A DNA stretch of 64,000 nucleotides, taken from contig CABYRH010000001.1 in NCBI GenBank assembly GCA_902521315.1, forward strand, positions 1 to 64,000, written 5' to 3'. Under the pieces are notes generated by a model that saw only the letters and a list, made by a program, of their open reading frames with translations, was not told the DNA's origin and made no database searches. The DNA is from an uncultured Alphaproteobacteria bacterium. Lineage in GTDB: Bacteria; Pseudomonadota; Alphaproteobacteria; HIMB59; GCA-002718135. This document shows, piece by piece, positions 1 to 64,000 of the stretch (positions are counted from its first letter, which is position 1; every line of letters starts with the position of its first letter). The position numbers and the translations under genes are program-made.

Positions 1-1
1 T

Positions 2-832
2 AGAATTGACTTTGTTGATGTTGTAACAACTATGGAGACACACTTGAATATTAGTAAAATTTTATCAAAGTATAAAATTCCAACTTCTATACAAAAACCA
101 TTTGCTGAAAATTTATCGAATGCAAAAAAAATTGTTTCTTTATATAAAAAAAACAATACTCCACTTATGGTTCATGAGAATTTTAGATGGCAAAGTCCTC
201 TATTAAAATTAAAAGAAATTATAAATAAAGAGAAGTTAATTAAACCACATTATGCAAAGATATCTTTTAGACATGCAAACCCTGTTGGATATACCAATCA
301 AACATATTTATATGATTTAAAAGAGTATTTAACCTTAGATGTAGGGATCCATTTATTTGATTTAAGCAGATTTTTAATGGGAGAAGCAAAAAGTATTTAT
401 ACAGTAAATCAAAATACAAATAATAAATTTAAAGGTGAAACCGATTTTATATCACTTATAAGAAATAAAAATAAAAGTATTACTATTGTGGATGCATCTA
501 TTTCTTCAATAAAAAAACCAGATAGATTTGCTCAAACACTAGTTAATTTAGAATTCTCTAATGGCACAATAGATTTGGACTATAATTATAAAATTACTCT
601 ACACAAAAATAAAAAGAAGAAAATTTATGATGGAAAACCCAAGAAATATAAGTGGATTTCAAAGCCTTGGGATCAAATTCAAGAAAGTGTAATTAATACA
701 CACAAGCATTTCATTGATTCATTAATTAATAGAGTTAAACATGACACTAGCGGTGAAGATAACATAAAGAGTTTATCATTAGTCTTCAATTCATATAAAT
801 CTGATAAATTAAGAAAAGAAATTAAAATTTAA
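2..832 (+). CDS. Gfo/Idh/MocA family oxidoreductase, 5' end truncated by window edge
   Basis: Frame is open from base 2 (RIDFVDVVTTMETHLNISK...); pattern IDFVDVVT..THL.I...KP.AENL..A resembles the Gfo/Idh/MocA Rossmann region. Confidence 0.8.
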   Translation, partial: RIDFVDVVTTMETHLNISKILSKYKIPTSIQKPFAENLSNAKKIVSLYKKNNTPLMVHENFRWQSPLLKLKEIINKEKLIKPHYAKISFRHANPVGYTNQTYLYDLKEYLTLDVGIHLFDLSRFLMGEAKSIYTVNQNTNNKFKGETDFISLIRNKNKSITIVDASISSIKKPDRFAQTLVNLEFSNGTIDLDYNYKITLHKNKKKKIYDGKPKKYKWISKPWDQIQESVINTHKHFIDSLINRVKHDTSGEDNIKSLSLVFNSYKSDKLRKEIKI

Positions 833-846
833 TTTTTATTAAAAGT

Positions 847-3459
847 TTAAATTATAAATTTTGATATTTCATCTCTTATTAATTTACTTAACAGACTGTA
901 ACCAAGTACATTCATGTGTAAAGGATCTTCTGAATAAAATTTTTCAAATCCAGCATCCAGCATAGGAGAGCAAAGGTCAATATATCGCCATTGACTAAAA
1001 TTCTCAATTTTGTTTTTAATCCGTTCATTTGCATCTAAAATTGTATTTAAATAATTATTTCTGAACACACTTGGTTTAATCGATACAAAAAAACATAATG
1101 TATGAGGTAATTTTTCATTAACCTCAGAAGCAAATAATAAAAATTCATTTTCTAAATCTTCAGCACTCATTCCACTTCCTATATCATTATCCCCAGCATA
1201 AAAAATCATCTTATCAGGGTTATTTGGTACTACTATTCTATTAAAATATGTACGGCATGATACTAATGTGGAACCTCCAAATCCTAAATTTAATAAACTA
1301 TCAAATGACAAATCAGTTTTTGCATTTTCCCAATCTTTAAAAGTTGAACTTCCATATAAGACTATTTTGTTATTTTTATATTGATCTGAATATAATTTAA
1401 TTTCTAATTCTCTCACGTCTGCTTCAAATTCTTCTTCGATAGGGCTGACTAAATTTAAATTATTTATTACATCTTCATTATTAATTTTATTTTTTGATGC
1501 AGATTTTGCTAATTCAACTGCTTCTTCAACATAGGATCTAAATGTTTTTCTATATTTAGATAGAAAACTTTCTAATTCTTTTTTATTTTTCATATCATTT
1601 ACAAAATCTTTTATTTTAATTGGTTCTTTAATAACTGCAGAATAAATCGTATCAGAAATTGAATAATCAAAATTAGCTAATGCAATTGGAACAAGAAGAG
1701 GCTCTGGTTTTAATTGGTCTGCTAATAAAAATGCACCTGGTTTTAATGGACCTGGAGAGTTTGGAGTCAAATTATCTTCAGTTTCAGATGTGCCTTCTGG
1801 TGCAATAACTAAAGGTCTATTTTGGTCAAAAATATTTTGAGTTTCGATAAATAATTTACTTTTTCTTTTCTTTTTTTGTTCTTGAGTTTCATTTAAATAG
1901 TCTGACTCTGGTGTATGAACGAAAATATAATCTAAATTCTCATAATAATTATATCTCCAAAATTCTGTATTTCTAGAGTATCTAGCTATTCTTTGACCAC
2001 CATCACCATATTTTGGAAACAAAATTTTTGCACTAATAAAATGACTATCTATACTAAATTGATGTCCATTAGCTAAACCATTTTCTTCAATACTTGCCAG
2101 ATGATTATAAAAAAATATGTTTGTAGGCTCATCAGGTAAATTTTCCATACCTTTAATAACATAAGGTACTTGATCAAACGCTTTTATAAAATCTGAATTT
2201 GTTAATTTTTGTAAAGCTTGTTTATTTATTGAATCATATGAAGTTGCTACTCTGTTGTAAATTTTATTTAGTTGTTTGAAAAATCTATTTTTTCTTTCTA
2301 TACCACTTAATGTATCAATCATTAAACTAGCTATAGATTTTTCATCATCGTTACCTGTAATTATTAAATTATAAATTGTATCAAATGCTAAAGAATGAGT
2401 TAAATGACTTTCTAATAAATGAGGTATTGTATAAAGCTTTGAATTACTAGGTATTGTTGCTGAATTATCATCTAATAAATATTGAAAAAACTCTCTTTCA
2501 TTTTTAGCTGGATACGTTGTTAAGCCTGTTGAGCTTTGAATATAACGACCTAATTGCCATAATTGTCTTTTAAAAAATTTGATTGCCAATTCTGGATTAG
2601 TTTTTATTAAATTATCAATAAATTCATTTGAAAATTTTAATATCGTTGTATCTCTTGTTGATTTTAATGAATAGGGTGAGTCAATATCTTGCAAGCCTGC
2701 AGATAAGGATAATGCCACTCCCGGTCTAGCTATTGATCTTGAGTTATTTTCTATCTGATCATCTTTTAAATTTGTAAAAGAGGCTTCAACTTTACCTTTT
2801 AACAAAATATTTATTCCATCTGATTTAGTTCCTTCTAGCGTTATATATTCACCCGCAGAAAATAGCCTAACGTTTGCATAGTTTATTAATTCATCTAAAT
2901 CGTTATCATCTAGAAAAGCTAAAAATGCAGAATTTTTAATTCTTTTTGTATTTACAATATCTCCACCAGTTTTAACACCATCTGCTAAATTAATATTTTT
3001 TTGTTCAATGGGTTTTTCCAAATTGCGTGATGACCAAATTAAATTAATAGATTCAAATAATAAATAAGAATAAAAAAAACTTGCATAGTCGGGATCTACC
3101 TCTTCTAATTCTTTTAATTTTTCTATTTTAAAAGAGATATACTCTGAGTTACCTTTAATAAATATATCTGACATATATCTACCTGGTGCATTTAAGCCTG
3201 AAATACCAAGAGGTGATCCAGAATTTTTTAGTGTTGCTAGATTATAAAAAACATTATTATGATATTTTACGAATTCTGCCTCACCTTTCAAAAGAATAAA
3301 AATTTGATCTGCAATACCATGCTGTTCAGCAATTTTGATATCTTCATTATTTTTATGTAATTCGGCACCAGAATTTATTAAATCTTCAGTATTTTTTTTT
3401 GGAGATAAAGAAAAACCTTTATCTACTAGTATTAAAGATATTTTTTCACTTAAATTCAT
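847..3459 (-). CDS. Multidomain protein: two N-terminal cyclic-nucleotide-binding-like domains, PlsC-like acyltransferase domain, C-terminal SGNH/GDSL hydrolase domain
   Basis: 870 aa ORF; acyltransferase-like NHLASIEE and APEGTSE plus LLVPIAL; SGNH blocks GSSTF, FGGSTL, AGDND, DPLHMN. Confidence 0.8.
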   Translation of the reverse strand: MNLSEKISLILVDKGFSLSPKKNTEDLINSGAELHKNNEDIKIAEQHGIADQIFILLKGEAEFVKYHNNVFYNLATLKNSGSPLGISGLNAPGRYMSDIFIKGNSEYISFKIEKLKELEEVDPDYASFFYSYLLFESINLIWSSRNLEKPIEQKNINLADGVKTGGDIVNTKRIKNSAFLAFLDDNDLDELINYANVRLFSAGEYITLEGTKSDGINILLKGKVEASFTNLKDDQIENNSRSIARPGVALSLSAGLQDIDSPYSLKSTRDTTILKFSNEFIDNLIKTNPELAIKFFKRQLWQLGRYIQSSTGLTTYPAKNEREFFQYLLDDNSATIPSNSKLYTIPHLLESHLTHSLAFDTIYNLIITGNDDEKSIASLMIDTLSGIERKNRFFKQLNKIYNRVATSYDSINKQALQKLTNSDFIKAFDQVPYVIKGMENLPDEPTNIFFYNHLASIEENGLANGHQFSIDSHFISAKILFPKYGDGGQRIARYSRNTEFWRYNYYENLDYIFVHTPESDYLNETQEQKKKRKSKLFIETQNIFDQNRPLVIAPEGTSETEDNLTPNSPGPLKPGAFLLADQLKPEPLLVPIALANFDYSISDTIYSAVIKEPIKIKDFVNDMKNKKELESFLSKYRKTFRSYVEEAVELAKSASKNKINNEDVINNLNLVSPIEEEFEADVRELEIKLYSDQYKNNKIVLYGSSTFKDWENAKTDLSFDSLLNLGFGGSTLVSCRTYFNRIVVPNNPDKMIFYAGDNDIGSGMSAEDLENEFLLFASEVNEKLPHTLCFFVSIKPSVFRNNYLNTILDANERIKNKIENFSQWRYIDLCSPMLDAGFEKFYSEDPLHMNVLGYSLLSKLIRDEISKFII

Positions 3460-3507
3460 TAATTATCTAACTTAATAAATTTCCCATTTTATTTAAAGAG
3501 AAAAATA

Positions 3508-4212
3508 TTATCTTCTTATAATTGACTTAAAAATATTGATAAAAGATAACAGTATTATTTTTAATCTAAATATACTTACAATGGATTGAGCTAAATATGT
3601 TAATGCAGCAGCTCTTAAAACGGATTTGCATTGGTACATATTCTCTCTAGGAACAAATCTTTTGAGTATTGGTAAGGCTCTCTTAAAACTTGCATCAAAT
3701 TCTACAGGAAGAGTAATCAAATGGATTAGTACATTTGTAGATAAGCATCCCATTATTATTATCGCAGCAATAAGGGTGATAAATGGACTTTTAGTAAAAG
3801 CAAATATTGATGGTAGTCCTATAATTAATAAAAATGAACCAATTCTTTGAAAGATCATTGTTTTTTCAATTAATGATTGTCTAAGAATAAGTGGTTTGTA
3901 TTTTTCTTTATCTTGAATTGCATGACCAATTTCGTGTGCAACAACCGCAATGCTAGTAATACTTTTTTTATCAAGTTTATCTGTAGCGATATGTATTTTT
4001 TTTTCTTTAGGATTGTAATGATCTAATTGCTGAATAGGATTAATTGATACATTGGTAATTTTTTCTTCTTCAAGGATTTTTTTTCCAAGTTCTCTACCTG
4101 TGAAAGGCATATCAGGTAAAATTTTATTATATTTTTTTAAAATATAATTTACCCATAAACTTGGTAGAAACATTACAATAAATGGTAAAAAATAGTAAAA
4201 TAATTTAATCAC
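3508..4212 (-). CDS. Neutral zinc metallopeptidase, YugP-like
   Basis: VAHEIGHAIQD zinc motif with several TM segments. Confidence 0.85.
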   Translation of the reverse strand: MIKLFYYFLPFIVMFLPSLWVNYILKKYNKILPDMPFTGRELGKKILEEEKITNVSINPIQQLDHYNPKEKKIHIATDKLDKKSITSIAVVAHEIGHAIQDKEKYKPLILRQSLIEKTMIFQRIGSFLLIIGLPSIFAFTKSPFITLIAAIIIMGCLSTNVLIHLITLPVEFDASFKRALPILKRFVPRENMYQCKSVLRAAALTYLAQSIVSIFRLKIILLSFINIFKSIIRR

Positions 4213-4295
4213 AATATAAAAATAGGAATAATATTATTAAAAATCAATTTTATTTAAACTAGTATTATTATCAATAATTAATTATTGCTTAAAAA

Positions 4296-5486
4296 GTGAA
4301 ATCTAAATTTGAAAGAATTAATAGACTTCCCCCATATATATTTGGGGAGATAAATTCATTAAAAATGAAACTGAGATCAGAAGGTAGGGATATTATTGAT
4401 TTTGGCATGGGCAATCCTGATATGCCAACACCTCTTCACATAAGACAGAAATTAAAAGAAGTTGTAGATAAACCAGGTGTTGGACGTTATTCAGTTTCAA
4501 AAGGCATTAATGGATTAAGAAAAGCTCAAGCTAAATATTATAAAAAACGATTTAATGTTGATTTAAATCCATCAAGTGAAATTATAGTAACAATTGGTTC
4601 AAAGGAAGGTTTAGCAAATTTAGCACAAGCTATAACTTCAAGAGGAGACAGGATATTATGCCCTGATCCATCATACCCTGTTCATCCATATGGTTTTATG
4701 ATTGCCGGAGCAAAATTAACACCTTTAAGAACATTTTATAATGGACAGTTCGATAGAAACAAATTTTTATCAAATATTGTTAATAATTTAAAAAAATACT
4801 CTTCAATAAAAGTTATTATTGTTTCTTTTCCTTCTAATCCAACAGCTCAGATAGTTGATTTAGATTTTTATAAAGAATTAGTAAAAATTGCAAAAAAATA
4901 TCAAGTTTATATTTTATCTGATTTAGCTTATTCTGAAATATATTTTGGTAAAAATCCACCTCCATCAATATTAGAAGTTAATGGAGCTAAGAACATAGCT
5001 GTTGAATTTACGACTTTATCTAAAACTTATGCAATGGCAGGATGGAGAATAGGTTTTGCTGTTGGAAACAAAACATTAATTGAAGCATTAACAAAAATTA
5101 AATCATATGTAGACTATGGTGCTTTTACTCCTGTGCAAGTAGCAGCCACTGCTGCTTTAAATGGATCCCAAAGATGTGTAGAAGAAATAAGAGAGACTTA
5201 TAAAAAAAGAAGAGATGTTTTAATAGAGTCTTTTGAAAGAGCTGGTTGGGATAAAATTCCAGCCCCTGAGGCATCAATGTTTGTATGGGCTCCCTTACCA
5301 AAAAAATTTAAAAAGATGGGTTCTATGAAATTTGCCAAAAATTTAATGATAAATGCTGATGTTGCAGTAGCACCTGGTTTAGCTTTTGGAAAAGGAGGGG
5401 AAGGATTTGTTCGTATTGGTTTAGTGGAAAACACTCAAAGAATTAGACAGGCAGCTAAAAATATAAAAAAATATTTCAATACTTAA
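4296..5486 (+). CDS. Pyridoxal-phosphate aminotransferase class I/II, AlaC-like (GTG start)
   Basis: FGMGNPDMPTP, YPVHPYG, SLSKTY-like TTLSKTYAMAGWRIGF motifs. Confidence 0.88.
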   Translation: MKSKFERINRLPPYIFGEINSLKMKLRSEGRDIIDFGMGNPDMPTPLHIRQKLKEVVDKPGVGRYSVSKGINGLRKAQAKYYKKRFNVDLNPSSEIIVTIGSKEGLANLAQAITSRGDRILCPDPSYPVHPYGFMIAGAKLTPLRTFYNGQFDRNKFLSNIVNNLKKYSSIKVIIVSFPSNPTAQIVDLDFYKELVKIAKKYQVYILSDLAYSEIYFGKNPPPSILEVNGAKNIAVEFTTLSKTYAMAGWRIGFAVGNKTLIEALTKIKSYVDYGAFTPVQVAATAALNGSQRCVEEIRETYKKRRDVLIESFERAGWDKIPAPEASMFVWAPLPKKFKKMGSMKFAKNLMINADVAVAPGLAFGKGGEGFVRIGLVENTQRIRQAAKNIKKYFNT

Positions 5487-5488
5487 TA

Positions 5489-6466
5489 TTAAACTGATAA
5501 AATCTTAATATAATGTGATAATTTTTCACCTGCATCCCAGGCATCACTTAGACTTTTTCCTAGAATCCAATCTCCACTTAAAAATATTTTATTATCCTTA
5601 GAACTAATCCAATTTTTTTTTGAAATACTATTATAACTGACTTTTGTTTGTGCAAATAGCCATCTGTGTGATTTAATAAAACTTATCTCATTTTTTATAC
5701 CAAATGTTTTTTCAAATATTGATTGAGCGTATTTTTCTAGATCAGATTTATCAATGCTAATATTGTTATTTGTATATTCAGAACTCATATTTAATACCCA
5801 ACATTCATCGGATAATTCATTAAATTTGATATTTTGATTCATAAAAAAACTAATATCTTTATGAAGATTTAATCCCGCTTTAATATTTATGTTGTTAATA
5901 TCTTTATAACTTAACATTACAGTATGTATTGGATCATAAGATGGTTCGCTAACAACCTGAGTAAAATCAATCAAATCTTTTGAAAGTTCTTTTGATTGTA
6001 AATACGGTATACAAATTAACACATAATCAAAATCTTCAAATTCTTTCTTTTCAGAAAATAGTGAGAAGAGATCATTACTATTTTTTGAAATTTTAATTAT
6101 TTTTGAATTTAAATAACTTTTTACTTTTATATTATCAAAAATAGACTTTGGAATAGAATTCATTCCATTTTGACCAATAATAATTTTTTTTCTAGTTTTT
6201 TTATTTTTTAAATAATCTGTTGCAAAATCTATTTCTATTACTTGTCCCAAATTATATCTACTTATTACTTCATTTAATTGATTTACAGAATGATTTGTCG
6301 AAAGATAATGTGCACCATGATCAAAAAGATAATTATCATGCTTTCTAGTAGATACTCTTCCTCCTGGTCTCCATGATTTATCAAAAATTGTAATATTATG
6401 TTCTTGAAGATTATAAGCAAGAGACAAACCAGTCATCCCAGCCCCAATTATTGCAATATTTTTCAC
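5489..6466 (-). CDS. FAD/NAD(P)-binding amine-oxidase/renalase-like oxidoreductase
   Basis: N-terminal IAIIGAGMTGLSLAYNL dinucleotide-binding motif; WRPGGRVSTR; C-terminal SGDWILGKSLSDAWDAGE. Confidence 0.85.
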   Translation of the reverse strand: MKNIAIIGAGMTGLSLAYNLQEHNITIFDKSWRPGGRVSTRKHDNYLFDHGAHYLSTNHSVNQLNEVISRYNLGQVIEIDFATDYLKNKKTRKKIIIGQNGMNSIPKSIFDNIKVKSYLNSKIIKISKNSNDLFSLFSEKKEFEDFDYVLICIPYLQSKELSKDLIDFTQVVSEPSYDPIHTVMLSYKDINNINIKAGLNLHKDISFFMNQNIKFNELSDECWVLNMSSEYTNNNISIDKSDLEKYAQSIFEKTFGIKNEISFIKSHRWLFAQTKVSYNSISKKNWISSKDNKIFLSGDWILGKSLSDAWDAGEKLSHYIKILSV

Positions 6467-6670
6467 TTAGTTAATGTTAATTATTTGAAAATTTTTTTTG
6501 CCTGAAGATTTAATTTTTTTTAAACCAAATTTACTACATAGATTTTTGTATCTCTGTTTTGCTGGTAAGTTAATTGTTTTAAAATGTATATTATCGTGAC
6601 CAAACATCATTTTCTGACCATTAATTTCATATAATTTTTTATAAATACTAGATTTTCTTCTGATAACCAT
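6467..6670 (-). CDS. Hypothetical small basic protein
   Basis: 67 aa ORF abutting the upstream end of the FAD oxidoreductase on the same strand. Confidence 0.45.
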   Translation of the reverse strand: MVIRRKSSIYKKLYEINGQKMMFGHDNIHFKTINLPAKQRYKNLCSKFGLKKIKSSGKKNFQIININ

Positions 6671-6673
6671 AAT

Positions 6674-6757
6674 TTAATAGAAAAAATATATAGTTAAATT
6701 TAAAGCAGCAAAGATAAATACTATGGCAATAGCTGCGTATAAATTTCTCTTGTTCAT
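6674..6757 (-). CDS. Possible 27-aa single-TM microprotein MNKRNLYAAIAIVFIFAALNLTIYFFY
   Basis: Manual translation of minus strand, below the ORF-track cutoff; hydrophobic core. Confidence 0.3.
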   Translation of the reverse strand: MNKRNLYAAIAIVFIFAALNLTIYFFY

Positions 6758-6801
6758 ATCTATTTATAATTAAAATTATACTTAAAAGTCAAGATACTAA
6801 A

Positions 6802-7659
6802 TTAATTTAACATTAATGATTTTAGGAAATCTAAGTTTTCAATTAATCGTCTTAATTCTTCTGGATCTAGTCCTTTTAAATTTTCTTTAAATAAATTTTG
6901 ATAGTCTAACGTATCAATACGATCGGTATAAATTTCTTTTAAAGAAATTGTATTTGAATTATCATAATCATAATTACCAATTAATATTTTCGATAATGCA
7001 GGAAATATTAGTGATGTAGTTGTATAAGTTGCAAATCCTATTTCTCTGTCTTCGTCTTGTCTTTTGTCAATAAAGGTAAAATAAATAGCTATTCTTGCTG
7101 CACGTGTTAATTCTGCTACAGATAATTCATCATCTTGTGATACATCTAAAAATGAAAAAGTTTCATTAATACAATTTGCGGGATTGCTATCATTATTACA
7201 TGTTTCAATTAATTGAGAATTCATTAAGTTAATAATTTCTCCATAAATAATTTGAAAAACACTAGGGATTGATTCACATTTTTCATAAACAGAATACTCT
7301 GATGAATTTAAAAAAGAATAATCTATACCATCCCAACCATCAGGAGCAGTAACTTCAAGTAAATTATCACCATCTTTTTTTAAAAAATAATAATAACTTC
7401 CATCTAATTCCCCCCATTTATAAGCTGACCAATCTTGTACCTTTGAGGTTTTGGACACATTAAAGCCAACATATGTCTCGTCAATCCACATACTTGTATT
7501 ATTTGATATTATAAATACTTGATATTCTGCGTCACAATCATCACTCCAAATACCTTGCATATCTTTTGGAAAATTATCTTCAAATATTAATTCTGCATTC
7601 AGGTGAAATGGTAATAATAAAAAAATACTAAAAATTAATTTTACTAAATTATTCTTCAT
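6802..7659 (-). CDS. Secreted/periplasmic EF-hand-like protein
   Basis: Signal peptide MKNNLVKLIFSIFLLLPFHLNA; two EF-hand-like loops (DVSQDDELSVAEL, DYDNSNTISLKEI). Confidence 0.65.
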   Translation of the reverse strand: MKNNLVKLIFSIFLLLPFHLNAELIFEDNFPKDMQGIWSDDCDAEYQVFIISNNTSMWIDETYVGFNVSKTSKVQDWSAYKWGELDGSYYYFLKKDGDNLLEVTAPDGWDGIDYSFLNSSEYSVYEKCESIPSVFQIIYGEIINLMNSQLIETCNNDSNPANCINETFSFLDVSQDDELSVAELTRAARIAIYFTFIDKRQDEDREIGFATYTTTSLIFPALSKILIGNYDYDNSNTISLKEIYTDRIDTLDYQNLFKENLKGLDPEELRRLIENLDFLKSLMLN

Positions 7660-8158
7660 AAGGCATAACTCTTATTACATCTCCGTAAATAATTACAACT
7701 CTTTGCCCATTCGGAAGGGCATTATTATCTCCTTGTACAAAAGCCTTTTCTTGATCATTTTGGCAATTAGATGTGTTATTACCACATTCATCAATATTCA
7801 CTATATATTGAAAGCCATCATGATTACCAATTTTAGCTTGAATTACTGAGCCCATAGCAGCTCCTCCAATAGTTCCATATACTATAGCAATATCTTGACA
7901 CTTAGTTCCTAATATTTCTTCTTCTCCACATATTTGAGAAGCTAAAAGACCTCCTATCATTGCTCCAGCAGTTGCTCCAATCCAATCACTTTCACCTTCA
8001 ATTTTTACAGGAAGAGAGGTTTTAATTGTTCCATATTCAATATTAGTTACTTTTTGTGCATCAGACTTTTTGACCTTATTTGGAGATGTTGTATTACAAG
8101 AGATTAGTGCAAAACTAATTATCAGAGGAAATACCAATAACTTTACTAATTTGATCAT
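7649..8158 (-). CDS. Lipoprotein with glycine-zipper 2TM region
   Basis: Lipobox ISFALISC; GATAGAMIGGLLAS and GTIGGAAMGSVIQAKIG glycine-zipper repeats. Confidence 0.75.
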   Translation of the reverse strand: MIKLVKLLVFPLIISFALISCNTTSPNKVKKSDAQKVTNIEYGTIKTSLPVKIEGESDWIGATAGAMIGGLLASQICGEEEILGTKCQDIAIVYGTIGGAAMGSVIQAKIGNHDGFQYIVNIDECGNNTSNCQNDQEKAFVQGDNNALPNGQRVVIIYGDVIRVMPYEE

Positions 8159-8251
8159 AAAATTATAAATTATTATAGTTAAAAATTGTCTAAAATAAGC
8201 AATTAATTTTAATAAATCATATAAATTTTCTAATAACTTACTATTTAAATA

Positions 8252-9733
8252 TTGATGAAAAGTGTATTTTTAATTCTTGGAAATCAATTATTCCCACATA
8301 AACACCTAAGAAAATATAAAGACTCGACTATTTTTATGTGTGAAAGTTTTGATCTTTGTTCTTTTCAAAAACATCATAAATTAAAACTCATTCTTTTTCT
8401 GTCCTCAATGAGATCTTATGCTGATGAACTAAAAAAAAATAAATTTAAAATTAATTATATTGATTTAAAAAAGGATTTTAAAATATCCTACGAAAAAAAA
8501 TTAGAAAATTTTATAAAAAAAAATAAATTCGAAGAATTAATTTCTTTTGAAATTGAAGATAAATTTTTTGAAAAAAAAATAAGCACCTTATGTAAAAAAA
8601 ATAAGATTAAATTAACTTTTATACAATCACCCATGTTTTTAAATTCAAGAGATGAATTTAAAAATTATTTAAGTAAAACAAAAAAACCTTTTATGGCAAA
8701 TTTTTATAAAATTGCCCGTGCAAAAATAGATATTTTGATGGAAAATAATAAGCCTAAAGGTGGAAAATGGAGCTTTGATGAAGATAACAGAAAAAAGCTC
8801 CCTAAAGATATTAAAATACCAGAAATGATTACTGCAAAAGAAACAAAGCATACAAAAGATTTAAAACAACAAATAAAAACAATTTTTAAAAATCACCCAG
8901 GCCAAGTAGATAATTTTTGGCTACCTACAACTTATGATGATGCAGTAAAATGGTTAGATTATTTTATTATTAAAAAATTTAATTTATTTGGTGATTACGA
9001 AGATGCAGTTGATACTAATAATAACTTTTTATTTCATAGTGTTTTAAGCCCCATGATTAATTTAGGTTTATTAACACCAGATCTAATAATTGAGAGGGTA
9101 AGAAAAGTTGAAAATAAAATTAAAATTAATTCTTATGAAGGTTATATTAGGCAAATTATTGGATGGAGAGAATTCATTAGAGGAATTTACCAAAATTTTG
9201 ATCAACAATTAGAAGAAAATAATTTCTTTCAACATAAAAATTCTCTTACTAATAAATGGTATAACGGTACAACCGGATTAGATCCTTTAGATCACTCAAT
9301 TAAAAATGCTCAAAAATATGGGTACACTCATCATATTGAGAGACTAATGGTTTTATGTAACATTATGAACTTATGTGAAATTAAACCTAATGAAGTTTAT
9401 AATTGGTTTATGGAAATGTTTGTAGATAGCTCTGATTGGGTAATGTCACCTAATGTTTATGGTATGGGATTGTTTAGTGATGGAGGTATATTTAGTACCA
9501 AACCTTATATTTGTGGTTCAAGTTATTTTATGAAAATGATGAATTTTAAAAAAGGTAATTGGAATGATATTATGGATGGATTGTATTGGCGTTTTATTAA
9601 TAAAAATAGAAAATTTTTTCAATCTAATCCTCGATTAAATATGATGGTTAATATTTATGATAAAATGAATACTGAGAGGAAAAATCATATAATTAAGAAA
9701 GCAAATCAGTTTATTCGTGATAATACCAATTAA
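8252..9733 (+). CDS. Cryptochrome/photolyase-related protein of the PhrB/DPRP (FeS) type
   Basis: Starts SVFLILGNQLFPHKHLRKYKDSTIFMCES; conserved C-terminal MEMFVDSSDWVMSPNVYGMGLFSDGG...TKPYICGSSY. Confidence 0.9.
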   Translation: MMKSVFLILGNQLFPHKHLRKYKDSTIFMCESFDLCSFQKHHKLKLILFLSSMRSYADELKKNKFKINYIDLKKDFKISYEKKLENFIKKNKFEELISFEIEDKFFEKKISTLCKKNKIKLTFIQSPMFLNSRDEFKNYLSKTKKPFMANFYKIARAKIDILMENNKPKGGKWSFDEDNRKKLPKDIKIPEMITAKETKHTKDLKQQIKTIFKNHPGQVDNFWLPTTYDDAVKWLDYFIIKKFNLFGDYEDAVDTNNNFLFHSVLSPMINLGLLTPDLIIERVRKVENKIKINSYEGYIRQIIGWREFIRGIYQNFDQQLEENNFFQHKNSLTNKWYNGTTGLDPLDHSIKNAQKYGYTHHIERLMVLCNIMNLCEIKPNEVYNWFMEMFVDSSDWVMSPNVYGMGLFSDGGIFSTKPYICGSSYFMKMMNFKKGNWNDIMDGLYWRFINKNRKFFQSNPRLNMMVNIYDKMNTERKNHIIKKANQFIRDNTN

Positions 9734-10110
9734 TGGATAAATTCGATGTTGTTGCAGCAATAATAATAAAAGATGGTAAATATTTTATTGCGCAAAGAAA
9801 TAGAAATAAACATATGGGATTAAGCTGGGAGTTTCCAGGTGGAAAAGTAGAAAAAGGGGAAACTTTTGAAATAGCATTACAAAGAGAAATAAAAGAAGAA
9901 CTTAATATAGAAATTAATATTAAAAATAAATTAGGTGAAGAAAATTATCAAGATGACAAAATAAATGTGAAATTACATTATTTTATATGCTCTCATGATA
10001 ATGGCGAAATTATTTTGAGTGAACACGAGAATTCTGCTTGGGTTACAAAAAATGATTTTAAAAATTATAATTTTGCTGAAGGAGATAGTGATATTATAAA
10101 TTTATTATAA
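9733..10110 (+). CDS. NUDIX hydrolase, MutT-like 8-oxo-dGTP diphosphatase
   Basis: NUDIX box GGKVEKGETFEIALQREIKEELNI. Confidence 0.9.
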   Translation: MDKFDVVAAIIIKDGKYFIAQRNRNKHMGLSWEFPGGKVEKGETFEIALQREIKEELNIEINIKNKLGEENYQDDKINVKLHYFICSHDNGEIILSEHENSAWVTKNDFKNYNFAEGDSDIINLL

Positions 10111-10217
10111 ATTTATTATAAATCTAATTTTAAAATCCTTTAAAACCTTAATTTTTCTACTCTTTTTTTCAAAAATTTTATTTTATCTTATTTTAATGAT
10201 AAAGACCAACATCATTT

Positions 10218-10925
10218 ATGAAAGTTGATAAAGATCAAATATCCGCATGGGGTGTGCATGCCTTTACTGGTTCTGGAGCTATACTGGGGTTTCTTGCCTT
10301 AATATCAATATTAAATAATGATCAAGTTGGAAGTTTTTTATGGCTTGGTATGGCCTTACTTGTAGATGGAGTTGATGGAACTTTAGCCAGGAAGGTTGGT
10401 GTTGAGGAAAAAGCGCCAAATCTAGATGGAATTATTTTAGATTCCATAATTGATTATCTAAATTACGTTATTAACCCAGCTTTAATGATTTACTGGTTTC
10501 AGATGGTGCCATCAGGTTTTGAAATGATTATGCCTGCTCTTATATTTGGAGTTTCTTTGTATACTTTTATCAACGTTAATATGAAAACGGATGATTATTA
10601 TTTCCAAGGTTTTCCTGCAGTCTGGAATGTTGTGGTTTTATATTTCTTTATATTAAACACTAATGAATGGATAAACCTAATTGTGATAATTATTCTATCA
10701 GTATTGACATTCGTCCCATGGAAGTTTGTTCATCCACTAAGAGTAAAATCATTTAGAAATTTAACGATTTTTTTTACTGTTGTTTGGGCAGCAACAACAC
10801 TACGATTAGTCACAAAATCAGAAATAAATTTAATTATAAATGATACAATTGTTCTTTTAATATGGTTAATTTGTACGGGCTATTTTATTTATATTTGTTT
10901 TCTTAGATCGATAAAAGACTACTAA
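10218..10925 (+). CDS. pcs: CDP-alcohol phosphatidyltransferase, phosphatidylcholine synthase-like
   Basis: CDP-alcohol motif DGVDGTLAR...DGIILDSIIDY and multiple TM segments; start KVDKDQISAWGVHAFTGSGA is typical of Pcs. Confidence 0.8.
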   Translation: MKVDKDQISAWGVHAFTGSGAILGFLALISILNNDQVGSFLWLGMALLVDGVDGTLARKVGVEEKAPNLDGIILDSIIDYLNYVINPALMIYWFQMVPSGFEMIMPALIFGVSLYTFINVNMKTDDYYFQGFPAVWNVVVLYFFILNTNEWINLIVIIILSVLTFVPWKFVHPLRVKSFRNLTIFFTVVWAATTLRLVTKSEINLIINDTIVLLIWLICTGYFIYICFLRSIKDY

Positions 10926-11028
10926 AAGCGTAAGTAATGCAATATTTTTTGTATATGCAAAAAATGCATATCAGATAAGTATGAAATTCATTTTTAAAAA
11001 TAAATAAATTTTATTATTAAATTTTCAT

Positions 11029-11079
11029 CGTTCATTTTGAATAATTCAAAACGGAAGTAAACGAAAGTTGAAGGAACGC
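11029..11079 (+). ncRNA. L-glutamine riboswitch (glnA RNA motif), tandem copy 1
   Basis: P1 CGTTC(11029-11033)/GAACG(11074-11078); P2 TTTTGAA-TAA-TTCAAAA; conserved CGGAAGTA (11052-11059); P3 AAC-GAAA-GTT; GAAGGAACGC. Matches the recalled glnA consensus. Confidence 0.85.
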
Positions 11080-11095
11080 ATGCAAGTTATTAAAT

Positions 11096-11145
11096 CGTTC
11101 AATCTGTATTAACAGATCGGAAGTAGGCTAAAGCTGAAGGAACGC
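11096..11145 (+). ncRNA. L-glutamine riboswitch (glnA RNA motif), tandem copy 2
   Basis: P1 CGTTC(11096-11100)/GAACG(11140-11144); P2 ATCTGT-ATTA-ACAGAT; CGGAAGTA (11118-11125); P3 GGC-TAAA-GCT; GAAGGAACGC. Confidence 0.87.
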
Positions 11146-11163
11146 GGATCTTATTATTAATTT

Positions 11164-11215
11164 CCATAGCTAGGCATGAATTATAACGGATAAGAAAGGT
11201 TTGTTATAACTATGG
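11164..11215 (+). promoter_or_regulatory. Bulged hairpin downstream of the tandem riboswitch; candidate expression platform
   Basis: CCATAG (11164-11169)/CTATGG (11210-11215) plus TTATAAC (11181-11187)/GTTATAA (11203-11209). Confidence 0.5.
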
Positions 11216-11274
11216 TTAAAAAATTAGATAAAAAAAAGATTTTCATCTCAAATCTCAAGAGGTTTACTCCTTAA
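11212..11274 (+). CDS. Possible 20-aa leader peptide MVKKLDKKKIFISNLKRFTP
   Basis: ATG lies in the 3' arm of the hairpin; stop TAA (11272-11274) overlaps the next ATG as TAATG. Confidence 0.4.
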   Translation: MVKKLDKKKIFISNLKRFTP

Positions 11275-12680
11275 TGTTTAATGAAATGTATCAATCTGAG
11301 TCAGTTATAAGAAATCATTATAACAACATTAATGATTGGTTAGATCAAATGACTTCAAAAGTTATTCTTGAAAAGAATGCTGAAGCAGAAACTCATTTTA
11401 GAAATATTGGAATTACATTTTCTACAAACAACGAAACTGCAAGAGAAAGAATTATTCCGTTTGATTTAATTCCAAGGATATTTACCTATACTGAATGGTT
11501 AAGGTTAGAAAGAGGAGTAATTCAAAGAGCTAAAGCACTTAATGCGTTTCTTGCTGATATTTATAATCAAGGTGAAATAATAAAAGCCAATATAATCCCT
11601 AAAGAAATTATTTACAAAAAAAAATCTTTTGAACCTTCAATGTTTGGGTTTTCTCCTCCTAGAGATATCTATAGTCCTATAATTGGTATTGATTTAGTAA
11701 GAACAGGCCCTAATGATTATTTTGTTTTAGAAGATAATTGTCGAACACCAAGTGGTGTTTCCTACATGCTAGAAAATAGAGAAATAATGATGCGAATGTT
11801 TCCCGATCTATTTCATAACAACAGAGTAACACCAATAGATGACTACCCAACAAGACTTTTGCAAACCTTGATGAGTTTAGCTCCTATTAAATGTGAAAAT
11901 CCTGAACCAGTATGTGTGTTACTTACACCTGGTCCTTTAAATAGCGCTTATTACGAACATAGTTTTTTATCAGATCAAATGGGTATTGAAATGGTTGAAT
12001 CAACAGATTTATTTGTTGAGGGAAAATTTCTTTATATGAAAACAGTTGATGGTCCAAAAAGAGTAGATGTAGTTTACAGAAGAATTGATGATGATTTTTT
12101 AGATCCTCTATGTTTTAATCCTCAATCTGTAATTGGTATTCCAGGAATTATGGATGTTTATAGAACAGGTGGTGTCAATATCTGTTCAGCTCCTGGAGCA
12201 GGCATAGCTGATGACAAAGCAATTTATATTTATGTACCTGAGATGATTAAATTTTATTTAGGCGAACAACCAATCTTAGATAATGTTGAAACATGGAATT
12301 GCGAAAAGGAACAAGAATTAAAATATGTTTTAGATAATATAAATGAACTTGTCGTGAAAGAGGTTGATGGATCTGGAGGTTATGGGATGTTAATAGGCCC
12401 AAAATCTTCTAAATCCTCTATAGATGAATTTAAAACAAAACTTTCAACAAATCCAAAAGGATATATAGCTCAACCTTTACTTGATCTTTCATTTTCACCA
12501 ACACTCATCAAAAATCAAGTTGAGGGAAGAAGGGTAGATTTACGTCCATTTTGTTTAATTGGAGAGCAAGCTCAATTAAGTTCTGGTGGTTTAACTAGAG
12601 TTGCAATGAATGAAGGTTCGTTTGTTGTGAATTCTAGCCAAGGAGGTGGTGTGAAAGACACATGGGTTTTAGCTGAATGA
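11274..12680 (+). CDS. Circularly permuted ATP-grasp protein (DUF404/DUF407-type)
   Basis: LRLERGVIQRAKALNAFLADIY, GIDLVRTGPNDYFVLEDNCRTPSGVSYMLENRE, RRIDDDFLDP, VDGSGGYGMLIGP motifs. Confidence 0.92.
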   Translation: MFNEMYQSESVIRNHYNNINDWLDQMTSKVILEKNAEAETHFRNIGITFSTNNETARERIIPFDLIPRIFTYTEWLRLERGVIQRAKALNAFLADIYNQGEIIKANIIPKEIIYKKKSFEPSMFGFSPPRDIYSPIIGIDLVRTGPNDYFVLEDNCRTPSGVSYMLENREIMMRMFPDLFHNNRVTPIDDYPTRLLQTLMSLAPIKCENPEPVCVLLTPGPLNSAYYEHSFLSDQMGIEMVESTDLFVEGKFLYMKTVDGPKRVDVVYRRIDDDFLDPLCFNPQSVIGIPGIMDVYRTGGVNICSAPGAGIADDKAIYIYVPEMIKFYLGEQPILDNVETWNCEKEQELKYVLDNINELVVKEVDGSGGYGMLIGPKSSKSSIDEFKTKLSTNPKGYIAQPLLDLSFSPTLIKNQVEGRRVDLRPFCLIGEQAQLSSGGLTRVAMNEGSFVVNSSQGGGVKDTWVLAE

Positions 12681-12689
12681 GAAATAAAA

Positions 12690-13625
12690 ATGTTAAGTAG
12701 AACTGCTGAATATCTATATTGGATAAGCCGCTATATGGAGCGAGCAGAAACGACAGCCAGGCTTTTGGATGTTGGTTATAGAATGTCTCTTTTTCCAAAT
12801 CCAAGTGGTTATAATAATGAATGGGAATCAGTTTTATCCGCTGCTGGCGCAATTGAAGGATATAAAAATAAATATGATACAATTGAACAAAGAAATGTTG
12901 AAGATTATTTATTTTTTGATGAAAGTAATACTTCATCTGTTTACAATTGCATTCTTAATGCAAGAAATAACGCATTAGTGGTCAGAACTTCCTTTACCCC
13001 TGAGTCTTGGTTAGCAATTAATAAAACTTATCAAGAGATATTAAACTTAAAAGAAAAAAAATTTTCTAAATCTGATTTACCTGATCTTACAGAGTGGACC
13101 ATAGAACAAGTAAACTTATTTAGAGGATCGTTAAGTTCATTACTTAGAAATGATGGTTATAATTTTCTTTTTCTTGGTTTATTTATTGAAAGGGCTGATA
13201 ATTCTGCCAGATTATTAGATGTAAAGTATTTTGTTTTATTACCTAAGCCTCAATATGTAGGTGGTAATATCGATAATATGCAATGGAGTATATTGCTTCG
13301 CTCTTTATCTTCTTTTAGAGCTTTTAGATGGGCATACGATGGTAATATTACCGCAACTAAAATTGCTGACTTTTTAGTTTTAAATAATAATTGCCCTAGA
13401 TCTTTAAGTTTTTGTATTCAGAATATTGTTAAACATTTAACTAACCTAACATGCAGTCCAGAAAAAGTTGGAAGAATTTATAATAATTTAAAAGATCTAA
13501 ATACCAAAATTCAAGAAGAAAAAATAGAAACTATTGTTGAATATGGACTTCATCAATTTGTAACACAATTTATTAGAAAAATATCTAGTGTTGATAACGA
13601 AATACATAAGGAGTTTTTTAATTAA
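12690..13625 (+). CDS. Alpha-E domain protein (DUF403)
   Basis: MLSRTAEYLYWISRYMERAETTARLLDV hallmark N-terminus; IERADNSARLLDVKYF. Confidence 0.93.
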   Translation: MLSRTAEYLYWISRYMERAETTARLLDVGYRMSLFPNPSGYNNEWESVLSAAGAIEGYKNKYDTIEQRNVEDYLFFDESNTSSVYNCILNARNNALVVRTSFTPESWLAINKTYQEILNLKEKKFSKSDLPDLTEWTIEQVNLFRGSLSSLLRNDGYNFLFLGLFIERADNSARLLDVKYFVLLPKPQYVGGNIDNMQWSILLRSLSSFRAFRWAYDGNITATKIADFLVLNNNCPRSLSFCIQNIVKHLTNLTCSPEKVGRIYNNLKDLNTKIQEEKIETIVEYGLHQFVTQFIRKISSVDNEIHKEFFN

Positions 13626-13626
13626 T

Positions 13627-14466
13627 ATGGAACTAATAATCGAACACACAACTAAATATGAATATAAAAATCCAGTTGCGGGATTAATTCAAACCACTAA
13701 ACTGCATCCTTCAGAATATAATGGTCTTAAAATTCTAGAGTGGAATGTCCATAACGACTCAGCCAAAAAATCAAATATTTATCAGGATGGTGAAGCTAAT
13801 AATATTCAAAGTTTTACAAATACAAACAAAGTGAAAAAAATACAATTTACAGTTCTTGGAAAAGTTGAAACATTTGATACAAAAGGAATTTACCAGAGCG
13901 CCTCTGATAAAATAGATCCATTAGTCTACTTAAGAGAATCAAATTTAACAAAAGCAAATGCAGATATAAAAAATTTAGCTATTGAAGCTAAAAATGGTTT
14001 TAATGAAAACGAAAATCTAGAAACATCTCATAATTTGATGAATCTAGTAGCTGAAAAAATTGAATACAAACCTTTAACGACAAATAATCAAACAACAGCT
14101 ATTGAAGCATTTAATCAGAAAAAAGGAGTCTGCCAGGATCAAGCTCATATTATGATTGCCGCAGCAAAAACTTTAGGAATACCTGCTAGATACGTTAATG
14201 GTTATATGCATAACAATTCCCATTCTTCAGAATTTCAATCTACACATGCGTGGGCAGAATTTTATATAAATGATTTAGGTTGGGTCGGATTTGATCCCAC
14301 AAATAAGTGCAGTCCAGATGAAAGATACGTACGTGTTTCTTGTGGACTTGATGCAAGTTACGCATCACCTATTAAAGGTGTTTTTTATGGAAATATTAAT
14401 AATGATGCTCAAATAGAAAATCTAGATATTCATGTTCAAACTTTAGAAAATAATTCTCAACAATAA
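13627..14466 (+). CDS. Transglutaminase-like domain protein
   Basis: ELIIEHTTKYEY...; catalytic pattern KKGVCQDQAHIMIAAAKTLGIPARYVNGY, HAWAEFYINDLGWVGFDPT; ATG at 13627 preferred over the track start at 13588. Confidence 0.92.
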   Translation: MELIIEHTTKYEYKNPVAGLIQTTKLHPSEYNGLKILEWNVHNDSAKKSNIYQDGEANNIQSFTNTNKVKKIQFTVLGKVETFDTKGIYQSASDKIDPLVYLRESNLTKANADIKNLAIEAKNGFNENENLETSHNLMNLVAEKIEYKPLTTNNQTTAIEAFNQKKGVCQDQAHIMIAAAKTLGIPARYVNGYMHNNSHSSEFQSTHAWAEFYINDLGWVGFDPTNKCSPDERYVRVSCGLDASYASPIKGVFYGNINNDAQIENLDIHVQTLENNSQQ

Positions 14467-14521
14467 TTTGTTTGAAATATTTTCTTAACTTACTAGTATT
14501 ATTTTAAAAAAAGGAGGAAAT

Positions 14522-14884
14522 ATGTTTCAAAATAAAAAACTACTTCAGTATTTATGGATTTTTAAACCTGAATTAAATGATATTGCAAAAAGAATTGCTG
14601 AAGATCATACAAAATGGATGAATGAAACACATACAAAAGAGGGGGATAAAGCGCTTCTAATGTTAAATTGGTCCATGGGTCCCGAATTCAAAGATGGAAA
14701 TAAAACTGGTAATATGTCTTTAATCTTAACAGAAGTTTATGAAAATCAAGCGGGAATAGATGATCATTTTGAACAAGCACAAAACAATGGCGCAACTTTT
14801 AGAGATGATTTTAGTGATTTTGAAAACAAATGTGAAAATTTAGTAAAAATCAATAGTTCTGATATTATCCATTCAATGTGGTAA
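14522..14884 (+). CDS. Hypothetical protein, possibly dimeric alpha/beta-barrel-like
   Basis: Strong SD AAAGGAGGAAAT before the ATG; 120 aa. Confidence 0.65.
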   Translation: MFQNKKLLQYLWIFKPELNDIAKRIAEDHTKWMNETHTKEGDKALLMLNWSMGPEFKDGNKTGNMSLILTEVYENQAGIDDHFEQAQNNGATFRDDFSDFENKCENLVKINSSDIIHSMW

Positions 14885-14988
14885 ATATAATTTTAAAACT
14901 CTAATTTCTTTTAGATAGATTGCATAATTTATTGTAATATTCAAAATAGCTATCTAAATTACGTATCACATTAGAATTTAAAGTTATT

Positions 14989-15384
14989 ATGGAAATTGAA
15001 AAAATTTTTAAAAATTTAATTTTAGTTGACTTTATTGTCATTATTTTAATGGTAATATCATCTATGAACCAACCAACTGAAATATCCAATCTTTATGAAA
15101 ATATAAATGATGGGTTATTATCTAATTTTGAAAATTTTACCCGAATAGTATCGATTAGTTTATTTTTTTTATATCTATTAACTTTAAATCTACTTTATCG
15201 ATTTATCTCTTATGGAAAATCACTATATTTATTTTTAGTAGTAGCTGGCATAGTTCTAAATTATTTTAGTGGTTCTGTTATTTATACTGCTTTTAGTGGT
15301 ATGCTTGATCAAATTGGTGGATTAATAAGTGGTTCAATTTTAATTCTTTTATATTTTTCTCCAATTAAAGATAATTTTAGATAA
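14989..15384 (+). CDS. Small integral membrane protein (4 TM)
   Basis: Hydrophobic helices in the ORF translation. Confidence 0.65.
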   Translation: MEIEKIFKNLILVDFIVIILMVISSMNQPTEISNLYENINDGLLSNFENFTRIVSISLFFLYLLTLNLLYRFISYGKSLYLFLVVAGIVLNYFSGSVIYTAFSGMLDQIGGLISGSILILLYFSPIKDNFR

Positions 15385-15495
15385 AAAATAACTTAGTTTT
15401 CTGCAATCAAATCAATATTTATGTATTTTTACTAAAATTTAGTTAAAGTATATAAATAGGTTGGTCAAAACCCTTGTAAAAAAAAGACCATAAAT

Positions 15496-15894
15496 TTGAT
15501 TATGGTAAGAACACTAGCTAAATTTATTATTGGTTTATTGAGCTTATGGGCAGTAGCATTTATAATTGCAGAGATTATTGGTGTAACTATATATTTTCCA
15601 TTCACTATAGTTGAAAAGCAAGAAATACCGTACCATAGAATTACTTCAGTCAGATTAGCAGTTTTTCTAACTTTTGCTTACTTTGGATTTAGATATCTTT
15701 TCCTTCAATCAGAAAAACTTTATCCTATTCAATTTTTAGAAATTTATATCAAATCATTTACAATTTGTTGTTTATTTGTTTTTTATACCAGTCAAGTAGA
15801 ATTTAGAGAATACTATTTCGTTTTATTTTTATTTATAGTTTCACTAATATTACATTTTGCATCAAGAAAAAAGATAAGAAGTTATTTTAATTAA
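15496..15894 (+). CDS. Small integral membrane protein
   Basis: Hydrophobic helices in the ORF translation. Confidence 0.6.
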   Translation: MIMVRTLAKFIIGLLSLWAVAFIIAEIIGVTIYFPFTIVEKQEIPYHRITSVRLAVFLTFAYFGFRYLFLQSEKLYPIQFLEIYIKSFTICCLFVFYTSQVEFREYYFVLFLFIVSLILHFASRKKIRSYFN

Positions 15895-15895
15895 A

Positions 15896-15919
15896 ACAAG
15901 CGGTTATTAAACCGCTTGT
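15896..15919. terminator. Bidirectional intrinsic terminator hairpin between convergent genes
   Basis: ACAAGCGGTT-ATTA-AACCGCTTGT, 10-bp perfect stem. Confidence 0.8.
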
Positions 15920-15925
15920 AATTTA

Positions 15926-16357
15926 TTAGTAACCCTCAAATACTGTTCTGAGAATTATTAAAACGAGTCCTACTAATGGAAACATAACTCCTCTTATATT
16001 TGGAGTAATTCCATAATTATTTACAAGATTAAAATACCTAACTACTGAACTAATTAAAGCTATGGCCATAAGCATAAATAAAAATGAATACCAGAATTTA
16101 TATTGTACAACATTTTCCTCATAAGTATTTCCAGTTACATCAAAAGTTAACAATATAGACATTAATAGCATTGTTAGAAAAACTGCACCTAATGGACCTC
16201 TAAAAACTAATTTAGGTTCTTCATTTGAAAATCCTAATTCATTAAAAAATTTATCATTGAAATAAAATTGATAAATAATAAATAAATTAAAAAGCATAAA
16301 TAAAACATGGAATGTGAATGCCATTGTTCCACCAGCTTCTAAAATGATCTGTTCCAT
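15926..16357 (-). CDS. Integral membrane protein, function unknown
   Basis: 4 predicted hydrophobic helices; SD-like AAAGGAGATATT upstream. Confidence 0.65.
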   Translation of the reverse strand: MEQIILEAGGTMAFTFHVLFMLFNLFIIYQFYFNDKFFNELGFSNEEPKLVFRGPLGAVFLTMLLMSILLTFDVTGNTYEENVVQYKFWYSFLFMLMAIALISSVVRYFNLVNNYGITPNIRGVMFPLVGLVLIILRTVFEGY

Positions 16358-16457
16358 AATATCTCCTTTAATTAATTTAATATCAAAAATTGTATGATTC
16401 TGTAAAAATTATTGTTTTTAAATATTTTAAAATTAATTATTTAAGTTAAGAAAAAAT

Positions 16458-17612
16458 ATGGAAAAACAATTATATTTAAATAGTTTTTTTTCTGCATCTA
16501 TATCAATTTTTGTTCCAGTTTTTATTTGGGGCAATACAGTTTCACATTTTCCATGGATTATTGAGAAATTAGATTTCTCAAATAGAACAATTGGATTTCT
16601 GCTGATGTATTTTTCTATAGTCCAATTAATTGCATCACAAATGGCTGGGAGAATTATCGTTCCAAAAATAGGAACAAGAAATACACTTGTGATAGGTACA
16701 TTAATTTTTTCATTTTCACCAATTACCTTTGGTTTATCAAATAATGAATTTATTTTTTTGATGAGTTGTTTTCCTACAGGTATAGGTTTTGGATTTATAT
16801 ATACTACAGCAACAATAGCTACAAATAATGCCGAAATTAAAACAAAATATATTTTACAGACATATCTAAGTGCTTTTTTAAGTTTAGGATTTTTATGTGG
16901 GGGATTATGTTCAGGTTTTTATAGAAATTATAATTTTGATTCACATTATCTTTTTTTTACACTTATTTTTGTTTCAATTTTGTCTTCATTATTAATTTAT
17001 AAATTAGGTTTAAATAGAGATGAAGAAAATATAGAAAAAATGGAAAAATTAAAAATTCCTGAAAAAAATATACTAATTTTTAGTTTATATTTATTTATTT
17101 TTTTAGGTACAGTAATGGCGTTAGTTGATTGGGCACCACTCTGGTTTGAAAGAGAGTTATTAACAACAAGTTTAATTGCTAGTTTAACTATAGTTTGTTG
17201 GGGTGCAGGTGAAACAACAGGAAAGTTTTTAGGAGCTACAATGATAAAATTTACATCAGAAAAAATTGTGGGTGGTTATATGCCATTGATTGGCTCAGTT
17301 ATTTACTTAATAATTATAATGTATGGTAACATATATTTTATTTTAATTGGATTAATTATATTAGGATTTGCGTCTGCTAATTTTTTTCCAATAGTAATAA
17401 GAGTAGCTCTAAATAATACTAAAGATAATTTAAATACTGCTGCAGCAAATCTTTCAACTATTGGCTTTCTTGGATTTTTAGTTGGACCAGCTATAGTAGG
17501 ATATACTTCTGAAATTTATAGTATATCTGCAAATACAAAAGTTATATCTTTTATTTGGGTATTTTTGTTTACATTTTTTTTAATAACTCTTCATCTAAGA
17601 AAAATTAAATAA
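16458..17612 (+). CDS. MFS transporter
   Basis: About 12 TM segments, MAGRIIVPKIGTRNTLVIGT motif. Confidence 0.85.
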   Translation: MEKQLYLNSFFSASISIFVPVFIWGNTVSHFPWIIEKLDFSNRTIGFLLMYFSIVQLIASQMAGRIIVPKIGTRNTLVIGTLIFSFSPITFGLSNNEFIFLMSCFPTGIGFGFIYTTATIATNNAEIKTKYILQTYLSAFLSLGFLCGGLCSGFYRNYNFDSHYLFFTLIFVSILSSLLIYKLGLNRDEENIEKMEKLKIPEKNILIFSLYLFIFLGTVMALVDWAPLWFERELLTTSLIASLTIVCWGAGETTGKFLGATMIKFTSEKIVGGYMPLIGSVIYLIIIMYGNIYFILIGLIILGFASANFFPIVIRVALNNTKDNLNTAAANLSTIGFLGFLVGPAIVGYTSEIYSISANTKVISFIWVFLFTFFLITLHLRKIK

Positions 17613-17619
17613 TATTTTT

Positions 17620-18648
17620 TTAATCTTTACTTGATTTTGCCCAAAGATTTATTTTTTCTTCTTTAGCATATTTATCTATTTCTTTTAATTCTTCAGAAGA
17701 AAATATTAAATTATTTTGACTATCCAAGCATTCATCTAATTGTTCAACAGTTCTTGCTCCAATAAGAGCTGATGTCATATTTTTATGTCTAAGTACCCAT
17801 GATAACGCCATTTGAGGTAGTGATTGATTTCTTTTCTTAGCTATTTTTGTTAATTGCTTAATTTTGATTAAATAACTTTCAGTAATCATTTTTTTATCTA
17901 GCGATGAATTATCTGAAATTCTAGAAATTTTAGGAATAGATTTTAAATATTTACCTGATAACATTCCTTGAGCAAGAGGTGAAAAAGCAATACACCCAAT
18001 ACCTAATTTTTTTAATGTAGATAATAAATCTTTTTCTATCCATCTATTGATCATTGAATAAGAAGGTTGATGAATAAGACAACTAACTCCTCTTTCTTTT
18101 AAAAGTTTATTCATTTTAATTGTTTGCTTTGAACTATAAGAAGAAATACCAACATATAAAGCTTTACCACTTCTAATTGATTGAGTTAAAGCATCAGCCG
18201 TTTCTTCTAGTGGAGTTAATGGATCAAAACGATGTGAATAAAATATATCGACATATTCTAAATTCATTCTTTTTAAACTTTGATCAAGACTTGCAGTTAA
18301 GTATTTTTTTGAACTCCATTCACCATACGGACCATCCCACATATGATACCCTGCCTTACTTGATATTATCATTTCATCTCTATATTTTTTAAAATCTGAT
18401 TTCATAACTTGACCAAAATTTTCTTCTGAAGATCCCGCTGGTGGACCATAATTATTTGCTAAATCAAAATGAGTTATACCTCGATCAAATGCTCTAAAAA
18501 GCATCTTCTTTGCTTCTTTTGACATAGATTTTTTACCACCAAAGTTATGCCAAAGACCTAGTGTAATAGGGGGTAAAAGTAATCCACTATTTCCACATCT
18601 TCTATAGATTAATTCTTGATATCTTTTTGTGTTAGCTTTGTAAGGCAT
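17620..18648 (-). CDS. Aldo/keto reductase, YghZ-like
   Basis: FDLANNYGPPAGSSEENFG, YVDIFYSHRFDP, ALIGARTVEQL. Confidence 0.88.
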   Translation of the reverse strand: MPYKANTKRYQELIYRRCGNSGLLLPPITLGLWHNFGGKKSMSKEAKKMLFRAFDRGITHFDLANNYGPPAGSSEENFGQVMKSDFKKYRDEMIISSKAGYHMWDGPYGEWSSKKYLTASLDQSLKRMNLEYVDIFYSHRFDPLTPLEETADALTQSIRSGKALYVGISSYSSKQTIKMNKLLKERGVSCLIHQPSYSMINRWIEKDLLSTLKKLGIGCIAFSPLAQGMLSGKYLKSIPKISRISDNSSLDKKMITESYLIKIKQLTKIAKKRNQSLPQMALSWVLRHKNMTSALIGARTVEQLDECLDSQNNLIFSSEELKEIDKYAKEEKINLWAKSSKD

Positions 18649-18699
18649 ACTTAAAAAATAATTATAAAATTTTTATATAATAATATATAAATTAAATAA

Positions 18700-18879
18700 A
18701 TGACTGACTTGCAATGGTATGCTTATTTAGGGGGATTTGTAGCTTTTGCAATCGGATGTTACGTATACTATCTTTCGAGAAATAAAGAACTAAATGAACA
18801 GCAGATAAAAAATAAAAAAAGAATTATGAATTTTTTTTTAATTATAGCTTTATTATGTGTTGGTTACTCGTGGTTATAA
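18700..18879 (+). CDS. Small membrane protein (59 aa), not in ORF track
   Basis: Manual translation MTDLQWYAYLGGFVAFAIGCYVYYLSRNKELNEQQIKNKKRIMNFFLIIALLCVGYSWL*; two hydrophobic segments. Confidence 0.5.
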   Translation: MTDLQWYAYLGGFVAFAIGCYVYYLSRNKELNEQQIKNKKRIMNFFLIIALLCVGYSWL

Positions 18880-18895
18880 ATATAAGAGATAATTT

Positions 18896-20383
18896 TTGAA
18901 ATATTATATTGCAATTGATGCTGGGACTTCGGTAATTAAAACTGTAATATTCAATACAAATTTCAAACAAACAAATAGTTATAGTATAAAAAATCCAGTA
19001 TTAACTGATGATTTTGGTAAATCTGAAATTGAAATGGAAAAATTTTGGTTGCTTACCGCAAAATGTATTAAACTTTTAATAAAAAAATCAAATATTCAGA
19101 CGCAATCAATTGTTGGTTTAGGCATAACCGGAAATATGGTTGGGTTTTGGTCTATTAATAATAAATATAAACCTGTAAGAAATGCAATTTTGTGGAATGA
19201 CACAAGAAGTCAAAAAATTTTTACTAATAAAAAAATATTTGATCAAATTTATAAAATTACAGGCTCCATTACACAATACGGCTGTACTATACCAATTCTA
19301 AAGTGGATGACTAAATTTGAAAAAGAAAATCTAAAGAAAATTAAATACATTTTAACTTGTAAAGATTGGTTAAGATTTAAATTAACTGGAAATATAAATA
19401 ATGATGAAACAGAAGTTTCAGTATATCCAGGAGATATAAGAAGTAGAAAATTATCAAAAAAAATTTTCAAAATTTTTAATCTCAACACTAAATATTTTAA
19501 ACTGTTCCCAGAAATAAAAAAATCAAATGAATTAGGTGGATATGTTACTAAAAGTGCATCAAAATTAACAAGTTTAAAAGTTGGTACCCCGGTCATTATA
19601 GGATGCGGTGATGTAATAGCTTCTATTTTAGGAGCTGGTGGAATTAATCATAACAAAAAAATAAGTATTATTGGAACTACATGTCATAATATTATAGTAA
19701 AAAATAATTCGAAAATTTCTCAAGATGGCTCAGGTTTATTTTTTGCTTCTTTAAATAATACATGGTTAGAAACTAAAATAAATGTTGCAGGTACAACTAA
19801 TATTGATTGGGTCATTGATAATTTTTACAAAAATCCAAAAAAATACTCAGATAAAATTAAAATAATTAATAATTTTGAAAAAAAATATTTAACTTTTAAA
19901 TATCCAGAAAATTCATTGATATTTTTACCTTATATAAATTATGGAGGGTCAATATCCCCATTTGTAAATTTAAATTCTAAAGCTGAAATTTTTGGAATTT
20001 TACCACATCATAATAATTTTGATATTATGACTGCTTGTTATGAAGGTTTAGCTTTATCTATTAAGGATTGTTATGCTAATAAAATTAAAACTAAAGACAG
20101 TCTTTATCTTGCAGGAGGTGCATCAAAAAGTAAAGTTTTACCTCAATTAATTTCAAATGTTTTAAAAACTAAAGTTAAAATTTTAAATAATTCTGAACTA
20201 GGTGCCTTAGGTATTTCATTCTTAATTGACAGTTATTTACATAAAAAAGATTTAAAAAATTTAATTAATGATCACCAAAACATTGGTCATATTTACACAC
20301 CTCAAAGAAAACATTCCAAATATCTTCATAAAAAATATCAAAAATATAAAAAATTAAGAGAGTCATTGAATAATATTTGGTGA
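18896..20383 (+). CDS. FGGY-family carbohydrate kinase (xylulokinase-like, TTG start)
   Basis: IAIDAGTSVIKTVIF; AILWNDTRSQ; YLAGGASKSKVLPQLISNVL. Confidence 0.88.
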   Translation: MKYYIAIDAGTSVIKTVIFNTNFKQTNSYSIKNPVLTDDFGKSEIEMEKFWLLTAKCIKLLIKKSNIQTQSIVGLGITGNMVGFWSINNKYKPVRNAILWNDTRSQKIFTNKKIFDQIYKITGSITQYGCTIPILKWMTKFEKENLKKIKYILTCKDWLRFKLTGNINNDETEVSVYPGDIRSRKLSKKIFKIFNLNTKYFKLFPEIKKSNELGGYVTKSASKLTSLKVGTPVIIGCGDVIASILGAGGINHNKKISIIGTTCHNIIVKNNSKISQDGSGLFFASLNNTWLETKINVAGTTNIDWVIDNFYKNPKKYSDKIKIINNFEKKYLTFKYPENSLIFLPYINYGGSISPFVNLNSKAEIFGILPHHNNFDIMTACYEGLALSIKDCYANKIKTKDSLYLAGGASKSKVLPQLISNVLKTKVKILNNSELGALGISFLIDSYLHKKDLKNLINDHQNIGHIYTPQRKHSKYLHKKYQKYKKLRESLNNIW

Positions 20384-20454
20384 AAATCTCAAATTTAGTT
20401 GATAATATAAGTATATTCATATTAAAATATTAATCATAAATTAAGTGAGGAAAA

Positions 20455-21726
20455 ATGAATAAGATATTACTATTTTTTATTACAATTCTATTTTCTTTTA
20501 ATGCTTATGCAGTAACAAATGTTACTTTTTGGCATATGGAAGGTGTTCCGCATAGAGTAGATAGAATTCAAACATTAATAGATGAATTTAATTCTGCAAA
20601 TCCAGATATTAATGTAACACAAGAAGTTCAAAACTGGGGTGAAATTTATGCTAAAGCTCCTGCATCAGTTGCTGCTGGAACTGCACCAGAAATATTAGTT
20701 GGTATTCCTGATTTTACTCCCATTCTCGCCGATATGGGCGCAGCACAACCTGTTGAGGATTTTGTTGCAGAGTTAGATACAAAATATGGTTTTTATCAAA
20801 AAGCACTCGATCAATATACTTACAATGGTCACACCTGGGCTGTTCCTTTATGGAACATGGGTCTATCACTATGGTATAGAAAAAGTGATTTTGAAGCAGC
20901 AGGAATTGAGCCTCCAAAAACTTGGTCTGATTTAAAGAAAGCTGCTAAAGCTCTAACTAAAGACGGTGTTTATGGAATAGGGCTTCCAGGCAATAAACAA
21001 CTTTACACTGATCAAACAATCTATAGTTTTATGGTTAACTCAGGTGCAGAAGAAATTTATAATTCTGATGGTACTTTAAGATTTGATAATCCTCAGACTG
21101 TAGCAGCATACGATGTTTATAAAGAATTGTATCAATATTCAGCACCTGATGCAGCAAACTGGACTTGGGGTGAAGCTGAAGCTTGTTTTGCAAGTAAAGG
21201 CTGTGCAATGATATTGCAGTTTACTGTAATTTCTACATATGACTCACAAGCTGGTGGCGATGCTAGTGACTTAGGCGTTATTCAAATACCTTATGCAAAT
21301 GGTAAAGCTCACAGAGCTGGAACTGTTTCATATGTAAACTCTGCGATGATTATGACTGCTGATGAAGCAAAAATGGAAGCTTCTAAGAAATTTTTAAGTT
21401 TCTTAATGGAACCTGGAAACTATGGAAGATTTATTAACATGGAGCCTGGATTATTTTTACCAATAACTGAAGCTGGAAGCCAAGATTCAACTTATTGGGA
21501 TGATCCTGTCGTTGTAAAATATAAATCACAAGTAGAAACTATGTTAGACAACTCTACAAGAGGAAGTTTATTCGGTTTCACTAATGGTAATACTTTTACA
21601 AGTATATCATCTATCTCAGCTCAGAATTTATTAGCTCAGACTCTTCAACTAACTTTAATCGATGGCAAAAGTGCAAAAGATGCTGTTAGTGAAGGTATGG
21701 AAATAATGACTGAAGCGATTGAATAA
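20455..21726 (+). CDS. Sugar ABC transporter substrate-binding protein
   Basis: Signal peptide; VTFWHMEG, solute-binding family 1 pattern, APEILVGIPD, AVPLWNMGLSLWYRKSDFEAAGIEPPKTW. Confidence 0.92.
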   Translation: MNKILLFFITILFSFNAYAVTNVTFWHMEGVPHRVDRIQTLIDEFNSANPDINVTQEVQNWGEIYAKAPASVAAGTAPEILVGIPDFTPILADMGAAQPVEDFVAELDTKYGFYQKALDQYTYNGHTWAVPLWNMGLSLWYRKSDFEAAGIEPPKTWSDLKKAAKALTKDGVYGIGLPGNKQLYTDQTIYSFMVNSGAEEIYNSDGTLRFDNPQTVAAYDVYKELYQYSAPDAANWTWGEAEACFASKGCAMILQFTVISTYDSQAGGDASDLGVIQIPYANGKAHRAGTVSYVNSAMIMTADEAKMEASKKFLSFLMEPGNYGRFINMEPGLFLPITEAGSQDSTYWDDPVVVKYKSQVETMLDNSTRGSLFGFTNGNTFTSISSISAQNLLAQTLQLTLIDGKSAKDAVSEGMEIMTEAIE

Positions 21727-21740
21727 TTTAATTTTCTTTT

Positions 21741-21765
21741 CAGCACCTCTATTTAAGAGGTGCTG
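21741..21765 (+). terminator. Intercistronic hairpin between binding protein and permease genes
   Basis: CAGCACCTCT-ATTTA-AGAGGTGCTG, 10-bp perfect stem. Confidence 0.7.
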
Positions 21766-21773
21766 TCATTTCT

Positions 21774-22646
21774 GTGAAAAAAAATAATATTGAAGGTTGG
21801 TTATTTGTCTCACCATTAGTTATTTGGATTTCTCTTATTATTTTAGTTCCAATTTATATAGCATTTGAATTAAGTTTATTTAACGTAAAGATTATTGGTA
21901 CTTCAGGTAAATTTGTAGGTATTGATAATTATATAAAACTACTTGGGAAATCTAAATTTATAAATGCTTCATTAAATAGTTTGTATTGGATTATAGGTAA
22001 TGCAATCTGCCAGACTTTTTTTGCTTTCACTATTGCTTTAACAATTAATTATAAATTTCCAGGTAAAAAAATTATGGCTAATTGGATTATTTTATCATTT
22101 ATTATTCCAACAGTAGTAGTTGTGGTAATTTGGAAATTAATGCTAAGTAGTAGTAGTGGTGTAATAAATTCAGTTTTAATTGATATTGGATTTTTAGATG
22201 AAGCAACTGGCTTCTTTAGTTCTCCTAATAAAGCTTTTATAAGTTTAGTTCTAATAAACTCTTGGCGTTGGAGTCCTTTTTTAGCGTTAATAATTCTTTC
22301 TGGACTAAATTCTATAAATCGAGAAATGTATGATGCATCAAAAGTTGATGGAGCTAATTTTGTTCAACAATTTCTTTTCATTACATTTCCAAACCTTAAA
22401 AGTGTTCTTTTTGTTTTGGGTCTAGTTGGTACATTATTATCATTTAATATATTTGACATTATATGGTTAATTACAAAAGGTGGTCCATCTAGTGCTACAA
22501 CCACATTACCATTATTAATTTATGAAACTGCGTTTACTAAATTTAGAATTAGCCATGCTGCGACCTTATCAATAGTCACTAGCTTTTTGTTATTACTATT
22601 CTCAATAATATTTATCAAATCCATGGCGCCAAAAGAAGATGATTAA
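21774..22646 (+). CDS. Sugar ABC transporter permease (MalF/UgpA-like, GTG start)
   Basis: EMYDASKVDGANFVQQFLFITFPNL EAA loop. Confidence 0.9.
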   Translation: MKKNNIEGWLFVSPLVIWISLIILVPIYIAFELSLFNVKIIGTSGKFVGIDNYIKLLGKSKFINASLNSLYWIIGNAICQTFFAFTIALTINYKFPGKKIMANWIILSFIIPTVVVVVIWKLMLSSSSGVINSVLIDIGFLDEATGFFSSPNKAFISLVLINSWRWSPFLALIILSGLNSINREMYDASKVDGANFVQQFLFITFPNLKSVLFVLGLVGTLLSFNIFDIIWLITKGGPSSATTTLPLLIYETAFTKFRISHAATLSIVTSFLLLLFSIIFIKSMAPKEDD

Positions 22647-23469
22647 AGAAAACAACATCAAATTTATATTTTTAAGCTTATCTTTATTGTTAATTATAAT
22701 AATTTTTTTCTTTCCTTTTTTTTGGATAATTACATCATCTTTTAAAATTCCTGAAGAAATTATTGCTACATCTACAACTATTATTCCAAGATCTTTTACT
22801 TTAGAACATTATAATAAAATATTATTTAACTCAGATTTTTTTATTTATTTAAAAAACAGTTTAATAGTTTCATTTTCCTCTATGGTAATTTCCATTATTT
22901 TATCTGTATCGGCAGCTTATGGTTTACATAAACTTAAATTTTATGGAAATAAATTTGTAGAATATTCTCTTCTAGTGACATATGCATTTCCAGGTGTCAT
23001 TTTATTAGTACCTATTTATTTATTATTTGCAAAAGTAAATTTACTTAATAGTTATTTTGCTTTGATTATTGTAAATGTTTTATTTGCCACTCCATTTGCG
23101 GTTTGGATGTTAAAAGCTTTCTTTAAATTAATTCCTAATGAGATAGAGGAGGCAGCATATATTGATGGCGCATCTAGATATATCGTAATTTCTAGAATTA
23201 TTGTCCCATTAGCTGCTCCTGGTATAGCGAGTGTAGCAATTTTTTGCTTTATTATTTCATGGACAGAATATCTTTTTGCTTCAATATTAATAAGTGGCGA
23301 TGATCTAAAAACCTTACCTGTTGGTTTAGCTGGAATTGTTGGTCAATATCAAATTGATTGGGGTTTTTTATTATCAGGAGCTGTTCTTGCAAGTTTACCA
23401 GTGATATTGTTATTTGTATTTATTGGAAAATATTTTGTATCTGGTTTAACTGAAGGAGCAGTTAAATAA
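22639..23469 (+). CDS. Sugar ABC transporter permease (MalG/UgpE-like)
   Basis: EIEEAAYIDGASRYIVISRIIVPLAAPGIASV EAA loop; overlaps the upstream gene by 8 bp. Confidence 0.92.
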   Translation: MIKENNIKFIFLSLSLLLIIIIFFFPFFWIITSSFKIPEEIIATSTTIIPRSFTLEHYNKILFNSDFFIYLKNSLIVSFSSMVISIILSVSAAYGLHKLKFYGNKFVEYSLLVTYAFPGVILLVPIYLLFAKVNLLNSYFALIIVNVLFATPFAVWMLKAFFKLIPNEIEEAAYIDGASRYIVISRIIVPLAAPGIASVAIFCFIISWTEYLFASILISGDDLKTLPVGLAGIVGQYQIDWGFLLSGAVLASLPVILLFVFIGKYFVSGLTEGAVK

Positions 23470-23492
23470 TTGAATAAAATGAAGGAGGAAAA

Positions 23493-23777
23493 ATGTCTGT
23501 AGCAAGAATAACAACAATTAATTTTAAATCTAAAGAAGATGCTGATGAGTCTATTAAAGATTATTCAGCAAAAGCACCATCTGAATTTCCAGAGGCTAAA
23601 CAATTACTACAAATACGCGCAAGTGATACAACTGTTATGGCTATTTCTTTATATACTGATAATGAAGCAATGGAACGTGCTTCAGCAGCTAGAGCTAAAA
23701 GGATGAGTAATAATGAAAAAACATTTGATGTTGTTGACACAAAGACTGGTGAAGTAACATTAAATCATAAAAATTAA
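23493..23777 (+). CDS. Hypothetical small protein, possibly ABM-like
   Basis: SD GAAGGAGGAAAA; 94 aa. Confidence 0.6.
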   Translation: MSVARITTINFKSKEDADESIKDYSAKAPSEFPEAKQLLQIRASDTTVMAISLYTDNEAMERASAARAKRMSNNEKTFDVVDTKTGEVTLNHKN

Positions 23778-23784
23778 ATTAGGA

Positions 23785-23861
23785 GTGCCCGTAGCTCAGT
23801 AGGATAGAGCACCAGATTCCTAATCTGGGGGTCGCATGTTCGAATCATGCCGGGCACGCCA
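23785..23861 (+). tRNA. tRNA-Arg (anticodon CCT), CCA encoded
   Basis: Acceptor GTGCCCG/CGGGCAC; anticodon arm CCAGA-TTCCTAA-TCTGG; T-arm with GTTCGAATC; 3' GCCA. Confidence 0.95.
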
Positions 23862-23864
23862 TAG

Positions 23865-24632
23865 ATGACATATAAATTTACAAATGCAATTATTAGAAAA
23901 CCAAATATGAGTATTCATAATGCATTGAGTTCACAGTATTTACATCCAAGATATGAAAAAATATTAGAGATACATAAAAATTATATAACTGCCATCAAAG
24001 AAGCAGGATTAAATACAATTTTATTAGATAGCTTAGAACAATATCCGGATAGTATTTTTGTTGAAGATCCCGCTCTTATCTTCAAAAATAATATTATTGT
24101 ATTAAATCCAAGTGACGTTACACGTAATGGTGAGGCAAAAATAATAAAAAACGAAATAAGTAAATACTTTGAAAACATATTTGTTGTTGAAAAGGGGACA
24201 ATAGAAGGCGGAGATATATTAAATATTAATAATCATTTTATTATAGGTTTATCAAATAGAACTAATAAATTAGGTGCAGAAAATTTATCTAATATACTAA
24301 TCTCACTTGGTGCTACTGTAGAAGTATGTCAAACACCAAAAGATATTCTTCATTTTAAGTCTGAATGCAGTTTATTAGATGATGATATAATTTTAATAAG
24401 TAATAGAATGTCTAAATTAGATTATTTAAAAAAAAATTATAATTTAATCGAATTACCATCTGGTGAAGAAAATGCAGCAAACTGTATTCGAATTAATAAT
24501 AAATTATTAATTCCAGATGGTTTTAATCAAACGGAGGAAATTTTATCTAAAAGTTTTAATATCATAAAAATTAATATTGATGAAATATCAAAGGTTGATG
24601 CAGGGTTAAGCTGTATGAGTCTTAGATGGTAA
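23865..24632 (+). CDS. Dimethylarginine dimethylaminohydrolase-like amidinotransferase-fold protein
   Basis: FTNAIIRKP; PDSIFVEDPALIF; EGGDILNI; LHFKSECSLL; C-terminal DAGLSCMSLR. Confidence 0.88.
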   Translation: MTYKFTNAIIRKPNMSIHNALSSQYLHPRYEKILEIHKNYITAIKEAGLNTILLDSLEQYPDSIFVEDPALIFKNNIIVLNPSDVTRNGEAKIIKNEISKYFENIFVVEKGTIEGGDILNINNHFIIGLSNRTNKLGAENLSNILISLGATVEVCQTPKDILHFKSECSLLDDDIILISNRMSKLDYLKKNYNLIELPSGEENAANCIRINNKLLIPDGFNQTEEILSKSFNIIKINIDEISKVDAGLSCMSLRW

Positions 24633-25297
24633 AAATCTTTATTCATATATTAAGACTTAAAGAAATACCCAAATTATCTTGGAGCTCTCAATTCGAATAC
24701 AATTTAAAGCCTAAAAAAATAACAATTTTTTATTTAATTTTAGGACTTGTACTATTTGGCATTGGTGAAGCATTATTAATTAATGCAAATTTAGGAGTTT
24801 CACCTTGGTTTGTGTTACATCAGGGATTAGCATTTAAAACTGGTTACACAATAGGTATTACTACATTTTTTGTAAGTATTGTGGTATTGTTACTTTGGTT
24901 TCCACTAAAACAAAAACCAGGCATTGGAACAATATTAAATGCTATTTTAATTTCTGTGATTTTGGATCTTTCATTGATCTATCTTCCATATCCAAAAGAT
25001 TTCTTATTTCAATTTTTACAAGTATTAATTGGTATTTTCATAATTGGTATTGGAAGTGGTTTTTATTTAGCTACAAATTTAGGGCCTGGTCCAAGAGATG
25101 GATTGATGACTGGCATAAATAAACAAACTAATTTTTCAATTTCATTTATTAGAACATTACTTGAGCTATCTGCAGTGTGTATAGGATTTTTTTTAGGTGG
25201 AAAAGTTGGAATAGGGACATTAATATATGCTATAGGAATAGGTTTTTCTGTATCCTTAGGTTTATTTTTCGTTGGTAAAATTTATAGGAAAAATTAA
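24626..25297 (+). CDS. YczE/YitT-like integral membrane protein
   Basis: NANLGVSPWFVLHQGLA; NLGPGPRDGLMTG motif; about 5 TM. Confidence 0.8.
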   Translation: MVKIFIHILRLKEIPKLSWSSQFEYNLKPKKITIFYLILGLVLFGIGEALLINANLGVSPWFVLHQGLAFKTGYTIGITTFFVSIVVLLLWFPLKQKPGIGTILNAILISVILDLSLIYLPYPKDFLFQFLQVLIGIFIIGIGSGFYLATNLGPGPRDGLMTGINKQTNFSISFIRTLLELSAVCIGFFLGGKVGIGTLIYAIGIGFSVSLGLFFVGKIYRKN

Positions 25298-25390
25298 ATT
25301 TAACTATTATTTATTAATAATTTTTAATCTTAAACTATAAAGTATTTTATTTTCTTAAATTTTCTTTCGATTATACTTAATTAAACAATA

Positions 25391-26185
25391 ATGGACAAAC
25401 TACTCCAAAGATCAAATGGAAAAATAGATATAGCATTATTAGATAATGATTTTTCAAAATTTTTTCAAAGTGGTTGTTGTAAAATCTTAAATCCAAAAAA
25501 TTATAATGAATTTAAAGAATTAGTTTTAATTAATACTTCTGGAGGCATTACTTGTAATGATAATATTGAAATTAATGCTGTTATTAATAATTCTCAATTG
25601 AGTATTTGTACTCAGGCTGCAGAAAAAATTTATGCAGGAATTGGTGACCCTGCTAGAGTAGAAATAAATATAAATTTAAATAATTCTACTATGTATTGGT
25701 TACCAAAAGAATTAATTTTATTTGATAATTCAAAGTTAAGAAGAAATATCAATATTAATCTATCAGATAATTCAAATTTAATTTTTTGTGAAACAACAAT
25801 TTTTGGAAGAAAAGCAATGTCTGAAAAAATTAAAAATATTTCTTTTTCTGATCAATGGAAAATAAATTCAAATTCTTCCATAAAGCATTTTGAAGCAATT
25901 AATATTAAAGGATCAACGATTGATAATTTCAATAACAATTATACTTTTTCTAATCAATCATCTTTATCAACAATTTTAATTTTTGGTGACATTGTTCATC
26001 AACTAGAGTCTGTATTAAAAAAAGTTAAAAAAAACTTAGGAAATCACTATTGTGAAATGACAAAATTTGATAATAAAATTATCATTAGATGCTTAGCAGA
26101 TGATAATTATGATTTAAAAAAAACACTAAATATTATTATGAAAAATGTAATAAATGATAAACTACCAAAAAGTTGGTATCTATAA
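25391..26185 (+). CDS. ureD: Urease accessory protein UreD
   Basis: Position upstream of ureA; GGITCNDNIEINAVI, TQAAEKIY, RRNINI. Confidence 0.88.
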   Translation: MDKLLQRSNGKIDIALLDNDFSKFFQSGCCKILNPKNYNEFKELVLINTSGGITCNDNIEINAVINNSQLSICTQAAEKIYAGIGDPARVEININLNNSTMYWLPKELILFDNSKLRRNININLSDNSNLIFCETTIFGRKAMSEKIKNISFSDQWKINSNSSIKHFEAINIKGSTIDNFNNNYTFSNQSSLSTILIFGDIVHQLESVLKKVKKNLGNHYCEMTKFDNKIIIRCLADDNYDLKKTLNIIMKNVINDKLPKSWYL

Positions 26186-26488
26186 ATGAAATTAACACCA
26201 AGAGAAAAAGATAAGTTGATGGTCAGTATGGCAGCTAATGTTGCTAGAAAACGTCTAGAAAGAGGTGTTAAACTTAACTACCCAGAAGCTATAGCCTTGA
26301 TAACAGATTTTGTCATAGAGGGCGCAAGAGATGGAAAAATGGTATCAGAATTAATGGAAACAGGAGCTTACGTAGTAAAAAAAGAAGATTGTATGGATGG
26401 TATTCCAGATATGATTCCAGAAGTACAGGTTGAAGCGACATTTCCAGATGGAACAAAATTAGTAACAGTACATAAACCAATTAGATAA
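26186..26488 (+). CDS. ureA: Urease subunit gamma
   Basis: [39 protein letters not shown]. Confidence 0.97.
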
Positions 26489-26796
26489 TGAAACCTGGAG
26501 AAATAATAACAAAGCAAAATAGTGATATTAATTTGAACGATCAACGACAATCAATCATTTTAAAAGTTTCAAATAGTGGAGACCGGCCGATACAAGTTGG
26601 TAGTCATTATCATTTTGCTGAAACCAATGAATATTTAAAATTTGATAGAAAAAAATCAAATGGTATGCGTTTAGATATACCATCTGGCACAGCTGTTCGG
26701 TTTGAACCTGGTCAATCAAAAGATGTAGAATTAATTCCAATAACGGGAAATAGAAAGATATTTGGTTTTAATAAAAAAGTTATGGGTCAATTGTAA
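26488..26796 (+). CDS. ureB: Urease subunit beta
   Basis: MKPGEI...[33 protein letters not shown]. Confidence 0.97.
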
Positions 26797-28502
26797 TGAA
26801 AAAAATAAAGAGAGAAGCTTATGCTGATATGTATGGGCCAACAACTGGTGATAAAGTTAGACTTGCTGATACTGAATTATTTATTGAAGTGGAAAAAGAT
26901 TTAACAACTTATGGAGAAGAAGTAAAATTTGGTGGTGGAAAAGTTATTCGAGATGGAATGGGACAATCTCAAGTATCTCGTAAAGAAGGTGCTGTTGATA
27001 CAGTTATAACAAACGCTTTAATAGTAGATGTAAATGGAATTTATAAAGCTGATATTGGTCTTAAGGATGGATTAATTTATGAAATTGGTAAGGCTGGTAA
27101 TCCAGATACACAACCTAATGTAAATATTATTATTGGACCTGGAACAGAAATAATTGCTGGTGAAGGCAAAATTATAACAGCTGGTGGATTTGACAGTCAT
27201 ATACATTTTATTTGTCCTCAGCAAATAGATGATGCACTTCATTCAGGTATTACAACTATGTTGGGAGGTGGAACTGGTCCTGCACACGGCACTTTAGCGA
27301 CTACAGTTACACCTGGACCATGGCATATAGAAAAAATGATACAATCAGCTGAAGCATTTTCTATGAACTTAGCTTTTGCAGGAAAAGGAAATAGTTCTTT
27401 ACCTAAAGCTCTTGAAGAACAAGTAATAGCCGGTGCATCTTCACTAAAATTACATGAAGATTGGGGTACAACTCCCGCAGCGATAGATAATTGTTTAAAT
27501 GTAGCAGATGATCATGACATTCAAGTAATGATTCATACGGATACATTAAATGAAAGTGGATTTGTAGAAAATACAATTAAAGCAATTAATGGCAGAACTA
27601 TTCATGCTTTTCATACGGAAGGAGCTGGTGGAGGTCATGCGCCGGATATAATTAAAGTATGCGGAGAACAGTATGTTATTCCGTCATCTACAAATCCAAC
27701 AAGACCATACACAATTAATACAGTTGAAGAACATTTAGATATGTTAATGGTTTGTCATCACTTGGATAAATCAATACCTGAAGATGTTGCTTTTGCAGAA
27801 AGTCGAATTCGAAAAGAAACAATTGCTGCGGAAGATATACTCCATGACATGGGTGCTTTTTCAATTATTGCTTCTGATAGTCAAGCCATGGGTCGTGTTG
27901 GAGAGGTTATTATTAGAACATGGCAAACAGCACATAAAATGAAAGTTCAACGGGGACAATTAAAAGAAGAGCAGGGTAATAACGACAATGTAAGAGTTAA
28001 AAGATACATAGCTAAATATACAATTAATCCTGCAATAGCACATGGTATTTCTGATCATATTGGAAGTATCAAAAAAAATAAACGTGCTGATATTGTTATT
28101 TGGGACACTGCTTTCTTTGGCGTTAAACCTGAAATGGTATTACAAGGTGGAAGTATTGCTTGTGCACAAATGGGTGATCCAAATGCTTCTATTCCAACAC
28201 CTCAACCAGTATATTCTAGACCAATGTTTTCTTCTTTTGGAAAATCATTAGAAAAATCTACTGTTACTTTTGTAAGTAAAGTTTCTTTAGATAAAGATTC
28301 ATTTAAAAACTCTGGAGTAAGTAAATCTCTGTTACCTGTTAAAAATATAAGAAAAATTTCTAAAAAAAATATGATGTTAAATGATTATTGTCCGAAAATA
28401 GAAGTGAATCCAGAAACTTATGAAGTTTTAGCAGATGGTGAATTAATTACCTGTGAGCCAGCAGAAACACTACCTTTAGCTCAACGTTATTTTATGTATT
28501 AA
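26796..28502 (+). CDS. ureC: Urease subunit alpha
   Basis: Nickel/active-site motifs [39 protein letters not shown]. Confidence 0.98.
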
Positions 28503-28503
28503 A

Positions 28504-28947
28504 ATGGATACTTCATTCAAAATTACTCATCATAATAATGATAAAGAAGTATTTGATGAAATTTCACTATCTTATGAAGAAAGATTTATTCGTAGAAAAA
28601 AACTTATAGCAAATAATGGTACTGAATTTTTAGTTAATCTTGAAGAAACTGTCAGTGTTAATGAAAATCATTATTTTGAATTAGACAATGGAAAATTAAT
28701 TAAAGTTATATCTAAAGAAGAAAATTTAATTGAAATAACAGGTGATAATTTAAAACAAATCATATGGCACATAGGAAATAGACATCTGCCATGTCAAATT
28801 GAAGAAAACAGAATTCTTATTCAAGATGATGCTGTAATTCTTGATATGGTTTTAAAATTACATGGAAATGTAAAAAAAGTTTTTGAAAAATTTAAACCAG
28901 AGGGCGGTGCATATGGTATGGGTAGAACGCATAGTCACAAACACTAA
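28504..28947 (+). CDS. ureE: Urease accessory protein UreE
   Basis: WHIGNRHLPCQIE; His-rich C-terminus HSHKH. Confidence 0.92.
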   Translation: MDTSFKITHHNNDKEVFDEISLSYEERFIRRKKLIANNGTEFLVNLEETVSVNENHYFELDNGKLIKVISKEENLIEITGDNLKQIIWHIGNRHLPCQIEENRILIQDDAVILDMVLKLHGNVKKVFEKFKPEGGAYGMGRTHSHKH

Positions 28948-28948
28948 C

Positions 28949-29584
28949 ATGAAAAAATTTAGAGATCCTCATCAAATATTACAAGTATGGTTTTCATCTT
29001 CTTTTCCTATCGGCTCTTACGCGTACTCTCATGGTTTAGAAGCGCTGATAGATGATAAAAAAATTAAAAATAAAGACGATGTGAAAGAATTTTTAGATGC
29101 TCTTTTATTTTATGGCACATTAAGAAATGATTATATTTTTATAAAGTCTGTTTACAAAGGTGAGGAAATTAATGAATTAATCTTAGCAAATGCCTCTTCG
29201 AAAGAAAGGCAAATAGAAATGAAAGATATGGGAAATTCTTTTCGTAAAATCATGAAAGATAGTTGGGAATTATCTCTACCTGAAAATACATCATTTATAT
29301 ATTGTTTAGCGAAAGCTGGATTACATTTTGATATTAAGTTTGATGATTTAATTAAGTTTTATCTACAATCATTTATTTCTAATTTAATAAATGTATGTGT
29401 AAAACATATACCAATGTCACAAAAAGATGGACAAAGTCTTAATGTTAATTTTATTAACAATATTCAAGATTTTTTAACTCATGCAGAGAAACTGACTCTT
29501 AAAGATGTAGGTACAACTTTTTTTATTGGTGATATTTATGCCATTAAGCATGAAAACTTAGACTCAAGGATTTATTTAACGTGA
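28949..29584 (+). CDS. ureF: Urease accessory protein UreF
   Basis: [21 protein letters not shown] at 28949 preferred over the track start at 28883, which overlaps ureE. Confidence 0.9.
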
Positions 29585-30192
29585 ATAATATAAATGGACC
29601 TTTAAAAGTTGGAATTGGTGGTGGAATAGGGACGGGCAAAACGAGTTTGACTGAAGCTTTATGTCGTTATTTATCAAAAAAAGTATCTATGGCAGTTATT
29701 TCAAATGATATTTATACAACTGAAGATGCAGAATACTTAATGAAAGCACAAGTTCTACCTATAGAGAGAATTAAAGGTGTTGAAACTGGCGGATGTCCGC
29801 ATACAGCTATTAGGGAAGATTGCAGTATTAATTTACTTGCAGTAGATGAGATGAAAAAGAAATTTCCAGATTTAGAGTTAATCCTTATTGAATCAGGTGG
29901 TGATAATTTAGCAGCAACTTTTAGTCCTGAATTAGTTGATTTAACAATATACATGATTGATGTGGCACAAGGTGCAGATATACCAAGAAAAAAAGCACCA
30001 GCAATTAAAAAATCTGACTTACTCGTAATTAATAAAATTGATCTTGCCCCATATGTTAATGTTGATCTAGAGCAGATGAAAGAAGATGTGAATGAAGCCA
30101 GAAATGGTTTACCATATATTTTTGGTGAAATGAAAAATAATAACGGTATTGAAAAAATTTCTGACTTCCTAATATCTCAAGGTGGGCTATAA
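29581..30192 (+). CDS. ureG: Urease accessory GTPase UreG (GTG start)
   Basis: P-loop [48 protein letters not shown]. Confidence 0.97.
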
Positions 30193-30450
30193 CTATTCTA
30201 CTTTTTGCAAAGAATACACTGTATCTGTACTATTAAATTTTGAATCAAATTCTTTTGATTTTGGGTCATCAAATAAAGCATAAAATTTTTCTTCATCAGT
30301 AACATTACACATAATCATTACATGGCCATCTTTCACAAAAGCCATATCAAATGCATCAGTATATTTTGCAATATCATCTTTAAAAAAATTATATAATTCC
30401 ATGTAATCTTCCTTGGTAAAAGATCCTTTGGATACAACACATAAATTCAT
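30193..30450 (-). CDS. Hypothetical protein, 85 aa
   Basis: SD GGAG before the ATG on minus strand; convergent with ureG. Confidence 0.65.
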   Translation of the reverse strand: MNLCVVSKGSFTKEDYMELYNFFKDDIAKYTDAFDMAFVKDGHVMIMCNVTDEEKFYALFDDPKSKEFDSKFNSTDTVYSLQKVE

Positions 30451-30461
30451 AATTATCTCCT

Positions 30462-30500
30462 AAAAAAAATATCCTCACCATTTTTCTTAATGGGAGGATA
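30462..30500 (-). terminator. Intrinsic terminator on minus strand inside the leader of the 85-aa gene
   Basis: Minus strand: TATCCT...CCATT/AATGG...AGGATA stem followed by T8 (A8 at 30462-30469 on plus). Confidence 0.75.
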
Positions 30501-30510
30501 AATTTATACG

Positions 30511-30619
30511 TATCTCATTTTAGCTGCTTTTGAACCGCAATAGAGTCAAATCGTTCTAATGAATAGATAATACACAATTATTACAATTCAATGAATTCAA
30601 AGGCAGCTAATTAGAGATA
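30511..30619 (-). repeat. Long imperfect inverted repeat; candidate structured leader RNA or small ncRNA
   Basis: Arms 30511-30534 and 30596-30619, 24 nt with about 4 mismatches, 61-nt spacer. Confidence 0.55.
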
Positions 30620-30630
30620 ATTTAAAACAA

Positions 30631-31035
30631 TTATTCATATTTATCAGAATACAAATAAGGTATTCCAATAACTAAAATTATATAAATAACCATAAAGCCT
30701 GCAATTAGAGGTATTACTTCACCTGCTGGTACTGAGCTAAATGGACCTAAAACAAATCCATAAATTACAAAGAGAATGTTCAAACCTACTAAATAATAAC
30801 CACCACTTCTTTTCATATTGTACAACATGTAAATTGTGAAAGCGATTGCTAATTGAAAAACTATACTCACGATAAAATCTAAAGTGGAAAGTTGAACATT
30901 AAAATTTCCTACAGGTGGTTGCACACCTTGTCCGGAAAAATATCCATACGTAATTCGATAAGACGTATCAATAAAATCAAGAGAGATAAGGATTAACATA
31001 ATCCAATGCAGGGGTTTGAATAATCTTTCTTTCAT
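30631..31035 (-). CDS. Integral membrane protein, function unknown
   Basis: 4 hydrophobic helices. Confidence 0.65.
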   Translation of the reverse strand: MKERLFKPLHWIMLILISLDFIDTSYRITYGYFSGQGVQPPVGNFNVQLSTLDFIVSIVFQLAIAFTIYMLYNMKRSGGYYLVGLNILFVIYGFVLGPFSSVPAGEVIPLIAGFMVIYIILVIGIPYLYSDKYE

Positions 31036-31053
31036 AATAATTATGTTACATTA

Positions 31054-31506
31054 CTAATCTTTTTTGACTGATTCTTGTAAAGAAATATTATTGTTTTCTG
31101 ATGGTTTAGTATCTTTTTTAATAGATTGTATTTTATCAGAAAGTTTAATATCACCGCTAATTTGACCGCCAAGTTTAATTTGTAAATTTTGATATTCAAT
31201 TTTACCTGAGACTTTACCTTGTTCTTGAATTGTAAGAGTACCAGAGGCTTTAATATCACCATCAAATGCTCCCCAAATATCGGCATTATGAGTTTCAATA
31301 GTCCCTTTACAGTCACCAGTAGCTCCTACTACTAGATTATCTGTTTTCATTGTTACATCGGCATCACCATCTATTTGTACTTCATCAGCTTGTTTTATTT
31401 CACCATTAATAACTACACCATGACCAATAACAACCTTAGCAGATCCCTTTGCAGGTCTAAACACGTCAGGCGATGAACTTGTATTATCTTCTTTTTTTTC
31501 AAACAT
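31054..31506 (-). CDS. Bactofilin family polymer-forming protein
   Basis: VVIGHGVVINGEIKQADEVQIDGDADV...TIETHNADIWGAFDGDIKASGTLTI beta-helix repeats. Confidence 0.88.
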   Translation of the reverse strand: MFEKKEDNTSSSPDVFRPAKGSAKVVIGHGVVINGEIKQADEVQIDGDADVTMKTDNLVVGATGDCKGTIETHNADIWGAFDGDIKASGTLTIQEQGKVSGKIEYQNLQIKLGGQISGDIKLSDKIQSIKKDTKPSENNNISLQESVKKD

Positions 31507-31649
31507 TTTACCTCCCCATACTTTTTGATAATGCAGTTGTATTATAACTACTGCAGGAGTTTTGATTGAGCAGGTTGCTTCAACTGCTTTAATATCTAAT
31601 AAATAACATAAAAAAACTCATATTTGAATATTTATGTAATTTTTAAAGG

Positions 31650-32333
31650 TTATTTTTGATGATTTACAACATCAACAAGGATGGCAATTACCAAATTCAA
31701 TATTGTAATTGAGCAAATTGAAATAAAACTAAAGAAGTAAATCCACGCCCACCAATAGATAGCCTGCATAGGGAGCATAACATTTTCCCAACTTGATAAT
31801 GTTAATACTTGGAATAAGGTAATAAGCGATATTCCAAGATCAGCCCATCTATTAGGATCATCTTCGCCAAATAAAATTGAACCCATTGTTGCGTAAATAT
31901 AGAGAATAATAAAAAGAAGCAGACTAACAAAAAATACCCTTTTAATAGAAGCAAGAATTGCTTCTATAATTTTTTTTAATTCAGGAATAACAGATATTAA
32001 TCGTAAAACTCTAAATATACGAAGAAGACGTAAAACTAAAAAACTAGAATTATTTGGAATGGGAATTAATGAGATAGCTACAATTATTGTATCAAATACA
32101 TTCCAACCATCTTTGAAAAAATTTTTCTTATTTTTTTCTCCAATAAAACGAATTAAAATTTCAATAACAAAGAAAATGGTGATTGCATAATCAAGTAAAT
32201 GAATAGTATTTAAAAATATGGGATCTAATTGATATGTTGTAGCACCAATAAGTATTGCATTAAGAATAATTATGATGACAACTGAAAATTGAAAAATCCG
32301 ATTATCTTTTAATTTTGAAAAAAAATTAATCAT
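31650..32333 (-). CDS. Bacterial voltage-gated sodium-channel-like ion transport protein
   Basis: Single 6-TM domain; S4 RLLRIFRVLRLI; filter TLSSWENVM. Confidence 0.88.
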   Translation of the reverse strand: MINFFSKLKDNRIFQFSVVIIIILNAILIGATTYQLDPIFLNTIHLLDYAITIFFVIEILIRFIGEKNKKNFFKDGWNVFDTIIVAISLIPIPNNSSFLVLRLLRIFRVLRLISVIPELKKIIEAILASIKRVFFVSLLLFIILYIYATMGSILFGEDDPNRWADLGISLITLFQVLTLSSWENVMLPMQAIYWWAWIYFFSFISICSITILNLVIAILVDVVNHQK

Positions 32334-33835
32334 TTTAAATTAACAAATGCCAAAGATGCTGTATCTTCTAAAAATAAAACTAATCCATTTTCTATTTTAA
32401 TCATATCTCTAATTCTTTCACCCATATTTATTCTTTCTAAATTATCAATTTTATTATTATTTATTAAATCAAAAAAATAAATTGAATTATCTTTTAAAGA
32501 TGCAACAACATATTTATTTTTTTCATCTAAGCCTATAATTTGAGATATACCTATTGATGGATTAAAATATTTTATAGGTTCAATGAAACCATATTCTGAA
32601 TGTGATTTATATAAAGGATATTTTATATATTTTTTTTTATTATGTTCTGCTTTTTTTCCACCATAATGTTCACCATAAGAAGAAATAGCCCATCCATAAT
32701 TTGGAGTGGTATTCTCGTTTAGTTGAATTAAGTTAATTTCATCTCCACCTTCTGGACCATGTTCAGCTTCTAGTAAAAAATTATTTGCCTTATCATAAAA
32801 TAAACCTTGAGGATTTCGATGTCCCATACTGATTATTGAATAATCTTTATTGTTTTTACTAATTTTAATTATTTTACCAAATATACTTTTCTTATTTTGA
32901 ACTCTATGTCGACTTCTAAAATCTCCAGTAGATAACAAAACAGTATCTTTATTAAGGTTAGTAATTCGACCTCCAGATTGATGAGCATTAAATTCTTTAT
33001 CTATATTTTTATCTACATGCACACATTCATCAGAGGTAAATAAAATTTCAAATTTAATGAAATTGTAATTCATTTTTCCTTCGAGAAGACTTGTGTTCCA
33101 GCAATTTGAAGTAACTTCTCTTGTGTAGGAGACATAAATGTCATCTTCATATATTTGTATATCTTTTGTAGAATACCAACCACCTTCAAGCCAATCAAAA
33201 TTATGTTGTCTCGATTTCTTGAATTGATCCTCATTTATAAATTCATGAATATTTGTGTTTATTTGTTTTAATATTAAATCTTTATTTAGCTTATTAATGG
33301 GACTTGAAGAGTAGGCTAATATACCACTTGCTGAAAGTAAAATGAGTTTATTCTTATGTTCATCAATATATCCGCTAGCAGGAAATTGATTTGCTATTCC
33401 ATACATTAAAATATTTTTTTCAGGATTATAAATATCAACATCTAAAATATTTGATGTAAAACTGTGAGATGAATTATAGATGTATTCTAAGTTACTATTC
33501 TTTGATTTAATATGCATATCAAATTCATAAGGATCAACTTGTGATAATAATTTTTCAAAAATTTCTTCTATTGGCTGCAAATACTCAATATCTTCAAGCA
33601 TATCTTGAAAAGCTCTTTCTAATAACCTTTTTTGCCCTTTAAATAGATTGCTTTCTTTTTGAATGGTTTCAATTTCTTTTTCAAGTTCGTCTATATTTTT
33701 TTGAGAAAAAACATATTTATTAATTAATTGTTGTTGATTTTTATTTAAAAGATTTCTGAAAATTTGAAAATCATAAAAAAAATTAAGTAAAAGAAAAGTA
33801 AAGATTAATAAAAATAAAGAGTAAAGTATTTTCAT
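32330..33835 (-). CDS. Membrane-anchored glucose/sorbosone dehydrogenase-like beta-propeller (PQQ-dependent type)
   Basis: GHRNPQGLFYD, EHGPEGGDEINLI, NYGWAISSYGEHYGG; N-terminal TM and coiled coil. Confidence 0.8.
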   Translation of the reverse strand: MKILYSLFLLIFTFLLLNFFYDFQIFRNLLNKNQQQLINKYVFSQKNIDELEKEIETIQKESNLFKGQKRLLERAFQDMLEDIEYLQPIEEIFEKLLSQVDPYEFDMHIKSKNSNLEYIYNSSHSFTSNILDVDIYNPEKNILMYGIANQFPASGYIDEHKNKLILLSASGILAYSSSPINKLNKDLILKQINTNIHEFINEDQFKKSRQHNFDWLEGGWYSTKDIQIYEDDIYVSYTREVTSNCWNTSLLEGKMNYNFIKFEILFTSDECVHVDKNIDKEFNAHQSGGRITNLNKDTVLLSTGDFRSRHRVQNKKSIFGKIIKISKNNKDYSIISMGHRNPQGLFYDKANNFLLEAEHGPEGGDEINLIQLNENTTPNYGWAISSYGEHYGGKKAEHNKKKYIKYPLYKSHSEYGFIEPIKYFNPSIGISQIIGLDEKNKYVVASLKDNSIYFFDLINNNKIDNLERINMGERIRDMIKIENGLVLFLEDTASLAFVNLK

Positions 33836-33857
33836 TATAAAATATTATAGAACTTGT

Positions 33858-34856
33858 TCAAAGACCTGTTTCTATTACAACTTTACCATGTTTATCTCGT
33901 GGCTCCTTTAAATATTCCCATGCATTACGATACTCTTCCATTGGATATGTACGATCAATATTAGGTTTCAACTTTCCTTCTTTTAATGATTTATAAACAA
34001 AATCAGTTCCTCTATTTTTCATTTCAGCATTTTCAACATAATTAAATAGTGAATAAGGATGAAATTTAGCGTTTGCTTGAAACATATCTACTATTGGTAA
34101 TTGAGGGAATACTCCATCTAATGTTCCATAAAAATAAATAGTAGCATCACGTGCAAGGGCAGGGCTATACTTTGAAATCATACCCTGACCAACAGGATCA
34201 AATGCAGCATCAATGCCTCTACCATTTGTTACTTCTTTTATAGTGGATGCTAAATCATTTTTTTCAGGAATAATTACATGTGAAGCGCCTGATTCAATTA
34301 AATAATCAGTATTTTTTTCAAACCTTGTAGTTGTAATCATATTGGCGTTGTATAACTTTCCAATATTTAATGCTGCGTTTCCAGCTGTACTTGTACCAGC
34401 TGTTACGAGAATATTTTTTTCTGGTGATGCTTTGCATAGTTCAACTATGGGATAATAAGCTGTCATAAATTGCATCCATACTGAAGAACTTTCCGCAGCA
34501 CTTAATCCTTCTGGGGCAGGAGTAATATATCTTGCATCTATCGTAACATAATCAGCACTCGCACCTTTATTATAATAAAAATAGGGTAGAGTGCAGTATC
34601 GTTTACCAAGTTCAATATTATTAACACCCTCACCAATTTGATCAACTATTCCAGCAGCTTCCATTCCTATTCGTGCAGGAAATTTTTCAAAACTAAAAGA
34701 ATATCGATCTAGCATTAAATCCATATCACCCCAATTAAGAGCAAAAGCTTCTATACGAAGACGTACTTCACCTGGACCTGCATTTTGTATTTCGCAATCT
34801 TGTAATGTTAAACCTTGATAACCCGAATAATCTTTAATCACCCATTCACGTGCCAT
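33858..34856 (-). CDS. Zinc-type alcohol dehydrogenase / quinone oxidoreductase family (MDR)
   Basis: ARIGMEAAGIVDQIGEGV; NILVTAGTSTAGNAALNIGKLYNA; GIDAAFDPVGQ. Confidence 0.9.
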   Translation of the reverse strand: MAREWVIKDYSGYQGLTLQDCEIQNAGPGEVRLRIEAFALNWGDMDLMLDRYSFSFEKFPARIGMEAAGIVDQIGEGVNNIELGKRYCTLPYFYYNKGASADYVTIDARYITPAPEGLSAAESSSVWMQFMTAYYPIVELCKASPEKNILVTAGTSTAGNAALNIGKLYNANMITTTRFEKNTDYLIESGASHVIIPEKNDLASTIKEVTNGRGIDAAFDPVGQGMISKYSPALARDATIYFYGTLDGVFPQLPIVDMFQANAKFHPYSLFNYVENAEMKNRGTDFVYKSLKEGKLKPNIDRTYPMEEYRNAWEYLKEPRDKHGKVVIETGL

Positions 34857-34899
34857 AATTTTTACTCACTTCTATTAATAAAATTGTAATACTAAAATA

Positions 34900-35919
34900 C
34901 TAAATTGTCTTTAAATTATCAATTTTTCTATCCATGATAAAGAACCATAATGGAGGAATTAACGCCATAATTAACATGACAGAATAATTAGCAGGCATTT
35001 CAATAGCTTTTTCTTCCTGAGATAGAAGAGGGTAAGGCTTGGATGCACTCTGATGATGCTCTGCGTGAAGACCTAAATTAAACGTCGACCAATTAGCAGA
35101 GATGTGACGACTGTTCCAAGAATGGAGATCTGTAAATCTTTCGTATCTTCCATTTTCTTTTTTTCTCTCTAGCCCATAATGCTGAATATAATTTACTAAC
35201 TCCAATAAGATTATAGAAACAAAAGAATGAAAGATAATAAAAACTAAACCATTCATACCAGCAACTAAGTATGCAAATACTAAAAATAAAAATTCTAATA
35301 CAAAATAATGAATCATTCTGTTTTGAAAACTAAAAATATTTAGTCTTTTTCTATCGAGAATATTTTTTTCAATATTCCAAGATGAAATCACACTATTAAT
35401 TACACAGCGAATAAAATAAAAATAAAAATTTTCACCTCTTCTAGCTGTGGCAGGATCTTCTTTAGTGGCTACATTTAAATGATGCCCATATATATGTTCG
35501 ATACGAAAATGGCCGTAACAACATAAAATTAATAAAAATACTCCTATACCTCGCATAAATTTATTTTTTCGATGAATGAGCTCATGTGCCGTTGTAATGC
35601 CAATAGACCCGCCAGACATACCTACTGCAGCACCCAAAGCAGCAGCAGTTAATAAAGTGATACTAGGGTTAGAGACAACAATTAAACCAAATATAATTAA
35701 AAATAAAATACAGGGTAGTACTATTAAAATAGAAAAATTGTGAAACACATTTTCTTTTAATTCAAGATCATCCTTATTTAAGTAAGGTAATAGGAGATCA
35801 ATAATTGGCACTAATACAAAAACCCAAATAAATGGAGATATCGACCAGGAAGGATTTATTATTAATCCTAGAGAACTAGAAAATATTAATATTAGCGGCG
35901 TTACTAAATAAAAAATCAT
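34900..35919 (-). CDS. AlkB-type alkane/fatty-acid-hydroxylase-superfamily monooxygenase
   Basis: Histidine boxes HELIHRK, EHIYGHH, LHAEHH plus NYIQHYGL. Confidence 0.88.
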   Translation of the reverse strand: MIFYLVTPLILIFSSSLGLIINPSWSISPFIWVFVLVPIIDLLLPYLNKDDLELKENVFHNFSILIVLPCILFLIIFGLIVVSNPSITLLTAAALGAAVGMSGGSIGITTAHELIHRKNKFMRGIGVFLLILCCYGHFRIEHIYGHHLNVATKEDPATARRGENFYFYFIRCVINSVISSWNIEKNILDRKRLNIFSFQNRMIHYFVLEFLFLVFAYLVAGMNGLVFIIFHSFVSIILLELVNYIQHYGLERKKENGRYERFTDLHSWNSRHISANWSTFNLGLHAEHHQSASKPYPLLSQEEKAIEMPANYSVMLIMALIPPLWFFIMDRKIDNLKTI

Positions 35920-35982
35920 TGAAATAATTATATATTATTTTTTTTTCTAAACTAATACCTAAATTACAATAAGGATAATTTA

Positions 35983-36918
35983 ATGAATAATAATATAAAA
36001 GGTCTCATTTTAATTATTGTCGGTATGTTATTTATAATTACCCAAGACGTTTTAATTAAATATACTATTTACGATGCTTCTCTAATGCAAATCCTTGTAT
36101 TTAGAGGTGGAATGGGTTTTTTATTATTATGCCTATATTTAATTTATTCGAAACAGCCAATTTATTTTGGTACAGCACACCCTTATATAGCTATTTTTAG
36201 AGGCTCCACCTTCTTCTTTGGCTTTACCTTATTTTTTATTTCGTTAAGCCAAATCACCTTAGCTGAAGCAACAAGTTTATTTTTTGTCAGTCCATTTTTT
36301 ATAACTATTTATTCTTACTTTATTCTGAATATTAAAATTGGATTAAATAGAATTTTTTCAATTTTTGTCGGTTTTTCTGGAACACTTTTAATTATTAAAC
36401 CAGAATTTAATGAAATAAATATTTATATGCTATTTCCAATTATTGCCGCTGCCACATATGCATTATCAATGACCTTGGCAAAAAAAACTTCAGAAAAAGA
36501 TAATTTATTTCAGCAAACATTTCACATTTACATTGGTGCATTTGTTGGAGGAAGTGCAATTAGTATTTTACTACATAATTCAGATTTAAACTTATCAATT
36601 TTTTCTATTCTCAGTAATCCATGGGTACTGAATGATTTACAAACAATTGGATTAATTCTATTTATTTCTACAACAGGTTGTATTGGAATATTTTGTTTGA
36701 TTGCAGCGTACAGAGTTGGCTCTCCGCTAGTAAATAGTATTGCAGAGTATGTACATCTTATCTTTGCTATAATTATAGGCATTATAATTTTTACAGAAAT
36801 ACCAGATATTAATTCATTTATTGGAATTTTTCTTATTATTGCAAGCGGTATCTTTGTTGTATTTAGAGAAAATAAACGTGAAGAATTAGTTGTTGCTGAA
36901 ACTACGCTTAGAACTTAA
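35983..36918 (+). CDS. EamA-family DMT transporter
   Basis: 10 TM pattern, two EamA repeats. Confidence 0.87.
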   Translation: MNNNIKGLILIIVGMLFIITQDVLIKYTIYDASLMQILVFRGGMGFLLLCLYLIYSKQPIYFGTAHPYIAIFRGSTFFFGFTLFFISLSQITLAEATSLFFVSPFFITIYSYFILNIKIGLNRIFSIFVGFSGTLLIIKPEFNEINIYMLFPIIAAATYALSMTLAKKTSEKDNLFQQTFHIYIGAFVGGSAISILLHNSDLNLSIFSILSNPWVLNDLQTIGLILFISTTGCIGIFCLIAAYRVGSPLVNSIAEYVHLIFAIIIGIIIFTEIPDINSFIGIFLIIASGIFVVFRENKREELVVAETTLRT

Positions 36919-36928
36919 ATTAAAAAAA

Positions 36929-36970
36929 TTGGGGCAAAACTCCCTCAGTGGAGAGGGCTTTATACCCCAA
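36929..36970. repeat. Two-tier hairpin downstream of EamA gene
   Basis: TTGGGG/CCCCAA outer stem and CCCTC/GAGGG inner stem. Confidence 0.5.
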
Positions 36971-37011
36971 AATAATATAGTGTATTATTTGTTTTTAATC
37001 TACTGAACAAT

Positions 37012-37031
37012 GAGAGGTCTTTTTACCTCTC
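37012..37031. terminator. Hairpin between convergent genes
   Basis: GAGAGGT-CTTTTT-ACCTCTC, followed by T-rich sequence. Confidence 0.65.
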
Positions 37032-37064
37032 TTTATTAATTTGGTAAGTTAATAAATGAAAAAA

Positions 37065-39629
37065 TTATTTACTCATCAGTAAGGTTTTTTCTAAAGCTAT
37101 TTTAAATTCATTTTCAGTGTTGTGGTTATAAAAGGGTACAGCGGTAATTAAATAAGAGTCTGCATTAATGGATATAACTTCTTTATGATCACTAATTTTC
37201 TTCAGAAAATCTTCTTTCCACTTATCATTTGCAATTAAGTGCTGTCCTTTTGGTTCGATAAAAACTTGAAATATTAAATCTTCCTCATTGCGTTGTTTAC
37301 AAAATAAAAGAAAATCAGGTTCAAAAGCACGACCAAAATCATCAAAGATTTTTATTTCTCTTTCATTTCTCACTAAATAAATATCTTTGAATTTAGTTTT
37401 AATACCTTCTAAACGCCTTGCAAAAAGTTCAACAAATTGTTTTTCTTCACTCGTACCATAATTTGCATTAAAGACATACCAGTCTTTATCTGCAACTAAG
37501 TTTTCTTGTCCGTTTGATCTTTCATCATTTTTATTAATTCGAATTTCTTTATCTTTAAATGTACTTTGAACTGGAACTTTAAAGAAATTAGAACCCTCAT
37601 AATCAGGTGTATTATTTTTAATTTGATTTTCAATATTTTGTAAAATTCCGTTTAGGGCTTCTAAATAATCATCATTTGAAATTTTTTTAATTCTATGACT
37701 TGTTCCAACAAAAGATATTTCTAGGTCTGCCAGAAATTCTGAGTTATCTATGAGATTTGATATAGAATTTATACTTGGAAAATAATGAGACAAACTATCA
37801 AAATAAAAAAATGGGTTTTGACTCAAGGCATATCGAATAATATGTTTTGGTATCTCATATAATTTAATATCTTTAGTTTGAATTGACTCATCAGATGATT
37901 CAGTAGAATCCTTTTCATTAAAAGGGCTGGATATTTTTCCAATACCCGAAGATAAAATATGTTTATAATTTATTAGCTTTATATTTAAATCATTAAAAGA
38001 TTTTACGTTATTCAAATTCTTTGCTATCTTTTTATTAATAAATACAAATCCTTTTTTATAAAAATTTGTTTTTTTAAATTCAGACTTTAATTTTAAATCA
38101 AGTTTAATAAAATTAGCATCATCTTCAAATATACCTGAGTCAACAAGTGCTCTCTTTAATTCTGAGATATAACGACTATCTTCTTTAGTATGATAATATA
38201 ATTCTTCTAATATTTTTAAGTCGTTAAAAATATCATCATCAAATTTTCGAGTATACTCATCTTGACCTTCCTCAAGAGAGAAGGGGTAGTATCTAGCACC
38301 ACGACCAATTAATTGAGCTTCTGAAAGTGTTGTTTTACCAGGTTTTCCTTTATTATTATCACGACCATCATAAAGTCGAACAATATCAAACAAGTTCAAA
38401 ACATCCCAACCTTCATTTAATTTTTGAACTGCAAAAACTGCTCTAATTGGATTATTGAGATCCTCTAATGTATTTAATAATATTTGATTTTGTTCAGCTT
38501 CTGAGTCATTATTTGCACTTAAGCAATTTTCCAATTTAAAATTTATTTTAATACGTTTTACAATTTCGCTAGTTGATATATTTTTGGACTCAAAAAATTT
38601 AAATGCCTTTTTAACAATTGATATTTCAGAGGTATTGTAAATTTCTTCTACCATTTCAGAAGAAAGATTATCAATTAAATTATGAAAATTTACTTTGTTT
38701 TGTTCGGACTCTCTGATTGTTTTTTTTGACTTGAAGAGTATAACGGGTTTTAAGTTTATATTGTTTGAAGATGCTAATTCTTGACGATACAAATTTAAAA
38801 TTAGAGCCTGAATTATTCTATCTTCGTCCTTATACAAACTTCTTATTAAGTTAATCTCTTTGGAGTATTTATCATTACGAAATTCTGCAAGGTCATACTT
38901 AAAAATTACCTTATCTTGATAATGCTTAAGCAATGCAACTGCGTCAGTATCAATAGTTGCTGTAAATTCCAGAAGAATGTTGTCAAAGTTAGAATCATGA
39001 ATTTTTTTTACAGTATTTTCCCAACTTCCAAATAAATTTCCAGATTTTGTACCTGCTACTAAATGGTGAGCCTCATCTGCAATTAAAACTAATTTCTTTT
39101 CCTTAAAGTCTTCATAGGTAACACTGTTTTCTTTCGTTTTATTCAAGTCAAGATGAAGCTGTTGGATGGTGGTGAATTTTAAGTTGATATTTTGTTTATC
39201 TGTTTCTTCAAAATTGTCGATTTCTTTTATAAACACCTCATTACCATCTATGATAATTTTTTTATTGAATAAATATTTTAAAGCCTCTGGATTGAGGAAA
39301 TTATCTTTGGTTTTTTGAATGATATTGTTGCTATTTACAAAGAACAAAAAGTCTCGGTACCCTTTTTGATATAGGAATAGAATTAACCCTGCCATAATCA
39401 ATGTTTTTCCACTTCCCGTAGCCATATTATAAAGTAAATGAAGTGGTTTTTTTGGCTTACCCTCAAAATCTTCTTGGTCTACATAAATATACCTTTTGAA
39501 TGCTTCAATCTGATAAGATCGTTGGCCAAATCCAGGTTTCAAATTATTTTTAATGCTATTAGGTAAATCAATTTCAGTTAATAATTTTTTAACAATTGGG
39601 TTGTTAAATATATCATTAAGAGAAGCCAT
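37065..39629 (-). CDS. Type III restriction enzyme, Res subunit
   Basis: MATGSGKTLIMAGLILFLYQ, DEAHH, EGWDVLNLFDIVRL, C-terminal nuclease region FEPDFLLF..VFIEPKG. Confidence 0.93.
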   Translation of the reverse strand: MASLNDIFNNPIVKKLLTEIDLPNSIKNNLKPGFGQRSYQIEAFKRYIYVDQEDFEGKPKKPLHLLYNMATGSGKTLIMAGLILFLYQKGYRDFLFFVNSNNIIQKTKDNFLNPEALKYLFNKKIIIDGNEVFIKEIDNFEETDKQNINLKFTTIQQLHLDLNKTKENSVTYEDFKEKKLVLIADEAHHLVAGTKSGNLFGSWENTVKKIHDSNFDNILLEFTATIDTDAVALLKHYQDKVIFKYDLAEFRNDKYSKEINLIRSLYKDEDRIIQALILNLYRQELASSNNINLKPVILFKSKKTIRESEQNKVNFHNLIDNLSSEMVEEIYNTSEISIVKKAFKFFESKNISTSEIVKRIKINFKLENCLSANNDSEAEQNQILLNTLEDLNNPIRAVFAVQKLNEGWDVLNLFDIVRLYDGRDNNKGKPGKTTLSEAQLIGRGARYYPFSLEEGQDEYTRKFDDDIFNDLKILEELYYHTKEDSRYISELKRALVDSGIFEDDANFIKLDLKLKSEFKKTNFYKKGFVFINKKIAKNLNNVKSFNDLNIKLINYKHILSSGIGKISSPFNEKDSTESSDESIQTKDIKLYEIPKHIIRYALSQNPFFYFDSLSHYFPSINSISNLIDNSEFLADLEISFVGTSHRIKKISNDDYLEALNGILQNIENQIKNNTPDYEGSNFFKVPVQSTFKDKEIRINKNDERSNGQENLVADKDWYVFNANYGTSEEKQFVELFARRLEGIKTKFKDIYLVRNEREIKIFDDFGRAFEPDFLLFCKQRNEEDLIFQVFIEPKGQHLIANDKWKEDFLKKISDHKEVISINADSYLITAVPFYNHNTENEFKIALEKTLLMSK

Positions 39630-39633
39630 TTAA

Positions 39634-41685
39634 TTATTTCTTGTTTTGATAAAATTCCTTGTTAATTTTTTTTTCTTCTTCTGAGCAATTAAAATCTTTA
39701 TCATTAAGAGAGGACAGGTTTACATAAAGTTGATTTTTATCTAAAAGTTCACAAAGATATTTTTTTTGGGAAATTAAATCTAAATTTTTAAATTCCTCTA
39801 TATTCTCATCTTGTTTCTTTGTGTCTATATTATAATTTAAAAAACTTTTTGATTTCATTTCCCCCCAAATTTTTATTACCGTTTTTTGATCTGCTGCTTC
39901 TTCAATTTGTTCAATAAATGTTTGATTATATTTCTTTAATTCTAAGTAGATAAAATCTTTACTATTATTTTGTGTCATAATTTTTTGAACTCTTTTTGTA
40001 GTTACTGTTTCTATATAATCTAACTGTTCCGCAATTATATATTGACGATTGCCATCATCTTCTTTGTTTAATTCTAAAACAGCATGTGCTGTAGTTCCGC
40101 TTCCAGCAAAAAAATCAAGAACTATATCGTTAGCATATGGATCAGTGAATATTTCAACAGCATCTTTTACAGTATGAATTGATTTTGGATAGTTAAACAA
40201 CTTTTCTCCATCAAAAATTTTTTTTAATAGTATAGTGCCATGTGCTGAAGCATCGTATTCTGATTCATCCCAAATAGTTTTTGGTTTTCTTCCTTTTTTC
40301 ATTCTATATTTAAGTTTTACTGTGTATTTATTTTTATTTATAAAAACTTTAATATCTCCATTTTTGACACTCTTTAAAATTGCTTTTCTGTCAGCCCACC
40401 TCCAAACTCTTCTTTTTTCTAATGAATCAATTGGAAGTATTTCTACAATGTCAGATTTATTTTTTTGTAAAAAATCATTTGAATTTATTTCAATTATTTC
40501 TTCATCTTTGTTTAATTTCAAAATTTTTTGAGGCTTGTATTTACTTGAGATACTACCTAATCTTTTACCACCAACAGCAATAATTTTCTCTTCACTTTTT
40601 GAGAAATATAAAGCAAATTCTGAATTTGGACGTTCTTCAGGTGTTGAGGTTCCACCACTTCTTTGGAAAGGCAGAAATTTAAATTTTCCCTCTTTGTCTT
40701 CTTCATCAAATTCTTTTTCCTGTTTCTCCGTAAGTGTTTGATTATTAACTTCTACTTCATCAATTTTTTTAGCATAAAATAATGCATATTCATGACAAGT
40801 AGCAAAATGAGAATTTGTTGTTCGACCTCTTGGATTACTTTGAACAACTATTGTTCCTATATAATTTTCTCTTCCTAAAATTTCATCACATAAAATTTTT
40901 AAATGAGCATACTCTTCATCATCTATTGCAATACAAATAGCGCCATTATCGGTTAATAATTTTCTGGCTATGGAGATGCGATTTTGCATGAATGTTAACC
41001 AAGTTGAGTGATTGAAGGTATTGTTATATTTGAACGTGTTTGCTGCACCTCCTGTATTGTATGGTGGGTCAACATATATAAATTTAATTTTACCGACAAA
41101 CTCCTGTTCTAGTGAATGTAAGCAAAGTAGATTATTTCCTTTTATAATAATATTATCTCTAATAATTCCATTTTCATCACGATTAATATTCAAAAGTTTT
41201 TTTTCCTCATTTGAATTAAAACGTTTAGCATTAGTGATGACTTTTGGTTCTAAAAGTTGTGTAATTTCATCTTGAGCTAATATTTCATTGAAAAAAATTT
41301 CTTCTCTATTGTCCTCCTCACGACTTTGTCCTCCTTCTAAAATACAATCTTTAAAAGGCCATACCAAAGCTATACTATTTTGTTGTTTAAGATATTTACC
41401 ATCAATTGTTAATCCTACTTTATTTTTGAATTGAGTATAACTGTCGTTTAAGAAATTTTTCTGCTCTAAAAATTGTACAAACAAACTTTGATTAAAAACT
41501 AAAGATTCTTTTACCTTTATAAAAAATTTATTTTTAAGATCAGAATTTTCTAGTAATAATTCAATTAATTCTTCGTCAAAATTATTAGCTTTATTTAAGA
41601 CAACCCATTTTTTTAGTTCACCAGCATCTGTGACGAAATTAGGTTCTTTTTTAAGTTGGTTTTCTAAAGTTAGGAAAAGATTCAT
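39634..41685 (-). CDS. Type III DNA methyltransferase, Mod subunit
   Basis: FIYVDPPYNTGG; VLDFFAGSGTTAHAVLELN. Confidence 0.95.
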   Translation of the reverse strand: MNLFLTLENQLKKEPNFVTDAGELKKWVVLNKANNFDEELIELLLENSDLKNKFFIKVKESLVFNQSLFVQFLEQKNFLNDSYTQFKNKVGLTIDGKYLKQQNSIALVWPFKDCILEGGQSREEDNREEIFFNEILAQDEITQLLEPKVITNAKRFNSNEEKKLLNINRDENGIIRDNIIIKGNNLLCLHSLEQEFVGKIKFIYVDPPYNTGGAANTFKYNNTFNHSTWLTFMQNRISIARKLLTDNGAICIAIDDEEYAHLKILCDEILGRENYIGTIVVQSNPRGRTTNSHFATCHEYALFYAKKIDEVEVNNQTLTEKQEKEFDEEDKEGKFKFLPFQRSGGTSTPEERPNSEFALYFSKSEEKIIAVGGKRLGSISSKYKPQKILKLNKDEEIIEINSNDFLQKNKSDIVEILPIDSLEKRRVWRWADRKAILKSVKNGDIKVFINKNKYTVKLKYRMKKGRKPKTIWDESEYDASAHGTILLKKIFDGEKLFNYPKSIHTVKDAVEIFTDPYANDIVLDFFAGSGTTAHAVLELNKEDDGNRQYIIAEQLDYIETVTTKRVQKIMTQNNSKDFIYLELKKYNQTFIEQIEEAADQKTVIKIWGEMKSKSFLNYNIDTKKQDENIEEFKNLDLISQKKYLCELLDKNQLYVNLSSLNDKDFNCSEEEKKINKEFYQNKK

Positions 41686-41848
41686 AATTTTTTTTTAAAA
41701 TTCAATTTCTAATATAACCGACTTTAGCTGTATTAAAATGCCTAAATTTTAGATAATAATTCAATTTCTTAAATAAATTCTCGCAGGAAAGAAATTACAT
41801 ATGTAAGCAGAGGAAGTGCATTCAATAATTTATAAAAAAGACAAATCA

Positions 41849-42286
41849 TCAATAGGGGGATATGTGTCCATTTTCAATCTCATCAAGTGTTTGCTGTCCT
41901 CTTTCCACAAGTTTCATAGCATTATTTAAGGCCCAAATTTGCTTTGTAGCTATGTGTGCATCAAAAATTTTATTTCCTAATTCAATTTGCTTTTGATCTT
42001 CTTGAATTTTATTGATTATATATTCTGCAGCACTGATTGCATTGAAGGAAATATTAGTGAGCTTAGATGCTTTTCCCATAAATTCCTTTCTCATCTTTAT
42101 TGTTTCTTTTAAATCAATTCTTTCTTTTCTTTTTGTAAGCCATCCTTCATTTGCTGCATGTTATCTAAGTGTTGATAAAGAATAATTAAATTCTGTAGCT
42201 ATATCTTGAAGAGTAGGGTACTCATTTTTCTCTCCTTTGATATAATAATCACGCGCTTCAGTGTAATCAGGACGTTTTGTTGTCAT
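41849..42286 (-). pseudogene. Phage terminase small-subunit-like/HTH protein interrupted by one in-frame TAA
   Basis: Minus-strand reading MTTKRPDYTEARDYYIKGEKNEYPTLQDIATEFNYSLSTLR*HAANEGWLTKRKERIDLKETI...; stop at 42161-42163 (codon 42 of 146). Confidence 0.6.
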
Positions 42287-42369
42287 AAAAACATTAATGC
42301 GAATGATACTTTATAAAGAAAGTTCTAGAAAAATTTTTTTGTTAAAAAAAATTTAATAACGTGAATAAA

Positions 42370-43104
42370 TTAGTTTTTTAAATTCTTTAAAAGTAAGTTT
42401 TTAAATTCTTCAACAGCAACTGTAGCAGGTTTATGAATAGCAAAATCAAATTGATCTTGATTACTTGATGGTTCCAGATTTAATTCGATTGTTGGTTTAC
42501 GCATATCTTTAAACATCGACACGAAACCAGCGGCAGGGTAGACTTGTCCTGAAGTGCCTATAGAAACAAATAGACTAGATTGTTCAGCCAAATCATGAAT
42601 TTCATCCATTTGCATAGGCATTTCACCAAACCACACTATGTGAGGTCTCATTTGAGAGCCGCATTTAGGGCATTTATGGGTCTCATTTAGGTCCTCTGTC
42701 CACTCAAACACATGATTATCATTCATTATACATCTCGCCTTATTTAGCTCACCGTGCATATGAATTATTGATGATGATCCTCCAATCTCATGCAAATTAT
42801 CGATATTCTGTGTAACTATATGAATTTTATATATTTTTTCTAATTCATGAAGTAAAATATGAGCCCTATTTGGCTTAATTCCTGAATTTAGTTCTTTTCG
42901 ACGTTTATTATAAAAATCATAGACAAGAGTAGGGTTTCTATAGAATCCTTCGGGACTGGCAACATCCTCAATCCTATGGTTATTCCATAGTCCATCAGAG
43001 TCTCTAAAAGTTTCAATCCCAGACTCTTTACTTATTCCAGCACCCGTTAATACAAAGATATGGGAATCAGCTGAAATCTGCGGTAATTGTTCCATTTGAT
43101 ACAC
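42370..43104 (-). CDS. cobB: Sir2-family NAD-dependent protein deacylase, CobB-like
   Basis: VLTGAGISKESGIETFR, TQNIDNLHE, HMHGEL, CPKCGSQMRPHIVWFGE. Confidence 0.93.
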   Translation of the reverse strand: MYQMEQLPQISADSHIFVLTGAGISKESGIETFRDSDGLWNNHRIEDVASPEGFYRNPTLVYDFYNKRRKELNSGIKPNRAHILLHELEKIYKIHIVTQNIDNLHEIGGSSSIIHMHGELNKARCIMNDNHVFEWTEDLNETHKCPKCGSQMRPHIVWFGEMPMQMDEIHDLAEQSSLFVSIGTSGQVYPAAGFVSMFKDMRKPTIELNLEPSSNQDQFDFAIHKPATVAVEEFKNLLLKNLKN

Positions 43105-43224
43105 TATATACAGTATATTATTACACGTGAAAATCTATATCTAGTTTGCAATATTAGAAATTGATTTATATAATATATATAAATTATTGAAATATATATT
43201 TAATATTTTTCACTTGACTATTAT

Positions 43225-43248
43225 TTACGATAACTGTAATTATCGTAA
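43225..43248. promoter_or_regulatory. Inverted repeat in the promoter region of the integrase gene
   Basis: TTACGATAA-CTGTAA-TTATCGTAA perfect 9-bp arms; TTGACT at 43214-43219. Confidence 0.55.
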
Positions 43249-43256
43249 TATATAAT

Positions 43257-44315
43257 ATGGTTAAAATATCTCTAAATGATAATGTAAGTAAACTAAAGGA
43301 AAAATCTAAGGCAAAAAATACTCAAGATAAATACAATGGAGATTGGCTTAAATTTATAGACTATTGCAAAAATAAGTACAATTGCAGTCCATTAGATGTT
43401 GATGATTTAGAAAGTGCATATGCGTTAACTGCTAATTATATGGATTGGCTTCATGAAGATCCAGAAGCAAAAATATTAAAGGGCACAAGCAATATTCCTG
43501 GAAGGGAAAAATTAAATAATAACCCCTACTCTTCATCTGCCTATAAAGCGTCAACAATACAAAGAATTTTAGCCTCTATAACTTATAAATATAGAGTTAA
43601 TGGTTTTCAGTTTGATAGAAAAAATCCAAACATCTCAGAAACGATAAGCGCAATTGTAAGAGATGAAAAAAATAACAAATCTGGCCAAGCAAAAGAGCTT
43701 TTGAAAGCAGATATTGAAAAAATAATTAATAAAATTCCAGATGATAATGATGATTTTAGAAACATAAGAGATAAAGCTCTAATATTAATTGGTTTTTATA
43801 GTTTTTGTAGAAGATCAGAGTTGTTAGGCATGAAATATGAACATTTAAATTTTGAAGATGATGGAGTTCAGGTTTTAATTCCTTTTTCTAAAACTGATCA
43901 AAAAGGTGAAGGTAGAATGATCTATTTACCTAAAAATAACTCACCTTATTGTCCAGTATCCGCGTTAAAGAATTGGTTAGAGGCGGCATTAATTGATTCA
44001 GGCCCCCTCTTCTATAAAATTAATAAAGCTAACAATATAGAAAAATATATTCTTAATAATAAAAATCAAAAAGTAAGTTTAACTGATACAAGTTTTGTTT
44101 TAATTTTAAAGAAAAGAGCTGAAAACGCAGGTATAGAAAATTGTGATAAAATTTCTGGTCATAGCCTAAGAATAGGTTCAATTACCCAGGCTAGAATGAA
44201 TGGTGTACCTACTCATGAAATTATGGCCCAAAGCGGTCACAAGACAACTCAAATGATAGATAGATATACAAAGCTAACAAATATCAAAGAAACAAGTGCA
44301 GCAAAAAAATTATAA
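43257..44315 (+). CDS. Tyrosine recombinase / site-specific integrase
   Basis: SFCRRSELLGMKYEHL; GHSLRIGSITQARMNG; AQSGHKTTQMIDRYTKL. Confidence 0.92.
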   Translation: MVKISLNDNVSKLKEKSKAKNTQDKYNGDWLKFIDYCKNKYNCSPLDVDDLESAYALTANYMDWLHEDPEAKILKGTSNIPGREKLNNNPYSSSAYKASTIQRILASITYKYRVNGFQFDRKNPNISETISAIVRDEKNNKSGQAKELLKADIEKIINKIPDDNDDFRNIRDKALILIGFYSFCRRSELLGMKYEHLNFEDDGVQVLIPFSKTDQKGEGRMIYLPKNNSPYCPVSALKNWLEAALIDSGPLFYKINKANNIEKYILNNKNQKVSLTDTSFVLILKKRAENAGIENCDKISGHSLRIGSITQARMNGVPTHEIMAQSGHKTTQMIDRYTKLTNIKETSAAKKL

Positions 44316-44316
44316 A

Positions 44317-44742
44317 TTAATAAAATGCAATTGCTGCAGCAATTAAAACTATTACTAACAGCCCTCTTCCACTCATTGTTGCTATTTTCATAATAGTTTT
44401 ATTTGGTGGTAAATTATTTTTAGAAGAATTAAACACATGAAAATTTATAAAAGCAGATAGGCCTAAAAGAAAACCTGCTGCAATTATTTTGATAGTAAAT
44501 GCACTATTTATAATAAAGCCATCATAGAGATTAATTGATAGTATTATTCCAGATATCCACAAAACAATTAGGGATATAAGACCAATATAGCCTAGTAACT
44601 TCAAAATCTTAGCTGTGGTTAAATCAGGAATTTGATTTGCTTTTGCATAAACAGATTGAATCACTCCACCACCAACTAAAACACCACCTGAAAAAACGAT
44701 TGCAAGGTAGTGTATAAACTTAAGTATTATTATTAATGTCAT
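44317..44742 (-). CDS. Integral membrane protein, CopD-like
   Basis: 4 TM helices, ILKFIHYLAIVFSGG. Confidence 0.6.
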   Translation of the reverse strand: MTLIIILKFIHYLAIVFSGGVLVGGGVIQSVYAKANQIPDLTTAKILKLLGYIGLISLIVLWISGIILSINLYDGFIINSAFTIKIIAAGFLLGLSAFINFHVFNSSKNNLPPNKTIMKIATMSGRGLLVIVLIAAAIAFY

Positions 44743-44790
44743 TAAAATTAAATATTACTTTCCCTATTATTATAGTATTTAAGTTTAGAT

Positions 44791-45327
44791 ATGAAAATAA
44801 AAAAAGGAGATACTCCAGAACTAAAATTAAAGAAAATGGATGGATCAGATTTTGATCTAAATAATTTTAAAGGAAAAAAAGTATATTTAAAATATATGAG
44901 ATTTGCCTCTTGTATGTTTTGTAATCTAGAAGTGAATCATTTGAAATATAAACATAATGAATTTGGTAAAGACTTTGAAATAGTTTTAGTATTTCATTCA
45001 TCTGTTGAAAATTTAAAAAAACAAATGAAAAAGCATGGCCCTCTTCCATTTACGATTTTAGCAGATCCAGATTTTTCTTATTATAAAAAATATGAAATAG
45101 AGAGATCAATGGGAAAATTAATGAATGCTTTTATATTCAAGTTCCCTAAAGCTATAGCTGCAATGCTAAAAGGATATATTCCGATTAAACTTGGAGGATA
45201 TCTCGATATAGCTACTGCTGATTTCTTCCTTGATAAAGATGGTGTCGTTTTAGAAGCAAAATATTCTTTAAAAGATGCATTTGATGGTTTTGAATTTTCT
45301 GAAATTAAAAAATTTTCTTTAAAGTAA
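44791..45327 (+). CDS. Peroxiredoxin-like (AhpC/TSA-type) protein
   Basis: FASCMFCNLEVNHL CxxC; thioredoxin-fold pattern. Confidence 0.8.
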   Translation: MKIKKGDTPELKLKKMDGSDFDLNNFKGKKVYLKYMRFASCMFCNLEVNHLKYKHNEFGKDFEIVLVFHSSVENLKKQMKKHGPLPFTILADPDFSYYKKYEIERSMGKLMNAFIFKFPKAIAAMLKGYIPIKLGGYLDIATADFFLDKDGVVLEAKYSLKDAFDGFEFSEIKKFSLK

Positions 45328-45328
45328 A

Positions 45329-45352
45329 AAGCTGGGATTTAAATCCCAGCTT
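45329..45352. terminator. Bidirectional terminator palindrome
   Basis: AAGCTGGGATTTAAATCCCAGCTT, perfect 24-bp palindrome between convergent genes. Confidence 0.75.
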
Positions 45353-45360
45353 AAATACAA

Positions 45361-45765
45361 CTAAGTGTATATTGTGTATGAAAGTCGATAGATTAAAACA
45401 ATCGCTATAATAACAAATACGTGCCCCACTATCTCATCCCCAACATCTTGTTTTGAATCAGGATCAATAATCTTGAACCTTGTTGCCCAACCTAAAATTA
45501 CCTGATGTGTTGAAACAAGAAAATTCAATACAAAAAATAACCATGCACCTTCAGGTCCTCGAAATAGTAAATAAATTCCCAAAATTAAAATTGGCAACAC
45601 AAAAGTTCCAACAATTCTTATAATAGGAACTGACTTTTCACCTAAATCATATCGAGTAACTAATGTATTAGGACTTAATACTGTCAGAAAAGCATAATAA
45701 CCTAAGCCCAACATACTTATAATGTATAAAACTAGATTTAAAGTTCCACCCCAAGCTATAATCAT
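45361..45765 (-). CDS. Integral membrane protein, function unknown
   Basis: 4 hydrophobic helices. Confidence 0.6.
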   Translation of the reverse strand: MIIAWGGTLNLVLYIISMLGLGYYAFLTVLSPNTLVTRYDLGEKSVPIIRIVGTFVLPILILGIYLLFRGPEGAWLFFVLNFLVSTHQVILGWATRFKIIDPDSKQDVGDEIVGHVFVIIAIVLIYRLSYTIYT

Positions 45766-45899
45766 AACATCTTCTTTCCTTTAAAATTAAACAATTTAAT
45801 TAAAATACTTATCATGTTTGAATTTTGTCAATATTTACATTTGCAATATAATAATATTATAATTTAATTATTAATTTTTGATGATTATACTATAGATTT

Positions 45900-47729
45900 T
45901 TGATAAAAAAAATTATGAATACAGAAAGAAAACTAGCAACTATTTTAGCTACTGATTGTGTAAATTTCAGCAAACATATGGAAGAAAATGAAGAATTAAC
46001 ATTATCTAATCTTAATGAATGCAGAAAAATTATTGATGAAATTATAGCTAAATTTGATGGTAAAATTTTTTCAACTGCTGGTGATTCTGTAGTAGCTGAA
46101 TTTGCGAGTCCTGTACAATGTGTAAAAGCTGCTGTTGAATTTCAAGATAAATTATATGAAAGAAATGAACACTCTTTAACTAAGTTACAATTAAGCTGGA
46201 GAGTTGGTATTCATGTAGATGATGTAATTGTAGAAAATAATAACATTATGGGCTCAGGTGTAAATGTTGCTGCAAGATTAGAAAGTCAAAGTGAGCCTGG
46301 TAAAATACTTGTTTCAAAAATAGTCAAAGATCAAGTTGATAAAAGAATTGATTATTCAATAGAAGCTGATGGTACAAGAAAACTAAAAAATATAAGCGAT
46401 GAATTCGAGGTTTTCAAAGTAAAAGGTTTAAAAATAGATGATGATGATTTTTTCTCTGAAGAAGTTAATAAGGAAAACAATGAAGATGAAAATAATAAAA
46501 AAGATGATAATGTAATTATTACACGAAATTCTTCACAACCAAAAATAGCAATACTTACATTTAAGAATGTAAGCAAAAATGATGACAGTGAATTTTTGGT
46601 TGAAGCTATAACAGGTGATTTAATTATAGAATTTTCTAGATTGAAAGAATTTGATGTTGTTTCAAAAAAAACATGTGACGATCATGATAAAAGTAATGAG
46701 GACGCACTTACATTTGCAAAAAAACATAAAATTGATTTTTTAGTTGGTGGAAACATTAGATCAGCTGGTAATAGATTAAGAGTAGCAGTAGATTTAACTA
46801 ATGCAAAAGATGGTTCCATTATATGGGGGGATCGATATGATAGAGTTCTTGAGGATATTTTTGATATTCAAGATGAAATTGTTCAAAAAATATCAAAAGA
46901 ATTATTAGGTAATATAGAAATTACAAATTTACAAAATATTAAAAGAAAACCCACGGAAAATTTAAATTCTTATGAAAATTTAGTTATTGGAAGATATCAC
47001 TGGCTTAGACAATCATCAGCAAAAGAACATAATGATAAGGCTTTATATCACTTTGATAAAGCTCTCGAACAAGATGAAACAAATGCAAGAGCGCACTCAC
47101 TTAAAGCTTGTACAATTGGTGGTGGCCTAGGTAAACAATATTATGAAGATAATGATAAAATGATGAAAATGATTTTTCATCATATTGAGAAAAGTTTAGA
47201 GCATGATGAGAACGATTATGAAGTAAGAAGAATTAGCTCTGCTATTTCCTTAATGCAAAAAAAATATGAAGAATCAGAAGAACATGGAAAGATTGCCTAC
47301 TCTATGAATCCAAATGATCCAAGAGTACTTGCAGTTTACGGTGAAATATTAGTAAGAAATAAAAAAATTGATCAAGGTTTAGAATTACTTCACAAAGCGC
47401 TTGAATTAGATCCTATACCTGCTGGTCAAAAAACATCAGATAACAGATATAGAGATCTTGTATTAGGTTATTTTTGTAAAAAGGATTATGATGTTTGCAT
47501 AACCCAAGCTCAAAAAATTAAAGAGTTGGAACCACGATCTTGGATATTCCTCTTATTTTCATTAAAAGAAAAGAATAATGAAATTAATTTAAAAGAAAAT
47601 GAATATTTTGTTAACAAATATGATGATTATTCAAAACTAGATTGGAAAGAGACAATTAAAGGTTTTCATCTACCAGATGAAGAAATGAATAAAAATTTAG
47701 AAAATTTTACAAATCAAGTTATTAATTAA
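45900..47729 (+). CDS. Class III adenylate/guanylate cyclase with TolB-like and TPR regions (true start possibly ATG at 45915)
   Basis: KLATILATDCVNFSKHME, FSTAGDSVVAEF, VGIHVDDV, GVNVAARLES; GDRYDRVLEDIFDIQDEI; TPR-like C-terminus. Confidence 0.9.
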   Translation: MIKKIMNTERKLATILATDCVNFSKHMEENEELTLSNLNECRKIIDEIIAKFDGKIFSTAGDSVVAEFASPVQCVKAAVEFQDKLYERNEHSLTKLQLSWRVGIHVDDVIVENNNIMGSGVNVAARLESQSEPGKILVSKIVKDQVDKRIDYSIEADGTRKLKNISDEFEVFKVKGLKIDDDDFFSEEVNKENNEDENNKKDDNVIITRNSSQPKIAILTFKNVSKNDDSEFLVEAITGDLIIEFSRLKEFDVVSKKTCDDHDKSNEDALTFAKKHKIDFLVGGNIRSAGNRLRVAVDLTNAKDGSIIWGDRYDRVLEDIFDIQDEIVQKISKELLGNIEITNLQNIKRKPTENLNSYENLVIGRYHWLRQSSAKEHNDKALYHFDKALEQDETNARAHSLKACTIGGGLGKQYYEDNDKMMKMIFHHIEKSLEHDENDYEVRRISSAISLMQKKYEESEEHGKIAYSMNPNDPRVLAVYGEILVRNKKIDQGLELLHKALELDPIPAGQKTSDNRYRDLVLGYFCKKDYDVCITQAQKIKELEPRSWIFLLFSLKEKNNEINLKENEYFVNKYDDYSKLDWKETIKGFHLPDEEMNKNLENFTNQVIN

Positions 47730-48466
47730 TCTTTATTTTTTCTATCTGAAAAAGCACTTGCTAATATACCGGCTGGTAAAGCAACAGCTCCAATTCCAAA
47801 CAATGCAGTGCATACTGCAGCAAATCTACCTAAAAATGTAATAGGTGTATAATCACCATAACCTGTTGATAGTAAAGCTGCAGAACTTACCCATAAAGCT
47901 CTCGGGATTGATCCAAAAGCTTCTGGTTGCAAATCTCCCTCGACAACATAAAGTAAAGTAGCAGATAATAACATAAGGCTTAGAGTAATTAGTAATGAAA
48001 ATATTAATTCATGCCTTCTGTCGTATATTGCATGTAAAATAAAATTTACTGACTCACTAAAACGTCCAAATCTTAAAATACTAAATATTCTTATAGCTCT
48101 TAATAATCTTACTAAAAAACCTTCATTTATTCCTATTAAAAATAATGGGATAAGTGCAATTGCATCAATTAAAGCAGGGAGAGTAAAAATATATTTTATT
48201 TTTCCATTAAGTCCTTTGAATTTATCTATTTGATCAACAGCTACTAATCTACAAATATACTCAATTAAAAATACTATACCAAAAAAAAGTTTTGCTGAGT
48301 CAAAGAGCTGCGAGTATTGATTATAAATCAGTTTTTCTGACTCAATAACAACAAAAACGCAGTTCAATATAATGAGAAAGAATATAATTTTTTCAATTAA
48401 TGTAAAATCCTTCTCTTCAAGACCAAAATGTAAGTGTTCAAATAAATACTTTGAAAATGAATTCAT
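47726..48466 (-). CDS. Voltage-gated potassium-channel-like protein
   Basis: S4 RLLRAIRIFSILRFGRF; filter STGYGDYTP. Confidence 0.9.
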   Translation of the reverse strand: MNSFSKYLFEHLHFGLEEKDFTLIEKIIFFLIILNCVFVVIESEKLIYNQYSQLFDSAKLFFGIVFLIEYICRLVAVDQIDKFKGLNGKIKYIFTLPALIDAIALIPLFLIGINEGFLVRLLRAIRIFSILRFGRFSESVNFILHAIYDRRHELIFSLLITLSLMLLSATLLYVVEGDLQPEAFGSIPRALWVSSAALLSTGYGDYTPITFLGRFAAVCTALFGIGAVALPAGILASAFSDRKNKD

Positions 48467-48500
48467 TTTTATATAAATTCTTTATAGTAAAAATTATAAA

Positions 48501-50171
48501 ATGAAAATTAACATTTTTTATCTATTTTCTAAGATTAGTATAATTTTAATATGCTTGTTATGTATCTTATCCATTCTATTATTTTATAACAATGCAGTTA
48601 CTTTAAATTCTTTATATATACTCATTTCTCTACTCATTATTGGCTCTGTTATACGACTTAATAAATTAAAGAAATTTACTCGAGTATTATTTACTATCAT
48701 TATACTTCCCATTTTATCATACCTAATGGTAAATTTTTCTTATGATATAATTATTCAAGATGAATTTATATTAATTAATCAATCTATAAGCAACTTTATA
48801 GATAAAATCTTACTGATAACTTTATATTTTATTCCATCAATATTCATAATGATGTTTTATAAATATGAAGTATTGTCATTAAACGACAAATCAGGAACAA
48901 CAATACCTGAAATTATAACATTTATTTTTCAGTTTTTATTATTTGCAATACCATCATTTTTAGTTTTATCGTTTGTTTTTAATTTAGAACTTACAAGTAT
49001 ACTTGCTGCTGGTGGAATAGTTTTTGCTGCCATTGCTCTTTCCCTGCAGTCGAGTTTATCAGATTTAATTAAAGGAATTTTTGTAAATATTGAGAGACCA
49101 TTTGCTATTAATGATTGGATAACTGTTGATGATAAAACAGGTTATGTAGAAAATATTACATGGAGAAGTACAAGAATAAGAACATTTCAGAATACTGAAG
49201 TAATCATTCCAAATGAAATCGTTGCAGATTCAATTTTAACTAATTGGAGCAAACAAGATAAAGAAAAAATGAGTGAAGGTTTCCATATTTTTAATAAATT
49301 ATATTTTCACCCATCTCATGACCCAGAAAATATATCAAAATTACTTTATAATGCTCTTAAAAAAGCAAAACCTGTTGATGGTAGAGAGCAATTAAATTTA
49401 CAGTGGGTTCGTTTTATTGGAGCTAATGAATTTGGATTAGAATTTGTTGTTGCTTTTGATTGTACAAAGAGAATTTTAAAAAATTCGATGCAAGATAGTG
49501 TTATGATGGAAATACATAAAACTTTAAGACATGCAGGAGTTCAAATGTCTGCTGGGAAACTATATGGAAAACTTGAAGAAGATACAGGGCTGCATGCTCT
49601 TGATACAAATAGAAATAGAGAAGATTTTGAAAAAAGGCAGGTTAGCGAATTTAATCCTTATAATGAGTCAGTAAAAAATAGAGTTCTACTCCAAAAAATT
49701 CCTATTTTTATGTCTTTAAATTCTGAAGATTTAGATGAAATTGCTGAAAATGCAGAAAGACTTCATTTTGAAAAAGACGATTACATTATTAAACAAAATG
49801 ATTCTGGAGATTCTCTTTACGTTATAAATGACGGAGTAGTATCAGTTTATTTAGATAATGAAAGTAAAGATAAAGTATTTTTAGCCAAACTTGGTGTTGG
49901 AGATTTTGTTGGTGAAGGTAGTCTTCTAACTGGTGAACCAAGATCTGCTAATGTGATAGCCGAAACTCCTTGTATAGTAATAAAAGTTAGCAAAGATATT
50001 ATAAAAGATATTTTTTCTAAAAATCCTAATGTGTATGATTATGTTGCGAATATTCTAGCTCAAAGAAAGTTAAAACTTGATAAGAAAAAAAATGAAAGTC
50101 AATTAACTAAAGATGAAAATAAAAATCTTGTTAATGATATTAAGAATGCAATAATAAATTTTTTGAAATAA
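48501..50171 (+). CDS. MscS-family channel with C-terminal cyclic-nucleotide-binding domain (bCNG-type)
   Basis: MscS core GGIVFAAIALSLQSSLSDLIKGIFVNIERPF..DW; cNMP domain VGDFVGEGSLLTGEPRSANV. Confidence 0.92.
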   Translation: MKINIFYLFSKISIILICLLCILSILLFYNNAVTLNSLYILISLLIIGSVIRLNKLKKFTRVLFTIIILPILSYLMVNFSYDIIIQDEFILINQSISNFIDKILLITLYFIPSIFIMMFYKYEVLSLNDKSGTTIPEIITFIFQFLLFAIPSFLVLSFVFNLELTSILAAGGIVFAAIALSLQSSLSDLIKGIFVNIERPFAINDWITVDDKTGYVENITWRSTRIRTFQNTEVIIPNEIVADSILTNWSKQDKEKMSEGFHIFNKLYFHPSHDPENISKLLYNALKKAKPVDGREQLNLQWVRFIGANEFGLEFVVAFDCTKRILKNSMQDSVMMEIHKTLRHAGVQMSAGKLYGKLEEDTGLHALDTNRNREDFEKRQVSEFNPYNESVKNRVLLQKIPIFMSLNSEDLDEIAENAERLHFEKDDYIIKQNDSGDSLYVINDGVVSVYLDNESKDKVFLAKLGVGDFVGEGSLLTGEPRSANVIAETPCIVIKVSKDIIKDIFSKNPNVYDYVANILAQRKLKLDKKKNESQLTKDENKNLVNDIKNAIINFLK

Positions 50172-50182
50172 AATAAACTCCC

Positions 50183-51469
50183 CTATTCATCTTCAATTTC
50201 TTTTTTAAAATCTTCTTGTAGTTTTTTTAATTCTTTCATCGCAGCTTTCATATCGGAACTATCAAATATTTGAATATCCACGTGTTTACCTTTTTTCGAA
50301 TATGATTTTTTTGTTTTACTATTACTTTTATTTTTGAAACTTATTACCTTGTGAGTTTTAATAGGTCTTACAAAACCTTTAGGAGTTATTTCTTTGTACT
50401 CTTCACAATTAATTTGATTTTTAACTAAATTATAAGTTGTATCAGAAATAATAATTTCATTTTCAGGAGCAATGGATTGTAATCTAGACGCTAGATTTAC
50501 AGAGGAACCTATAGCTGTATAATCACTCATTACACTAGATCCAAAATCACCAACATTCGCAAAACCTGAAGAGATGCCATACCTTACCTTCAATCCATCT
50601 TTAACACCCTGTCTAATCCAGAAAGATTGCAGTTCATTAACTCGTTCTTTCATTTCCAACGCCATGTTTATACAATTTATTGCATCATTTTCATCTCCTA
50701 ATGTTTCAGGAGCACCGTGAAAGGAAAGTATTGCATCGCCAATAAATTTATCAATCGTAGCATTTGAATTTATTGCAATTAAACTCATTTCACTAAGATA
50801 ATTATTCAAGATTAAAGCAAGTTTTTCTGCTTCTAATGAATCAGATAGATCAGTAAAATTAACAATATCAGAAAAAAATATGGTTAAATTTTTCCTGACA
50901 TAACTCTCTTTTGTTTTTTTTCCTGACTCTTCCTCATCAAAAATAGACTGGTATACTTGTGGTGAAAGATATTTTGATAACCTATTTGCAATATTTTCTA
51001 ATCTTTTAGTTTTTTCTTCAATTAATTCTCTATCTTTTAATTTTTGATCAAGTAATTCCTCTTTTTCCCTTCTTAGATTATACTCATCTGTTCTATCAAC
51101 AAATTGCCCTTGAATACCGTTTAAAAAAGGAAAATCTTTGTTTTCAGTATATGCAGATAGTAAGGAATAAACCTTAATTTCATCATCAATTTTTATTTCT
51201 ATTTTAGGGATAATAACAAAACCATTTTTTTCTAATTTTTGTTTAAAATTTTTAATATATTCATCTGCAACTCCAAGCTGTTCTAATATACTAGTAAAAG
51301 GAATATTATTGACAGTTTTTAAAATAGGAAAAAATTTTTTAAAATTTTTATTTACTCGCAGAACTTCTAAATTTCTATTGGCAAAATAAGCAGCTGTGAC
51401 AGCATTAGAGAAATTAAAAAAACTTAAATCTATGATAGTTTTTTCATCAAAAAACTTATCCAGTTTCAT
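50183..51469 (-). CDS. Adenylate/guanylate cyclase with N-terminal PAS-like sensor region
   Basis: NLTIFFSDIVNFTDLSD, KFIGDAILSFHGAP, YGISSGFANVGDFGS, IGSSVNLASRLQ. Confidence 0.9.
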   Translation of the reverse strand: MKLDKFFDEKTIIDLSFFNFSNAVTAAYFANRNLEVLRVNKNFKKFFPILKTVNNIPFTSILEQLGVADEYIKNFKQKLEKNGFVIIPKIEIKIDDEIKVYSLLSAYTENKDFPFLNGIQGQFVDRTDEYNLRREKEELLDQKLKDRELIEEKTKRLENIANRLSKYLSPQVYQSIFDEEESGKKTKESYVRKNLTIFFSDIVNFTDLSDSLEAEKLALILNNYLSEMSLIAINSNATIDKFIGDAILSFHGAPETLGDENDAINCINMALEMKERVNELQSFWIRQGVKDGLKVRYGISSGFANVGDFGSSVMSDYTAIGSSVNLASRLQSIAPENEIIISDTTYNLVKNQINCEEYKEITPKGFVRPIKTHKVISFKNKSNSKTKKSYSKKGKHVDIQIFDSSDMKAAMKELKKLQEDFKKEIEDE

Positions 51470-51480
51470 TTATAATTTTA

Positions 51481-51999
51481 TTATGGGTGATGTTTAGTAA
51501 TTCCGCTAATATAATCCATGATTGCTATAACTAAGCCTGATAAAATAAATACAGCATGAATGAATATCATTAAGTATATTTCTTCTGATGTTTTCGAACC
51601 TACATCAATAAAAGCTTCTAGCAAGCCAATACTTGAAATAGCTACTATTGAGGCAATAAGCTTTAATTTTAAACCTGAAAAATCAAGCTTACCCATCCAC
51701 TCTGGTTTATCTTCAGATTGATTTGCGATATCTATTTTAGACACGAAATTCTCGTATCCAGCAAAAATTACCATTAAAACTAAATTTCCAACAAGAGCTA
51801 AGTCAACAATATGCAACACAAATACAAGAAGTTCATTTAAGGTTAATTCACTTAAGTGTGTAATTTCATAAATGAATAACGCAATAACTTTGTATGTAAT
51901 AACTAGTAGAGTAAGACATAACGCAACGTAAACAGGAGCTAAAGCCCATCTGCTTGAAAACATTGCTCTTTCAAGAAGTCCTTCAAACAATCTACGCAT
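51481..51999 (-). CDS. YqhA family membrane protein (UPF0114)
   Basis: RRLFEGLLERAMFSSRWALAPVYVAL signature; YENFVSKID. Confidence 0.88.
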   Translation of the reverse strand: MRRLFEGLLERAMFSSRWALAPVYVALCLTLLVITYKVIALFIYEITHLSELTLNELLVFVLHIVDLALVGNLVLMVIFAGYENFVSKIDIANQSEDKPEWMGKLDFSGLKLKLIASIVAISSIGLLEAFIDVGSKTSEEIYLMIFIHAVFILSGLVIAIMDYISGITKHHP

Positions 52000-52043
52000 T
52001 CAATATAAGTAATTTTTAAATAATATTTGTCAATTAAATTTTA

Positions 52044-52964
52044 CTACTTGCCCCATTTATAAGTAAGTAAATCGTATCTTTTAGCAAAATTTAATAATAA
52101 ATTTTTTGTATCTTGATCTAAAGGTTGAATTGGATCTCTGCAGAAATCTGATTTAATTACCCCGCCTTCTTTCATTACTGTTTTTGTAGCTCTGAAACCA
52201 CATTGTCTATTTTCAAAATTTATTAAAGGCAGAATATTATTATAAATTTCTTCAGATTTATCTTTTTCATTATTCCAAAAAAGATCAATTACTGGAGCTA
52301 TTTTTTCTGGAAGCAATGCTGAGCTCATACTTCCAGAAATTCCAGCTTCTAAGTCCGCGTATAAAGTAATACTTTCTTCACCATCAAAAGGTGCATCTAA
52401 TCTAGAACTACAATTTTTAATCAGAGCTCTTATTTTTGATGCTGCGTTAGCACTTTCAATTTTAAAACATGTTAGTTGTTCAATTTCATTGATCATTTTT
52501 GTAAGAAGAGGTACTGAAAGTTCAATTCCAGATAATGGTGCGTCTTGTATCATTATGGGTATCCCGACCTTAGAAATTTCATCAAATTGTTCAAAAATTT
52601 GATCTGCATTGCCTTTAAGTAATGCACCGTGATAAGGCGGCATCATCATAATAATATCAGCTCCAAGTGATTTTGCTAACTCTGCTCTTGGACGCACAAT
52701 ATCAGTTGCAAAATGACTAACTGTAACAATAGTCTTAACTCTTCCATCAATTTTTTTCATAGAAAGTTTTGTTAATTTTTCCCTTTCATCATCTGAAAGT
52801 AAAAATTGTTCAGAATAATTAGCAAGAATACATATGCCTTGAACTTTTTGATCAACCATACAATCCAAAACTCTTTCCATACCTTCATAATCTACTTCGC
52901 CATTATCGTGAAAAGGTGTTGGGGCTACAGGCCACATTCCATAATATTTATATTTAGTACTCAT
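52044..52964 (-). CDS. Dihydrodipicolinate synthase/N-acetylneuraminate lyase family protein
   Basis: MWPVAPTPFHDNGEVDYEGMERVLD; FKIESAN; TIM-barrel pattern. Confidence 0.88.
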   Translation of the reverse strand: MSTKYKYYGMWPVAPTPFHDNGEVDYEGMERVLDCMVDQKVQGICILANYSEQFLLSDDEREKLTKLSMKKIDGRVKTIVTVSHFATDIVRPRAELAKSLGADIIMMMPPYHGALLKGNADQIFEQFDEISKVGIPIMIQDAPLSGIELSVPLLTKMINEIEQLTCFKIESANAASKIRALIKNCSSRLDAPFDGEESITLYADLEAGISGSMSSALLPEKIAPVIDLFWNNEKDKSEEIYNNILPLINFENRQCGFRATKTVMKEGGVIKSDFCRDPIQPLDQDTKNLLLNFAKRYDLLTYKWGK

Positions 52965-52982
52965 ATAATTTTCAATTAAATA

Positions 52983-53870
52983 TTAATTTCCATTAATAAC
53001 AATATTTTTAGTTTTTTTAAAATCTTTGCTTCTTTCATTATAAGTTATAAGCAATACTGATGAAAATACAACTATCCCCCCAATCCATGTCCATACATCT
53101 GGGGTTTCATTAAAGACAAAAAAACCAAAAGCAGAACCAAAAATTAATCCACTAAACCACACTGGTTGTGTTACTGATAATTCAGCATATTTATATGACA
53201 AAGCTAAAGATAGATGGAGAATTGTACCTGATATCGCACCTATAAAAACAAAAATTAAAGATTGTAATGAAGGCATTTGCCAAAAATATATAGCAAGAGG
53301 TAAAGCAAAAATTGTCATAAGAGTATATTGATATGTAACCATTGTTATAGGAGAATCATCTTTAGAGACAAATTTAGATACGATAATAATTAAAGACCAG
53401 AAAGTTAATGAAATTAGAATCATAATTGTTCCAATATTAAAATCTACAATACCAGGTCTAACAATAATAAGCATTCCTATAAAACCAATTACTAATGCCA
53501 AAATACGATACATATAAACTTTCTCTCTAAAAATTATAAAACTAAGTAAAACAACAATTATAGGACTCAAGAAATGTAAAGCTTTAAATTGTTCAAAGGG
53601 AACATATACTAGAGCGCCAAATCCAAGTATCATCATGGGAAGATTGAACAATCCACGAATAAAATAAAATTTAAAATTTTTAGTTTTATATGGAATAAAT
53701 TTTTTTTTAATTAAATATGGTAAAATTATTATAAGACCAAAAAAAAATCTTAGAAAACCAATTGTATATACATTAGAATCATATTGTGCACTTCTAATTA
53801 ATGACTCCATTAAAACTGCAAAAAAAGATCCTGAGACAGTTAATAAAATTGCTTTTATATTATTATTCAT
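52983..53870 (-). CDS. EamA-family DMT transporter
   Basis: 10 TM pattern; paralogous to the adjacent gene. Confidence 0.88.
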   Translation of the reverse strand: MNNNIKAILLTVSGSFFAVLMESLIRSAQYDSNVYTIGFLRFFFGLIIILPYLIKKKFIPYKTKNFKFYFIRGLFNLPMMILGFGALVYVPFEQFKALHFLSPIIVVLLSFIIFREKVYMYRILALVIGFIGMLIIVRPGIVDFNIGTIMILISLTFWSLIIIVSKFVSKDDSPITMVTYQYTLMTIFALPLAIYFWQMPSLQSLIFVFIGAISGTILHLSLALSYKYAELSVTQPVWFSGLIFGSAFGFFVFNETPDVWTWIGGIVVFSSVLLITYNERSKDFKKTKNIVINGN

Positions 53871-54763
53871 TAGCTATTTAGGTTTAATTGAATTGATTTC
53901 TTTGCAATATCTTTTTTAAGATAGTTTTCTCTGTAGGTAATAATCAATATGGATGAAAAAATAATTAAACCGCCAATTATTGTCCAAATATCAGGAATTT
54001 CATCAAAAATTAAGAAACCAAAAAAAGATGCTATTAAAAGACGTGAAAAGTTAACAGGTTGTAAAACAGATAGATCAGTAAGCTTATAAGCCGTATTTAT
54101 ACATAGATGTACTATAGTGCCAGCAATTCCAGCAAAGATTAGATAAATTATTGTTTGCGAAGATGGGGTATCCCAAAAATACAATGCGATAGGAAATGAT
54201 AATATTGTAACAAAAGTGTATTGATATGATAAAATTGTAAAAGCACTATCTTCCTTTGCAGCAAATTTAGTTATTATTACTACAACTGACCAAATTAGAC
54301 AGGCACATAAAACCATGTATGCACCTACATTAATGCTAACAAATCCAGGTCTTAAAATTACAAACACTCCAATCAAGCCAATAAATAACGCGCTAATACG
54401 TATTAAATAAATTTTCTCTTTTAAAAAAATTACACTCAATATTACTACAATTATTGGAGTAACAAACGAAATAGCTTTGATTTGTTCTAAAGGTATAAAT
54501 TGCAACGCAGAAAAACTGAGAAGCATCATTGGAATATTTAAAATACCTCTTGTTAAATGAATTTTAAAATTTGGTGTTTTATAATTTTGAAATTTACTAT
54601 AAAAAATAAAAGGTAGTATTAAAATCAACCCAAAAAAAAATCTTAAAAAACCAGAAGTAAATACATTAATATCTTCCAAAGAAATTTTTAAAAAAACATT
54701 CATTACTACTCCAGAAAAAGAAGCAATTAGTGCTAAGACGATAGCCTTAACATTATCTGTCAT
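53870..54763 (-). CDS. EamA-family DMT transporter
   Basis: 10 TM pattern; paralogous to the adjacent gene. Confidence 0.88.
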   Translation of the reverse strand: MTDNVKAIVLALIASFSGVVMNVFLKISLEDINVFTSGFLRFFFGLILILPFIFYSKFQNYKTPNFKIHLTRGILNIPMMLLSFSALQFIPLEQIKAISFVTPIIVVILSVIFLKEKIYLIRISALFIGLIGVFVILRPGFVSINVGAYMVLCACLIWSVVVIITKFAAKEDSAFTILSYQYTFVTILSFPIALYFWDTPSSQTIIYLIFAGIAGTIVHLCINTAYKLTDLSVLQPVNFSRLLIASFFGFLIFDEIPDIWTIIGGLIIFSSILIITYRENYLKKDIAKKSIQLNLNS

Positions 54764-54766
54764 AAC

Positions 54767-55876
54767 TTAAACAAATGGAATATCGCAAATTTCTCCAACA
54801 TATTTCTTAGAATCAATCAATATGTCGAAATTACCTTTATTAGTAAAGTATGGTTTTTTTATCATTGCTATGCCAATTACTTTATTGAACGTTGGTGAAA
54901 AAACTGCTGATCTAATTTCACCAATGATTTTATCATCTATAGTTAAATTAATAGCTGATCTTAAGTTTATTTTATCTAGATTAATTTTTACACCCATTAA
55001 TTTTTTTTCTATCCCACTGTTTTTGATTTTAATTAAATTATCTTTTCCAAGAAATTCTATATTTGTATCTAAATTTACAAATTTCTCTAAACCACACTCT
55101 AAAGGATTATCATTTATATCCATATCATTGCCGTAAGAGAGTAAAGCACCTTCAATTCTTTCAATTAGATGAGGGCATCCTGGCTTAATATTAAACTCTT
55201 TACCTTGTTCAAATAATAAATCGTATAATTCTAATCCAGATTTAGAATTTTCTACATATATTTCTACACCGCCCTGCTTTGACCATCCAGATCTAGCAAT
55301 TAAATGTTGAGTAGATTGAAAATTAAAATATTTAAAATTATAAAATTTTAAATCTAAAATCTCTTTACCAAATATTTTTTCGAGTAAATTAAAAGCCTTA
55401 GGTCCTTGAACTGCCATAATATTTACATCAGGTTCAAAAATTGAAACTTCTAATTTTTTTCCTATAGCTAGACCTTTGGCAAATAACATAACATCAGAGT
55501 CAGCAATTGAAATCCACCATTTTTCATCGCTAAATTTTAGTACAACCGGATCATTTATCATACCTCCATTTTCATCGATAATTGGGCAATAATAACATTT
55601 ACCATCTTTGGCATTACTTAAATCTCTACATGTCATTAACTGAACTAATTGATAGGCGTCCTTACCTTTAATTTCTATTTGCCTTTCAGCAGCAACATCC
55701 CAGACCTGAACATGATTTTTTAAATGCTCATAGGTTTCTTCAAGGCCACCTTCAAAACCAGCTGGGAGAAGCATATGATTGTATATAGTATAAGAAGTAA
55801 CTCCCTGATTTTCAATTCGTGAAGAATATATAGTACTTCTTAATCTTCTTGATTTGGCAATATATTGATTAGACAT
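54767..55876 (-). CDS. dmdA: GcvT-family protein, dimethylsulfoniopropionate demethylase-like
   Basis: [98 protein letters not shown] closely follow recalled SAR11 DmdA. Confidence 0.8.
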
Positions 55877-55943
55877 GAAATTCTCGTATAGATATTTGTT
55901 AGAGTTTAGTCTACATTTAATTCAGTTAAATCTCTTTAATGAT

Positions 55944-56114
55944 TCAAATAAAATAATTATAGGCAAAGTAAAAAGTTAAAACTACTAATATAATTGCTAT
56001 CCAAATAGACAAGTTTGTAAAAAAAGTTTTTAAACTACTATTAGAACTTAAAAAAGAAGGAAGCACTAACAAAAGAACTCCAATCATGTATATAATTGGA
56101 ACTAATTTATCCAT
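55944..56114 (-). CDS. Small membrane protein (56 aa), not in ORF track
   Basis: Manual translation MDKLVPIIYMIGVLLLVLPSFLSSNSSLKTFFTNLSIWIAIILVVLTFYFAYNYFI*; two hydrophobic segments. Confidence 0.5.
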   Translation of the reverse strand: MDKLVPIIYMIGVLLLVLPSFLSSNSSLKTFFTNLSIWIAIILVVLTFYFAYNYFI

Positions 56115-56975
56115 TTAGTATTTTTCTTTATCAATTAATTCACTAACAAGAAAGTTGCCAAATCCTTTTTTTGAAGCTTCTTTATAAAATGACTTTGCCA
56201 ATTTAGATAATTTATTTGCATTTGGTAAATCAGAAACAAGATCATTTATATAATTTAAATCTTTATAAGTGTTATCTACTGAAAACACATATCCTTTATA
56301 ATTACCCTTAATAGCTTTATTAGCAATTCTATCCAAAGCTCCAGAATTTCCAGAACCCAATCTGGCTACATCACAAAGAAGTTTTATGTTGATACCTAGT
56401 TTTTTAGCAGATTTAAAAAATTCGATAACTGAAGTGGTAGTCATTAATGATAAAAAATTAGACAATAATTTTGCCGAAGATGCTTTTGACACATCACCAA
56501 AATTAAAAACTGACTTACAAAAAGAATTAAGATATTTTTTACATTTTGGAAAATCATTTTTCTTACCACCATAAATTCCACCTAATATACCCTGCTCACT
56601 TTGAACGGGACCGCCCATTACTCCACAAAAATTATAACTGATTTTTTTTGATTGAAAAATTTTATTCATTTTTAAGGCACCATTCTTATCATGTGTTGTT
56701 AAATCAATTACAAGTGTATTACTATTGAGGTAATTTTTAATTTTATTTGCTACATTTATTGCAATAGGCGTATTAGTTACACACATCATCAAACAATCAA
56801 TTTTAATATTTTTTATTTCACTATAAGTTTTTAATTCTTTTGCTCCAATTTTTATTAATTTATTAACAGGTTTTCTATTCTTATGAGCAAAAATATATAC
56901 ATTATGTTTTTTTAATAAATTTTTAGCCATACCATAACCCATATAGCCAACACCTATAAATCCTACATTACTCAT
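56115..56975 (-). CDS. 3-hydroxyisobutyrate dehydrogenase-family NAD(P)-dependent oxidoreductase
   Basis: VGFIGVGYMGYGMAKNLLKK; GGPVQSEQGILGGIYGG; AKLLSNFLS. Confidence 0.87.
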   Translation of the reverse strand: MSNVGFIGVGYMGYGMAKNLLKKHNVYIFAHKNRKPVNKLIKIGAKELKTYSEIKNIKIDCLMMCVTNTPIAINVANKIKNYLNSNTLVIDLTTHDKNGALKMNKIFQSKKISYNFCGVMGGPVQSEQGILGGIYGGKKNDFPKCKKYLNSFCKSVFNFGDVSKASSAKLLSNFLSLMTTTSVIEFFKSAKKLGINIKLLCDVARLGSGNSGALDRIANKAIKGNYKGYVFSVDNTYKDLNYINDLVSDLPNANKLSKLAKSFYKEASKKGFGNFLVSELIDKEKY

Positions 56976-57024
56976 AATAATAACTATAGTGAAAAAATTA
57001 TTATTTGAAAGTTAATTATCAAAT

Positions 57025-58185
57025 TTAATTATTTCTAGATGAAATAAAAGAAACTACTAAAACAATAATCAAAAGAGGAACACATAAAAGATTTATTACC
57101 GTCCAATTTGAAAAATATAATAGAAAACCAGCAGATAATGATCCTATACCTTGAGTAGAAAAAACAATAAAATCATTTAAACCTTGTGCAGTAAATTTAT
57201 CCTTTTCCTTATAAGAAACAACTAACAAACTTGAACCTGAAACAAATAAAAAATTCCAGCCAATACCAAGTAGTATTAGACCTAGCATATAAGAATAATA
57301 AAATTCAAAAAATGTATTAGTTAAAATACTTAAAAATAAAATAACTACTCCTGCATATATAATATTCGTATTTCCAAACCTTTTAATTAAATCTCCAGAA
57401 AACAAAGATGGTAAAAACATTCCTATAACATGAAGTTGAATTACAATACTGGTTTCAAATAAAGTAAATTTGTTAACAAGATGCATATGTAAAGGAGTAG
57501 CTGTCATAATTATAGCCATTGTAAAATAACCAAGACCAGCACTTACAATTGATTGTATGATTTTAATATTTTTTAAAAGCTTGAAAATAGTTTCGATTTG
57601 AAATTTACTTTGATTATTAGAAGTTTTTGTTTCCTCATAAAAAAGAAGAACGAAGAAAGGAATTATTGCTGTAAACGATAAGAAAATATAACTACCAAGA
57701 AATAAATTATTTGGAAAAAAATCTTTAAAATATTCAGCAAAATTTGATGAAAGTAATGCAGAGACTATACCTAATAATAAAATAATTGAGATAGATCTTG
57801 GAATAAATTCTTTTGTAACTGACTCAGATGCAGCAAATCGATACTGATGAATGAAAGCTTGGGAGCTGCCAATTAAAAAATTACCTAATGCAAAAACATA
57901 AAAATTTTCTAAGAAAATTGCAATTGAACAAAGAGTCAGTGCTAAACAACTGAGTAAAGATGAAAATAAAAATCCCTTCTGTCTTCCCCAAATACTCATA
58001 AATCTTGATGCAATAGGTGCACCTATTGCTATGCCTATAATCATTAATGTCATTGGCACTGTTGCTAATGAATCTTTCATCATTATCTGGGATGTAATAA
58101 TTCCACCTAATAAAACTACAGCCATAGGTGGAAAAGCAGCAATTGTGGAAGAAATACAAATTACAATAAAATTTTTATTATACAT
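57025..58185 (-). CDS. MFS transporter
   Basis: 12 TM pattern; GAPIASRFMSIWGRQKGFL motif. Confidence 0.87.
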   Translation of the reverse strand: MYNKNFIVICISSTIAAFPPMAVVLLGGIITSQIMMKDSLATVPMTLMIIGIAIGAPIASRFMSIWGRQKGFLFSSLLSCLALTLCSIAIFLENFYVFALGNFLIGSSQAFIHQYRFAASESVTKEFIPRSISIILLLGIVSALLSSNFAEYFKDFFPNNLFLGSYIFLSFTAIIPFFVLLFYEETKTSNNQSKFQIETIFKLLKNIKIIQSIVSAGLGYFTMAIIMTATPLHMHLVNKFTLFETSIVIQLHVIGMFLPSLFSGDLIKRFGNTNIIYAGVVILFLSILTNTFFEFYYSYMLGLILLGIGWNFLFVSGSSLLVVSYKEKDKFTAQGLNDFIVFSTQGIGSLSAGFLLYFSNWTVINLLCVPLLIIVLVVSFISSRNN

Positions 58186-58303
58186 TAAACAAATTAATTT
58201 CTAATTGGTTATATTAATTTGATCACATGTCACTCTTTGATTTGCAATAAAAGTTAATAAGATTATTAAGTAGACAATATTTGCTATTAAGATAAAAATA
58301 ATT

Positions 58304-59194
58304 ATGGTTTCAAGTCACGATTTTATAGATGATGAAAGAAATAAAAATATTAAAATTTATATCAACGGAAAATTTTATAAAAGAGAAGATGCCAAAATAT
58401 CAGTTTTTGATTCATCTACATTGCTTGGGGATGGTATCTGGGATTCGTTAAGATATCATAATAATAATTTTATATTTCTTAAAGAACATCTAGATAGGTT
58501 ATATAAAGATGCAAAGCTTATTGACTTAAAAATACATTTAACTCGTAAAAAAATTTCAGAAGCACTTATTAAGACTATCAAAATAAATAAAATGAAAACA
58601 AATGTTCACTTAAGAATAATTATTTCAAGGGGTATTAAATCAACACCCTATCAATCACCAAAAGTTACAGTATCCAAACCAACCATAATCATAATCCCTG
58701 AATATAAAAAACCAGATATTAAAACTTACAAAAAAGGATTAAAATTGGTTACAGTAAAAACTATTAGAGGGCCAATCAATGTTCAAAATCCACAAATAAA
58801 TTCACTTAGTAAATTAAATTGTATACTAGCATGTATTGAAGCTAATAAAAAGAATGCTGATGAAGCACTTATGTTTGATATTAATGGAAATATTGCTACA
58901 AATAATAGTACGCATTTTTTCTTTGTAAAAAATAAGACAGTTTTTACCTCAACAGGAAAATATTGTGTTACAGGAATTACGAGACAAAAAATTATTGATC
59001 TATGTAAAAAAAATAAAATAAAAGTAAAAGAAAAAAATTTTAAATTAAACGAAGTATTAAATGCAGATGAAGCATTTTGTACAGGATCTTTCGCAGGAAT
59101 TGTACCTGTAAATCAAATAAATAAAAAAAAATACTCATTAAAGAAAAATCCTATTACTAAAGAATTAACTAATTTTTATAATAATTTATTTTAA
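58304..59194 (+). CDS. Aminotransferase class IV
   Basis: KISVFDSSTLLGDGIWDSLR; INSLSKLNCILACIEANKKNADEALMFD; TGITRQKIIDL. Confidence 0.88.
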   Translation: MVSSHDFIDDERNKNIKIYINGKFYKREDAKISVFDSSTLLGDGIWDSLRYHNNNFIFLKEHLDRLYKDAKLIDLKIHLTRKKISEALIKTIKINKMKTNVHLRIIISRGIKSTPYQSPKVTVSKPTIIIIPEYKKPDIKTYKKGLKLVTVKTIRGPINVQNPQINSLSKLNCILACIEANKKNADEALMFDINGNIATNNSTHFFFVKNKTVFTSTGKYCVTGITRQKIIDLCKKNKIKVKEKNFKLNEVLNADEAFCTGSFAGIVPVNQINKKKYSLKKNPITKELTNFYNNLF

Positions 59195-59908
59195 ATGATT
59201 AATTTATTTGTTTGGTCTGGACCAAGAAATATTAGTACTGCATTGATGCGATCTTTTGAAAATAGAAAAGACACAAAAGTTTATGATGAACCTTTTTATG
59301 CATATTATTTAAAAAAAACTAACTTAAATCATCCAATGAAAGATGAAATTATAGATAACTATCATACAAATGAAGATGAGGTTATTAATTTAATCACTAA
59401 AGAAGATAATAAGTATAAAATATTTTATCAAAAACATATGACTCATCATATTTTAGATGAAACACGCTTAGATTGGATTAACAAAGGTATAAATTGCTTT
59501 TTAATCCGTGATCCTGCTAAAGTAATTGTCTCTTATTTAAAAAAAAATACTTTAAAATCAATTCAAGATGTAGGTTTTAAAAAACTTTATGAAATTTTTA
59601 AATTATTAAATTCAAAAGAGCCTATAGTAATAAACTCTGATTATTTATTAGCAAGTCCTGAAAAATATTTAAAAATTTTGTGTCAAAAATTAAATTTAGA
59701 TTTTGATCAAAATATGCTCAATTGGCCAAAAGGCTATAGAGATACAGATGGTATTTGGTCTAAAGTTTGGTATCAAGATGTAATCTCCTCTACTACTTTT
59801 AACACGAAAAATTCTAGAGAATATATTGTGCCAAAAACTTATGAAAATATTTATAAAGAATGTTTAAACATATATGAGGAAATTAATAAGTACTCAATTA
59901 AAGTATGA
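59195..59908 (+). CDS. Sulfotransferase-like P-loop protein
   Basis: LFVWSGPRNISTALMRSFENR; DEPFYAYY; FLIRDPAKVIVSYL. Confidence 0.82.
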   Translation: MINLFVWSGPRNISTALMRSFENRKDTKVYDEPFYAYYLKKTNLNHPMKDEIIDNYHTNEDEVINLITKEDNKYKIFYQKHMTHHILDETRLDWINKGINCFLIRDPAKVIVSYLKKNTLKSIQDVGFKKLYEIFKLLNSKEPIVINSDYLLASPEKYLKILCQKLNLDFDQNMLNWPKGYRDTDGIWSKVWYQDVISSTTFNTKNSREYIVPKTYENIYKECLNIYEEINKYSIKV

Positions 59909-60699
59909 ATAAAGAAAATATTCAAGAAGCATCAAAAATTTTATTTGAACATAGATTGAATAAAACTGGATTAAGTTCTTTAAAAAATCTAGAACCTCAG
60001 ACAATTGATGAGGCTTATGCAATTCAAGATAATTTAAAACTGAGATACTTAGAACTGAAAGATAATTTCTGTATTGGAAAAAAAGTTGGATGCACATCTG
60101 TAGCTGCGCAGAAACAAATGAATATAAAAGAACCCTTCCATGGAAATCTATTTTATCGATACAGTTCAAAAAATATTAATTTATTAAATTCTAAAAATTT
60201 CTTTGAACCCTATGTTGAGCCAGAAATTAGTTTCAGAATAAAAGATGATATAAATATTTCTCAAGCACCTTTTAAATTTAAAGACTTAGATTATTTATTA
60301 GATGGTTTATTTTGTTCAGTTGAAATAGTTGATTTTAGATTTAGAAAACCATTATCAGAAATTGGCGCCTTAAATGTAATATCAACTAATGGAGCCTCAG
60401 AATTTTGGATACGTGATGAAAATTTAATTAAAATTAAAGATGTAAATCTTAATAATTTTGAAGTAAGTTTATTAATAAATGACACAATTGTAGATACTGG
60501 AAATACAAAAAATGTATTGGATAATCCATTAAATGCAGTTCTTTGGCTGATAAACAATCTTGCAGAAAAAGGCGAGCCAATGCTTAAAGGTCAGTTTATT
60601 AGTTCTGGATCTTGCACTAAAGCATTTAGAATTTATCCTAAAAGTAAAATTAAAGCTGATTTTAATCAATTAGGTTCAATTGAATTTGAATATATTTAA
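59905..60699 (+). CDS. 2-keto-4-pentenoate hydratase / fumarylacetoacetase-family protein
   Basis: AYAIQDNLKLRYLE; GKKVGCTS; VEPEISFRI; SVEIVDFRF. Confidence 0.85.
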   Translation: MNKENIQEASKILFEHRLNKTGLSSLKNLEPQTIDEAYAIQDNLKLRYLELKDNFCIGKKVGCTSVAAQKQMNIKEPFHGNLFYRYSSKNINLLNSKNFFEPYVEPEISFRIKDDINISQAPFKFKDLDYLLDGLFCSVEIVDFRFRKPLSEIGALNVISTNGASEFWIRDENLIKIKDVNLNNFEVSLLINDTIVDTGNTKNVLDNPLNAVLWLINNLAEKGEPMLKGQFISSGSCTKAFRIYPKSKIKADFNQLGSIEFEYI

Positions 60700-60713
60700 G
60701 TTATTTAATTACT

Positions 60714-61076
60714 ATGGAGACAAAAGTTTTTTATAACAAATCATGCAGTATTTGTAGTTTTGAAATCAATCACTATAAAAAAACTAAGAATAATATTGAG
60801 TGGGTAGACATAAATAATGTAGATGTATCAAAATTAGAAACAAATAAAAATGCAAAAGAACTTTTAAGACGTCTACATACAAAAAAAAATAATAAAGTTT
60901 TTTCAGGAGTTGATGCTTTTATTGAAATGTGGTTAGAGATACCAAAATACAGGTTTTTGGCAAAAATTATTAGAAAACCAATAATATATCAGATTTCTTG
61001 GGTTATTTATGAAGCTTTTGCATTAATTCTATTTTACAAAAACAAGAATCAACTAAATACATTAGAAAGAATTTAA
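60714..61076 (+). CDS. DCC-family thiol-disulfide oxidoreductase (DUF393)
   Basis: VFYNKSCSICSFEINHYKK; GVDAFIEMWLEIPKYRFLAKI. Confidence 0.85.
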   Translation: METKVFYNKSCSICSFEINHYKKTKNNIEWVDINNVDVSKLETNKNAKELLRRLHTKKNNKVFSGVDAFIEMWLEIPKYRFLAKIIRKPIIYQISWVIYEAFALILFYKNKNQLNTLERI

Positions 61077-61463
61077 ATGAATAGTTATTTTGAGTTATTA
61101 GAAAAAATTGTACTTTCAGTACTTATCGTTTGTACAATCATAGCTATTGGTATGGAAATACAAGGTATGATTGCAGTTTACAAAGTTACACTTGCGGACA
61201 TTCTTTTGCTATTTATTTATATTGAAATTATTGGAATGATTAAAGAGTACTGGGTTTCGAAAATGATAAGAATGAGCTACCCTCTTTTCATTGCAATGAC
61301 AGCTCTTGCCAGAATGATAATTATGCAAAGAAAAGATGTTGATCCATCTGCCTATGTGTATGAATCTGTAGCAATATTGATATTAGCTATCGCAATTGTA
61401 GTATTAAGAGTACGTCACATGGAAATACTTAATAGGCGCTCTAAAAAATTACCTGACGATTAA
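61077..61463 (+). CDS. PsiE-like phosphate-starvation-inducible membrane protein
   Basis: LADILLLFIYIEIIGMIKEYW; VRHMEILNRR. Confidence 0.75.
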   Translation: MNSYFELLEKIVLSVLIVCTIIAIGMEIQGMIAVYKVTLADILLLFIYIEIIGMIKEYWVSKMIRMSYPLFIAMTALARMIIMQRKDVDPSAYVYESVAILILAIAIVVLRVRHMEILNRRSKKLPDD

Positions 61464-61474
61464 TCAATACTAAA

Positions 61475-62653
61475 ATGTTTAAATCAAATATCAGCTTTGC
61501 TGAAGAGCAACTCCTATCTTATTTGCCTAAAACTGGAAAATATTATGAAGCAAATAGAAATTACAGTGAAGACATATCTAATAATAATACTACATCTCTA
61601 TTATCTCCCTTCATAAGATATAGGCTAATTTCTGAAGAACAAGTTTTGGGGGAAGTCTTAAAAAAATATGATCTTAGAGAATGCGAGAAATTTATCCAAG
61701 AAATTTATTGGAGAACTTATTGGAAAGGCTGGCTTGAACATAGACCTTCGGTTTATTCTGATTATTTAGAAGATAGAAATAAATTAATTGAAGAATTTGG
61801 TAATAAAAAATTTTATTTAAATGCAATTTCTGGAAGTACAAATCTATCATTTTTTAATAATTGGGTAAATAATCTTAAAGAAAATGGATACTTACATAAC
61901 CATGTAAGAATGTGGTTTGCCTCAATTTGGATTTTTACTCTTAATTTACCTTGGCAACTTGGAGCAGATTTTTTTATGCAACATTTATTGGATGGCGATC
62001 CAGCATCTAATACTCTATCATGGAGATGGGTTGCTGGTATACAGACTAAGGGTAAAAATTATTTGGCAAGAAAAAGTAATATAGAAAAATATAGTAATAT
62101 TGAAATATCAGATAATGAAATTTTAAATGAAAATGCAAATCCTTTAATTGAAGAAAAAATTTATAATGTAAATGAACTAAATTTAAATTCTGATTATAAT
62201 CTTGAAGAGATAAAATATATTTTAATACCAACTGATGAATTAAATATTCTAAAAGATTTAAATCATAAAAAAGTAAATGTTTTTACAGGTTTGCCACTAG
62301 AAGATTATAATGATCACAATTTCTCTGCAAAAATAATTAAACATATAAAAAGTATTTGTATTTCATGTTTTAGTGATGATGATTTTTATAAAAATATTAA
62401 AATTGATATTCAATTTGAAAGTTATTTTGAAAATTTAGATAAATGGATAGAAAAATTTCAAATTCATGAAATTTATTTACCCTATGTAACTAAGGGAAAT
62501 TGGAAAAAAATTTATAATAAAATAATTACAAAATACCCATCAATTAATTTTATAATTTTTAATAGAAAATATGATGTTAATAGTTGGATTTTTTCAAAAA
62601 AAGGTTATTTCAAATTTAAACAAAATATTCCAAACCTAATTACAAAAATTTAA
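61475..62653 (+). CDS. Photolyase/cryptochrome-family protein with FAD-binding domain at the N-terminus and an alpha/beta-like C-terminal domain
   Basis: TSLLSPFIRYRLISEEQV; MWFASIWIFTLNLPWQLGADFFMQHLLDGDPASNTLSWRWVAGIQTKGKNYLARKSNIEKY. Confidence 0.85.
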   Translation: MFKSNISFAEEQLLSYLPKTGKYYEANRNYSEDISNNNTTSLLSPFIRYRLISEEQVLGEVLKKYDLRECEKFIQEIYWRTYWKGWLEHRPSVYSDYLEDRNKLIEEFGNKKFYLNAISGSTNLSFFNNWVNNLKENGYLHNHVRMWFASIWIFTLNLPWQLGADFFMQHLLDGDPASNTLSWRWVAGIQTKGKNYLARKSNIEKYSNIEISDNEILNENANPLIEEKIYNVNELNLNSDYNLEEIKYILIPTDELNILKDLNHKKVNVFTGLPLEDYNDHNFSAKIIKHIKSICISCFSDDDFYKNIKIDIQFESYFENLDKWIEKFQIHEIYLPYVTKGNWKKIYNKIITKYPSINFIIFNRKYDVNSWIFSKKGYFKFKQNIPNLITKI

Positions 62654-62656
62654 ATT

Positions 62657-63601
62657 ATGAAGAATATACTTGAGATAAATAATGTAACTAAATTTTATAA
62701 AAATTCAGTTAAAGCATTGGAAAATGTAAATCTTAATATTAAAGAAGGAGAAATATTTGCTCTACTTGGACCAAATGGTGCAGGAAAATCAACACTGATA
62801 AACTCAATTTGTGGAATTGTAAATTTTAATACAGGAACAATAAAAATAAATAATATGGATATTGTTAAAAATTATCGAATTACTAGAAAAATGACAGGTA
62901 TTGTTCCTCAAGAATTAAATCTTGAATCTTTTGAAACTGTCTGGAACAATGTTAATTATTCTAGAGGTCTTTTTGGTAAAAGGCCTGATCATAATTATAT
63001 AGAAAAGCTTTTAAAACAACTATCCTTATGGGACAAAAAAGATAGTAAAATTAAAGAACTATCGGGTGGAATGAAAAGAAGAGTTCTGATAGCTAAAGCT
63101 TTATCTCACCAACCTAAATTATTATTTTTAGATGAACCAACAGCTAGTGTGGATGTTGAATTGCGCAAAGACATGTGGGATGTTGTTAAAAAATTAAATG
63201 AAGATGGAGTAACAATTATTTTAACAACACATTATATTGAAGAAGCTGAAGAGTTAAGTGACAGAGTGGCAGTTATAAACGATGGTAAAATAATTTTAGT
63301 TGATGAAAAAGATAAATTAATCAAAAAACTTGGAGAAAAAACAATTAAAATTGAATTATTTGAACCTATAGAAAAAATAAATGGTAATTTATCAAAATAT
63401 AATTTTACTTTAGATCAAACAAATAAAATTATCTCACATACCTATAATTTAAACTCAAACACAACTGATATTACTGAACTATTAAATGATGTAAAAAAAG
63501 ATGGTTATGAAATAAAAGATATTAATACTGAGCAAAGTTCACTGGAAGAGATTTTCATTAAACTAATAAAGGAAAATAATAATGAATTGGTACGGAATTA
63601 A
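62657..63601 (+). CDS. ABC transporter ATP-binding protein
   Basis: LLGPNGAGKSTLINSICG; ELSGGMKRRVLIAKAL; LLFLDEPTASVD. Confidence 0.95.
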   Translation: MKNILEINNVTKFYKNSVKALENVNLNIKEGEIFALLGPNGAGKSTLINSICGIVNFNTGTIKINNMDIVKNYRITRKMTGIVPQELNLESFETVWNNVNYSRGLFGKRPDHNYIEKLLKQLSLWDKKDSKIKELSGGMKRRVLIAKALSHQPKLLFLDEPTASVDVELRKDMWDVVKKLNEDGVTIILTTHYIEEAEELSDRVAVINDGKIILVDEKDKLIKKLGEKTIKIELFEPIEKINGNLSKYNFTLDQTNKIISHTYNLNSNTTDITELLNDVKKDGYEIKDINTEQSSLEEIFIKLIKENNNELVRN

Positions 63602-64000
63602 AGCGATATATATTCATGAAATGGAAAGGTTTAGAAGAACCTTATTTCAAAGTCTTGCCTCGCCAATAATTACAACTTCTCTTTACTTTGTAGTTTTTGG
63701 ATCTGCAATTGGTTCAAGAATTACAGAGATAGATGGAATAAATTATGGCTCTTATATCGTACCAGGAATGATTATGTTAACTATCTTAACCCAATCAATT
63801 TCAAATGCTTCTTTTGCTTTTTATTTTCCAAGATTTACAAATACTATCTATGAAATACTTGCTGCACCATTATCATCATTTGAGATAGTACTTGGTTTTG
63901 TAGGAGCCGCAGCATCCAAATCATTAATAATTGGATGTGTAATCATTCTAACAGCTAATTTTTTTGTAGATGTAAGAATAGATCACCCTCTTCTCATGAT
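63582..64000 (+). CDS. ABC-2 type transporter permease, 3' end truncated by window edge
   Basis: Manual translation MNWYGIKAIYIHEMERFRRTLFQSLASPIITTSLYFVVFGSAIGSRI...GSYIVPGMIMLTIL; overlaps the ATPase gene end. Confidence 0.9.
   Translation, partial: MNWYGIKAIYIHEMERFRRTLFQSLASPIITTSLYFVVFGSAIGSRITEIDGINYGSYIVPGMIMLTILTQSISNASFAFYFPRFTNTIYEILAAPLSSFEIVLGFVGAAASKSLIIGCVIILTANFFVDVRIDHPLLM

Follow-up and report, generated by a model that had tools for sequence, protein, structure and literature searches.

Two glutamine-I riboswitch aptamers in a single leader probably place an operon for a circularly permuted (CP) ATP-grasp protein, an alpha-E protein and a transglutaminase-like protein in the same glutamine-controlled nitrogen regulon as glnA and genes for ammonium transporters; we put the probability of this reading at roughly 0.8. 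The operon lies in a stretch of 64,000 nucleotides, the whole of which is called the window here, from a genome of 1.54 Mb (35 contigs, 87% complete) of the uncultured family GCA-002718135 (GTDB), order HIMB59. A genome-wide search returned eight matches to the glutamine-I model (RF01739), which make up four tandem pairs: besides the pair preceding the ATP-grasp operon, one sits between glnB and glnA (locus L009) and the other two precede two marine-subtype ammonium transporters (L010). The predicted riboswitch targets form a nitrogen regulon of four transcripts, larger than one operon, in a family with no detected GlnD.

Direct reading of the sequence gives the first copy of the motif from CGTTC, beginning at 11029, to GGAACGC, finishing at 11079, and the second from 11096 to 11145, so the two copies with a 16-nt gap described in the earlier note are where it placed them. 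Its account of the hairpins is also accurate: P2 differs in sequence (TTTTGAA/TTCAAAA versus ATCTGT/ACAGAT) yet stays paired, and P3 passes from AAC/GTT to GGC/GCT with pairing kept. The assignment to the glnA RNA glutamine riboswitch, for which a search with the Rfam covariance model had been proposed, is borne out for both copies, as aptamer 1 (11027–11082, + strand) scores 66.0 bits (cmscan, E 2.1e-12) and aptamer 2 (11094–11148, +) 64.2 bits (E 6.8e-12), far over the Rfam gathering cut-off of 35 bits. Both alignments cover the full length of the model (1–53), and the conserved core letters agree with it. Among 135 distinct aptamers from related leaders, 134 retain all four basal P2 pairs, with 23 distinct P2 sequences; full P3 pairing is seen in 124, with 17 distinct sequences. 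These scores, with the eight matches in the genome, rule out a chance match, and the identity of the aptamers as glutamine-I riboswitches, judged from sequence, is secure.

We infer that both aptamers bind glutamine. The aptamers could instead be relics or respond to another ligand, but this is very improbable given the agreement of the core letters with the model, the survival of P2 and P3 pairing through sequence change across the 135 aptamers, and the placement 5' of nitrogen and glutamine genes, with glutamine synthetase and two ammonium transporters among the targets beside the ATP-grasp operon.

The three genes that the earlier note had named downstream of the aptamers all have Pfam matches on the + strand: a CP-ATP-grasp type 2 protein (11274–12680; PF14403, CP_ATPgrasp_2, 5.6e-153, and PF04174, 3.5e-138), an Alpha-E (DUF403) protein (12690–13625; PF04168, 6e-86) and a transglutaminase-like protein (13627–14466; PF01841, Transglut_core, 1.2e-24, and PF08379, Bact_transglu_N, 1.6e-12). 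An ORF of 120 aa 3' of the transglutaminase gene (14522–14884, +) has no Pfam or NCBIfam match. The same three gene families occur together in the Anbu-associated ATP-grasp/alpha-E/transglutaminase operon (PMC5666114, citing Iyer et al. 2009), from which the operon in the window differs in having no Anbu peptidase gene. The single PF00227 match in the window's genome is on another contig (C4) and is likely HslV. In the order's other, sister family there is a second PF00227 match, adjoining the ATP-grasp gene; this proteasome-fold gene lies on the opposite strand (G103:C3:61359-61934 and G101:C2:71239-71814) and is possibly Anbu.

The motif is present in 98 of 100 genomes from the window's family and in 0 of 50 from the sister family. 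The sample of the class contained it in 6/387 genomes, namely two from the window's own genus and four from a second alphaproteobacterial family, f10, and in the sample of the phylum it was found only in the window's own genome. Both cultured strains of the order fall in family HIMB59, the other family being GCA-002718135 (PMC10734472). A survey of orthologous operons, as the earlier note had suggested, revealed both aptamers at each of the genus's 47 ATP-grasp loci whose upstream sequence is long enough, a count that leaves aside three further loci truncated by contig ends; since the 47 loci are close relatives, their conservation shows maintenance, not many independent events. In family f10 the ATP-grasp gene is the only site of the aptamer, a single copy lying directly upstream of an orthologue 61–62% identical to the window's. 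Presence of the motif in the SAR11 orthologues was ruled out, as neither a loose-pattern match nor an Rfam hit was found at the loci examined, and searches of phage records found no similar DNA. Single glutamine-I aptamers lacking the linker and P4 element described below also precede putative ammonium transporter genes at L011, L149, L151 and L155; judged by eye, the translations look like a further ammonium transporter type.

The window's ATP-grasp protein shares 73–76% identity with proteins whose records bear the name Pelagibacteraceae (SAR11) but about 50% with that of the sister family, and no ATP-grasp match was present in nine genomes of other genera of the window's family; this distribution suggests that the operon was transferred into the window's genus and was thereafter placed under the existing regulon.

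The two aptamers of each tandem leader are joined by a conserved linker, which is complementary to an element on the far side of aptamer 2. The linker in the window (CATGC-A-AGTTAT, 11079–11090, +) directly adjoins the 3' strand of the first aptamer's P1 and is common to the glnA, amtB and CP-ATP-grasp leaders; across all 55 non-redundant tandem leaders its consensus is CATGC (CGTGC in three), A(1–3), AGTTAT (varied in one). The element 3' of aptamer 2 (ATAGCT-AG-GCATG, 11166–11178, +) has the consensus ATARCT-N(2–3)-GCATG in the same leaders. Together they would form a helix, P4, that begins immediately after P1 of aptamer 1 and encloses aptamer 2, with 11/11 pairs in 54 of the leaders and 9/11 in the remaining one, and with an internal loop that is mostly 3x3 in glnA, 2x2 in amtB and 1x2 in CP-ATP-grasp leaders. 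In four leaders, 5 to 14 of 2000 shuffled linkers gave an equal or better duplex. P4 was found by inspection, and of the several pairings of the 3' element viewed by eye it alone held in all leaders. The changes seen across the 55 leaders are one-sided wobbles and matched internal-loop sizes, with no two-sided covariation. We consider it likely, from this complementarity, that helix P4 forms.

It is quite possible, at somewhat short of even odds, that the aptamers are two independent riboswitches in series, acting pseudo-cooperatively, and that P4 is incidental. Tandem glutamine riboswitches are classed in this way in a review of tandem riboswitches (PMC9481103), and the P4 strands are so nearly invariant that covariation is unable to prove the helix. 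Against independence, a single initiation region lies 3' of both aptamers, every tandem leader examined keeps the linker and the 3' element complementary to it, and neither a terminator nor a second initiation region was seen between the aptamers, although other kinds of platform could escape a reading of the sequence. The P4 complementarity makes the layout compatible with a cooperative riboswitch of two aptamers and one platform. More speculatively, P4 in such a coupled arrangement would enclose aptamer 2 and stack on the P1 helix of the first aptamer, and both aptamers would act through it on the one initiation region. Such a layout would resemble the tandem glycine riboswitch, with its two aptamers, one expression platform and structured linker; the present leaders differ from it in ligand and aptamer.

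The leader of the window's ATP-grasp operon is closer to the amtB leaders than to those of glnA. Overlapping the P4 element is the sequence TTTCCAT (11161–11167, +), a weak candidate for a strand sequestering the initiation region: in the glnA leaders, as in those of amtB, TTTC(C)AT is complementary to start and Shine–Dalgarno (SD) regions in a class-specific manner, but the TTTCCAT of ATP-grasp leaders matches amtB start regions better than its own. In the window's leader CCATAG is able to pair with CTATGG at the start of a leader ORF, a pairing that is inconsistent over other CP-ATP-grasp leaders. TTTCCAT was accordingly rejected as a universal anti-SD strand, as it suits the glnA and amtB leaders and not the ATP-grasp leaders as a class. 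Next comes a predicted hairpin, P5 (11181–11209, +), with an SD-like GAAAGG (11194–11199) in or near its loop; its sequence differs from leader to leader, yet most are predicted to form a hairpin there (median z about -1.8 versus shuffles). Thermodynamic folding revealed no clear dependence of SD exposure on the aptamers.

In ATP-grasp leaders a short ORF begins 3' of P5; in the window it has 20 codons (11212–11274, +; MVKKLDKKKIFISNLKRFTP), and its stop overlaps the ATP-grasp start (TAATG). Such an ORF, of 16–25 codons and ending at most 10 nt from the ATP-grasp start, is open in 48/48 tandem ATP-grasp leaders, and its codon-position variation leans weakly to third positions. By chance, an ending near the ATP-grasp start would be expected with a probability of about 0.06 to 0.20 in each sequence group; because these groups are related, the conservation is supportive and yields no strict probability.

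The coupled ORF, together with the failure to see any terminator-like site in 10900–11400, which led us to reject an intrinsic terminator in this leader, points to control acting on translation. Control through transcription, by intrinsic or Rho-dependent termination, is rather unlikely. P5 does end in a T-run in some glnA leaders of the family (for example, L135), and Rho-dependent termination would be compatible with the sequence; set against this are the lack of a terminator-like site in the window's leader and of a clear T-run after P5 in the amtB and ATP-grasp leaders.

We therefore favor, as most likely, a translational switch that would reduce expression at high glutamine: the aptamers would bind glutamine when it is plentiful, and expression of the operon would fall. 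This direction is drawn from the co-regulated genes, which encode glutamine synthetase and ammonium transporters, and from the response of the same operon to nitrogen in other bacteria. The NtrC regulon of Burkholderia cenocepacia lists DUF404/407 and DUF403 genes at -8.2 and -9.4 (PMC5491218), and in Pseudomonas putida CP-ATP-grasp and proteasome-like genes are up on nitrate versus ammonium, with log2 values of 3.99 and 4.44 (PMC8050072); nitrogen control of the operon therefore exists in other bacteria by another route, the Burkholderia operon being under NtrC and the window's operon having a riboswitch leader. A switch of opposite sense, in which glutamine raises expression, is distinctly unlikely. 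The glutamine-I and Downstream-peptide riboswitches that have been studied do activate with glutamine, as at cyanobacterial gifB (PMC6316151), and if P4 is favored in the bound RNA the candidate sequestering strand would be partly engaged, which could free the start region. An activating leader, however, would make glnA and amtB, which have the same leader type, rise under plentiful nitrogen, and elsewhere it is nitrogen shortage that induces the operon (PMC5491218, PMC8050072). What the gifB switch turns on is an inhibitor of glutamine synthetase (PMC6316151), and its physiological sense thus agrees with that of a repressing switch at glutamine synthetase and transporter genes.

The distribution of the protein components of nitrogen sensing was compared with that of the riboswitch. 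GlnD was found in 10/10 sister-family genomes examined and in 0/30 genomes of the riboswitch family; this comparison is one contrast between two families, and GlnD absence and riboswitch presence may reflect a single event. Sigma-54 was found in neither family (0/30 and 0/10 genomes), and its absence therefore predates the riboswitch contrast. No protein of the riboswitch family reaches the NtrC cut-off, and the weaker full-length hits may be NtrX. Family f10 mostly retains GlnD and sigma-54, and one genome of the window's family (G001, 93% complete) has neither GlnD nor riboswitch. GlnD was not found in this family and a PII gene is present; a plausible reading is that here the riboswitch fills GlnD's place as the glutamine sensor. 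A fuller scenario, in which the family replaced GlnD sensing with truly cooperative riboswitches sharing a platform through P4 and brought an ATP-grasp operon gained by horizontal transfer under their control, we regard as doubtful. The PII protein itself (L009 3689-4030) apparently retains a tyrosine near the usual modification site although no GlnD was found in the family, and its T-loop is unlike that of E. coli.

The kind of aptamer, its tandem arrangement and its marine nitrogen-gene associations are already known. Tandem glnA RNAs and glnA RNAs preceding nitrogen genes, and associations with PII, glutamine synthetase and ammonium transporters, were reported for marine sequences (PMC2864571), and 157 glutamine-riboswitch doublets have been counted (PMC9481103). 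Our leaders share with known glutamine-I riboswitches the core, helices, nitrogen-assimilation targets and full-length model match, and with the pseudo-cooperative tandems two same-ligand aptamers in one leader; they differ from the former in their alphaproteobacterial host family, CP-ATP-grasp operon target, conserved P4 complementarity and coupled leader ORF, and from the latter in that one initiation region and the linker/element complementarity suggest one shared platform. The novelty appears to lie in the regulon, in its ATP-grasp target and in the arrangement of two aptamers before a single start. We found no earlier report of the P4 complementarity or the ATP-grasp leader ORF in the literature covered, which takes in Ames and Breaker 2011 and Klahn 2018 through papers citing them; either of these two may already mention P4 or this target.

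A 2018 review restricted glutamine riboswitches to cyanobacteria and assigned the associations with glutamine synthetase, PII and transporters to uncultured environmental sequences (PMC6316151); these environmental RNAs now gain a bacterial lineage, and the contrast between two sister families sets the absence of a protein glutamine sensor beside the presence of an RNA one. A little-understood operon of peptide-ligase type would be linked to glutamine status through a different route from the NtrC control of other Proteobacteria, supporting the idea that it has a role in nitrogen stress, and the P4 layout offers a directly testable case of coupled aptamers.

Elsewhere in the window, a urease gene cluster (25391–28502) includes ureC (26796–28502), antisense to which is a match to Rfam RF02514 (5' ureB sRNA; 26949–27228, - strand) that probably arises from ureC coding similarity.
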